Below, one piece after another: positions 1 through 48,899 of a DNA stretch of 48,899 nt; position 1 is the stretch's first letter; each line of letters opens with the position of its first letter. The DNA lies in contig CALYRG010000006.1 of assembly GCA_945482615.1 (NCBI GenBank), positions 1 through 48,899 on the forward strand, in the 5' to 3' direction. The stretch is from an uncultured Clostridia bacterium (GTDB lineage: Bacteria > Bacillota > Clostridia > Oscillospirales > Oscillospiraceae). Under the pieces are notes generated by a model. That model was not told where the DNA came from. It saw only the letters and a program-made list of their open reading frames with translations, and ran no database searches. The position numbers and the translations under genes were made by a program.

Positions 1-21
1 AGAGCCGGGCGCTGTATTTTT

Positions 22-59
22 GGGGCTGCCTCACCGCATTAGTGAGACGGCCCCTTTTT
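22..59 (+). terminator. Rho-independent terminator of the upstream, out-of-window gene
   Basis: GGGGC..CTCAC-cgcatta-GTGAG..GCCCC stem with a small internal loop, followed by TTTTT. Confidence 0.7.
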
Positions 60-82
60 GTGCGCAAAAGGCCGGTGCATAA

Positions 83-111
83 TTGCAATGACCGATTGGA
101 TATGCTATACT
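83..111 (+). promoter_or_regulatory. Putative sigma-A promoter for murB
   Basis: TTGCAA - 17 bp - TATACT. It lies downstream of the ORF-track start at 58, so the real murB start is probably 145. Confidence 0.55.
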
Positions 112-144
112 GAAGGATATAGTCGAGCCAAAGCGGAGGCGTTT

Positions 145-1056
145 ATGAAGGAATTATCGGTATTTCAGAAAAGCATGACGGCGCTGCTGCCGGAAACGGA
201 GCTTCGCCTGGATGAACCAATGGCGGCGCACACCTCATTGCGCATTGGCGGCGGGGCTGAGGTAATGGCTTTTCCCAAGTCCAATGGGGAGTTGGCACAG
301 CTTCTGAAAGTGTCCGCTTTATTGGGCGTTAAACCGGTTATATTAGGAGCAGGAACCAACGTACTGGCCCCGGACGAGGGAATGGAGGGCCTGGTCATCT
401 GCCTCAAGGACTGCTTCGGCGGGATTGATCCCCTGGACACCATGGACATCCGCTGCGGTGCGGGTGTGACCATGAGCCGTCTGGCGGTGTACGCTGCCGG
501 ACTGGGTCTTTCGGGTTTGGAATTCGCCCACGGCATTCCCGGCACGGTGGGGGGCGGCGTCTACATGAACGCCGGTGCCTACGGCGGGGAGCTGGGGACG
601 GTGTGCCTTGGCGCGGAGGTTATGGACAGCAGCGGCAAGGTCACCTACTGGGACCGGGAACGGCTGCGCTTTTCCTATCGGCACAGCGCCCTGCAGGAGA
701 CCGACGGCATTCTTCTCAGCGCGGATTTTGCACTGCGCAGGGATGATCCGGAGGCCATCCGCGCCCGGATGAAGGCGCTGATGGAAAAGCGGACGGCATC
801 CCAGCCTTTGACGCTGCCCTCGGCAGGCTCTGCCTTCAAGCGGCCCCAGGGCGGCTACGCGGCGGCTCTCATCGATCAGGCAGGACTGCGGGGCTTCCGG
901 GTGGGAAACGCTGCCATTTCCGAAAAGCACGCGGGCTTTGCTGTGAATCTGGGCGGAGCCACTGCCGGGGAGATGAAGGCGTTGCTCACAGCGGTCAGTG
1001 ACCGCGTTTATGAAAACAGCGGCATCCGGCTGGAGCCGGAAATCAGAATCTGGTAG
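145..1056 (+). CDS. murB: UDP-N-acetylmuramate dehydrogenase (UDP-N-acetylenolpyruvoylglucosamine reductase)
   Basis: ORF track 58..1056. MurB motifs: HTSLRIGG, GAGTNVL, GLEFAHGIPGTVGGGVYMNAGAYGGE, PSAGSAFKRP. Start moved to MKELSVFQ. Confidence 0.92.
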   Translation: MKELSVFQKSMTALLPETELRLDEPMAAHTSLRIGGGAEVMAFPKSNGELAQLLKVSALLGVKPVILGAGTNVLAPDEGMEGLVICLKDCFGGIDPLDTMDIRCGAGVTMSRLAVYAAGLGLSGLEFAHGIPGTVGGGVYMNAGAYGGELGTVCLGAEVMDSSGKVTYWDRERLRFSYRHSALQETDGILLSADFALRRDDPEAIRARMKALMEKRTASQPLTLPSAGSAFKRPQGGYAAALIDQAGLRGFRVGNAAISEKHAGFAVNLGGATAGEMKALLTAVSDRVYENSGIRLEPEIRIW

Positions 1057-1074
1057 AGATACAAGGAGGGATGG

Positions 1075-1995
1075 ATGGTGGCTGCTTCCTTTTCCGCGGG
1101 AGCCAAGGCAGAGCTCTGCCGCAGCTTTCCTCAGAAGCACTGCTGCGCTCTGGCGGAATGCTTTGGCATTCTGCTCTATGGCAACAGCTTTCAGGCCAGC
1201 GGCATCAAGCTGGTCACGGAGAGCCGGGAATTTGCCCAGACCCTGCCAAGACTTTTCCAGCGGGCCTTTGATGTGGAGTTTGACAGCTTTCCGTCTTTAG
1301 AGGCGGGGGGCAAGCTGACCTTCCAGATCACGGAGCCGGAGAAGATCACGAGGATCATGAACAGCTTCGGCTTTGACCCCGGGCAGACCACAGCGCTCCA
1401 TGTAAATCTGCCGGTGGTGGAAAATACCTGCTGCCGGACAGCCTTCCTCCGGGGGGCATTTCTGGCCGGAGGCAGCGTCACCGACCCGGAGAAGGGGTAT
1501 CATCTGGAGCTGACCACCACCCACCTGAGCGTATCCCGTGAGACCGAGGCGCTGATGCGGGAGGTGCTGGACTTTTCTCCCAAGCTTGCCCTTCGGGGCG
1601 GCGCACAGGTGCTGTACGTAAAAAGCAGCGAGCAGATTGCGGATCTGCTGACCTATCTGGGAGCACCGGTTGCTTCCATGGGCATTCTGGAAGCGCGGCT
1701 TGAAAAGGAACTGAACAACAAGGTCAACCGCCGCTGCAACTGTGACGATGCCAACACCTCCAAGGTGGTGGATGCTGCCCAGGAGCAGCTGTCTGCCATC
1801 CGAAAGCTGAAAAAAGCGGGGAAGCTGGAGCATCTTCCCGCAAAACTGCAAATGGCGGCCTCAGCCCGGGAAGAAAACCCGGCTTCCTCCCTGACAGAGC
1901 TGGCAGCCATGATGGAACCGCCCATTTCCAAGCCTGCCATGGGCAGCCGAATGAAGAAACTGGTGGGCCTTGCCCGGGAGCTGCCCGGCGACTGA
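1075..1995 (+). CDS. whiA: DNA-binding protein WhiA
   Basis: WhiA-like translation: FLRGAFLAGGSVTDPEKGYHLE, NKVNRRCNCDDANTSKVVDAA, C-terminal HTH. Confidence 0.92.
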   Translation: MVAASFSAGAKAELCRSFPQKHCCALAECFGILLYGNSFQASGIKLVTESREFAQTLPRLFQRAFDVEFDSFPSLEAGGKLTFQITEPEKITRIMNSFGFDPGQTTALHVNLPVVENTCCRTAFLRGAFLAGGSVTDPEKGYHLELTTTHLSVSRETEALMREVLDFSPKLALRGGAQVLYVKSSEQIADLLTYLGAPVASMGILEARLEKELNNKVNRRCNCDDANTSKVVDAAQEQLSAIRKLKKAGKLEHLPAKLQMAASAREENPASSLTELAAMMEPPISKPAMGSRMKKLVGLARELPGD

Positions 1996-2019
1996 CCCGA
2001 TTTTAAGAGAGGAAACACT

Positions 2020-5000
2020 ATGAGCTTTGTACATCTGCATCTGCATACGGAATACAGCCTTCTGGACGGAGCCTGCCGCCTGAGCGGGATCATGGATCGG
2101 GCAAAGGAGCTGGGGCAGACTGCTGTGGCCATCACAGACCACGGCGTGATGTACGGCTGTATTGATTTCTATAAGCAGGCCAAGGCCGCGGGCATCAAGC
2201 CCATCATCGGGTGCGAGGTGTATGTGGCCCGGCGGCGGATGACCGACAAGGTACATGGTCTGGACAATGACCCCTACCATCTGGTGCTGCTGTGCGAAAA
2301 CCGGCAGGGCTATGAGAATCTGTGCCGCCTGGTATCCCAGGCCTTTGTGGACGGCTTCTACGGAAAGCCCCGGATTGATCTGGATCATCTGGAAGAATTC
2401 CATGAAGGCCTGATCGCCCTGTCCGCCTGCCTGGCAGGAGCAATCCCCCAGCATCTGATGGAGGAGGACTACCAGGGAGCAAAGGAATATGCCCTGAACC
2501 TGGCCCGGATTTTTGGGCCGGAGCACTTCTATCTGGAGCTGCAGGATCACGGAATCCAGCAGCAGCGGCCGGTAAATCAGGGGGTTCTCCGGCTGGCCCG
2601 GGAGACCGGACTGCCGCTGGTGGCCACCAACGATGTCCACTATCTGACCCGGGAGGATGCGAAAATGCAGGATCTTCTGCTGTGCATCCAGACCGGGAAA
2701 ACGGTAGATGAGCCCAACCGGATGCGCTTCGAGACGGAAGAATTCTACATGAAAAGTGAGGAGGAGATGGCGGCTCTCTTTCCCGGTGTTCCGGAGGCCA
2801 TTTCCAACACGGACAGAATCGCCCGGCGGTGCAATCTGGAATTTACCTTCCATGAGTACCATCTGCCTGCCTTCCCGGTTCCGGCGCCCCATACCAACGA
2901 TTCCTATTTCCGGATGCTCTGCGAGGAGGGGTTCCGGGAACGTTACCCGGAGGGAAACGTTGCCTACCGGGAGCGGCTGGAATATGAGATCGGGGTCATC
3001 AGCCGCATGGGTTATGTAAACTACTATCTCATCGTATGGGACTTTATCCACTTTGCCAAGGAGCACGATATCCCGGTGGGGCCGGGGCGCGGCTCCGGCG
3101 CGGCCTCCATTGTGGCCTACTGCCTGCATATCACCGAGATCGACCCCATGAAGTATACCCTGATCTTCGAGCGGTTCCTGAACCCCGAACGGGTGAGCAT
3201 GCCGGATTTCGATACGGACTTCAGTCCCGAGCGCCGGGGTGAGGTCATTCAGTACGTCATGGACAAGTACGGTGCGGATCACGTGGCGCAGATCGTCACC
3301 TTCGGCACCATGGCCGCCCGGGGCGCCATCCGGGATGTGGGCCGGGCTATGAACTACACCTACGCCGAGACGGATCAGGTGGCCAAGCTGGTGCCCACCA
3401 TGCCCCTGCATATCACATTGCAGCAGGCGCTGGAGATTTCTCCCAAGCTCAAGGAGCTCTATGACGGAGACGCCAGGGTCAAGACCCTGGTGGACACCGC
3501 CCGGAAGCTGGAAGGAATGCCCCGGAATGCCTCCACCCACGCTGCGGGCGTGGTGATCACGGCCAAGCCCGTTACCACCTATGTGCCCCTGTCCCGGAAT
3601 GACGATACGGTGGTCACCCAGTACACCATGACCACCATTGAGGAGCTGGGCCTTCTCAAAATGGACTTCCTGGGCCTGCGGAACCTGACGGTGATTCAGG
3701 ACGCGGAGCAGCAGGTACGCCAGGAGAACCCGGACTTTGATATTTCCAAAATCTCCGACAGCGATCCCGAGACCTTTGCCATGCTGGCCGAGGGCAAGAC
3801 CCAGGGCGTGTTCCAGCTGGAATCGGCGGGTATGACCGGGGTGTGCATCAACATGAAGCCCACCTCCATTGAAGACCTGACGGCTATCGTGGCCCTGTAC
3901 CGCCCGGGCCCTATGGAATCCATTCCCCGCTTTATTGACCGCAAGCACCACCCGGAGCGGGTAACCTACAAAACCCCTCTGCTGGAACCGATTCTGAAGG
4001 TGACCTATGGCTGCATCGTCTACCAGGAGCAGGTCATTGAAATTTTCCGAACCCTGGGCGGCTATACCATGGGCCAGGCAGACAACATCCGCCGGGCCAT
4101 CTCCAAGAAGAAGCAGAAGGTCATCGAGGCTGAGCGCCAGGTGTTCGTCTACGGCGATCCTGCCCAGAATATTCCCGGCTGCGTAGGCAACGGTGTGCCG
4201 GAAGCGGTGGGCCAGTCGCTGTACGATGAGATCGTGGACTTTGCCAACTACGCCTTCAACAAGGCCCATGCCGTGTGCTATGCGGTGGTGGCCAATCAGA
4301 CCGCGTATCTCAAATGCCACTATCCCAGGCAGTATATGGCGGCACTGATGACCTCCGTGCTGGACTCTGCGGCCAAGATTAACACCTATATCGCCGAGTG
4401 CCGGGAGTTGGGGATCGGGGTGCTGCCCCCGGACATCAATCACTCCGATGACCACTTCAAGGTGGAGGGGAATGCCATCCGCTTTGGCCTGGGGGCAGTG
4501 AAGAACGTGGGCCTGGGGCTCATCCGCAGCGTTATGGCCCGCCGGGCCGAGGGCGGCCCCTTTGCCTCCCTGGAAAACTTCCTGGAGCGGATGGGCGAAG
4601 GGGAGCTGAACAAGCGGGCGGTGGAGAACTTCATCAAGTGCGGCGCCATGGACTGCTTCGGCTGCCACCGCAGTGAGCTGCTGGCGGTGTATGAATCCAT
4701 GATGGACGATATGGCCTCCTCCCGGAGGAAAAACCTGGAAGGACAGATGGGTCTGTTCTCCATGCTGGAGGAGGATGCCCCTGCTGCCCGAATCACCATC
4801 CCCAAGCTGCCGGAGCTGAGCAGGGCGGAAATCCTGACCATGGAGAAGGAGACCACCGGCATCTATATCTCCGGCCACCCCATGGATGACTACCGGCCCA
4901 TGCTCCAGGGAACCCATGTGGTGCACATCGGCGCACTGATGGAGGAGGAGAGCGGCTATCGGGATGACCAGATCGTGTCTGTGGCGGGCATTGTCCAGGC

Positions 5001-5472
5001 GGTGAAGATGAAGACCACCAGGAGCAATACCATGATGGCCTATGTCACGGTGGAGGACGACACAGCCTCCATGGAGATGCTGGCCTTTTCCAATGTGCTT
5101 GCCGAGGCCGGCAGCTATCTGAAGGAGGGCTCCGCCCTGGTGATTACCGGCAGACTCTCCCTGCGGGACGACAAAGAGCCGCAGATTGTGATCAACCGGG
5201 CCAGGCCCATTTCCGAGTACCGGGGCTCCGATGCACCACGGGAGGCACCGCCCGCTCCGGTTCCCGGAAAGCTGTATCTGCGGCTGCCCGGACAGGAGGG
5301 CAGACTCTATCCCAAGGTTCGCGCGATCCTGAACATGTTCCCGGGAGAGGGAAGCGCCACGCTGTTCTTTGCCGATACCGGTGCGCGGCGGGGCACCCGC
5401 TGCAGCGCCGCGCCCAGTATGCTCCGGGAGCTGGAGCGCCTGCTGGGAAAGGAAAATGTTGTTGTAAAATAA
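2020..5472 (+). CDS. dnaE: DNA polymerase III subunit alpha
   Basis: PHP domain start FVHLHLHTEYSLLDGA; VGPGRGSGAASIVAYCL; PDFDTDFSPERR; C-terminal OB region. Confidence 0.95.
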   Translation: MSFVHLHLHTEYSLLDGACRLSGIMDRAKELGQTAVAITDHGVMYGCIDFYKQAKAAGIKPIIGCEVYVARRRMTDKVHGLDNDPYHLVLLCENRQGYENLCRLVSQAFVDGFYGKPRIDLDHLEEFHEGLIALSACLAGAIPQHLMEEDYQGAKEYALNLARIFGPEHFYLELQDHGIQQQRPVNQGVLRLARETGLPLVATNDVHYLTREDAKMQDLLLCIQTGKTVDEPNRMRFETEEFYMKSEEEMAALFPGVPEAISNTDRIARRCNLEFTFHEYHLPAFPVPAPHTNDSYFRMLCEEGFRERYPEGNVAYRERLEYEIGVISRMGYVNYYLIVWDFIHFAKEHDIPVGPGRGSGAASIVAYCLHITEIDPMKYTLIFERFLNPERVSMPDFDTDFSPERRGEVIQYVMDKYGADHVAQIVTFGTMAARGAIRDVGRAMNYTYAETDQVAKLVPTMPLHITLQQALEISPKLKELYDGDARVKTLVDTARKLEGMPRNASTHAAGVVITAKPVTTYVPLSRNDDTVVTQYTMTTIEELGLLKMDFLGLRNLTVIQDAEQQVRQENPDFDISKISDSDPETFAMLAEGKTQGVFQLESAGMTGVCINMKPTSIEDLTAIVALYRPGPMESIPRFIDRKHHPERVTYKTPLLEPILKVTYGCIVYQEQVIEIFRTLGGYTMGQADNIRRAISKKKQKVIEAERQVFVYGDPAQNIPGCVGNGVPEAVGQSLYDEIVDFANYAFNKAHAVCYAVVANQTAYLKCHYPRQYMAALMTSVLDSAAKINTYIAECRELGIGVLPPDINHSDDHFKVEGNAIRFGLGAVKNVGLGLIRSVMARRAEGGPFASLENFLERMGEGELNKRAVENFIKCGAMDCFGCHRSELLAVYESMMDDMASSRRKNLEGQMGLFSMLEEDAPAARITIPKLPELSRAEILTMEKETTGIYISGHPMDDYRPMLQGTHVVHIGALMEEESGYRDDQIVSVAGIVQAVKMKTTRSNTMMAYVTVEDDTASMEMLAFSNVLAEAGSYLKEGSALVITGRLSLRDDKEPQIVINRARPISEYRGSDAPREAPPAPVPGKLYLRLPGQEGRLYPKVRAILNMFPGEGSATLFFADTGARRGTRCSAAPSMLRELERLLGKENVVVK

Positions 5473-5635
5473 CACAATCCTCTGTATGGATCACAAAATG
5501 GGAACGTTTTGCCATGGGTAAAATCAAAATGAAATTGTTATGTCATTTTGAACCCTGTGTTTTAGAAAAATTTCTTTCCTTTTTGTAATACTTGTGTTAC
5601 AATAATACAGATTTGGCCGGAAAGGAGCGACTGCC

Positions 5636-6958
5636 ATGAAAAGAATACGAACGGCTGTGCTGGCAGCGCTTCTGGCGCTTGCTCTGGCCGGCTGCGGGAA
5701 CCTGACGGCAAAGGATATGTATGCCCTCCCAAAGCGATCCCGGGAATACGCGCAGCTGCAATCGGCAATTGATGCATCCATGTATGGCCTGACCTATTCC
5801 TCCCCCCGTTCCGGAGAAAACCAGCAGACTGTCCAGGTGGCCGATCTGGACGGTGACGGAACAGAGGAATACCTGGTGTTCGCCAAGGGAACGAAGGACC
5901 GGCCCCTGCAGGTGCTGATTTTCAAGCAGAGCCAGGATGGCTCTGTGCGGAATATGGCGATTATCGGCTTCAACGCGCTGGAGTTTGAGCAGGTTGAATA
6001 CGTCAACTTTGACGATAAGCCGGGCTTGGAGCTGGTGATCGGCCAGCAGGTCAGCGACCAGGTGCTCGGGAACATTTCGGTGTACACCTTTTCCGGTGGG
6101 GATGCCCAGCTGGTGCTTATGAGCGGCTACAGCCGGTTTACCACCTGCGATCTGGACAATGACGGAAAGAGCGAGATTATCGTTCTGCGTCCCGGGGAGG
6201 CGGAGACCCAGCGGGGCATTGCGGTGCTGTACGGCAGCCGGGATGGGCAGATCTATCGCTCCGTAGAGACGGAGCTGTCCGTGGATCCTTCCCAGATCCG
6301 CCGGATTGTTCCCGGAAGACTGGAAGATGGTGCACCTGCGGTGTACGTGTCCAGCTCCGGAAGTGACAACAGGATCCTGACGGATATTTTTGCCTTTAAG
6401 GACGGCCGTTTTACAAACATCTCCACGCTGAATCCTGACATTACCGGAATCAAGACTCTGAAAAACTACTATGTCTATGCCGAGGATATGGATGCAGACG
6501 GCGTGATGGAGCTTCCGTCCCTTGTGAACATGAAGCCGGTCTCCGGCGGGACGGATACGGAGCAGAATTTTTTGCTGCGCTGGTCATCGCTGGACACCAA
6601 CCTCTGGCCTACGGATAAGCTGTTTACCTTCCACAACTATGTGGGCGGCTGGTATATGCAGCTGGACTCCAGCTGGGCCGGACGGGTCAGTGTGGAGGAG
6701 GACCTGGACCAGTATCGTTTTTACATGTGGGACGAGGCCTACCGGGCGGCAACGCCTCTGTTTACCGTGTATGTTCTCACAGGCCCTACCCGGGACGAGG
6801 ACGCGGACAAGGACGGACGCTTCCCCCTGTACCGCGCAGAGGGAGTGGCCTATGCCGCCCGACTGGAGGACGGAGCCGTCCAGCTGGGCCTGACCCAGAA
6901 GGGCTTAATTGAAAACTTTCACCTGATCCGCCATGACTGGAAGGCGGGGGAGGCCTGA
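5636..6958 (+). CDS. Lipoprotein with FG-GAP/VCBS-like repeats
   Basis: Signal peptide and lipobox LALAGCG; repeated DLDGDGTEEYLVF, DLDNDGKSEIIVL, DMDADGVMELPSL motifs. Confidence 0.7.
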   Translation: MKRIRTAVLAALLALALAGCGNLTAKDMYALPKRSREYAQLQSAIDASMYGLTYSSPRSGENQQTVQVADLDGDGTEEYLVFAKGTKDRPLQVLIFKQSQDGSVRNMAIIGFNALEFEQVEYVNFDDKPGLELVIGQQVSDQVLGNISVYTFSGGDAQLVLMSGYSRFTTCDLDNDGKSEIIVLRPGEAETQRGIAVLYGSRDGQIYRSVETELSVDPSQIRRIVPGRLEDGAPAVYVSSSGSDNRILTDIFAFKDGRFTNISTLNPDITGIKTLKNYYVYAEDMDADGVMELPSLVNMKPVSGGTDTEQNFLLRWSSLDTNLWPTDKLFTFHNYVGGWYMQLDSSWAGRVSVEEDLDQYRFYMWDEAYRAATPLFTVYVLTGPTRDEDADKDGRFPLYRAEGVAYAARLEDGAVQLGLTQKGLIENFHLIRHDWKAGEA

Positions 6959-7061
6959 CAGGCCGATCAGGGATAGCATACATAGTATCTGCCGCATCCC
7001 GGCAGCGAAGCTTCAGGCCCGGATATCTGCACCAGGGGCCAGGAAAGGAAGGATCACGCCA

Positions 7062-7748
7062 ATGAAAAAAGTACTGATCATGGAAGACGAACTGAACATC
7101 CGCAGCTTTGTGGTCATCAATCTGCGCAGAGCGGGCTACGATGCCATTGAGGCAGGTGACGGACAGGAGGCTCTGGATGCCATCGCCGCCAATCCCGATA
7201 TTGGTGTTGCCATTCTGGATATCATGGTGCCGGTAATGGACGGCTTTGAGGTCTGCCGCCGTATCCGGGCCAGCAACAAGCAGATGGGTATCATTATGCT
7301 CACTGCCCGGACCCAGGAGATGGATAAGGTCACGGGCCTGATGACCGGTGCGGACGACTATGTCACCAAGCCCTTCTCTCCGGCGGAGCTGACTGCCCGT
7401 ATTGACGCACTGTACCGCCGGATCGGCGGGGATTCCAATGCCAGCTCGGAGCTTCTGACCCAGGGCCCCTTTGTTATGAACACCCGCAACCACACGCTGG
7501 AGAAGAACGGGAACCGCATCCGCCTGACCCAGGTGGAATACGCGATCCTGAAGCTGTTTATGCAGAACCCCGGCCGGGCTCTGTCACGGGAGGACATTCT
7601 GGCCGCTGTCTGGGGCCGGGACTACGAGGGTGAGCTCAAAATCGTGGATGTGAATATCCGCCGCCTGCGCATCAAAATTGAGGATGACACTGCCAATCCC
7701 ACCTACATTACCACCGTCTGGGGCCTTGGCTATAAGTGGGGCGCATAA
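7062..7748 (+). CDS. OmpR/PhoB-family response regulator
   Basis: Receiver domain (MEDELNIRSF..DIMVPVMDGFEVC..MLTART..KPFSPAEL) plus winged-helix output domain (VEYAILKLFMQNPGRALSREDILAAVWG). Confidence 0.9.
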   Translation: MKKVLIMEDELNIRSFVVINLRRAGYDAIEAGDGQEALDAIAANPDIGVAILDIMVPVMDGFEVCRRIRASNKQMGIIMLTARTQEMDKVTGLMTGADDYVTKPFSPAELTARIDALYRRIGGDSNASSELLTQGPFVMNTRNHTLEKNGNRIRLTQVEYAILKLFMQNPGRALSREDILAAVWGRDYEGELKIVDVNIRRLRIKIEDDTANPTYITTVWGLGYKWGA

Positions 7749-7753
7749 GGAAA

Positions 7754-9178
7754 ATGGAAAAGAAAACTCTGGCCACGGTGGGCGGACTGCGTTTGCGGTG
7801 GCTGAAAAACACCGCCAGCGTGATCGCGGCCCTGGGCCTGGTGTGTGTGCTGACGCTGACGGCGTGCTTTGCTCTGTACTACTACAGCAGCATGTCCTCG
7901 GATATGAAGAGCCGTGCGAAGGCCACCACCGAGTTTTTTGCCAATTACGTGGACCAGACCTACAACGAGTTCTACCAGTCCTGCATTACCTACGCCAATA
8001 CCTTTGCGGACAAGGACTATATTGAACTGCAGTTTATCAACAACCAGGGCACGCTGGTGGCCTCCTCCTACGGCCAGTGGGCGGGCGACTCTCCCCAGAC
8101 GGGAGAGATTGCCGATGCCATTTCCTCCCGGAATGTGCAGACCTTTCTGGGTCGGGACACCAACACCGGGGAGCGGATCATGGCGGTATCCAGTCCCATG
8201 ATCTTCTCCAACGGCGAGGTCATCGGCGTTCTGCGCTATGTGACTTCTACCCGGGTGGTGGATGCGCAGCTTGTGCTGGTGGCGGTCACCGGAGCGGCTC
8301 TGCTGCTGATGGTGCTGGCCATCGTTGTGGTGACCAGCGGCAGCTATCTGCGCACCATTATGAATCCGGTGGCGGAGATATCCGAAAAGGCCAAGCTGAT
8401 TGCGGGCGGCAGCTATGGCATCCAGATCCACACCCCCTATCAGGATGAGATCGGGGAGCTGGCCCAGACCATCAATGAGATGTCCAATAAAATCGCCCAG
8501 AACGAAAAAATGCAGGCAGAGTTTATCTCTCAGCTCTCCCATGAGCTGCGCACGCCCCTGACCGTGATCAACGGCTGGAGCGAGACATTGCTCTCCGACG
8601 AGAATATGGACGCGGACACCCGCCAGGGTATGAAGATCATTTCCAGCGAGGCCAAGCGGCTGACGGAGATGGTCATGGATCTGCTGGACTTCAGCCGGAT
8701 GCAGGACGGACGGATGACCCTGGCTGTGGAGCTCACCGACATCCGCTCGGAATTTGACGACACCATGTATATGTATGCCAGCCGATTGGCCCAGGACGGC
8801 ATCGTCCTGAATTATGAGGACTCCGAAGAGGATATCCCGGAGATCCCCTGCGATGCCAAGCGTCTGCGCCAGGTGTTCCTGAACATTCTGGACAATGCCT
8901 CCAAGTACGGCGGCTCCGGCAAACGCATTGACGTGAGTATGCATTACGAGGACGAGAACGTGGTGGTGCGCTTCCGGGACTACGGCCCCGGCATCCCGGA
9001 GGACGAGCTTCCTCTGGTGAAGAAGAAATTTTACAAGGGCAGCGCCTCTGTTCGGGGCACCGGCATCGGTCTGGCCGTCTGCGACGAGATCGTCCAGATG
9101 CATGGCGGCACCCTGACGCTGGAGAACGCGGAAGGCGGCGGCACGTTGGTGACCGTCACGCTGCCGGATGCCCATTGA
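7754..9178 (+). CDS. Membrane sensor histidine kinase (HAMP, HisKA, HATPase)
   Basis: TM segments; HAMP; H-box SQLSHELRTPLTVINGWSETL; N/G boxes NILDNASKYG, DYGPGIPEDE, GTGIGLAVCDEIV; next to the response regulator. Confidence 0.92.
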   Translation: MEKKTLATVGGLRLRWLKNTASVIAALGLVCVLTLTACFALYYYSSMSSDMKSRAKATTEFFANYVDQTYNEFYQSCITYANTFADKDYIELQFINNQGTLVASSYGQWAGDSPQTGEIADAISSRNVQTFLGRDTNTGERIMAVSSPMIFSNGEVIGVLRYVTSTRVVDAQLVLVAVTGAALLLMVLAIVVVTSGSYLRTIMNPVAEISEKAKLIAGGSYGIQIHTPYQDEIGELAQTINEMSNKIAQNEKMQAEFISQLSHELRTPLTVINGWSETLLSDENMDADTRQGMKIISSEAKRLTEMVMDLLDFSRMQDGRMTLAVELTDIRSEFDDTMYMYASRLAQDGIVLNYEDSEEDIPEIPCDAKRLRQVFLNILDNASKYGGSGKRIDVSMHYEDENVVVRFRDYGPGIPEDELPLVKKKFYKGSASVRGTGIGLAVCDEIVQMHGGTLTLENAEGGGTLVTVTLPDAH

Positions 9179-9217
9179 GACCATTTTGAAGCGTTTCATA
9201 AGGAGATCGTTGAACCT

Positions 9218-10219
9218 ATGGCGAATAAAGAAAACACCCCCTGCTGTGAACAATTCAAGACTATGATCGGCGGCCAGGCCCTGATCGAGGGCATCATGAT
9301 GCGCGGCCCGGAAAAGGACGCCATTGTGACCCGGAACCAGGACGGCCTGCATGTGGAGGTAAATGCCCGGAAGCTTCCCCCCAAGGGCAGCTTCAAGACC
9401 TGGCCCTTCCTGCGGGGCATTTTCTCCTTCTTTGATGCCCAGGTCACCGGGGTCAAGGCCCTGATGCGTTCGGCGGATCTTGCCCCGGAGGAAATGCAGG
9501 AGGAACCCTCCAAGCTGGACCTGTGGCTGGAAAAGAAGCTGGGCAACGAAAAATTTCAGCAGGCAGTGGTGGGAATCGCCGTCTTCCTGGGCCTGGCCCT
9601 GTCCATCGGACTGTTCTTCCTGCTGCCCATGGTCATCGGCGGCTTCTTTGACAAGTGGATCGACAGTACCGTGGGCCTGAATCTGGTGGAGGGAATCATC
9701 CGTATGCTCCTCTTTGCTGCCTATATGATCCTCATTTCCCGGATGGAGGATATGAAGCGGGTATTTTCCTACCACGGCGCGGAGCACAAGACCATCCGCT
9801 GCTATGAAGCGGGGCTTCCCCTGACCGTGGAGAACGTGAGGATGCAGACAAGACTGCATCCCCGGTGCGGCACCAGCTTCCTGCTGGTGGTGATGGTAAT
9901 CTCCATTTTGGTGTTCTCTGTGGCTTCCAGCGCCTTGCTTGCGGTGTTCCCGGCTCTGGAGGGTCTGCGGGGCAGCGCTCTGTACCGCGTCATTATGGTT
10001 GTGTTCAAGCTGCTGCTTCTGCCGCTGGTGGTTGGCATTACCTATGAGATCAACCGCTGGGCCGGCGGCCATGACAATGGCTTTACCAGAATTCTGACAG
10101 CTCCCGGCATGTGGATGCAGAACTTTACCACCAACGAGCCGGACGACGGCATGATCGAGGTGGGCATCGCCGCAGTTCAGGCGGTTCTGCCGGAGCAGGA
10201 GGGCGCGGATCGATGGTAA
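9218..10219 (+). CDS. DUF1385 domain-containing membrane protein
   Basis: GGQALIEGIMMRGP and YHGAEHKTIRCYE..RLHPRCGTSFLL motifs typical of DUF1385; typically next to prmC. Confidence 0.85.
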   Translation: MANKENTPCCEQFKTMIGGQALIEGIMMRGPEKDAIVTRNQDGLHVEVNARKLPPKGSFKTWPFLRGIFSFFDAQVTGVKALMRSADLAPEEMQEEPSKLDLWLEKKLGNEKFQQAVVGIAVFLGLALSIGLFFLLPMVIGGFFDKWIDSTVGLNLVEGIIRMLLFAAYMILISRMEDMKRVFSYHGAEHKTIRCYEAGLPLTVENVRMQTRLHPRCGTSFLLVVMVISILVFSVASSALLAVFPALEGLRGSALYRVIMVVFKLLLLPLVVGITYEINRWAGGHDNGFTRILTAPGMWMQNFTTNEPDDGMIEVGIAAVQAVLPEQEGADRW

Positions 10220-11090
10220 AACGCTACAGCGAGCTCTACCACGATGCCAAGGCGGCTCTTCTGGCCACGGAATCCGCCGCGGACGCCGGGGTGCTGGCAA
10301 GGCTTCTCATCTGTCATGCCGCCGGAAAGAGCCAGGCGGAATACCTGGCCCATCAGGATGACTACGCTCCGGAGGACGTGATCATCCAGGTAAGCAAGGG
10401 CGTGAAGCGGCTTCTGGATGACGAACCCATTGCCTATATTCTGGGCCAGTGGGAATTTTACGGACTGCCTCTGAAGGTCAGTCCGGATGTGCTGATTCCC
10501 CGGGATGATACGGTGGCGGTGGCAGAGCTGGCCATTCGCCAGGCACTGTTTCTCGACCAGGACCCCCGGATTTTGGATCTGTGCTGCGGCAGCGGCTGCA
10601 TCGGCATCGCCATAGCAAACAGGGTGAAGGATGCCCGGGTGACCCTGGCGGATCTCAGCCAGCAGGCCCTGGCGGTGGCCAAGGAGAATGTGCAGCTGCA
10701 CCGCATGGGCGGCCGCGTTCGCTGTGTCCGGGCAGATGCCATGCAGAAGGCCTCCGCGTTTCTGGGGAAATTTGACCTGATCGTCTCCAACCCGCCCTAT
10801 GTGACAGCGCAGGAGATGGAGGAGCTTCCCCGGAGCGTCCGGGAATACGAACCCTCCATGGCCCTCTGCGGCGGCGAAGACGGCCTGGACTTTTACCGGG
10901 CAATCGTGCGCAACTTCACCCCGGCGCTCCGTCCGGGCGGCTGGCTGGCCCTGGAATTCGGTATGGGCCAGGGGGATGCGGTATGCCGCATTCTGGAAGA
11001 AAACGGGTATACCATTCTGGAACGTGCCAGAGATTATAACGAAAGAGAAAGAGCCGTGCTGGCACAGCACGGCAGGAAGGATGAACGATA

Positions 11091-11091
<1 letters not shown>
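10213..11091 (+). CDS. prmC: Peptide chain release factor N(5)-glutamine methyltransferase
   Basis: PVLIPRDDT-like region, [24 protein letters not shown]; start [16 protein letters not shown]. Confidence 0.9.
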
Positions 11092-12186
<1,095 letters not shown>

Positions 12187-12197
<11 letters not shown>

Positions 12198-12813
12198 TTC
12201 GCTGAAAACCACCCCGGACCGGGCGGGCCGCTACTGGGTCGCCTTTGATGACGGCAGCAAGCTGGGCCTGTACCGGCAGACGGTGGAGGACTTTGGTCTG
12301 TACACCGGCAGAGAGCTTTCTCAGGAGGATATGAACGCCCTCCGGGAAGCTGCCGGGAAGATGTCCGCCCGGATGCGGGCGGTGCGTATCGTCTCCATGA
12401 GCAGCGTGTCCCGGAAGGATTTGCAGGACCGGCTGATTCACAAGGGGGAAGACCCTGACCAGGCGGCGGAAGCTGTCCGGTGGATGGAGGAGCTTCATCT
12501 GGTGGACGATCGGGCCACTGCCGAAAGCGTGGTACGCTCCTGCGCCGCCAAGGGCTACGGCGCTGCAAGGGCGAAGCAGGCCCTGTATGAAAAGCGCATC
12601 CCCAAAGAAATGTGGGATGAGGCGCTGAAGGACTACCCGGATCAGACAGATGCAATAGAGTCCTTTCTGCGGGGACGGCTCTCCGGCGGCGCGGATGACA
12701 AGCAGGTGAAGCGGGCCATCGACGCCCTGATTCGCCGGGGCCACAGCTATGGCGATATTCGCCGGGTACTGGAAAAATTGTCCCTGGAAACGGATGATAT
12801 TCTGGAGGAATAA
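12187..12813 (+). CDS. recX: Regulatory protein RecX
   Basis: Directly downstream of and overlapping recA; RecX-like three-helix repeats ([31 protein letters not shown]). Confidence 0.85.
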
Positions 12814-12818
12814 TAGAA

Positions 12819-14156
12819 ATGGCTACAATTGGTTTTATCTCCCTGGGCTGCGCCAAGAACCAGGTGGACTGCGAACGGATGATGTATCGGGTCCAGGAGG
12901 CGGGGCATACGGTGCAGGGGACGCTTCCCGGCAGTGACGTGGTGGTGATCAATACCTGCGGCTTTATCGACTCGGCAAAGTCGGAGGCTATTGACGCGAT
13001 TCTCACCACGGCCCAGCTCAAGGCAGCCGGGCAGGTGGGCAAGATTCTGGTCACCGGCTGCCTGTCTCAGCGCTACCAGCAGGAAATCCTCAGGGAAATG
13101 CCTGAGGTGGACGGGATTATGGGAACCGGCAGCTTTCCCAGGGTGGTGCAAGCCATTGACGAGCTTCTGGCGGGACATACCGTGGAGGACTTCGGCTCCA
13201 TTGACGCACCGGAGGAGGAGACCGGACGGGTTCTCACCACGGCAGAGCACTACGCCTACATCAAAATCTCCGAAGGCTGCGACAACCACTGCGCCTACTG
13301 CGTGATCCCCTCCCTGCGGGGCAAGTACCGCAGCCGTTCCATGGACGATGTGCTGTACGAGGCACGGCTCCTGGCGGACAGCGGTGTGAAGGAGCTGATC
13401 GTGGTGGCCCAGGATACCAGCCGCTACGGCACCGACCTGCCGGAGCACAAGCGGCTGCTGCCGGAGCTTCTGCGCCGGCTGTGCCAAATCGAAAAGCTCC
13501 ACTGGATTCGGATTCACTATGTCTACCCGGACGAGATTGACGATGAGCTGATGGACGTGATAGCATCCCAGCCCAAGATCGTCAAATATCTGGACATCCC
13601 CATCCAGCACTGCAACAGCGAGATCCTGAAGCGGATGAACCGCCGGGGGGACCGGCAGTTTCTGGACGGCCTTCTGAAAAAGCTGCGGCAGAGGATTCCC
13701 GGCCTTGTCATCCGCACCAGCCTGATTGTGGGACTGCCCGGAGAGGGCGAAGAGGAGTTCCAGGAGCTGTGCGATTTTCTGGCAGAGCATCGGCTGGAAC
13801 GGGCCGGCGCCTTTGTCTTCTCCCCGGAGGAGGGGACACCGGCAGCGGCCATGCCTCATGTGGATGTGGAAACGGCAACCCGGCGGGCGGAGACTATTGA
13901 GCTGCTCCAGGGACGGATCATGGACGAATACAATGCTGCCCTGGTTGGCAAAACCCTGGAAGTGCTGGTGGATGGCTTTGACGAAGAGACGGAGCAGTTC
14001 TTCGGCCGCACCTGGGCGGATTCCCCGGATATTGACGGTCGGGTATGGATTGCCGGAGAGGATGCCCTCCGGGAGGGTGACTTTGTCATGGTTACCATTG
14101 ACGGCACCGTGGATGGCGATCTGACAGGGTATGTAGCAGAGGAGGAAGAGGCATGA
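12819..14156 (+). CDS. rimO: Ribosomal protein S12 methylthiotransferase RimO
   Basis: SLGCAKNQVDCERM; radical SAM CxxxCxxC in EGCDNHCAYCVIPSLRGKYRSR; C-terminal TRAM domain. Confidence 0.94.
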   Translation: MATIGFISLGCAKNQVDCERMMYRVQEAGHTVQGTLPGSDVVVINTCGFIDSAKSEAIDAILTTAQLKAAGQVGKILVTGCLSQRYQQEILREMPEVDGIMGTGSFPRVVQAIDELLAGHTVEDFGSIDAPEEETGRVLTTAEHYAYIKISEGCDNHCAYCVIPSLRGKYRSRSMDDVLYEARLLADSGVKELIVVAQDTSRYGTDLPEHKRLLPELLRRLCQIEKLHWIRIHYVYPDEIDDELMDVIASQPKIVKYLDIPIQHCNSEILKRMNRRGDRQFLDGLLKKLRQRIPGLVIRTSLIVGLPGEGEEEFQELCDFLAEHRLERAGAFVFSPEEGTPAAAMPHVDVETATRRAETIELLQGRIMDEYNAALVGKTLEVLVDGFDEETEQFFGRTWADSPDIDGRVWIAGEDALREGDFVMVTIDGTVDGDLTGYVAEEEEA

Positions 14157-14680
14157 CGTTGGCCAGCAAGATCACCATGATCCGGGTTATCATGATCCCG
14201 GTGTACATGCTCACCATGTACTTATCCGGCGGCAGCACAAATGTGTGGATGTACATTTCTCTGGCAGTGTTTATTGTGGCCAGCCTGACGGATTTTGTGG
14301 ATGGCTATATCGCCCGGCACTACAACCAGACCACGGATTTTGGAAAATTTCTGGATCCTCTTGCGGACAAGCTGCTGACCATTGCCGCCATGACCATTTT
14401 CTGCGAGTGGGGACGGTTTCCCGCCTGGGCACTGATCCCGGTGCTCACCCGGGAGTTTGCTGTCACCGGTCTGCGGCTCATTGCCGTGCAGAAGGGCAAC
14501 GTCATCGCTGCCGGATGGAGCGGCAAGATCAAAACCGCCAGCACCATGGTGGGCCTGTGCCTGATGATGTTCTTCACCCAGAGCCCGGTTCTGGATTGGA
14601 CGGTCATCGCCGTTATCGTGGTGACCACGGTGTATTCCGGCGTGGAATACTTCGTCAAAAACTGGAAGTGTCTCTGGTAA
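14153..14680 (+). CDS. pgsA: CDP-diacylglycerol-glycerol-3-phosphate 3-phosphatidyltransferase
   Basis: CDP-alcohol phosphotransferase signature TDFVDGYIARHYNQTTDFGKFLDPLADK. Confidence 0.92.
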   Translation: MTLASKITMIRVIMIPVYMLTMYLSGGSTNVWMYISLAVFIVASLTDFVDGYIARHYNQTTDFGKFLDPLADKLLTIAAMTIFCEWGRFPAWALIPVLTREFAVTGLRLIAVQKGNVIAAGWSGKIKTASTMVGLCLMMFFTQSPVLDWTVIAVIVVTTVYSGVEYFVKNWKCLW

Positions 14681-14694
14681 CCTGCAGGCTGTAG

Positions 14695-14730
14695 GAAAAC
14701 GCCCAAGTCCGTTGGATTTGGGCGTTTTCT
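14695..14730 (+). terminator. Rho-independent terminator after pgsA
   Basis: GAAAACGCCCAA-gtccgttgga-TTTGGGCGTTTTC hairpin. Confidence 0.85.
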
Positions 14731-14747
14731 TACTCCGAAAAAACCCC

Positions 14748-14776
14748 TTGAACATGGGAAAAAGCAGGCGTATAAT
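14748..14776 (+). promoter_or_regulatory. Putative sigma-A promoter for the ABC transporter operon
   Basis: TTGAAC - 17 bp - TATAAT. Confidence 0.7.
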
Positions 14777-14808
14777 AGACCCATTCCGAAGAAAAGAGGA
14801 AGAGCCAA

Positions 14809-15921
14809 ATGAAAGTTGAATTGCAGCATCTGACGAAGATTTTCCCCTCCCGGGACAAAAAGGGAAAGGATGTGGTGGCCGTCTCCGATTTCACCTTCTC
14901 CATTCCCGACGGCGAGCTGATCGGCCTTCTGGGCCCCTCCGGCTGCGGCAAAAGCACCACATTGTATATGCTCAGCGGCCTGGAGAAGCCCACCGGCGGC
15001 AAAATCTTTTTCGGGGATGACGATGTCACCGACCTTCCGGCAGAGAATCGGGGGGTGGGTCTGGTATTCCAGAACTATGCTCTGTACCCCCACCTGACCG
15101 TGGAGCAGAATATCCGCTTCCCCCTGGAAAACCGCAAGGGTGTGGGGAAGCTTACCAAGGCTCAGATAGCCGAAAAGGTGCTGGAGGCAGCCAAGCTGGT
15201 GCAGATTGACGGACTGCTCCACCGCAAGCCCAGCGAGCTGTCCGGCGGTCAGCAGCAGCGGGTGGCCATTGCCCGGGCACTGGTGAAGATGCCAAAGGTT
15301 CTGCTGCTGGACGAGCCCCTTTCCAATCTGGACGCCCGGCTGCGGCTGCAGACCCGGGAGGAAATCCGCCGGATTCAGAAGAAGACCGGTATCACCACCG
15401 TCTTTGTCACCCATGACCAGGAGGAGGCTATGTCCATTTCCGACCGGATTGTGGTCATGTGCGCTGGTGTCCTGCAGCAGATCGGCAAGCCCCAGGAGGT
15501 CTATGACGATCCGGTGAACCTGTTTGTTGCCAAGTTCCTGGGCACCCCGCCCATCAACATGTTCCGGGGCAGGGTAGAGGGAGAGCAGCTTTTCATCGGC
15601 GGGGATGCGGTACTCCGGGTTCCCGGCGTCCGGGACGGCGTGGTCAGCGTGGGCATCCGCCCCGAGGGCTTTATCCCGGAGGAGGATGGGCCCCTTCTTT
15701 GCAAGCTGCACAATGTGGAGGTCATGGGCCGGGACGTGAGCATCGTTGCGGAGAATGACGCCGCCGAGGCACCGCTGATCCGGGCTATCATCCAGTCCGA
15801 CACCCGGCTGAACCGGCAGGCGGATACGGTGCGCTTCCGGCTCAAGCCTCACAAGGTACTGCTGTTTGAGCCGGAGACCGGAGCGCGGCTGCGCTTTGGG
15901 GAGGAGGAACGCCATGGATAA
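14809..15921 (+). CDS. Carbohydrate ABC transporter ATP-binding protein (UgpC/MsmK/MalK-like)
   Basis: GPSGCGKST, LSGGQQQRVAIARALVKMPKVLLLDEPLSNLD, C-terminal TOBE-like region. Confidence 0.9.
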   Translation: MKVELQHLTKIFPSRDKKGKDVVAVSDFTFSIPDGELIGLLGPSGCGKSTTLYMLSGLEKPTGGKIFFGDDDVTDLPAENRGVGLVFQNYALYPHLTVEQNIRFPLENRKGVGKLTKAQIAEKVLEAAKLVQIDGLLHRKPSELSGGQQQRVAIARALVKMPKVLLLDEPLSNLDARLRLQTREEIRRIQKKTGITTVFVTHDQEEAMSISDRIVVMCAGVLQQIGKPQEVYDDPVNLFVAKFLGTPPINMFRGRVEGEQLFIGGDAVLRVPGVRDGVVSVGIRPEGFIPEEDGPLLCKLHNVEVMGRDVSIVAENDAAEAPLIRAIIQSDTRLNRQADTVRFRLKPHKVLLFEPETGARLRFGEEERHG

Positions 15922-16807
15922 CAGAAGCTGGAAGGGCTGGCTGTATCTGCTCCCGGCGCTGTGCTTTCTGGGAGCGTTTCTGGTCTATCCGCTGATGGAC
16001 GTGTTCATCTATTCCGTGGAGGAGGGCTACAACTCCGCCTCCCAGACCTATTTCGGGGTGGGACTGTATAACTTTTCCTATGTCCTCCACGACACCTATT
16101 TTCTGCAGGCACTGAAGAATACCTTTATTCTGGTTATCATCACGGTTCCCCTGTCCACAGGCATCGCCCTGCTGATCTCTGCGGCACTGGCCTCTGTCCG
16201 GAAGCTCCGGGAGCTGTTTCAGACGGTGTTTTTCCTGCCCTATGTCACCAACACCCTGGCGGTTGGGCTTGTGTTTATGATTCTGTTCAAGAAGACACCT
16301 TACTCTGACGGCCTGATGAATCTCCTGCTGGGGCTCTTCGGCGCCGGGCCGGTGGACTTCATCGATGGACCCTACTGGGCGAAGATGTTCGTGCTGTGCT
16401 TCTACACCGTGTGGGTGGTCATGCCCTTTAAAATCCTGATCCTCACCAGCGCCCTGGCCTCCGTGAGCCAGACCTACTACAATGCCGCCCGGGTGGACGG
16501 CACCGGAAGGCTGCGGATGTTCACCAAAATTACCCTGCCCATGATCTCTCCATCCATCTTCTATCTGGTGATCACCGGCTTTATCGGCGCCTTCAAGGCC
16601 TATTCCGACGCGGTGGCGCTGTTTGGCACCGATCTGAACGCGGCAGGAATGAACACCATTGTGGGCTATGTCTATGACATGCTCTACGGCAACTCCGGCG
16701 GCTACCCCTCTTATGCCTCTGCCGCCGCCATCGTCCTGTTCGTCATTGTGCTGACCATCACCTGCATCAATCTGCTGGTGAGCCGGAAGCACGTCCACTA
16801 TGTGTGA
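15914..16807 (+). CDS. Sugar ABC transporter permease (UgpA/MalF-like)
   Basis: Multiple TM segments; EAA-type loop AARVDGTGRLRMFTKITLPMISPS. Confidence 0.88.
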   Translation: MDNRSWKGWLYLLPALCFLGAFLVYPLMDVFIYSVEEGYNSASQTYFGVGLYNFSYVLHDTYFLQALKNTFILVIITVPLSTGIALLISAALASVRKLRELFQTVFFLPYVTNTLAVGLVFMILFKKTPYSDGLMNLLLGLFGAGPVDFIDGPYWAKMFVLCFYTVWVVMPFKILILTSALASVSQTYYNAARVDGTGRLRMFTKITLPMISPSIFYLVITGFIGAFKAYSDAVALFGTDLNAAGMNTIVGYVYDMLYGNSGGYPSYASAAAIVLFVIVLTITCINLLVSRKHVHYV

Positions 16808-16817
16808 GGTGACCGGT

Positions 16818-17681
16818 ATGGATTATGAAAAACTGGAACGCCGGGCCCGCCTCCGGGACAGGACCCGAAAGACGCTGGTGTATGCTCTGCTGGTCTTCTG
16901 GGCGGTGCTGGTGCTGTTTCCCTTCTACTGGATGCTGCTGACCTCGGTGAAAAGCTACGGCAGCTACAACTCTGAATTTATCCCCAGGCTCTATACCCTG
17001 ACGCCAACCCTGGAAAACTATCTGAGTGCCTTCCAGGCGGTGCCCCTGGGGCGGTATCTTGTCAATACGGTGGTCTTCACCCTGGCCACCACCGCCCTGA
17101 TGCTGGTGGTGACGGTGCTGGCGGCCTTCGCCTTTGCAAGACTTAACTTTCCCGGAAAGGATCTGGCCTTTACGGCCTTTTTGTCTCTGATGATGATTCC
17201 GGCAGAGCTGGTGGTGATTACCAATTTCGTCACCATAACGGACCTGAATCTGCGAAATACCTTTGCGGGCCTGATTCTTCCTTCCGTGACCTCTGTGTTC
17301 TATATCTACCTTCTGAAGGAGAACTTTGCACAGATTCCGGATGAATTGTATTATGCAGCCAAGGTGGACGGCACATCGGATCTCAAATACCTGTGGAAGG
17401 TGATGATCCCCATCTGCCAGCCCACCATCGTCACGGTCACCATTCTGAAGGTCATTGAGTGCTGGAACAGCTTCGTCTGGCCGCGGCTCATTACCGACGA
17501 TGCCAACTATTTCCTGGTGTCCAACGGCATCCAGGAGATCCGGGAAAACGGCTTCGGCCGGGAGAATGTCCCGGCTATGATGGCGGCGGTGGTGGCAATC
17601 TCCATCCCGCTGGTGGTGTTGTTTCTGATCTTCCATAAGAAAATCATGGCCGGTGTGGCAAGGGGAGGGACCAAGGGATGA
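16818..17681 (+). CDS. Carbohydrate ABC transporter permease (UgpE/MalG-like)
   Basis: FYWMLLTSVKSYG; EAA loop AAKVDGTSDLKYLWKVMIPICQPTIVTVTIL. Confidence 0.88.
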   Translation: MDYEKLERRARLRDRTRKTLVYALLVFWAVLVLFPFYWMLLTSVKSYGSYNSEFIPRLYTLTPTLENYLSAFQAVPLGRYLVNTVVFTLATTALMLVVTVLAAFAFARLNFPGKDLAFTAFLSLMMIPAELVVITNFVTITDLNLRNTFAGLILPSVTSVFYIYLLKENFAQIPDELYYAAKVDGTSDLKYLWKVMIPICQPTIVTVTILKVIECWNSFVWPRLITDDANYFLVSNGIQEIRENGFGRENVPAMMAAVVAISIPLVVLFLIFHKKIMAGVARGGTKG

Positions 17682-19273
17682 AAAAAGCGGTTTGTCTGAT
17701 GCTGGTACTGACCTTGCTGATTTCCCTTTCCGGCTGCCACGGAACCAGAGGGCTGAAAGCCTTTGAGATTCCCGAAGTCTTTGATACTTCCAGAGCCTAT
17801 GAGATCACCTTCTGGGCAAAGAATGATACCAATGTGGTTCAGGCAGATATCTACCGGCAGACGATTCGGGACTTCCAGGCGCTGTACCCGAACATCACGG
17901 TGAATATGCGCCTGTATACCGACTACAGCCGGATTTACAATGATGTCATTACCAACATCGCCACCAACACCACCCCCAATGTGTGCATCACCTACCCGGA
18001 TCACATTGCCACCTACCTGACCGGCGTAAACACAGTGGTGCCCCTGGATCAGCTGCTGGTGGATCAAAGCTACGGATTGGGAGGCAGGGAGGTTCGCTTC
18101 GAAAGCCCAACCCGGGAGGAAATTGTGCCGCAGTTCCTGGAAGAATGCAGCTTTGCCGGCCATTATTACGCCCTGCCCTTCATGCGCTCCACGGAAAGCT
18201 GCTACATCAACAAGACCTATGTGGAAAAGCTGGGCTATGAAGTCCCGGAGGTTCTGACCTGGGACTTTGTCTGGGAGGTGTCGGAAGCGGCCACTGCCAA
18301 AAATGCCGACGGAACGTTCCAGGTCAACGGTCAGAAGGTGATGATCCCCTTCATCTACAAGTCCACGGACAACATGATGATTCAGCAGCTGCATCAGCTG
18401 GGAGCGGGGTATTCCACCGGTGCGGGGGAGGTACGGCTCTTTAACGACACGACCAAGGAGCTTCTGTATACCGTGGCGGAGCATGTAAAGTCCGGTGCCT
18501 TCTCCACCTTCAAAATTTCCAGCTATCCGGCAAACTTCCTCAATGCAGGGCAGTGCATTTTCGCCGTGGACTCCACTGCCGGCGCTACCTGGATGGGCTC
18601 TCATGCGCCGCTGCTGGACATCAGCAAGGAGCAGCTGGTGGAGTTCGAGACGGCGGTGCGCCCGGTGCCCCAGTTTGACCCCGCCAATCCCAGTATGATC
18701 TCCCAGGGGCCCAGCGTGTGCGTGTTCAATAAGGAAGACCCCCAGGAGGTACTGGCATCCTGGCTGTTTACCCAGTACCTTCTGAGTAACGATGTGCAGA
18801 TCGCCTATTCCTGCACGGAGGGCTATGTGCCGGTGACCACCAAAGCGCAGCAGGACCCTGCTTATCAGGACTATCTTTCCCGGGAGGGGGAGGACGAAGA
18901 GGAGCACTACAGCGTGAAGCTCCAGGCAGTGAAGCTGCTGCTGTCCCACCTGGACGATACCTTTGTCACCCCGGTGTTCAATGGCTCCGCTTCGGTGCGC
19001 AGCGCGTCTGGACAGCTCATCGAGGAGACTGTGAAGGCGGTGCGACGGAAGCAGCCGGTGAACGAACAGTCCATCCAGGAACTGTACGGAAAAATGCGCT
19101 CGCTGTACCGATTGGATCAGGTTGGGGGCAATCTGGGAGAAAAAGCGGAGCTTGGAGCGCTGCCTGCAACCTCTGTGGTGCTGCTGGCGACCCTGGGACT
19201 GTGCTGGATTGGAATTGGTGCCTATTCGGCCACGGAATGGTATAAAAAGAAAAACGGGCAGGATAGAAAATAA
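17678..19273 (+). CDS. Extracellular solute-binding lipoprotein of the ABC transporter
   Basis: Lipobox LISLSGCHG; SBP family 1 features (FWAKNDTNVVQADIYRQTIRDFQALYPNITVN); predicted C-terminal TM. Confidence 0.82.
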   Translation: MKKAVCLMLVLTLLISLSGCHGTRGLKAFEIPEVFDTSRAYEITFWAKNDTNVVQADIYRQTIRDFQALYPNITVNMRLYTDYSRIYNDVITNIATNTTPNVCITYPDHIATYLTGVNTVVPLDQLLVDQSYGLGGREVRFESPTREEIVPQFLEECSFAGHYYALPFMRSTESCYINKTYVEKLGYEVPEVLTWDFVWEVSEAATAKNADGTFQVNGQKVMIPFIYKSTDNMMIQQLHQLGAGYSTGAGEVRLFNDTTKELLYTVAEHVKSGAFSTFKISSYPANFLNAGQCIFAVDSTAGATWMGSHAPLLDISKEQLVEFETAVRPVPQFDPANPSMISQGPSVCVFNKEDPQEVLASWLFTQYLLSNDVQIAYSCTEGYVPVTTKAQQDPAYQDYLSREGEDEEEHYSVKLQAVKLLLSHLDDTFVTPVFNGSASVRSASGQLIEETVKAVRRKQPVNEQSIQELYGKMRSLYRLDQVGGNLGEKAELGALPATSVVLLATLGLCWIGIGAYSATEWYKKKNGQDRK

Positions 19274-19350
19274 GACATTGATTTCCATGGCAGAAAGAGT
19301 ATAATGTAGGAGTGCCGGAGACGGCATACAACATACAAAGGAGAATGAAT

Positions 19351-20019
19351 ATGAAAAAGATTCTTGCATTTGTGCTGGTATTGGCCATGGTTCTGGCCTT
19401 TGCCGGCTGCTCCTCCTCCAAGGCAATGAGCCATGCAGACTTTGTTGCGGCGGAGATGGATTCTCAGGTGACTGTAGAGACCTATGTTCAGGCAACGCAG
19501 TCTTGGTGGGACAATAAGATTACGGTGTATGCACAGAGCGAAGACGGTGCCTACTTCCTGTATGAAATGGCTTGTCCCGAGGCAGACGCCTCCAAGCTGG
19601 TTCCCGGTACCAAGATCCGTGTCACCGGAACCAAGGGCGAGTGGGCCGGCGAAGTGGAGATCATGGATGCTACCTTTGAAATCCTGAAGGGCAGCTTCAT
19701 TGCGGAGCCTGTGGACGTGACCGCACTGCTGGGCACCGACGAGCTGATTGCCCATCAGAACGAGAAGGTTATCTTCAAGGGCCTGACCGTTTCCAAGGTG
19801 GAATACAAGAACGGCGAGCCCGGCGATGACATCTATGTGTCCTTCACCTACGGCGACGGCACCTACGACTTCTGCGTGGAGCGCTACCTCACCGGTCCCG
19901 AGACCGAGGTCTATGCCGCTGTCGGCGAGCTGCAGCCCGGCGACGTGGTGGACGTGGAGGGCTTCCTGTACTGGTATGAGGGCGTGAACACCCACATCAC
20001 CGCTGTGACCAAGGCTTGA
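19351..20019 (+). CDS. Small lipoprotein, possibly with tandem OB/tRNA_anti-like folds
   Basis: Lipobox VLAFAGCSSS; phrases such as VPGTKIRVTGTKGEWAG and LQPGDVVDVEGFLYWYEGVNTHI; preceded by TTGATT-16-TATAAT. Confidence 0.6.
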   Translation: MKKILAFVLVLAMVLAFAGCSSSKAMSHADFVAAEMDSQVTVETYVQATQSWWDNKITVYAQSEDGAYFLYEMACPEADASKLVPGTKIRVTGTKGEWAGEVEIMDATFEILKGSFIAEPVDVTALLGTDELIAHQNEKVIFKGLTVSKVEYKNGEPGDDIYVSFTYGDGTYDFCVERYLTGPETEVYAAVGELQPGDVVDVEGFLYWYEGVNTHITAVTKA

Positions 20020-20035
20020 CCCAATTTCATCCCTA

Positions 20036-20060
20036 CCCCCACCCGACAGGGTGGGGGCTT
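20036..20060 (+). terminator. Rho-independent terminator
   Basis: CCCCCACCC-gaca-GGGTGGGGG stem. Confidence 0.8.
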
Positions 20061-20085
20061 TGCCGTTTATGAGACCGGAATCTAC

Positions 20086-20114
20086 TTGAAATGGAAGGGT
20101 GAATATGGTATAAT
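20086..20114 (+). promoter_or_regulatory. Putative sigma-A promoter for the sugar-phosphotransferase gene
   Basis: TTGAAA - 17 bp - TATAAT. Confidence 0.7.
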
Positions 20115-20219
20115 TCGTAAAAGAAGAACTATGTCTACCAAATGCGCATGGATCTTTGCCGCCGGATGCTCCGCAGAAGTCTGCTTTTCGGCATAAAAAA
20201 GAAAAAGGATGCGTTTGCT

Positions 20220-21617
20220 ATGAAAAAACTGAGCCGCTCCGCGCGGGAGGATATGAAGGGCTTTGTCCGGGTGGCGGAAACCTGGCTGGAGATCGCCCTG
20301 ATGTCCCTGGCATACTACGTTGCCTGGGAAAGGGGCTACGATTTCTACGCCTTTGCCTATCGGGGGAAATATCTGCTGATGGGTGTATACGCGCTGCTGC
20401 TGTATGCCCTGTTTGTCAACTCCGAGTGCACCAAGTTCGGACAGCTCCACCGGATGGATCTGATTATCGGACAGATCATCTCCCTGTGCCTGGTGGATGT
20501 GGTCACCTATTTCCAGCTGTGTCTGATTGCAAACCAGATGATCAGCGTGACGCCCATGCTGTGGCTGCTGGCAGGACAGATTGTGGCGGCCATCGGGCTG
20601 GTGTACCTGTTCACCTGGATCTATCACAAGGCATACGCGCCCCATGACATGCTCCTGATCTATGGAGAAAAGCGTGGTGTGGAGCTGAAGATCAAGATGG
20701 ATTCCCGCCGGGATAAGTATAATATCAGCAAGCTCATTTCTGCCAGTGAAGGACTGGATGCAATTCGTAAGGAGATTCCCAAATACGATGCGGTGATCCT
20801 CAATGATATCCCGGCCCAGCTGCGCAACGACATCCTCAAGTTCTGCTACCGCTACCGGGTGCGTACCTATGTGGCCCCCAAGCTCACGGATATCATGATC
20901 CGGGGCGCCAAGAACATCACCCTGTTTGATACGCCGTTGCTTCTGGTCAAGGGAACCGGGCTGACGCCAGCCCAAAGGGTGGTCAAGCGGACGATGGACA
21001 TCGTGCTCAGCGCCGTGGCTCTCATCATTGCTTCCCCGGTGCTGCTGCTGGTGGCCCTCGCCATCAAGCTGGAGGATGGCGGCCCGGTGTTCTACCGCCA
21101 GAAGCGTCTGACCCGGAACAGCCGGGAGTTTGAGATACTGAAGTTCCGCAGTATGATCGTGGATGCAGAAAAATATGCCGGAGCGGTACTGGCAACGGAT
21201 GCCGATCCCCGGATCACCAAGGTAGGCAGGTTCATCCGGGCCACCCGAATTGACGAGCTGCCCCAGCTGATCAACATTCTCATCGGCGATATGAGCATTG
21301 TCGGCCCCCGGCCGGAACGCCGGGTGATCGCCGAGGAATACTACAAGGATATTCCGGAGTTCTACTACCGGCTGAAGGTTCGGGGGGGCCTGACTGGCTA
21401 TGCCCAGATCTACGGAAAGTACAACACCAGCCCCTATGATAAGCTGCGGCTGGATCTGCAGTATATTGAGAATTATTCCATCCTGATGGATATCAAGCTG
21501 ATTATTCTGACCCTGCGGATCATCTTCAGCAAGGACAGCACCGAGGGCGTGGACATTGCGGAGGAGAACAGGAAGAAGGCGGACGAGCTGTTCCGCCAGA
21601 TGAACGAAGACCAGTAA
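20220..21617 (+). CDS. Polyprenyl glycosylphosphotransferase (bacterial sugar transferase)
   Basis: KRTMDIVLSAVALIIASPVLLLVALAIKLEDGGPVFYRQKRLTRNSREFEILKFRSM..IVGPRPERRV; N-terminal TM region. Track start is 20142; ATG at 20220 preferred. Confidence 0.88.
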   Translation: MKKLSRSAREDMKGFVRVAETWLEIALMSLAYYVAWERGYDFYAFAYRGKYLLMGVYALLLYALFVNSECTKFGQLHRMDLIIGQIISLCLVDVVTYFQLCLIANQMISVTPMLWLLAGQIVAAIGLVYLFTWIYHKAYAPHDMLLIYGEKRGVELKIKMDSRRDKYNISKLISASEGLDAIRKEIPKYDAVILNDIPAQLRNDILKFCYRYRVRTYVAPKLTDIMIRGAKNITLFDTPLLLVKGTGLTPAQRVVKRTMDIVLSAVALIIASPVLLLVALAIKLEDGGPVFYRQKRLTRNSREFEILKFRSMIVDAEKYAGAVLATDADPRITKVGRFIRATRIDELPQLINILIGDMSIVGPRPERRVIAEEYYKDIPEFYYRLKVRGGLTGYAQIYGKYNTSPYDKLRLDLQYIENYSILMDIKLIILTLRIIFSKDSTEGVDIAEENRKKADELFRQMNEDQ

Positions 21618-21650
21618 CGCTTTCACCCTTTTTACCGGGAGGTGCAAACC

Positions 21651-23342
21651 ATGAAAATGACCATTGACGGACGTGAGATTTGTCCGAAGCCCGGGCAGAG
21701 CCTGCTTACCCTTTGCCGGGAACTGGGCTTTCCCCAGCAGAAGCTGTCGGATCGGCCGCTGGCGGCCAAGATCGCCGGAGAGGTATTCACGCTGAATTAT
21801 GTTCCGGTGCGGCTGAAGGACAGCCAGTCTGACCGTCCCTCCATCCGCCGTGCCATGGAAGCATCAAACGGCATGGTTCGGCTGCTGCGCTATGGCGACC
21901 CGGCAGGCAAGGAGTGCTACATCCGCACGGCACTGTTTACCATGTTCCTGGCGCTGAAGCAGCTGGGGTTCCGGGGAAAGGCAAGCTGCACGCTGGGTTC
22001 CAGCGTCTTTGTCCAGGTGGAAGGGGAGGGCTTCTGCACTGCCAGACTGAAGCAGCGTGTCCGGGAGCTGGTGGAAGCGGACATTCCCCTGATCCGCCGA
22101 AGGGTTCCCATCGGGGAGGCTGTGGAGCGCTACACCCGGGAAGGACAGACGGACAAGGCCCGGTTGCTGAGGTGGCGGACGGAAGACTACTTTGACGAAT
22201 ACTGCTACGGCGATTTTTCCGACTACTACTATGGGGAGATGATCCCATCCACCGGCTTTCTGACTGTGTGGGACATTCTGGCGGTGGACGGCGGCTTCCT
22301 CTTTGTCTACCCGGATGATAATGACCCGGAAACGCTTGCCACGGTTCCTTCCATGCCCAATTTCTTTGGAGTCTTTACGGAGGGAGAGCGGTGGTGCCAG
22401 CTGATGGAGTGCGAGACTGCCGCAGACCTGAACGACCTGACCGCCTCCGGACGAATCCGGGAGCTGATCCGGGTGAATGAGGCGCTGCATGAAAGACGCT
22501 TCTCCCAGGTGACGGACATGATCTGCCAGCGGGGTGCCAAAGCCGTGATGCTGGCAGGCCCTAGCTCCTCCGGCAAGACAACCTCCGCCAACCGCCTGGC
22601 AACCCAACTGCGGGTACACGGCAGGAAGCCCATCCTGCTGAGCCTGGATGACTACTATATCGATCGGGAGAAGATCCCCCTCGGGCCGGATGGCAAGCGG
22701 GATCTGGAGCATATCAACACCCTGGATACCCAGCTGTTCCGTGAGAATATGCGTTCCCTGCTGGCAGGGGAGGAGGTGGAGATTCCCACCTTCAATTTCC
22801 TCACCGGCTGCCGGGAGTGGCAGGGCCATAAGGTGCGGCTGGATGACCGGTCGGTAATCATTGTGGAGGGGCTTCACGCGCTGAATCCACAGATGCTGCC
22901 GGAGGGCGTGGAACCAAAGCTGATCTTCCGGATGTATGTCAGCCCGCTGCTGCCGCTGAACCTGGATGACCACAACCGGATTCCCACCAGCCTTCTGCGG
23001 CTGCTGCGGCGGACCGTCCGGGACTATGAGACCCGGGGTGCCTCGGTTCAGCACACCATGTCCATGTGGGAGAGTGTGCAGCGGGGCGAACGGCGCTGGA
23101 TCTATCCTTTCCAGGAAAATGCGGATGTGATGTTCAACTCCTCCACGCTGTATGAGCTGGCGGTACTGAAAAAGCATATCTACCCGCTGCTTACTGCGGT
23201 TCCCCCGGAGAACAGCTGCTACGAGGCGGTCCGGGGCCTGGTGAAGGTGCTCAACTATATTCTGGAGGCGGATGTGGACGACGAAATTCCCCCCACCAGT
23301 CTGGTGCGGGAGTTCATCGGCGGCAACAGCTTCTACAGGTAA
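21651..23342 (+). CDS. Nucleoside (uridine-like) kinase fused to a TGS/ThrRS-N-terminal-like region
   Basis: Kinase P-loop AGPSSSGKTTSANRL and SLDDYYIDREKIPLGPDGKRDLEHINTLD; TGS-like N-terminus MTIDGREICPKPGQSLLTLC. Confidence 0.82.
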   Translation: MKMTIDGREICPKPGQSLLTLCRELGFPQQKLSDRPLAAKIAGEVFTLNYVPVRLKDSQSDRPSIRRAMEASNGMVRLLRYGDPAGKECYIRTALFTMFLALKQLGFRGKASCTLGSSVFVQVEGEGFCTARLKQRVRELVEADIPLIRRRVPIGEAVERYTREGQTDKARLLRWRTEDYFDEYCYGDFSDYYYGEMIPSTGFLTVWDILAVDGGFLFVYPDDNDPETLATVPSMPNFFGVFTEGERWCQLMECETAADLNDLTASGRIRELIRVNEALHERRFSQVTDMICQRGAKAVMLAGPSSSGKTTSANRLATQLRVHGRKPILLSLDDYYIDREKIPLGPDGKRDLEHINTLDTQLFRENMRSLLAGEEVEIPTFNFLTGCREWQGHKVRLDDRSVIIVEGLHALNPQMLPEGVEPKLIFRMYVSPLLPLNLDDHNRIPTSLLRLLRRTVRDYETRGASVQHTMSMWESVQRGERRWIYPFQENADVMFNSSTLYELAVLKKHIYPLLTAVPPENSCYEAVRGLVKVLNYILEADVDDEIPPTSLVREFIGGNSFYR

Positions 23343-23349
23343 AAAACAA

Positions 23350-23376
23350 CTGCCATTCCCGAAAGGGAATGGCAGT
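23350..23376. terminator. Bidirectional terminator between convergent genes
   Basis: CTGCCATTCCC-gaaa-GGGAATGGCAG perfect 11-bp stem. Confidence 0.8.
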
Positions 23377-23393
23377 CATCGGTTCTGAAGGAG

Positions 23394-23693
23394 CTATGCG
23401 TTGGCAGGGCAGGGGAAACCCAGCAGCAGGGACAGACCTACACACAGGATGATGCAGATAAAGGCGGTCACCATCCACAGGCTGCGGCGGCGGGTAAATT
23501 CACCGGTGAGGAACAGCCAGCCGGTGCATAAAAGGGAGCCGAAGATGGAAATAATGGCGGCAACGACCTTGACGACGCTCCAGCCTAAACCGGCGCTGAC
23601 CAGGAAAAGAACAAAGATCAGGGCATCGGCAAGGATGATTTTCGTCATCATGCTTTCCATTCTTCTATAGCGCTTATTGCTGCGATTCGCCAC
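23394..23693 (-). CDS. Small hypothetical integral membrane protein (about 3 TM)
   Basis: Hydrophobic segments IILADALIFVLFLVSAGLGW, VVAAIISIFGSLLCTGWLFL, MVTAFICIILCVGLSLLLG; SD GGAGGG 7 nt before GTG start. Confidence 0.6.
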   Translation of the reverse strand: MANRSNKRYRRMESMMTKIILADALIFVLFLVSAGLGWSVVKVVAAIISIFGSLLCTGWLFLTGEFTRRRSLWMVTAFICIILCVGLSLLLGFPCPANA

Positions 23694-23881
23694 GTATCAT
23701 CCCTCCAACGTTTCTTTTACAGGTATCATAGCACACCGGATCGAAAAAAGCAATATTTTCTGAAAGAAAACCACAACTCTTCCCGTGGAATCTTTCCCAA
23801 CCCTCTTGCGGCTTTGACAAATCAATGCTATAATGGCACAAAACTGTTTGAATGATCAGCCCAGGAAAGGCAAGTAGGATT

Positions 23882-24673
23882 ATGCAAGAACCCAAGTACC
23901 GACTGGAGGGCATCGTCCATACCCGCAGTGAGGGTATGGAGGACTTTGAGGGCCCTCTGGACGTTATTTTTGAACTGCTGAGTAAAAACAAAATCGAGAT
24001 TCAGGATGTGTCCATCACTGCGATTCTGGAGCAGTATCTGGCGTACCTGGAGGAAATGAAGCGGATGGATATGGAGATCGCCAGTGAGTTTATCACCATG
24101 GCCTCCCACCTGATGCTCATCAAAACCAAGATGCTCCTGTCCGCTGCCGAGCAGGCAGAGGCGGAAAGCGAGCTGGATCTGCTGCGCCAGTCCCTCATTG
24201 AGCGTAAGCGCAAGGAGGCGATGGAGCAGATCCGTCTGGCGATCACCGAACTGGAGCCCCGCAATGAGATCGGTCGGTGCCTGTTCACCAAGGAGCCGGA
24301 GCCTCTGCGCCGGGATCAGGGCTATCGCTACCAGCATACCCCCGGAGATCTGCTGCGGGCGCTGGATGCCATCGCCGAGCGCAATGCACGGCAGCTGCCT
24401 CCGCCTACGGCCAACTTCCAGGGCATCGTGGGCAAGGAGCCCTACCCCATTGGGCGGAAGACCGGCGAAGTCCTGCGCCAGCTGATTCTGCGGGGCGTGG
24501 AGCGGCTGAAAAATCTGTTCCGGGGGAATCGGTCACGGTCGGAGGTCGTAGCCACCTTTCTGGCGGTGTTGGATCTGTGCAAGACCAACAGCGTGGTGCT
24601 GGAGGACGATGTAAATGGAGACAATCCCAATGTCCGTCTGCTGGACACCGCCCGTAGAAAGGAGCTGGTCTAA
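23882..24673 (+). CDS. scpA: Segregation and condensation protein A
   Basis: DFEGPLDVIFELLSKNKIEIQDVSITAILEQYLAYLE, EFITMASHLMLIKTKMLL; followed by scpB. Confidence 0.93.
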   Translation: MQEPKYRLEGIVHTRSEGMEDFEGPLDVIFELLSKNKIEIQDVSITAILEQYLAYLEEMKRMDMEIASEFITMASHLMLIKTKMLLSAAEQAEAESELDLLRQSLIERKRKEAMEQIRLAITELEPRNEIGRCLFTKEPEPLRRDQGYRYQHTPGDLLRALDAIAERNARQLPPPTANFQGIVGKEPYPIGRKTGEVLRQLILRGVERLKNLFRGNRSRSEVVATFLAVLDLCKTNSVVLEDDVNGDNPNVRLLDTARRKELV

Positions 24674-25233
24674 TGGAGCAGGAAGAACTGAAACGTGCCA
24701 TAGAGGCCATCCTCTTCGCCGCCGGAGAGCGGGTGGAGCTGCAAAGACTGGCAGACACCCTGCAAACGGACCCTGCCGATGTGGAGGCAGCGGCAAATGC
24801 CCTGGCGGACACCTATGCCTTTGAGCGCCGGGGTATCCGGATCCTGCGCTTGGAAAAGGGCTACCAGATGGTATCCGCCGGAGAGCTGGCAGAGTATGTG
24901 ACAAAGGCGCTGGAGACCCGCAAGCCCCCCAAGCTGTCCGCTTCCCAGTTGGAAACCCTGACCATCATCGCTTACTACCAGCCTGCAACGAAAGCCATGG
25001 TGGAACAGATCCGGGGCGTAGACAGTGCCTACTCCGTGGCAGCGCTGCTGAATAAGAAGCTTATCGAGGAAGCGGGACGGCTGAATGTCCCCGGACGTCC
25101 CATCCAGTACAGGACGACACCGGATTTCCTGCGTACCTTTGGCCTGAGCAGCCTGGAAGAGCTGCCTCCTATTGAGAAGATCGCCTTTGGTGAGCCGGTG
25201 GAGCTGCCCCAGGAGCAGCAGGAGGGCATCTGA
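24673..25233 (+). CDS. scpB: Segregation and condensation protein B
   Basis: AIEAILFAAGERVELQRLADTL; LSASQLETLTIIAYYQPATKAMVEQIRGVDS. Confidence 0.93.
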   Translation: MEQEELKRAIEAILFAAGERVELQRLADTLQTDPADVEAAANALADTYAFERRGIRILRLEKGYQMVSAGELAEYVTKALETRKPPKLSASQLETLTIIAYYQPATKAMVEQIRGVDSAYSVAALLNKKLIEEAGRLNVPGRPIQYRTTPDFLRTFGLSSLEELPPIEKIAFGEPVELPQEQQEGI

Positions 25234-25916
25234 TGGGATGGTGGATCACCCTCGGGGTGCTGATCCTGCTGGCGATCCTTCCTCTTGGGGGGCGGGTACA
25301 TTACGACAGTCAGGGCATCCGTGCCTGGATTCTGGCGGGCTCCATCCGGGTCGGCGTGTATCCCCTGAGGAAAAAGCCGGGGAAGAAGCCGAAAAAGGAG
25401 AAGGCACCTCCCAACAAAGAGGAGCAGAAGGAAGCGCCGCTTCCACAGCCGCCGCAGCCTCCGAAGCCGGAAAAGAAGGCAAAGGGCGGCTCCCTGACAG
25501 ACTTTCTGCCCTTTGTCCGGCTGGGCCTGGACTTTCTGGGAAGCCTTCGCCGGAAGCTGCGTATCACAAATCTGTATCTGCGTCTGATCCTGGCGTCCTC
25601 CGACCCTGCGGATCTGGGCATTCAATACGGCAAAGCCTGGGAAGCGCTGGGAAGTATCATGCCTCAGGTGGAACGGGCTGTGAAGATCAAAAAACGGGAT
25701 ATCCAGGTGGGCTGCGACTTTGAGGCCGACAAGACTGTGGTGGTATTCCGGATGGATCTTACCATTACCCTGGGAAGACTGCTAGCCCTTGCCGTTTCTT
25801 ACGGCATCCGGGCATTGAGAGAATTTTTGAAATTCAGGAAAAAACGAGAAAGCGGTGGAAACAATGAGCCAGAAATTACCCAACATGTTGGAATCGACCA
25901 TTCAGAAAATCCGTGA
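25233..25916 (+). CDS. DUF2953 domain-containing protein
   Basis: N-terminal TM, charged linker, C-terminal AxxYGKAWEALGSIMP; position between scpB and ytfJ. Confidence 0.65.
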   Translation: MGWWITLGVLILLAILPLGGRVHYDSQGIRAWILAGSIRVGVYPLRKKPGKKPKKEKAPPNKEEQKEAPLPQPPQPPKPEKKAKGGSLTDFLPFVRLGLDFLGSLRRKLRITNLYLRLILASSDPADLGIQYGKAWEALGSIMPQVERAVKIKKRDIQVGCDFEADKTVVVFRMDLTITLGRLLALAVSYGIRALREFLKFRKKRESGGNNEPEITQHVGIDHSENP

Positions 25917-26247
25917 GATGGTGGACGTAAACTCCGTCATCGGACAGCCTATCACGACCCCGGATGGGGTTACCGTGATTCCCGTGAGCAAGGTCAGCGT
26001 TGGCTTCGGCGGAGGCGGATCGGATTTCGTATCCAGCAAGGCCGGCGCAGACAATCCCTTCGGCGGCGGTGCAGGCGGCGGAGTTAAGGTGACGCCTATC
26101 TGCTTCCTGATTATCAAGGACGGCAACGTCCGGATGATGCCGGTTCCGGAGCCTGCAAACTCCACTGCCGACCGGGTTGTGGAGATGCTGCCTGACACTC
26201 TGGAGAAGCTCACCAGCTTCCTGGACAGCAAAAAAGCCACGGAATAA
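25864..26247 (+). CDS. ytfJ: Sporulation protein YtfJ (GerW family)
   Basis: VDVNSVIGQPITTPDGVTVIPVSKVSVGFGGGGSDF; Gly-rich stretch. Confidence 0.88.
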   Translation: MSQKLPNMLESTIQKIREMVDVNSVIGQPITTPDGVTVIPVSKVSVGFGGGGSDFVSSKAGADNPFGGGAGGGVKVTPICFLIIKDGNVRMMPVPEPANSTADRVVEMLPDTLEKLTSFLDSKKATE

Positions 26248-26286
26248 AATGATCCCGGCGGGGTACACTACCGCCGGGTGAGTGAA

Positions 26287-27384
26287 GTGAAACGATTTTT
26301 CGCCGGAACGGCGGCTGCATTGCTGGCCGCCGTTTCCCTTTTGCCGGTGCGGGCGGAGGCCATCTCTGCCCAGAGAGCCTTTGCGCTGGATGCAGTCAGC
26401 GGACGTGTGCTCTATGCCAGAGAGGCCGACAGTCAGGCCCTGATTGCCAGTACTACCAAGATCATGACGGCTCTGGTGGTGTGTGAGCGGTGCAATGTGT
26501 TGGATCGGATGCGGATTCCCAAGGAGGCCGTGGGCATTGAAGGTTCCTCCATGTACCTGCGGGAGGGAGAGATTCTGACATTGCAGGAGCTTCTGTACGG
26601 GCTGATGCTGTCCTCCGGAAATGATGCCGCCGTGGCGCTGGCAATCTACTGCGGGGGCACGGTGGAGGGCTTTGTGGAGCTGATGAATGACAAAGCGAGG
26701 GTTCTCGGACTGCGCAATACCCATTTTGAAAACCCCAACGGTCTGGATAGTCCCGGTCACCGTTCCACGGCCCGGGATCTGGCGGTGCTGGCATCCTATG
26801 CCATGGAGAACCCCATCTTCTATCAGACGGTGTCCACCCAAAAGGTGAAGGTGGGGCAGCGGTATCTCACCAATCACAACAAGCTCCTGTGGCGGGTGGA
26901 GGGGGCAGACGGTGTGAAGACCGGCTTCACCAAGGCTGCCGGACGGATTCTGGTATCCAGCGCTACCCGGGACGGACGACGGATCATCGTTGCAACCCTG
27001 AATGCCCCGGACGACTGGAATGATCATGCAAAGCTTCTGGAGGATGGATTTTCCAGGTATGCCTTCCGGCGAATCCTGACAGCGGGACAGCAGGTGGGTA
27101 CCTTGGAGGTTGTTGGCGGCCAGGGCGGCAGAGTCAGCGTTCTGGCGGCTGGGGATTTTGACTATCCGGTTGCCCCGGAGGAACGGCCTCAGCCGGTGAT
27201 TCCCGGTCCCGGCTTCGTCTACGCGCCTGCTGTGGAGGGCGCGGATGCGGGGAAGGTTTACGTGGTCATTGAGGGCAAAGCGGTAGGCTCGGTTCCTGCG
27301 GTCTACGGCGCTACCGTGGAGCAGGAGCGGACAGAAGAAAAGAGCTTCTGGCAGAAACTATTTGACAGGGGAGGCGCGCCATGA
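26287..27384 (+). CDS. D-alanyl-D-alanine carboxypeptidase (DacB/DacF-like)
   Basis: Signal peptide; SxxK ASTTKIMTALV; SxN SSGNDAAV; KTG GVKTGFTKAAGR. Alternative GTG start at 26278. Confidence 0.92.
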   Translation: MKRFFAGTAAALLAAVSLLPVRAEAISAQRAFALDAVSGRVLYAREADSQALIASTTKIMTALVVCERCNVLDRMRIPKEAVGIEGSSMYLREGEILTLQELLYGLMLSSGNDAAVALAIYCGGTVEGFVELMNDKARVLGLRNTHFENPNGLDSPGHRSTARDLAVLASYAMENPIFYQTVSTQKVKVGQRYLTNHNKLLWRVEGADGVKTGFTKAAGRILVSSATRDGRRIIVATLNAPDDWNDHAKLLEDGFSRYAFRRILTAGQQVGTLEVVGGQGGRVSVLAAGDFDYPVAPEERPQPVIPGPGFVYAPAVEGADAGKVYVVIEGKAVGSVPAVYGATVEQERTEEKSFWQKLFDRGGAP

Positions 27385-28088
27385 AAGAGCGTCTGCAAAA
27401 GATCCTTTCCGCCCGGGGCGCTGCCTCCCGGCGGAAGGCGGAGGAGCTGATCCGGGCGGGACGGGTGACGGTAAACGGTATTCCGGCCGTATTGGGGACA
27501 GCGGCAGATCCGGAGACGGATGCCATAAAAATTGATGGCAAACCGCTCCCCGGGCCACAGAAGAACGTGTACATCCTGCTTCATAAACCCCGGGGCTACG
27601 TCACCACCCTGTCTGATGAGAAGGGCAGAAAGAACGTGACCCAGCTGCTCACTGGCTGCGGCTGCCGGGTATATCCGGTAGGGCGGCTGGATATGGACTC
27701 GGAAGGGCTGCTGCTTCTGACCAATGACGGTGACTTCGCACAAAAGCTTACCCACCCCAGCAAAGAGGTGGACAAGGTGTATCAGGTCCGTGTCACCGGC
27801 TATACGCCGGGGGCGCAGGAGCGGCTGGCCAGGCCCATCACCCTGGACGGCTACACCATCGCAAAACCCGGGGTGCGGCTTTTGCGTGTGCAGGAGGACC
27901 GGGCAATGCTGGAAGTGACCATCCACGAAGGAAGAAACCGACAGGTGCGGCGGATGTGTGCTGCCGCTGGGATGGAGGTAAAGCGTCTGCTGCGGGTGCG
28001 GGAAGGGAAGCTCTGCCTGGGCAGCCTGAAATGCGGCCAGTGGCGGTATCTGACGGAGGAGGAAGTGCGGACACTCCTGACGGAATAA
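27381..28088 (+). CDS. rluB: rRNA pseudouridine synthase (RluB/RsuA family)
   Basis: S4-like N-terminus; HKPRGYVTTLSDEKGRKNVTQLL; GRLDMDSEGLLLLTNDG; HEGRNRQVRRM. Confidence 0.9.
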   Translation: MKERLQKILSARGAASRRKAEELIRAGRVTVNGIPAVLGTAADPETDAIKIDGKPLPGPQKNVYILLHKPRGYVTTLSDEKGRKNVTQLLTGCGCRVYPVGRLDMDSEGLLLLTNDGDFAQKLTHPSKEVDKVYQVRVTGYTPGAQERLARPITLDGYTIAKPGVRLLRVQEDRAMLEVTIHEGRNRQVRRMCAAAGMEVKRLLRVREGKLCLGSLKCGQWRYLTEEEVRTLLTE

Positions 28089-28192
28089 CCCGACAAAACG
28101 TCTTTTTTGCAGTTTGATACTTGCAAAATTGCATGGTGTCTGCTACTATATGGAAGGTCATGCAAGAATGATTTCGCCTATGGGAGGCAGCT

Positions 28193-29059
28193 ATGCAATA
28201 CGATTTTCTCTCTATTCTCCAGCAGAAGGAGCAGTCCTTTTCCAAGGGGCAGAAGCGGATCGCCCGCTATATCACAGAGCAGTATGACAAGGCAGCCTTT
28301 ATGACCGCCAACCGCCTGGGTAAGACTGTGGGCGTGTCGGAGTCCACCGTGGTTCGTTTTGCGGTAGATCTGGGCTTTGACGGCTACCCCAGTATGCAGA
28401 AGGCCATGCGGGAGATGGTACTCAACCGTCTGACCTCTGTGCAGCGCATCGAGGTGGCAAATGACCGCTTCGGTGACCAGGATGTGGTATCTATGGTGCT
28501 TCACTCCGACATGGAGAAGCTCCGCCAGACCGGAGAGACCCTGGATCGCCAGCAGTTCCAGACGGCAGTGAACGCCATTCTCAGAGCCAAACGGGTGTAT
28601 ATCATCGGCGTGCGCAGTGCGGCGCCTCTTGCCAATTTCCTGGGGTATTATCTGAACTATATGTTCAACAATGTCCATGTTGTATCCGGCGTGGGCGTGG
28701 GGGAGATGTTTGAACGGATTGTTGGCGTCAACAGCGAGGACGTTGTGGTGGCGTTCTCCTTCCCCCGGTATTCCTCTTCCACCACCAAGGGCGCCCAGTA
28801 CGCCCGGTCTGCCGGTGCCAGGGTCATCGGCATCACCGACAGCGCACTGTCCCCCCTGGGACAGTGCAGCGACTGTGTGCTGCTGGCCAAGAGCGACATG
28901 GTCTCCCTGGTTGACTCCCTGGTGGCGCCTCTGAGCGTGGTCAATGCGATGATCGTGGCTGTGGCCGCCAAGAAGGAAAAGGAGCTGTCCAAGACCTTCT
29001 CCGATCTGGAGCGAATCTGGGACGAGTATAACGTCTACGAAAAGCAGACGGGCAAATGA
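28193..29059 (+). CDS. MurR/RpiR-family transcriptional regulator (HTH plus SIS domain)
   Basis: HTH KTVGVSESTVVRFAVDLGFDGYPSMQKAMRE; SIS domain VYIIGVRSAAPLANFLGYYL..VVVAFSFPRYSSST. Confidence 0.88.
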   Translation: MQYDFLSILQQKEQSFSKGQKRIARYITEQYDKAAFMTANRLGKTVGVSESTVVRFAVDLGFDGYPSMQKAMREMVLNRLTSVQRIEVANDRFGDQDVVSMVLHSDMEKLRQTGETLDRQQFQTAVNAILRAKRVYIIGVRSAAPLANFLGYYLNYMFNNVHVVSGVGVGEMFERIVGVNSEDVVVAFSFPRYSSSTTKGAQYARSAGARVIGITDSALSPLGQCSDCVLLAKSDMVSLVDSLVAPLSVVNAMIVAVAAKKEKELSKTFSDLERIWDEYNVYEKQTGK

Positions 29060-30291
29060 GCGGGTTTGATGGAATTGTGATCGGCGGCGGCCCTGCCGGG
29101 ATGTTCGCGGCTGTCACCGCTGCCGGGTGTGGGCAGAAGGTGCTGCTGCTGGAACGCAATGACCGGCTTGGCAGGAAGCTGCTCATCACAGGAAAAGGTC
29201 GATGCAATGTGACCAATCACTGCTCAGCCCAGGAGGTTTTGCAGAATATACCCCGAAATCCCCGGTTCCTCTACAGTGCCATGGCGGCATTTCCGCCGGA
29301 AAAGACCATCGCCTTCTTTGAAGAGCGGGGGTGTGCCCTGAAGACCGAGCGGGGGAACCGGGTGTTCCCGGTGACAGACCGCTCGGCCTCTGTGCTGGAT
29401 TGCCTGAAAGAGGAACTGAAAAAGCGGAGGGTGCAGGTGAAAACCGCCAGGGCTCAGGCTGTTGTGACCCGGGACGGCGGCGTGTGGGGCGTACAGACAG
29501 ACCAGGGAACGATTCCCTGCCGCTGGGCGATCCTCGCCACCGGCGGCCTCAGCTATCCGGCCACCGGCTCCACCGGAGACGGCTATGCCATGGCTGCCCG
29601 ACTGGGACACAGGATCGTTCCTGCTCAGGGAAGCCTGGTGCCCCTGCAGACGGAAGGCCCGGATTGCCCGGACATGCAGGGCCTTTCTTTACGGAATGTG
29701 GGGCTCAAGCTTCTGGACGCCGGGGGAAAGACGCTGTATAAGGATTTTGGGGAGCTGCTTTTTACCCATTTCGGGGTCTCCGGGCCCACGGTGCTGTCTG
29801 CCAGCTGCCACGTAAAAGGCGAGGGCTGCAGCCTTGTATTGGATCTGAAACCGGCTCTGGACGAAAAAAAGCTGGATGAACGCCTCCTGCGGGAGCTGGA
29901 TGCATATCCCAATCGTTCCGTAGAACATATCCTGACCCAGCTGCTGCCCCGATCCATGATTCCTGTGGTGCTGCGGCGGCTGGAAATGGACGCTTCTGTG
30001 CCTGCGCACTCGGTGACCCGGCAGCAGCGGCGAAAGCTATTGGAGCTGCTCAAGGCGTTTCCCATTTCCATAGCCGGAAAGCGGGGGGTGGAGGAAGCCA
30101 TCATCACCAGCGGCGGCGTGGCCGTAAATGAAGTCAATCCCAAAACCATGGCATCCAAAATAGTGCCGGGACTGTATTTCGCCGGGGAGATCCTGGACTG
30201 TGACGCCTATACCGGGGGCTTCAATCTGCAGATCGCCTGGGCCACAGCTTACGCCGCGGGAATGGCGGCAGGCAGCCAAAGCGAACCCTGA
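29056..30291 (+). CDS. NAD(P)/FAD-dependent oxidoreductase (HI0933/YhiN family)
   Basis: GGGPAGMFAAVTAA; LLITGKGRCNVTN; ATGGLSYPATGSTGDGY; TSGGVAVNEVNPKTMASKIVPGLYFAGEILDCDAYTGGFNLQIAWATAYAAG. Confidence 0.9.
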   Translation: MSGFDGIVIGGGPAGMFAAVTAAGCGQKVLLLERNDRLGRKLLITGKGRCNVTNHCSAQEVLQNIPRNPRFLYSAMAAFPPEKTIAFFEERGCALKTERGNRVFPVTDRSASVLDCLKEELKKRRVQVKTARAQAVVTRDGGVWGVQTDQGTIPCRWAILATGGLSYPATGSTGDGYAMAARLGHRIVPAQGSLVPLQTEGPDCPDMQGLSLRNVGLKLLDAGGKTLYKDFGELLFTHFGVSGPTVLSASCHVKGEGCSLVLDLKPALDEKKLDERLLRELDAYPNRSVEHILTQLLPRSMIPVVLRRLEMDASVPAHSVTRQQRRKLLELLKAFPISIAGKRGVEEAIITSGGVAVNEVNPKTMASKIVPGLYFAGEILDCDAYTGGFNLQIAWATAYAAGMAAGSQSEP

Positions 30292-30382
30292 CCCGAAGGT
30301 TCGTCATCGCGTGGGCTTCTGCCCCGGCTCACCTGCCGGGAGCGTAACCAAAATGCGCCGGGCCGTGCCCGCAAATCAGTGA

Positions 30383-30411
30383 TTGACAAAATCCAACCCA
30401 TGTAATAGAAT
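30383..30411 (+). promoter_or_regulatory. Putative sigma-A promoter for acpP
   Basis: TTGACA - 17 bp - TAGAAT. Confidence 0.75.
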
Positions 30412-30452
30412 AACACAAGAAACAAGCGAACAGCTTTTAGGAGGGATTACCG

Positions 30453-30674
30453 ATGTACGAAAAACTGGTGAAGTATGCCGCGAAGCAGCTGGAACTGGAC
30501 GAATCTGAGATCACGCCGGATTCCACCTTCGAAAGCCTGGGCATTGACTCCCTGGACATCGTGGAACTGATCATGGATCTGGAGAGCGAACTGGGTATTG
30601 AGCTGGATATGGAGGATCAGAAGATCGCAACCTTCCAGGAACTGGCAGACTTTATTGATGCCAAGCTTGCCTGA
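30453..30674 (+). CDS. acpP: Acyl carrier protein
   Basis: Phosphopantetheine site GIDSLDIVELIMDLESELGIEL in a 73 aa acidic protein. Confidence 0.95.
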   Translation: MYEKLVKYAAKQLELDESEITPDSTFESLGIDSLDIVELIMDLESELGIELDMEDQKIATFQELADFIDAKLA

Positions 30675-30705
30675 TAATTATTGTATTACATCACCTTGTT
30701 TGGCT

Positions 30706-31003
30706 GACCGGCTTATAACAAGGTCGCACTAGTCGGGGATCTAGCGGTGCCCTGTACCTGCAATCCGCTTTGCAGGGATGAATTCCCACACCCGGGCGTA
30801 CGTATACTGCTGCCCATCACGATCAGTGGCGTTGATAGAACGGTCTTGCGCAATGGAATCCCGTGAACCATGTCAGGTGGGGAACCAAGCAGCATTAAGC
30901 GGATCTTTCCGTGTGCCGCAAGAAAGCCGTTCCGGAGCTTACTGTCGGGGCTTCGTGTACGTACCGTTCAAATGTGGGTGTGCGATCTTGTTATGAGCCG
31001 GTC
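30706..31003 (+). ncRNA. ffs: Large (Bacillus-type) signal recognition particle RNA
   Basis: S-domain core GTGAACCATGTCAGGTGGGGAACCAAGCAGCATTAAGCGGATC; Alu-domain-like GGTGCCCTGTACCTGCAATCCGC; near-perfect 24-bp closing stem (gaccggcttataacaaggtcgcac / gtgcgatcttgttatgagccggtc) followed by T-rich sequence; located upstream of dnaX. Confidence 0.92.
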
Positions 31004-31034
31004 GCTTTTTCTTTGAAAGGAGAGGTCTGGGACT

Positions 31035-32642
31035 ATGGCTGCTTATCAGGCTTTATATCGGAAATACCGCCCTCAGTCCTTTGACGATGTCTCCGGACAG
31101 GCGGCGGTGACGCAGACGCTGAAGCATCAGCTGGTGACCGGAAAAATGAGCCATGCGTATCTGTTTACCGGCTCCCGGGGCACAGGCAAGACCACCTGCG
31201 CCAAAATCCTGGCCAAGGCGGTGAACTGCCTGAACCCCCAGGACGGCAACCCCTGCAATTGCTGTACAGCCTGCAGAGCCATCGACTCCGGCTCCTGTGT
31301 GGATGTGCTGGAAATCGATGCCGCCTCCAACAACGGCGTGGATAACGTCCGGGATCTGCGGGACGATGCCATCTACACCCCTGCCCAGGTGCGAACCCGT
31401 GTGTATATCATCGACGAGGTGCACATGCTCTCCATCTCCGCTTTCAATGCTCTGCTGAAGATCATTGAAGAGCCCCCGGAGCATCTGCTGTTCATTCTGG
31501 CTACCACGGAGCTGCACAAAGTACCGGCTACCATTCTGTCCCGATGCCAGCGGTTTTCCTTCCGGCGCATCAGCCAGGAGGATATCGCCGCCCGACTTCA
31601 GTATGTTGCCTATCAGGAGAATATCGACCTGGACGATGGGGCGGCACGGACGCTGGCACGGCTTGCCGACGGCGCAATGCGTGACGGACTGAGCCTGCTT
31701 GACCAGTGCGCATCTGCCACTGCCGGAGAACTGACGGCACAGCGTGTTTACGACTGCCTGGGTATTGCAGGAGAGCGGCGGTGCGGGGAACTGCTGACGT
31801 TTGTGGCTGACCACAACAGTAAGGCGGTTCTGGAGCTTTTCTCCCGGCTTTATGCCGAGGGGAAGGATCTGGGTGCGCTGCTGGATGAGCTGGAGTGCCT
31901 GACCCGGGATCTGATGGTCTTGAAAACTGCCGGTGGGGCGGGTATTACCATGCTCTCCGGCGTTGCCGATGATAAGCAGACCCTGGAACTCGCCGGTCGG
32001 TTCAGCACCGGAGAGCTGGTGCGCATCATGGAGCTTTTGCAGCAGACGCAAGCGGGGTTTACCCGCAGTGCCAGCCGCCGGATGGATGCGGAGCTGTGCC
32101 TGGTGCGGCTGTGCAGACCGGAGCTGAGCCTGGATGCCGATGCGCTGAATGCCCGGCTGACCCGGCTGGAAGAACAGATCAAAAACGGTGTGGCCGCTGC
32201 CCCCGCTTCGCAGAACAGGAGCGTGCGGCCTGAACCCGCAGAAGAGACTGCTGTGGTGCCTCCCCCGGCGGAGCCTGAGGAGAAAGCGGATGCCCTTGCC
32301 CCGGACGAAGCGCCGGTGGGCTTCTGGTCCGACCTGTGCGCCTCTGCCCGAAAGGAACTGGGGCCGCCCCTGAGCGGCTTTCTGTCCGCATCTGCCAGCA
32401 GTCCGGTTCAGGGCGTTCTGGCGGGAAACGTGCTGGAGCTTCGCTGCTCCAACACCTTTACCTGTACCATGCTGGACAAGCCCGATGTGCTGGAAATCCT
32501 CACCAGGAAGGCCGGTGCCATGCTGAACAGGCAGGTTCGGGCCAAGGTGGTGGATCTGTCAAAGAAGCCCGCTAGCAATCCCCGGATGGAGCAGCTGATG
32601 AATTTCGGCCGCGCCCACTCCGATATCATTCATATTAAATAA
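31035..32642 (+). CDS. dnaX: DNA polymerase III subunit gamma/tau
   Basis: YRKYRPQSFDDVSGQ; GSRGTGKTTCAKILAKAVNC; IIDEVHMLSISAFNALLKIIEEPPEHLLFILATTE. Confidence 0.95.
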   Translation: MAAYQALYRKYRPQSFDDVSGQAAVTQTLKHQLVTGKMSHAYLFTGSRGTGKTTCAKILAKAVNCLNPQDGNPCNCCTACRAIDSGSCVDVLEIDAASNNGVDNVRDLRDDAIYTPAQVRTRVYIIDEVHMLSISAFNALLKIIEEPPEHLLFILATTELHKVPATILSRCQRFSFRRISQEDIAARLQYVAYQENIDLDDGAARTLARLADGAMRDGLSLLDQCASATAGELTAQRVYDCLGIAGERRCGELLTFVADHNSKAVLELFSRLYAEGKDLGALLDELECLTRDLMVLKTAGGAGITMLSGVADDKQTLELAGRFSTGELVRIMELLQQTQAGFTRSASRRMDAELCLVRLCRPELSLDADALNARLTRLEEQIKNGVAAAPASQNRSVRPEPAEETAVVPPPAEPEEKADALAPDEAPVGFWSDLCASARKELGPPLSGFLSASASSPVQGVLAGNVLELRCSNTFTCTMLDKPDVLEILTRKAGAMLNRQVRAKVVDLSKKPASNPRMEQLMNFGRAHSDIIHIK

Positions 32643-32654
32643 CGAAAGGAAACG

Positions 32655-33005
32655 ATGACAATGGCAAAAGGTGGATTCCGGGGTATGCCCGGTGGAATGA
32701 ATCAGGCAGCCATGATGAAGCAGGCCCAGAAGATGCAGCAGGAAATGCTGCGTATGCAGCAGGAGCAGGAGGCCAAGACCTTCTCCGCCTCTGCCGGCGG
32801 CGGTGTGGTCTGCGCCGTGGTCAATGGCAAGCATGAGCTTCTGGAGCTGACCATCAAGCCCGAGGCTGTGGACCCCGATGATGTGGAGATGCTCCAGGAT
32901 ATGGTGCTCGCTGCCGTCAACGAGGCACTGCGCACCGCAGATGCCGAGGCTGCCAGCAATATGTCCCGGCTTACCGGCGGTCTGAACCTGGGCGGCCTGT
33001 TCTAA
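32655..33005 (+). CDS. YbaB/EbfC family nucleoid-associated protein
   Basis: [51 protein letters not shown]; between dnaX and recR. Confidence 0.92.
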
Positions 33006-33014
33006 GGAGGGCCT

Positions 33015-33614
33015 ATGCAGTTTTTTCCCGCAGCCCTGCAGGATCTGACCGATCAGTTTGCCCGTCTGCCGGGCATTGGCGGAAAGACGGCCCAGAGGCT
33101 TGCGTTTCACGTGCTGAGTCTGCCTCAGGAGGAGGCGGAGAACTTTGCCAACGCCATTGTCCGCGCACGGAGGGAGGTGCACACCTGCCCCTGCTGCCAG
33201 AATCTGACAGACCGGGAACTGTGCCCCATCTGCGACGATGATACCCGGGACAAGAGCGTCATCTGCGTTGTGGCGGAGCCAAAGGATGTTATCGCCATGG
33301 AGCGGTCCCGGGAGTTCAGGGGGGTCTACCATGTGCTCCACGGCGTGATCTCGCCGCTGAACCATATTTCCCAGAACGATATCCGGATCAAGGAGCTTCT
33401 GAGCCGGGTGGGGCAGGGCAATGTACGGGAGGTCATTATGGCCACCAACCCCGACACCGAGGGCGAAGCCACTGCTATGTACATCTCCCGGCTTCTGCGG
33501 CCTATGGAAATCAAGGTGACCCGGCTGGCCTACGGCATTCCTGTGGGCAGTCAGCTGGAATACGCCGATGAAGTGACGCTCTCCCGGGCGCTGGAAGGCC
33601 GCCAGGAAATGTAG
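33015..33614 (+). CDS. recR: Recombination protein RecR
   Basis: FARLPGIGGKTAQRLAFHVL; Zn finger CPCCQNLTDRELCPIC; Toprim ATNPDTEGEATAMYI. Confidence 0.95.
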   Translation: MQFFPAALQDLTDQFARLPGIGGKTAQRLAFHVLSLPQEEAENFANAIVRARREVHTCPCCQNLTDRELCPICDDDTRDKSVICVVAEPKDVIAMERSREFRGVYHVLHGVISPLNHISQNDIRIKELLSRVGQGNVREVIMATNPDTEGEATAMYISRLLRPMEIKVTRLAYGIPVGSQLEYADEVTLSRALEGRQEM

Positions 33615-33626
33615 AATTTAAGTAAA

Positions 33627-33660
33627 AACCCTTCGGTTTCAGTGGAACCGGAGGGCTTTT
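33627..33660. terminator. Bidirectional terminator between convergent recR and the DMT transporter gene
   Basis: AAAACCCT.CGGTT-tcagtgg-AACCG.AGGG.TTTT stem. Confidence 0.75.
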
Positions 33661-33664
33661 GCAT

Positions 33665-34549
33665 TCATTTTTTGTTGGGAAGCTGGGAAAGAATCACGGC
33701 GGTGAACACAAGTCCGCAGCCGAGCAGCTCGTAACTTTGCATCCGCTCGCCCAGGAGCCACCAGCCGCCCAAGGCGGCGAACACGGATTCCAGACTCATA
33801 ATCAGGGAAGCGGTGGTGCTCTCCAGATGCTGCTGACCCAGAATCTGCATGGAGTAGGCAAGACCCATGGACAGGACACCGGCAAACAGCAGAGGCCCCC
33901 AGCAGGCAAGGATATCCGCCGGAACCACCGTTTCTGTCAGAAGCATACAGGGAACGGAGACCACCGCCACCACCAGAGCCTGGACGCAGTTGAGCCGGAT
34001 GCAGTCCAGCTTTCCGGCGAACCGGTCGATGCAGGTGATCTGCACCGCGAAGGCCAGGGCACAGCCCATCAGCAGAAGATCCCCCTTGTTGACCCTGGAG
34101 ACGCCAACGCAGCTGAGCAGGAACAGGCCCACGACTGCAAGGCCCACGCTGAATACGGTGACTTTGGAAATCTTCTGCCCCAGAAGGTGGCCAAGCACCG
34201 GCACAAGGACGATGTACATGGCTGTGATGAAGCCGGCTTTGCCCGCCTCGGTGTAGACAAGCCCGACCTGCTGCAGGCTGGCGGCAATAAACAGAGCACC
34301 GCCGCAGATGATACCGGTTTTCCACAGCGCCGGATCGGTCCACTTTTTCACGGACTCCACCGGGGTACACTGCCTGCACTCAAGAACAAAGGCGCAGGGG
34401 GCCAGAAACAGAATCGCCAGCAGACACCGGACGGCCTGAAACGTAAAGGGCCCGATCCGGTCCATACCCACGCTCTGGGCGATGAAGGCGAAGCCCCAGA
34501 TGACGGTTGCCAGCAGAAGACTGACGCTTCCACGGATTTTTTCTTTCAT
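33665..34549 (-). CDS. EamA/DMT-superfamily transporter
   Basis: GSVSLLLATVIWGFAFIAQSVGMDRIGPFTFQAVRCLLA; LIMSLESVFAALGGWWLLGE; about 10 TM segments. The 965 aa track ORF runs on upstream through pepF antisense. Confidence 0.88.
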   Translation of the reverse strand: MKEKIRGSVSLLLATVIWGFAFIAQSVGMDRIGPFTFQAVRCLLAILFLAPCAFVLECRQCTPVESVKKWTDPALWKTGIICGGALFIAASLQQVGLVYTEAGKAGFITAMYIVLVPVLGHLLGQKISKVTVFSVGLAVVGLFLLSCVGVSRVNKGDLLLMGCALAFAVQITCIDRFAGKLDCIRLNCVQALVVAVVSVPCMLLTETVVPADILACWGPLLFAGVLSMGLAYSMQILGQQHLESTTASLIMSLESVFAALGGWWLLGERMQSYELLGCGLVFTAVILSQLPNKK

Positions 34550-34699
34550 GGTGAAACCTTCCTTGTACACAGCGCTGCGGCCGGAAAATGTTTCCTCCGG
34601 GCCGAGGCATACTTTACCACAGATTCCGGTAAAATGCAAGGGGTGTTGCTTTTTACCGGAAATGTGGTACAATACAGAAAAAGAATTGCAAACGGAGGA

Positions 34700-36505
34700 A
34701 TGTATATGGAACAGTTTAGCAGCCGGGAGCAAATCCCTGAGAAGTATCGTTGGGCACTGGAAGACCTTTACCCCGGGACAGAGGATTGGGAGCGGGAGCT
34801 GGAAACCCTCCATGAGGATGCAAAAACGCTGGAGTCCTTCCAGGGAAAGCTGGGCCTCAGCGGGGAGAATCTGTGCAGCTACCTGGATCAACTGGAAAAA
34901 CTGGAGGTCAAGGCCTCCAACCTTGGCAATTACTGTATGCGCAAGGCGGACGAGGATACCCGGAGCCCGGAGGGTCAGGCCATGTCCGGCAGATTTATGA
35001 ACCGGATGGTGGAGGTAAGCACTGCTGCCAGCTTTGACACCCCGGAGATCATGGCCATCGCGGATGATACACTGGAAGGCTTTTACGCTGCCTGTCCCCG
35101 GCTGGAGCGCTACCGACGGTTCCTTACAAATCTGCGCCGCCGGAAGGCCCACACATTGTCCGCCCAGGAGGAAAAGCTCCTGTCTTCCGTGGCGGAGGTG
35201 ACCCAGGCGCCTGAGAATACCTACTCGTCCCTGCTCAATGCGGATATGACCTTCCCGGATGCGCTGGATGGGCAGGGGGTCAGCCACCCTGTGAACCATG
35301 CAAGCTTTATCGCGCTGCAGCAGAGCGAAGACCGTCAGCTTCGCCGCAGCGCCTATGAGAGCATGTACGACACCCTGGGCCATTTCCGCAACACCGAAGC
35401 GGCTCTGCTCAATGCGCAGAACAAGCAGCTGAAGTTCTGCGCCGATGCCCGGAAGTACGGCAGCACCCTGGAGGCCTCTCTGGACAGCACCAACGTCCCT
35501 GTGGCTGTGTACCACAACCTGATCCAGGCGGTGCACGAAAACCTGCCCAAGCTTCACCGGTATATCCGTCTGCGCAGGAAACTGATGGGCCTGGATGAAC
35601 TCCATTTCTATGATGTCTATACGCCTCTTGTGGGGGACAGGAATCGGGAGATCCCCTTTGAGGAGGCTGCACAGACGGTATATGAGGCGCTGGAGCCTCT
35701 GGGCGAAACCTACCGTGCGGTGCTGAAGGAAGGCTTGGAAAACCGCTGGGTCGATGTCTATCCCACCCCCGGCAAGCGCAGCGGCGCATACTCTGCCGGA
35801 ACCTTTGTCCATCCCTTCGTGCTGCTGAACCAGACGGATACCCTGAACTGTCAGTTCACCCTGGCCCATGAGATGGGCCATGCCCTCCACTCCTATTTCT
35901 CCAACAAGACGCAGAATCCTCTGGATGCGGATTATGTGATCTTTGTGGCAGAGGTAGCCTCTACCTGCAACGAGGCGCTGCTGATGGAGCATCTGCTGAG
36001 CAAAACCACCGACCGCCGGGAGCGTGCGTATCTTATCAACCATTTCCTGGAGCAGTTCCGCGGCACGCTGTTCCGCCAGACAATGTTTGCCGAGTTTGAG
36101 TTGAAAATTGGCCAGTTGACTGCCCAGGGCCAGACCCTGACGGCGGACGTGCTGAGCAGCATTTACCGGGAGCTGAACGAGCAGTACTATGGGCCGGACA
36201 TTGTGGTGGATGACCGGATCGCCCTGGAGTGGGCCAGAATTCCCCACTTCTATTACAACTACTACGTCTTCCAGTACGCCACCGGCTATGCCGCAGCCAT
36301 TGCCCTGTCCAGACGGATTCTGCGGGAGGGAGCGTGTGCGGTGCGCGATTACCTGAACTTCCTCAGCGGCGGCTGCTCCAAGAGCCCTGTGGAGCTTTTG
36401 AAGGGCGCAGGTGTGGATATGACCACCCCCGAGCCTGTGAACCAGGCACTGGCCCTGTTCGACACCCTGCTGACAGAAATGGAAGCGCTGATGGGAGGCA
36501 ATTGA
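34700..36505 (+). CDS. pepF: Oligoendopeptidase F (M3 family)
   Basis: HExxH in FTLAHEMGHALHSYFS; VEVASTCNEALLMEHLL-like region; start MYMEQFSSREQIPEKYRW. Upstream part of the 948 aa track ORF is spurious. Confidence 0.92.
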   Translation: MYMEQFSSREQIPEKYRWALEDLYPGTEDWERELETLHEDAKTLESFQGKLGLSGENLCSYLDQLEKLEVKASNLGNYCMRKADEDTRSPEGQAMSGRFMNRMVEVSTAASFDTPEIMAIADDTLEGFYAACPRLERYRRFLTNLRRRKAHTLSAQEEKLLSSVAEVTQAPENTYSSLLNADMTFPDALDGQGVSHPVNHASFIALQQSEDRQLRRSAYESMYDTLGHFRNTEAALLNAQNKQLKFCADARKYGSTLEASLDSTNVPVAVYHNLIQAVHENLPKLHRYIRLRRKLMGLDELHFYDVYTPLVGDRNREIPFEEAAQTVYEALEPLGETYRAVLKEGLENRWVDVYPTPGKRSGAYSAGTFVHPFVLLNQTDTLNCQFTLAHEMGHALHSYFSNKTQNPLDADYVIFVAEVASTCNEALLMEHLLSKTTDRRERAYLINHFLEQFRGTLFRQTMFAEFELKIGQLTAQGQTLTADVLSSIYRELNEQYYGPDIVVDDRIALEWARIPHFYYNYYVFQYATGYAAAIALSRRILREGACAVRDYLNFLSGGCSKSPVELLKGAGVDMTTPEPVNQALALFDTLLTEMEALMGGN

Positions 36506-36506
36506 C

Positions 36507-36773
36507 ATGGCACAGCTGTTTCTTCCAACCCTGCACACCTTTGCCATGAATAATATCTTCACCGGCTCCTCCGGGCTGTTTCGCTTCCGTGTTCAGCCTC
36601 ATGTTGTTATGGCAACCCCGAAAGAGGTCGACTTTGAAAACAGTAACATGTTTGTTGAGTACTGGCACGGCCTTTTCTGCTATGAGAAAAGTGATATGGA
36701 GGGAAGTGAAACCTTCCCCATGACGGAAGAAGGCCGGGAGGAGATGCGCCGCTGGCTGGAAAGCAAGATCTGA
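36507..36773 (+). CDS. Hypothetical protein (88 aa) coupled to pepF
   Basis: ORF starts 1 nt after the pepF stop; soluble, no recognised domain. Confidence 0.5.
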   Translation: MAQLFLPTLHTFAMNNIFTGSSGLFRFRVQPHVVMATPKEVDFENSNMFVEYWHGLFCYEKSDMEGSETFPMTEEGREEMRRWLESKI

Positions 36774-37058
36774 TAATTGCAAAATAGAATTACCTTTTTA
36801 GCAAAATAAGGCTATTTTCTTCTGAAAATATTAAAAATACACCGGAAGCCATCCTCCGCTCCTGAACCTTGGGGCGGGGGATTTGCTGTCTGCTTCACAC
36901 GTTCCCCATCCCGAAACCCGGGGAAAGGGGCAATTTGCCGTGGCGGGTTATCTCTGGCAGTTCCAGATTTTTCCAGAAAAAAATATAATTTCCCCCTTCC
37001 ATTTTGGAGATACTACGTGTATAATGTTATGTAAACAAAGAGACAGAGGGAGAGCGTC

Positions 37059-38525
37059 ATGGGGGAAAGAGAAAGCGGAGGGAAACCGGGCCTTTTTCAG
37101 GTCGTGTGGAAGGTTCTGCTGGCACTGCTGGTGCTGGCGGGGATTGTGTGCTGGGTGCTGTTCTGGTGGAATCGGTTTACTCTGACGGTGGAGCTGGAGG
37201 GAGAGGAATCGGTGCTCCATCAGTATGGGGAGCCTTTTCAGGACCCGGGGGTTCGGGTCACCCTCCGGGGTACGGAACTCCTTATGGAAGGAAGGGAGCT
37301 GAGCCATGCCGATATCATGGTGTTCGGCGGCCCCAATGTTGAGCAGCTGGGCAGGCAGAACGTCACATACCATGTTCGCTTCCTGTTCTGGGAGGCGGAG
37401 GTACACCGCACGGTGACGGTGACAGATATGATCAGCCCGGTGATCACGCTGACCAAGGCACCGGATTTTATCCCGGCCAGAGGCCCTTACATTGAGTCTG
37501 GTTATCAGGCCTATGACAATCTGGACGGGGATATTACCGACCGGGTCAAGCGTCAGGAGCTTCCGGGCAAGATCGTCTACACCGTGGTGGACTCCTGCGG
37601 CAATCCGGCATCTGTGGAGCGGAAGCTCCCGGTGTTCAAGCTTGTGGAACCGGAGATCACACTCAGCGGCGGGGACTACTGGGCGATTCCCACGGGAACC
37701 GTTTTTGAGGAACCGGGCTACAAGGCAAAGGATGACATGGACGGCGATCTGACCGAAAAGGTGCAGGTGGAAGGCGAGGTCAGCTGGTGGCAGACCGGCA
37801 CATATCCCCTGGTGTACTCGGTCACAGATTCCACGGACAACACCACTACGGTGACCCGGAATGTGGAGGTCATCCCAAGGGAATGGCCGGACACGCAGTG
37901 GCCGGAGGGTAAGACCATCTATCTGACCTTTGACGATGGCCCCGGGCCTTATACCCAGGCACTTTTGAATGTTCTGGGGGCCTACGGCGCAAAGGCTACC
38001 TTCTTTGTCACAGACAGCGGCTATGGAAACGTGATGCGGGAAATCGTGGCCCAGGGTCACAGCATTGGCATTCATACGGTGACCCACGACTATGGGAAGA
38101 TATACGCCAGTCCGGAAGCCTTTTACGAGGATTTGACCCATATGCAGCAAATCATCTTTGATGAGACCGGCGTCTGGACGACCCTGATGCGGTTCCCCGG
38201 CGGAAGCTCCAATCTGGTAAGCAAACGGACCAGCCCGGGAATTATGACGACGCTGAGCACGTCCGTCCGGGATGCGGGCTATCAGTATTTTGACTGGAAC
38301 GTGGACAGCGACGATGCGGGAGCAGCCCACGATGCCCAGAAGGTCTTTGAGAATGTGGTTGCGGGTGTGCAGAACAAGGCTGTATGCATTGTGCTCCAGC
38401 ATGATATCCACTCCTACAGCGTGGAGGCCGTGGAGAATATCCTGCAATGGGGACAGGAGAATGGCTATCGCTTCCTGGGGCTGAATGAGAACAGCCCCGG
38501 CTTCCACCACGATGTAATGAATTGA
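37059..38525 (+). CDS. Membrane-anchored polysaccharide deacetylase with N-terminal Ig-like (DUF5011) repeats
   Basis: N-terminal TM; repeats AYDNLDGDITDRV / AKDDMDGDLTEKV; NodB motifs TFDDGPGPYT, HSIGIHTVTHDY, RFPGGSSN, LQHDIHSYS. Confidence 0.9.
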   Translation: MGERESGGKPGLFQVVWKVLLALLVLAGIVCWVLFWWNRFTLTVELEGEESVLHQYGEPFQDPGVRVTLRGTELLMEGRELSHADIMVFGGPNVEQLGRQNVTYHVRFLFWEAEVHRTVTVTDMISPVITLTKAPDFIPARGPYIESGYQAYDNLDGDITDRVKRQELPGKIVYTVVDSCGNPASVERKLPVFKLVEPEITLSGGDYWAIPTGTVFEEPGYKAKDDMDGDLTEKVQVEGEVSWWQTGTYPLVYSVTDSTDNTTTVTRNVEVIPREWPDTQWPEGKTIYLTFDDGPGPYTQALLNVLGAYGAKATFFVTDSGYGNVMREIVAQGHSIGIHTVTHDYGKIYASPEAFYEDLTHMQQIIFDETGVWTTLMRFPGGSSNLVSKRTSPGIMTTLSTSVRDAGYQYFDWNVDSDDAGAAHDAQKVFENVVAGVQNKAVCIVLQHDIHSYSVEAVENILQWGQENGYRFLGLNENSPGFHHDVMN

Positions 38526-38539
38526 TATCCTGACAGCAG

Positions 38540-38574
38540 AAAACCACCGGCTCACTCACGAGGCCGGTGGTTTT
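38540..38574. terminator. Bidirectional terminator between the deacetylase and the 22-aa sORF
   Basis: AAAACCACCGG...CCGGTGGTTTT inverted repeat. Confidence 0.8.
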
Positions 38575-38576
38575 GC

Positions 38577-38645
38577 TTAACGTTCGCTGGGACCGCCTGC
38601 ATCTTTGTCAAAGATCAGGTCATCCAGATCCATAATGGGTTCCAT
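38577..38645 (-). CDS. Candidate small ORF, 22 aa: MEPIMDLDDLIFDKDAGGPSER
   Basis: SD AAGGAG 7 nt before ATG; TAA stop immediately before the terminator at 38540-38574. Shorter than the ORF-track cutoff. Confidence 0.45.
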   Translation of the reverse strand: MEPIMDLDDLIFDKDAGGPSER

Positions 38646-38687
38646 GGCGTTTCTCCTTCCTGAAAGCACTACCGGATAGTATATGCC

Positions 38688-39062
38688 ATGGGACGCGCGA
38701 AATTGCGTGAAACAGGGAAGGGAAAAATACAATATGCTTACGATCAGTACCGCTACGATATGGGCGATCAGTGGAAAGACACAGACCGGCTATTCATCGC
38801 TGAGTGCGGCGCACAGATCTACCCCGGCACTGTGTACATATGGGTGCATAAGGTGTGTGACGCGGCAGGGCTGCCTCATAGAACGGTGCATTCTCTGCGA
38901 CATACCAACATCACCATGCAGATCGCAGCAGGCGTACCGCTGGTCACAGTGGCCGGTAGAGCAGGCCACGCGAGAATCAGCACCACAACAGATATCTACA
39001 GCCACTTCCTAAAGAGCTCCGATAAAATGGCAGCAGAAAAGCTGGAGCAGCTATTCGAATAA
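38688..39062 (+). pseudogene. 5'-truncated tyrosine recombinase/integrase (C-terminal catalytic part only)
   Basis: C-terminal box HSLRHTNITMQIAAGVPLVTVAGRAGHARISTTTDIYSHFLKSSDKMAAEKLEQLF; first catalytic Arg region and N-terminal domains absent. Confidence 0.85.
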
Positions 39063-39073
39063 CACAACACAAA

Positions 39074-39108
39074 GGGCGATGGCCATAGCGGCCATCGCCC
39101 GATTTTTT
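39074..39108 (+). terminator. Strong hairpin terminator after the integrase remnant
   Basis: GGGCGATGGCC-atagc-GGCCATCGCCC followed by gaTTTTTT. Confidence 0.8.
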
Positions 39109-39823
39109 AGTCTGTTGCCATAATCGCGAGCTCAGCGATAAAGTATACTAACAGCTCATACACACTTTTGGCTTCCTCGTCAGAGTAGTCCATCATACCA
39201 CGATGGAGAATGTTGTTTCTAAATGGGATGCGCTTATCAATTGGGTTTGCATAGCTATCAGTATTGGAAAAGACGGTAAATACAATGCCGGCAATCAAAA
39301 CCTTTTTATAGCTGTCCATATCCATGTCATGAGTGTCCTGCGCTGACTGTAAAGCTACTCTTTTGATTTTATCCTTTGACTGACGTTCATGAGCCATAGC
39401 TTGATAAACCAATTCTTCGAAATGAGCTAACAGAACGATTGTCTTTTCGCGATGACTCAATTGCGAGGATTCAACAACAGAGAGGGCATAGGCATCCAAC
39501 GGTGTGGACTCAGTCTTTTTCCTGACGGCATCTACAGCCATGTCATATGTCATGTAGCCAAAGCTCTCCTGAAGCCACTCCACGTCAGCATAGGTGATCT
39601 CAGCCTTTTCGAAACCGGAGATACGTTGGAACAATTCGGTTTCCTGAATGTCCGTTGGAATACTCTGAAAGAATTTGACAAGATTAGCAAATGTGTCAGA
39701 GGCGGCAAATCTTGTCATGGCCTCGTTAATCGACAGTACCATGTTGCCGATTTTTTCAGAGAGCGAAAGTAGGTTGGCAATATGCTCGTTCTTAAAGAAC
39801 CAATGTTCATGCTGATCGGCCAT
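39107..39823 (-). CDS. Uncharacterised protein with C-terminal HEPN-like R-x4-H motif
   Basis: Strong SD (TTTAAGGAGGTAAATCAAATG). Start placed at MADQHEHWFF, because the track GTG start at 39901 lies inside the tRNA gene. C-terminus RIPFRNNILHRGMMDYSDEEAKSVYELLVYFIAEL. Confidence 0.65.
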   Translation of the reverse strand: MADQHEHWFFKNEHIANLLSLSEKIGNMVLSINEAMTRFAASDTFANLVKFFQSIPTDIQETELFQRISGFEKAEITYADVEWLQESFGYMTYDMAVDAVRKKTESTPLDAYALSVVESSQLSHREKTIVLLAHFEELVYQAMAHERQSKDKIKRVALQSAQDTHDMDMDSYKKVLIAGIVFTVFSNTDSYANPIDKRIPFRNNILHRGMMDYSDEEAKSVYELLVYFIAELAIMATD

Positions 39824-39895
39824 TTGATTTACCTCCTTAAAATTGTTTGACTTATGATAGAAATAGCCGCAGAACACACTGGTTTTGCGGCTTTT

Positions 39896-39972
39896 TGGCA
39901 CGCCCGGCGCGATTCGAACGCGCGACCTTTCGCTTAGGAGGCGAACGCTCTATCCTGCTGAGCTACGGGCGC
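39896..39972 (-). tRNA. tRNA-Arg (anticodon CCU)
   Basis: GCGCCCGTAGCTCAGCAGGATAGAGCGTTCGCCTCCTAAGCGAAAGGTCGCGCGTTCGAATCGCGCCGGGCGTGCCA folds as a cloverleaf; CCA encoded. Confidence 0.95.
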
Positions 39973-40000
39973 ATATTATGAAATTTAGGTAAATTGGGCT

Positions 40001-40145
40001 TTGAAGGCATATCCCTTACATTTTCCCGAAAAGGCACCAAAGGGTACCGAACAGGGTGCCAAATCTCCGAAAGCGTTGACACAAGGTCGCGAAATCGGCG
40101 TTTTCCTCGCGTTTTCTCGCTTTCCTGCGGGTATCACACGGATAG
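40001..40145 (+). pseudogene. Possible remnant of an integrase 3' end/attP arm
   Basis: Lys/Gly/Pro-rich tail-like reading (GTEQGAKSPKALTQG, alternative-frame KGTKGYRTGCQIS) ending at a tRNA anticodon-loop core, with no intact gene. Confidence 0.35.
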
Positions 40146-40152
40146 AGCAAGA

Positions 40153-40193
40153 CCTTAGGAGGCGTACGCTCTATCCAGGTGAGCTACGGGGGC
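40153..40193 (-). pseudogene. Partial tRNA-Arg(CCU) 5' half truncated at the anticodon loop
   Basis: Reverse strand GCCCCCGTAGCTCACCTGGATAGAGCGTACGCCTCCTAAG closely matches the 5' half of the tRNA-Arg at 39972, then diverges; no 3' half found nearby. Confidence 0.75.
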
Positions 40194-40257
40194 AGGCAGG
40201 ATGTATTGTACTCTCTTTTGAGGGCAATGTCAAGAACAACATACTACCCGGCGATAT

Positions 40258-40770
40258 TCAGAACCGAAGCTTTTCAAAGCGCTTGATCAGGAGCCCCGCA
40301 CAAATACCGATGGCAACGCCCGCAATCACACCGCTGATCAGCAGAACAGGAAGGTACAGAACCAGCTGCTTCGTTCCGGTGATGAGAATCGCAACCGCAA
40401 TCTGGCCAATGTTGTGCAGTACACCTCCCACCACACTGACGGTGATGGGGGAGAACAGGCCGGTCTTTTTGAGCAGCATCATACCGGAAAGACTGAGGGC
40501 CGCCCCGGCCAGACCGTAGGCCATGCTCATGGCAGAAGAGAACAGGAGGCTCACCAGCACCACCCGGATCAGACTGACGGTAATGGCTTCCCGGCTCCCA
40601 ACCCGATAGAGCATGAACATGATGACCAGATTGGGAAGGCCGATTTTTACGCCCTGGACGGCGACCAGAGGCGGGATCAGACTCTCCACATAGGACAGAA
40701 TCATGGCCAGGGCGATAAACAGGCCCAGAAAGGCCACACGCCGCGGGGCGGATTTTGAAGTGTTTGCCAT
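40258..40770 (-). CDS. Gx transporter / heptaprenyl diphosphate synthase component I-like membrane protein (EetB-like)
   Basis: ALAMILSYVESLIPPLVAVQGVKIGLPNLVIMFMLYRVGSREA..GGVLHNIGQIAVA; hydrophobic throughout. Confidence 0.82.
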   Translation of the reverse strand: MANTSKSAPRRVAFLGLFIALAMILSYVESLIPPLVAVQGVKIGLPNLVIMFMLYRVGSREAITVSLIRVVLVSLLFSSAMSMAYGLAGAALSLSGMMLLKKTGLFSPITVSVVGGVLHNIGQIAVAILITGTKQLVLYLPVLLISGVIAGVAIGICAGLLIKRFEKLRF

Positions 40771-40783
40771 AGGTTTCTCCTTC

Positions 40784-41134
40784 TCAGCTTACCAGATCGA
40801 CCCCGGTTTCCGTGCCGTAGACGGTGACGGTGACCCGGTTGGGAAGACAGGTGATGGTCTCGCCCGCCTCGTCAATCATGCCCCGCTTGATGCAAAGATG
40901 GTCGGGGCACTGGGCCTGGGTCAGCCATGCCTTACCGGATTCAATATGCAGGGTATTGGTGCCGCCGTTGATGTCCGCGGTCAGGGTCTGGGAAAGGGAG
41001 TAGCGGGCGGTCTCCTCACCGTCCACCCGGACAATCACGTAGGCGCCAGGCTCCTTGGAAAGCTCCACGGCAAGCAGAGCGGCAAGGGCAAAAAGGAGAA
41101 TGCCGCCGATAAGAATAAAGTCCCGCTTCTTCAT
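40784..41134 (-). CDS. NusG domain II-containing membrane-anchored protein (EetA-like)
   Basis: N-terminal TM; VIVRVDGEETARYSLSQ...IESGKAWLTQAQCPDHLCIKRGMIDEAGETITCLPNRVTVTV. Confidence 0.82.
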   Translation of the reverse strand: MKKRDFILIGGILLFALAALLAVELSKEPGAYVIVRVDGEETARYSLSQTLTADINGGTNTLHIESGKAWLTQAQCPDHLCIKRGMIDEAGETITCLPNRVTVTVYGTETGVDLVS

Positions 41135-41202
41135 ACCGGCAGAATCGGATGGGCCGCTGGGCTGCGGGTGTGTGGGACTGTAATGGTCTGGATGTTACGC
41201 AT
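41131..41202 (-). CDS. Candidate small ORF, 23 aa: MRNIQTITVPHTRSPAAHPILPV
   Basis: AAGGAG SD about 10 nt upstream; TGA overlaps the NusG_II ATG as ATGA; the NusG_II start itself has no obvious SD. Confidence 0.45.
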   Translation of the reverse strand: MRNIQTITVPHTRSPAAHPILPV

Positions 41203-41239
41203 TTGCGTGGCGCTCCTTCTTAAGCGTATTTGCCGGAAT

Positions 41240-42301
41240 CTATGGGGAAACGGTTACCGCTTCCATTCCCTTGGTAGACAGCTGCCGGCCGTCCGGCAGA
41301 ATCCACAGGACCTGCACACCATCCAGACTTTCCGCCAGAGCCAGGCCGTCTTCGTAGGGCATACAGAACAGTGCTGTGGAAAGAGCGTCCGCCATGGCAC
41401 TGTCTGCTGACAGAACGGTCACGGAAGAAAAGTAATCCGCAGGATAGTGGGTGTCCGAATCTATGATGTGGTGGTAGCGTACGCCGTCCACCGTGAAATA
41501 CCGCTCGTAGTTACCGGAGGTGACACAGGAAATATCATGCAGATCCAGATACCGTGCATACGCACCATCCGGGTCGGAAGGGTTCCGCACACCGGTGCGC
41601 CAGCCGGAGCCGTCTGGCTTGCTGCCCAGGATGCGGATATTGCCGCCGATATTCAGCACATATCCGGTCACGCCGGCATCCTGCAGCGCCAGGGCTGCCT
41701 GCTCAGTGGCATAGCCTTTTCCCAGGGCCCCAACATCAATGGAGGCGTTGGGGTCTGTGATGCGCACGGTACACGCTTCCTCGTCGATTTCCAGCAGCGC
41801 AGGATCCGTGAAGACGGATGCGGCAGCGATGGCCCGGGGATCGGGGAGGCTGGCCATGTCAGGGTCGTCCATGGCCCGAACGTAGCTTTCGTGCCACAGC
41901 TTCAGCACGGAGCCCATCATAATATTCATTTCACCGCCGGTGATCTCGTACATCTGCTGCGCATAGCGGAGAAAATCAATCAGCCGTTGGTCAACCGCAA
42001 CCGGCGCACCGCCCGCCAGACGATTGACGGTGCACAGGTTGTTGATCCCGGCGTATTCATGGTAAATATCAAACAGACGATGGTAATCCTCCAGGACACC
42101 GGCGGCAATTGCGGTGTTGTCCGCAAAGCGGTTTTCCGAGTCTTCTGCATAGCTGTAGATGCAGGAGACCGTGTCAAAATAGGTATAATATACGGCGGAT
42201 TTGGGTTCCTTTCCCTGGCGGGGTGTGGAGCAGGCCGAACAAAGCAGGGCAAGGCTCATCAATACCCACAGCAGGGCACCTCTTTTCTTCGATGCACCCA
42301 T
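41240..42301 (-). CDS. apbE: FAD:protein FMN transferase (ApbE family lipoprotein)
   Basis: Lipobox LALLCSACS; SIDVGALGKGYATEQAALAL; YHHIIDSDTHYPADYFSSVTVLSADSAMADALSTALF. Confidence 0.88.
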   Translation of the reverse strand: MGASKKRGALLWVLMSLALLCSACSTPRQGKEPKSAVYYTYFDTVSCIYSYAEDSENRFADNTAIAAGVLEDYHRLFDIYHEYAGINNLCTVNRLAGGAPVAVDQRLIDFLRYAQQMYEITGGEMNIMMGSVLKLWHESYVRAMDDPDMASLPDPRAIAAASVFTDPALLEIDEEACTVRITDPNASIDVGALGKGYATEQAALALQDAGVTGYVLNIGGNIRILGSKPDGSGWRTGVRNPSDPDGAYARYLDLHDISCVTSGNYERYFTVDGVRYHHIIDSDTHYPADYFSSVTVLSADSAMADALSTALFCMPYEDGLALAESLDGVQVLWILPDGRQLSTKGMEAVTVSP

Positions 42302-42557
42302 AGGATTCACAGGGAGTCCGCAGCCGCCGCAAACCGACAGACGCAAAGAGCAATTGTACAACGATGCTTCATAAAACGCTTCTTTCTGATAAAAGGAACA
42401 TTCACTATTCGTACACAAGGGAGTATACCACATTGGATGCAGGAAATCAAAAAATTTTTTCTGAACAGGAATGAAGCGTTCCGGGAGATTCTCCACTTGA
42501 CACGCAGGCGGTTTGAAAATATAATGTATCCGTAAAAATCTGTCTATAGGATGCGTA

Positions 42558-43691
42558 ATGATTATGAATATTGAATTTGATGCGTACAAGCAGAAACTGA
42601 ACGATTGCCGTCCGGCACTGGAAGGCCTGGCGGATTCCCTGAATGTGGAATCCCTTCGCAACGACCTGGAGCGCTACCATGCCATGCAGGAGGCTCCCGG
42701 GTTCTGGGATGACCCGGATAAGAGCCAGAAAATCGTAGTCAAGGCCAGGCAGACGGAGGCCAAGATCGAGCGGTATGAAAAGATGCTCTCCAACTGGGAC
42801 GACCTGATGACCATCTGCGAAATGGCTCAGGAGGAAGACGACGATTCCATGCTGGACGAGCTGAAGGAGGGCTTTGCGGTTCTCACCCAGGAGATGGAGA
42901 GCTGCCGTCTGGAGACCCTGCTCACCGGCCACTATGACAGGAACAACGCTATGATGAGCTTCCATGCCGGTGCCGGCGGTACCGAGGCCCAGGACTGGTG
43001 CCAGATGCTCTACCGGATGTACACCCGCTGGGCAGAGCGCCACGGCTTCACCTATAAAATCATGGACTATCTGGAGGGGGACGAGGCTGGCCTCAAGTCC
43101 GCCGATATCATGATCGAGGGGGAAAACGCCTACGGTTTCCTGAAGGGCGAGAACGGTGTCCACCGTCTGGTGCGTGTGTCCCCCTTTGATGCCAACGCCC
43201 GGCGGCAGACCTCCTTCGCCGCCATCGAGGTCATTCCCGATATTGAGGATGACAGTCAGGATGTGGAGATCCGCCCCGAGGACTATGAGATGCAGGTTTA
43301 CCGCTCCTCCGGTGCCGGCGGCCAGCATATCAACAAGACTTCCTCTGCCGTCCGTCTGATCCACAAGGCCACCGGAATTGTGGTGTCCTGCCAGACCGAG
43401 CGGAGCCAGTTCCAGAATAAGGAGACCTGTCTGCGGATGCTGCGCAGCAAGCTGGTGGAGATTAAGGAGCGGGAGCACCTGGACAAAATCTCCGATATCA
43501 AGGGCGTGCAGCAGAAGATCGAGTGGGGCAGCCAGATCCGCAACTATGTGTTCATGCCCTACACGCTGGTGAAGGACACCCGTACCGGCTGTGAGACCTC
43601 CAATGTCAACGGCGTTATGGACGGCGCGCTGGATCCCTTTATTGAAAGCTATCTCAACTGTCTGGCCACCGGCAACTGGGTTCAGAAGTAA
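42558..43691 (+). CDS. prfB: Peptide chain release factor 2
   Basis: SPF RVSPFDANARRQTSFAAIEV; GGQ RSSGAGGQHINKTSSAVRL; continuous N-terminus without the programmed frameshift stop. Confidence 0.95.
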   Translation: MIMNIEFDAYKQKLNDCRPALEGLADSLNVESLRNDLERYHAMQEAPGFWDDPDKSQKIVVKARQTEAKIERYEKMLSNWDDLMTICEMAQEEDDDSMLDELKEGFAVLTQEMESCRLETLLTGHYDRNNAMMSFHAGAGGTEAQDWCQMLYRMYTRWAERHGFTYKIMDYLEGDEAGLKSADIMIEGENAYGFLKGENGVHRLVRVSPFDANARRQTSFAAIEVIPDIEDDSQDVEIRPEDYEMQVYRSSGAGGQHINKTSSAVRLIHKATGIVVSCQTERSQFQNKETCLRMLRSKLVEIKEREHLDKISDIKGVQQKIEWGSQIRNYVFMPYTLVKDTRTGCETSNVNGVMDGALDPFIESYLNCLATGNWVQK

Positions 43692-43857
43692 GAACTGCCT
43701 GATTCCCGGGCAGGATGCTTCCTGGCGATACCGAAGGAATTGTTAAAAAAAGCTTGCTTTTTTGAATGCCCCATGATATAATGCATGGGCTATTATGAGG
43801 CCAATGGGCGATGATCATTGGCATTCCGCGAAAAAATGCGGAGGGAGGTTACAAGCA

Positions 43858-44090
43858 TGGGTGTTTTTGAAGTGATTCTGATTGCTCTGGAGACGATCTG
43901 CTCTCTGGCTCTGATCGGTGTGATCCTGCTGCAGAACAGCAAGGAGGAGGGCCTGGGTGCTCTGGCCGGCTCCAGCGACACATATCTGGGCAGAAACAAG
44001 AACGGCGGCAAGGAGCAGAAGCTCGCCTCCGCGACCAAGTGGATTGCTATCGTCTGGGTCATCCTGACTCTGGCGCTGAGCCTGTTCTAA
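43858..44090 (+). CDS. secG: Preprotein translocase subunit SecG
   Basis: Two TM segments; LLQNSKEEGLGALAGSSDTYLGRNKNGGKEQKL; TTGCTT-17-TATAAT promoter upstream. Confidence 0.9.
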
Positions 44091-44100
44091 ACCCAAATGG

Positions 44101-44129
44101 AAGCCGCACCCGCAAGGGTGCGGCTTTTG
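44101..44129 (+). terminator. Rho-independent terminator after secG
   Basis: GCCGCACCC-gcaa-GGGTGCGGC-TTTT. Confidence 0.9.
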
Positions 44130-44250
44130 CTATGCCGGGAAGACCAGCGAACTCCACGGAAAAACTTGCCCCATTGCTTGAATATGGGTTGATTTGTTCA
44201 CATTTCCATGGTAGTATGTGTTTATACTGTTAATCTAAGGAAGTGCAGCT

Positions 44251-45693
44251 ATGGAAAGCAAGCGTCTTGCCGGGCTGGAGCCCCGGAAGGTTTTTGAATA
44301 CTTTGAAGAGATTTGTTCCATTCCCCACGGTTCCCGGAACACCCGGCAGATTTCTGACTACCTGGTGCGGTTTGCGGCGGAGCATGGTATCCGCTGTATC
44401 CAGGACGAGGCGGACAATGTGATCCTGTTTGCCCCCGGAACCCAGGGGATGGAAGACCATCCCCCGGTGATTCTGCAGGGCCACATGGATATGGTCTGCG
44501 AAAAGGATTCCGGCTGTGCCATTGATATGGCAGTCCAGGGCCTGGACGTGACCCATGACGGAAAATTCGTTTTTGCCCGGGGCACAACCCTGGGCGGAGA
44601 TGACGGCATCGCCGTTGCCTTTGCGCTGGCAATTCTGGCGGATAGCTCCATTGCCCATCCTCCGCTGGAGGTCATTGTGACCACCGATGAGGAAATCGGC
44701 CTGCTGGGTGCCGCTGCCATCGATCTGAGCCAGATACAAGGCCGGAAGCTCATCAATCTGGACTCTGAGGACGAGGGCATCTTTACCGTGTCCTGCGCAG
44801 GCGGCGCTACGGCGACGATTTGCGTGCCGGTAGAGCGCCGTGCCGTATATGGCCCCTGTATCCGTCTGAATGTTGACAATCTTCAGGGCGGCCATTCCGG
44901 CGCGGAGATCCACAAGAACCGGGCCAATGCCAACAAGGTCATGGGCGAGTTTCTGAGCCGGATCCAGAGACTGATGCCTCTGTGCCTGACATCTCTGACC
45001 GGAGGCAGCAAGGACAACGCCATTCCCCATTCCTGCACCGCAAATGCAGTGGCTATGGGCATCGGTCTGGAGCGGATCAATACCATTGCGGAGGAGGTGC
45101 AGGCCTGGGTCCGGGAGACCTATGACGAGCCTGCGGCCACCGTGCAGGCCTATGATGTAGATGCTCTGGGCGGCAACGCCTTGACCACGGAGTCCACCGC
45201 CCAGGTCATCGCCCTGCTGTGCGCACTGCCCAATGGGGTGCAGGCCTGGAGTAAGGACATGGAGGGCCTGGTGCAGACCAGCCTGAACCTGGGCATTGCC
45301 AAGCTGGGCGACCGCTTGACCGCAACCTGCTCCGTCCGCAGCAGCGTCAATGCGGAGAAGGAAGATCTGCTGGAGCAGCTCAAGGGCATTGCCGGTATGT
45401 TCCAGGGCAGCTTCACGGTCGCCGGGGAATACCCCGCTTGGGAGTACCGCAAGGACTCCACCCTTCGGGACACCATGGTGGAGGTCTACACCCGGATGTT
45501 TGAAAAGGAACCTCAGGTGCTGGCCATTCACGCAGGTCTTGAGTGCGGCCTGTTCAGCCAGAAGGTGGAGGGCCTGGACTGTGTCAGCATTGGGCCCCAG
45601 ATGCAGGATATTCACACCAGTCGGGAGAAGCTGGACATCGCTTCCGTGGAGCGCACCTGGCGCTTCCTGCTGGAAGTGCTCAAGGCGCTGTAG
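44251..45693 (+). CDS. pepD: Aminoacyl-histidine dipeptidase / beta-Ala-His dipeptidase (M20 family)
   Basis: VILQGHMDMVCEKD; TLGGDDGIAVAFALAIL; TTDEEIGLLGAAAID; GGHSGAEIHKNRANANK; HAGLECGLF. Confidence 0.92.
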   Translation: MESKRLAGLEPRKVFEYFEEICSIPHGSRNTRQISDYLVRFAAEHGIRCIQDEADNVILFAPGTQGMEDHPPVILQGHMDMVCEKDSGCAIDMAVQGLDVTHDGKFVFARGTTLGGDDGIAVAFALAILADSSIAHPPLEVIVTTDEEIGLLGAAAIDLSQIQGRKLINLDSEDEGIFTVSCAGGATATICVPVERRAVYGPCIRLNVDNLQGGHSGAEIHKNRANANKVMGEFLSRIQRLMPLCLTSLTGGSKDNAIPHSCTANAVAMGIGLERINTIAEEVQAWVRETYDEPAATVQAYDVDALGGNALTTESTAQVIALLCALPNGVQAWSKDMEGLVQTSLNLGIAKLGDRLTATCSVRSSVNAEKEDLLEQLKGIAGMFQGSFTVAGEYPAWEYRKDSTLRDTMVEVYTRMFEKEPQVLAIHAGLECGLFSQKVEGLDCVSIGPQMQDIHTSREKLDIASVERTWRFLLEVLKAL

Positions 45694-45710
45694 TTGGAAT
45701 ATGCATGGTA

Positions 45711-45738
45711 CCCCGGGAGGACTATCCCGGGGCACTTT
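45711..45738. terminator. Convergent-gene terminator
   Basis: CCCCGGGA-ggacta-TCCCGGGG; overlaps the 3' end of the flippase gene. Confidence 0.65.
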
Positions 45739-47221
45739 TGCGCCTTTTTACAAGACCAATGAGCCACTGAATGTCTTCTTTCCCAATGACCTGAAACAGA
45801 GTCAGAAGACACATGAGCACAGCTGCAAAGCTCAGGGCGCAGGGCAGGGGAGAGAGGACGAAGGACGCTGCAAGAACAGCGGCACCCACTGCGGCGGCGG
45901 TGAGGGCCGGTGTGTGGAAGGGAATGGCCTCGCCGGAAATCCGCAGAAGCCGCCGCAGGCTCAGAATAAAGTTGAGCAGATGGGTGGCTAAGAAGCTGAT
46001 ATAGTATCCATCCAGTCCCCATCGGGGCAGGAGAAAGAACAGAAACAGTACGTCCAGCGCCGAGGTGAGAATGTTATACCGCACGCAGATTTTCTGCTGC
46101 CCCAGTCCCTTGGTCATAGCATCGGTGATGGCGTCACAGTAGAGCATGGGAATCAGCAGGGAGAACCTGCGCAGCAGGATTCCCGCCTCTGTGCTGCGAT
46201 AGAGCAGCCGGCAAAGAGACTGCGCCAGCAGATACTCTGCTCCGCAGAAGAAAGCACCGTACAGCATGGAGACCTTCAGACTCCGGCGCACCAGATACCG
46301 GATTCGCCTGGCCTCTCCAGCGGCGGTGCACCGGGCAAGCTCCGGGATCAGCAGCTCAGCCAGAGCAAAGAGAATACAGGCTGGAAACATCATTACCGGG
46401 AAGATCATCCCGCTGAGCATACCGAAGGCTGCCAGAGGATTGGCAACACCCGGATTCAGGGCCAGCCGCCGGGGTACCATCAGGTTTTCTGCCGTGCTGA
46501 TGCCGGACTTGAGGATATCCGCCAGCGCCAGGGGAACGGCGGCCTGGAGCAGTCTGTGCCGCACGGCAATGGGTGGGCCAACAGGCGCGTGGGCCAGGAG
46601 GCGCAGAACCACGAGGCAAACAAGGGTCAGACAGGTGCCCAGGGAACTCCCCAGGATCACGCTCAGACAGGCCCGCCCCGGGTCCGCTCCGGCCCAGAGC
46701 TTCAGCGCCAGCATGGTAGCGGCCATGGCAAACAGCTGCTCGGCAATCTCCACCACAGCCAGGGTACCAATGCGGTTGGCGGCGGTAAAGTAGCCTGTCA
46801 TCACGCCGCACAGGCAGACCACAGGCAGAAAGGCGGCAAACAGGTGCAGGGAAGGGATCGTGCGGACATCGCCGATCCAGTGTTCCGCAATCCAGGGGGC
46901 GAAGCCGTACAGAAGACTTGCCACGCTGAGACTGCAAACAAGACTGTAGACTGTGCAGGCGGACAGAACCCGGGCCACATTCTCCGGTTTGCCCTGCCCC
47001 AGCTCCCCGGCGGTAAGGTACATGGAGGCGGTTCGGATGCCCGCAATTCCAGCCACCATGGCGAGGCTCCCCACGCTCATGGTCAGCTGCAGCAGACCCA
47101 CTCCCGCAGGGCCCAGGGTGGCGGAGATATAGACCTGGAAGCTTGTCCCCACCAGCCGCAGGAGAAGATTGACCCCGGTGAGGAGCATTGCGGAGTAGAA
47201 GATGGGAAGCGGTCTAGGCAA
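45722..47221 (-). CDS. Oligosaccharide flippase family / SpoVB-like MATE-fold membrane protein
   Basis: LLLRLVGTSFQVYISATLGPAGVGLLQLTMSVGSLAMVAGIAGIRTA; about 12-14 TM. TTG start at 47221 or ATG at 47188; the remainder of the 708 aa track ORF runs antisense to nth. Confidence 0.82.
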   Translation of the reverse strand: MPRPLPIFYSAMLLTGVNLLLRLVGTSFQVYISATLGPAGVGLLQLTMSVGSLAMVAGIAGIRTASMYLTAGELGQGKPENVARVLSACTVYSLVCSLSVASLLYGFAPWIAEHWIGDVRTIPSLHLFAAFLPVVCLCGVMTGYFTAANRIGTLAVVEIAEQLFAMAATMLALKLWAGADPGRACLSVILGSSLGTCLTLVCLVVLRLLAHAPVGPPIAVRHRLLQAAVPLALADILKSGISTAENLMVPRRLALNPGVANPLAAFGMLSGMIFPVMMFPACILFALAELLIPELARCTAAGEARRIRYLVRRSLKVSMLYGAFFCGAEYLLAQSLCRLLYRSTEAGILLRRFSLLIPMLYCDAITDAMTKGLGQQKICVRYNILTSALDVLFLFFLLPRWGLDGYYISFLATHLLNFILSLRRLLRISGEAIPFHTPALTAAAVGAAVLAASFVLSPLPCALSFAAVLMCLLTLFQVIGKEDIQWLIGLVKRRKSAPG

Positions 47222-47277
47222 GATAATCCCCCCTTGTCCGCAGTGTATGCGGGCAAGGGGGGAGATAGAAGCGTCCC

Positions 47278-47916
47278 TTATTCCGGGACAAACTCGGTGC
47301 AGTACATGCTCAGAGGACACTGACCGCATTGTGGATTCCGGGCGGTGCAGCAGTCCCGGCCGAACAGGACGATGCGGTGGCAGAAATCGTTGCTCTCCTC
47401 CGGCGGCAGGATTGCCCGGAGCTGCTGCTCCACCTTCTCCGGCTCCTTGCCGTGGGAAAGTCCCAGCCGTCCGCAGATGCGGATGCAGTGGGTGTCGCAG
47501 ACCACGCTTCCCGGCACGGCGTATAGATCCCCCAGCAGCAGATTGGCGGTTTTCCGCCCCACGCCGGGCAGGCGCAGCAGCTCCTCCATGGTTCCGGGTA
47601 CCTTTCCGCCGTAGTCTTCCAGAAGCATCTGGCAGGCAAGAACAATGTCCCTGGCCTTGTGCTTGTAGAAACCGCAGGAGCGGACGTAGTTTTCCACATC
47701 CGCGATGTCCGCTGCCGCCATGGCCTCCAGCGTGGGGTAGGCGGCAAACAGGGCAGGGGTGATAAGATTCACCCGGGCATCCGTGCACTGGGCGGAAAGC
47801 CGCACGGCGATCATCAGCTCGTAATCCTTTTGGTAGTGCAGGGCACACAGAGCATCGGGATAGCGACCCTTCAGAATATCAATTATGGCGGTGACTTTAT
47901 CTTTCATATTGTCCAT
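47278..47916 (-). CDS. nth: Endonuclease III
   Basis: LPGVGRKTANLLLGDLYAVPGSVVCDTHCIRICGRLGL; 4Fe-4S cluster CxxxxxxCxxCxxxxxC (CCTARNPQCGQCPLSMYC). Confidence 0.95.
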   Translation of the reverse strand: MDNMKDKVTAIIDILKGRYPDALCALHYQKDYELMIAVRLSAQCTDARVNLITPALFAAYPTLEAMAAADIADVENYVRSCGFYKHKARDIVLACQMLLEDYGGKVPGTMEELLRLPGVGRKTANLLLGDLYAVPGSVVCDTHCIRICGRLGLSHGKEPEKVEQQLRAILPPEESNDFCHRIVLFGRDCCTARNPQCGQCPLSMYCTEFVPE

Positions 47917-47966
47917 TCCTTTGCGTTTTTTCCTATGTTAACACAGACTCCGGCGCCATGCAAGGC

Positions 47967-48599
47967 TCAATTCCCGGAATTATCCTCCTGGGGACCGCTT
48001 TCCAGGACCTGGGCCGTCAGGGCGGATATTTCGTAAGCTGTGCGTTCTTCGGTTCCGGCATCTGTGACCTTTGTGTACACCCGGCTTTGCAGCCGCCCGG
48101 TGATCTGCAGGACATCCCGCACCTGACAGGCGGCAACCTGCTGGGCGGTTCTGCCCCAGATGATGCAGGGCAGATAATCCGTGCGCTGGTAGGTTCGGGG
48201 GACGCACAGCATCACATCGCAGATTTCCCGGCCCAGAGGCGTACGCCGGAAGGTGGGCTCCCGGCAGATTGGGCCTTCCAGGAAGACTGTGTTGATACCT
48301 TCCCCATCCTCGCAGACGATTTGACTGGCGAAGACGAAAATCAGCAGATGCCGCCTCCCATCACTGCGTATGTTGTGGGAACGAATCTGCCCGGTGACGG
48401 TGAACTGCTGCCCGGAACTGAGGTCTGCCTGATCCAGTATGGATTCCTCTGCCACTACAGGAAGCACGTCCACCGTTCCGGACAGCCGGGGAACGCGAAG
48501 ACAGAAGCGGAAGAAGCGGCGGCCGTGATTCTCATGGGAAAACTGCGGAAGCTCCAGAAGCTCCCCCCGAATGGTTACCTGATTTGTCGTGTGTTCCAT
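47967..48599 (-). CDS. SSB-like protein with two OB-fold units
   Basis: C-terminal SSB-like unit VFLEGPICREPTFRRTPLGREICDVMLCVPRTYQRTDYLPCIIWGRTAQQVAACQVRDVLQITGRLQSRVYTK..RTAYEI; second related unit N-terminally; no acidic DDxIPF-type tail. Confidence 0.8.
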   Translation of the reverse strand: MEHTTNQVTIRGELLELPQFSHENHGRRFFRFCLRVPRLSGTVDVLPVVAEESILDQADLSSGQQFTVTGQIRSHNIRSDGRRHLLIFVFASQIVCEDGEGINTVFLEGPICREPTFRRTPLGREICDVMLCVPRTYQRTDYLPCIIWGRTAQQVAACQVRDVLQITGRLQSRVYTKVTDAGTEERTAYEISALTAQVLESGPQEDNSGN

Positions 48600-48679
48600 T
48601 GTATCACCCCAATAACAAGTGTCTGTCCTATCCTATGCGTCCCGGAGCAGCTAAGAACAAAAGAAATGGAATATGGGAC

Positions 48680-48708
48680 TTGACAGAAAGAGTGAGGGGT
48701 GGTATAAT
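48680..48708 (+). promoter_or_regulatory. Putative sigma-A promoter for the tRNA cluster
   Basis: TTGACA - 17 bp - TATAAT. Confidence 0.85.
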
Positions 48709-48742
48709 ACGGCTCGTGGTGAAACGCACCTCGACCCAATTT

Positions 48743-48819
48743 GGGCCTTTAGCTCAGTTGGTTAGAGCCTCCGGCTCATAACCGGATCGTCCCGGGTTCG
48801 AATCCCTGAAGGCCCACCA
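48743..48819 (+). tRNA. tRNA-Met (anticodon CAU)
   Basis: GGGCCTTTAGCTCAGTTGGTTAGAGCCTCCGGCTCATAACCGGATCGTCCCGGGTTCGAATCCCTGAAGGCCCACCA cloverleaf, CCA encoded. Confidence 0.93.
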
Positions 48820-48852
48820 GTTCATTCCAGGCGACTGCCTGTAAATAAATAT

Positions 48853-48899
<47 letters not shown>

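Follow-up and report, generated by a model that had tools for sequence, protein, structure and literature searches.

An uncultured Clostridia bacterium of the family Oscillospiraceae carries, within the 48,899-nucleotide stretch of contig CALYRG010000006.1 analysed here (the window), a protein-coding gene placed between a tRNA-Arg(CCU) gene and the remains of an integrase gene. The locus raises the question of how these three came to stand together and of what the encoded protein does. The original prediction, made from the DNA letters, was that the protein may be a HEPN-type RNase and cargo of a mobile element at a tRNA integration site. Here we consider the element, its tRNA and its cargo in turn.

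The integration site and the replacement tRNA

The cargo ORF lies at 39107-39823 on the minus strand (ATG at 39823, 238 aa) behind a Shine-Dalgarno sequence, AAGGAGG. Its GC content is 43.4% vs 57.7% for the window. A tRNA-Arg(CCT) gene was detected on that strand at 39896-39972 (ARAGORN; Rfam tRNA, 67 bits), 72 bp ahead of the ATG, so the ORF does stand directly downstream of this gene. On its other side, the cargo ORF converges with an integrase remnant, an ORF of 124 aa at 38688-39062 (plus strand; Pfam Phage_integrase, 1e-9) of which ~109 aa, encoded at 38733-39062, match the C-terminus of a full-length tyrosine integrase. A terminator-like hairpin, found on both strands, separates the two convergent genes (39074-39100).

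A second copy of this arrangement was found in a Clostridia metagenome-assembled genome (MAG) from water buffalo (locus L002, genome G1045), where the order tRNA, cargo and integrase is the same. DNA homology between the window and L002 extends from 40165 to 38739 at 89% identity and stops at CCTCCTAAGG, a core located in the anticodon loop of the host's tRNA-Arg(CCU) gene, which is broken there. Identity differed among the parts: 91.5% in the left-end leader (189 bp, 39973-40161), 98.7% in the tRNA-Arg(CCU), 85.9% in the cargo gene and 90.3% in the integrase gene (93% at the protein level, against residues 356-464 of the L002 integrase). The core CCTCCTAAGG forms attL at 40153-40163 (minus strand), and the 5' part of the broken host tRNA gene leads up to it at 40162-40193 (minus strand). 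This part, at the upstream limit of the homology, is host-specific, with 62.5% identity between the two host copies. The leader, also on the minus strand, contains GGCACC/GGTACC/GGTGCC repeats; triplets of the GGCACC/GGTGCC type occur in both element ends and look like integrase arm sites.

The opposite junction was located in the L002 genome on a second contig (G1045:C5:8438), where the element end is followed by CTCCTAAGG, which holds the same core, and then by the 3' half of the tRNA gene. When the two flanks were rejoined in silico, ARAGORN reported tRNA-Arg(cct), whereas neither attL nor attR of this genome gave a tRNA; the window has attL only. In L002 the two element ends come from different contigs of the same MAG, and it is somewhat uncertain whether they belong together; the chief reason to pair them is that their tRNA halves are complementary. 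Because neither junction rebuilds it, the host tRNA-Arg(CCU) gene would be destroyed upon integration. The intact tRNA-Arg(CCU) beside the cargo gene is accordingly to be read as the element's and not the host's, since its two copies share 98.7% identity, against only 62.5% for the 5' halves of the host genes. The original prediction had thus recognized a real tRNA gene beside the cargo but had overlooked that it is the element's replacement for the broken host gene.

It is highly likely, from these comparisons, that an integrative element destroys the host tRNA-Arg(CCU) gene by inserting in its anticodon loop, replaces it with a tRNA-Arg(CCU) of its own located immediately within the left end of the element, and carries the cargo gene along. 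The earlier claim of cargo at a tRNA integration site was borne out in this respect by the window/L002 homology, the att core and the conserved gene order, and the claim that mobile-element remnants flank the ORF by the integrase fragment. A second tRNA-Arg(CCU) gene was not found by an ARAGORN-checked pattern search of assemblies G000 and G1045, both of which are incomplete (completeness of the window genome, 71%); AGG might also be read by a different arginine tRNA. IMG/VR held no exact match to the element tRNA or to the left-end sequence, and a match to the left end was likewise not found in 370 further genomes from the class. Relatives of the integrase at 30-34% identity are often neighbours of other tRNA genes, in short loci without the tRNA-cargo-integrase layout.

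The sister element and the relic in the window

The L002 element retains a complete integrase (464 aa, Phage_integrase) and also carries a D5 primase/helicase with phage relatives. Its cargo further includes a DUF2971 protein (PADLOC PDC-S31) and a NUDIX protein (PDC-S07), both of which are candidate defence genes, an SRA-like fragment, and HsdR, a kinase, HsdS, HsdM, AbiEii and AbiEi. The L002 element is thus a defence island with a type I restriction-modification system and AbiE. No structural phage gene was found in the ~17 kb of this element that could be seen, the middle of the element being missing.

At its right end, a defence block at L032:1-7547 reads HsdR, kinase, HsdS, HsdM, AbiEii and AbiEi, the kinase gene being located inside the type I restriction-modification operon. 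Two small proteins encoded near the integrase (L002:12229-12579, minus strand) and near attR (L032:7919-8143, minus strand), respectively, are paralogous (60% identity over 62 aa) and possibly act as an excisionase or regulator.

In the window, the integrase gene is cut at ~38733. The 3' half of the host tRNA was not found in the window genome, and a search for the right end of the element, which had no positive control, also gave nothing. All that survives of the element in the window is a decayed left end in which the cargo gene is still open, and the tRNA and the cargo gene were probably retained as a relic because the tRNA is needed.

The surroundings of the broken tRNA gene were also compared with other genomes. 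A 22-aa ORF, MEPIMDLDDLIFDKDAGGPSER, with a Shine-Dalgarno sequence is present at 38577-38645 (minus strand) of the window, and a similar small peptide is encoded beside a native tRNA-Arg(CCT) in a genome of the same genus (L012). In a genome of that genus (L034, G136), homologues of prfB and pepD directly follow the native tRNA-Arg(CCT); the window homologues of these genes are at 42558-45693, at least ~2.4 kb away from the broken tRNA. The orientation of the tRNA relative to the small ORF differs between L034 and the window, which hints at a rearrangement.

The cargo protein and the HEPN question

We searched for relatives of the cargo protein. A single one was obtained, the L002 protein, with 89% identity. 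No other homologue was found in ~1,290 whole genomes (family, order and phylum of the window genome and the order of L002, some genomes being counted twice), in a contig collection of 84,980 species, in IMG/VR, or among phages and plasmids; the contig-collection and IMG/VR scans are sensitive mainly to close relatives. Weak matches to residues 21-102 in 433-aa frames of other genomes (L004, L006 and L007) were attributed to chance, and the L004 and L006 frames read as an isocitrate dehydrogenase-like protein. Profile searches produced nothing beyond chance-level matches in Pfam, NCBIfam, PADLOC, PHROGs or the PDB sequences. In the window/L002 gene pair, dN was 0.049 and dS 0.83, and these values show that the cargo protein has been under purifying selection, at least during the active period of the element.

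The predicted C-terminal motif is present. The protein ends in ...RIPFRNNILHRGMMDYSDEEAKSVYELLVYFIAELAIMATD, and its sole R-x4-6-H is R202-N-N-I-L-H207 (RNNILH), which is followed by an amphipathic helix and preceded upstream by E146-x3-K150. The motif satisfies the HEPN R-x4-6-H pattern and carries a polar residue (N) after the arginine, as is usual in HEPN motifs (Anantharaman et al. 2013, PMC3710099). In shuffled versions of the protein (composition alone), R-x4-H occurred in 26%, R-x4-6-H in 60% and RN-x3-H in 1.1%. Because of these frequencies, the bare R-x4-H is weak evidence for HEPN, while the extended RN-x3-H is moderate evidence and suggestive at best. R202 and H207 are both retained in the L002 homologue, but this says little because that protein, the only one found, is 89% identical overall.

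Structure prediction with AlphaFold reached a pLDDT of 38.5 on the complete 238-aa chain and of 56.2 on residues 100-238. The low-confidence models are all helical and place the motif ahead of the last helix, as in HEPN domains, but with such pLDDT values they are too weak to confirm or refute a HEPN fold. Foldseek with the low-confidence model gave no significant match; unrelated helical proteins that the fold search returned were set aside, the query model being of low confidence. No HEPN profile in Pfam matched the cargo protein, nor could the protein be meaningfully aligned with one Apea HEPN protein.

The cargo protein thus resembles the HEPN RNases of defence and toxin-antitoxin systems (PMC3710099) in having R-N-x3-H near its C-terminus before an amphipathic helix, a helical character in the models and possibly an upstream E-x3-K. 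It differs from them in lacking a sequence or structure match to any HEPN family and in lacking an antitoxin or partner gene. As the original prediction had noted, no partner antitoxin is visible; at both loci, the cargo gene sits between the tRNA and the convergent integrase. Of the predicted HEPN RNase, the motif and its retention in the sole homologue stood, whereas a profile match was not obtained and the fold models were of low confidence. Tentatively, and as our best single guess, we regard the cargo as a stand-alone HEPN-type RNase in phage defence or element maintenance, a reading that draws on R-N-x3-H, the helical C-terminus and the company of defence genes in the sister element. A HEPN/Abi role is plausible, and this orphan protein is a candidate defence gene.

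It is also a serious possibility that, with the same element and the same replacement tRNA, the cargo is an unrelated helical protein, such as a regulator or maintenance protein, in which R-x4-H is coincidental. The frequency of the bare motif in shuffles and the lack of a HEPN profile or fold match agree with this, as does the conservation of the protein beside the integrase in both copies. On the other hand, the extended motif is rare by chance (1%), the low-confidence models are all helical and show the motif where HEPN domains have it, ahead of the final helix, and the other cargo of the sister element is defence-related.

A further reading joins the two neighbours functionally: the cargo would be a tRNA-directed nuclease and the element tRNA its protected partner, the two forming a pair for addiction or defence. 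Anticodon nucleases of the HEPN type are known, among them PrrC and RloC (PMC3710099), the two genes adjoin in both copies, and no protein antitoxin is seen. However, the tRNA is already explained by replacement of the broken host tRNA, and its anticodon loop is identical to that of native tRNA-Arg(CCU) genes, so we consider such a pair very improbable. The same low standing is given to its fullest form, in which a promoterless effector, a tRNA-directed HEPN RNase, would be switched on by the host tRNA promoter only after integration, with the element tRNA as the protected substitute.

Least probable of all is that the tRNA beside the cargo belongs to the host as one of two tandem genes, the other being degenerate, and that the element is merely a neighbour: host tRNA genes are common integration sites and this tRNA is intact and of a common type, but the reading is contradicted by a tRNA and leader that are near-identical in two hosts with differing flanks and tRNA 5' halves, by a homology that starts at the core within the broken tRNA, and by an attR with the complementary half.

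Expression of the cargo gene and relation to tRNA-dependent lysogeny

With the tRNA taken as the element's replacement and the cargo as a candidate HEPN RNase, we examined how the unit might be expressed. A promoter of the host tRNA-Arg gene, TTGACA-17-TACAAT, is present at 40205-40233 (minus strand), matches 11 of 12 consensus positions and is the same in L002. It is the only strong promoter upstream of the cargo gene in both hosts and the likely driver of the whole unit. No promoter match of at least 9/12 was found between it and the cargo gene, and none upstream of the cargo gene in the rebuilt attP. The original suggestion that the ORF has little space for a promoter of its own and may depend on the tRNA transcript is in line with this result, and the cargo gene is probably expressed from the tRNA promoter. 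The spacer between tRNA and cargo (39824-39895, minus strand) holds a hairpin (AGCCGC..GCGGCU) and the Shine-Dalgarno sequence, and the hairpin folds in both the window and L002 (z of -1.8 and -4.0, respectively). After integration, the host tRNA promoter would drive the replacement tRNA, and read-through of the hairpin would give low levels of the cargo protein; in the free circle, the cargo gene would be nearly silent. In the open-licence papers searched, no description of a tRNA-cargo unit under a captured promoter was found.

tRNA-dependent lysogeny, known from mycobacteriophages, has been established for actinobacteriophages including Fionnbharth and LeBron (Guerrero-Bustamante and Hatfull 2024, PMC10865867), and the authors of that study asked how far tRNA-dependent integration extends. 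The integration strategy described here, as far as sequence can place it, belongs with it. In both cases, attB lies inside a host tRNA gene and the core, here CCTCCTAAGG, is too short to rebuild the tRNA (the rejoining was shown for L002/G1045); an intact tRNA gene of that isotype, tRNA-Arg(CCT), is carried by the element in both copies; and the element encodes a tyrosine integrase (464 aa in L002, a C-terminal remnant in the window). Unlike the actinobacteriophages, this element resides in a Clostridia host, uses tRNA-Arg(CCU) and carries a D5 primase and defence genes, with no structural phage gene in the part seen; moreover, the tRNA and the protein gene behind it appear to use one captured host promoter. 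A hint of a Firmicutes precedent, cited in PMC10865867, comes from Lactobacillus johnsonii Lj965, which does not restore the tRNA and has a cognate tRNA gene of its own; it differs in being a prophage.

These results place the same tRNA-dependent logic in an element of Clostridia that carries defence genes and uses tRNA-Arg(CCU). The window would represent a domestication step, in which the element has decayed, its tRNA is the sole detected copy of the isotype, and what remains to the host is a tRNA of foreign origin together with its attached gene. The layout further suggests a simple rule for cargo, in that expression of a promoterless gene set behind the replacement tRNA would be confined to the integrated state.
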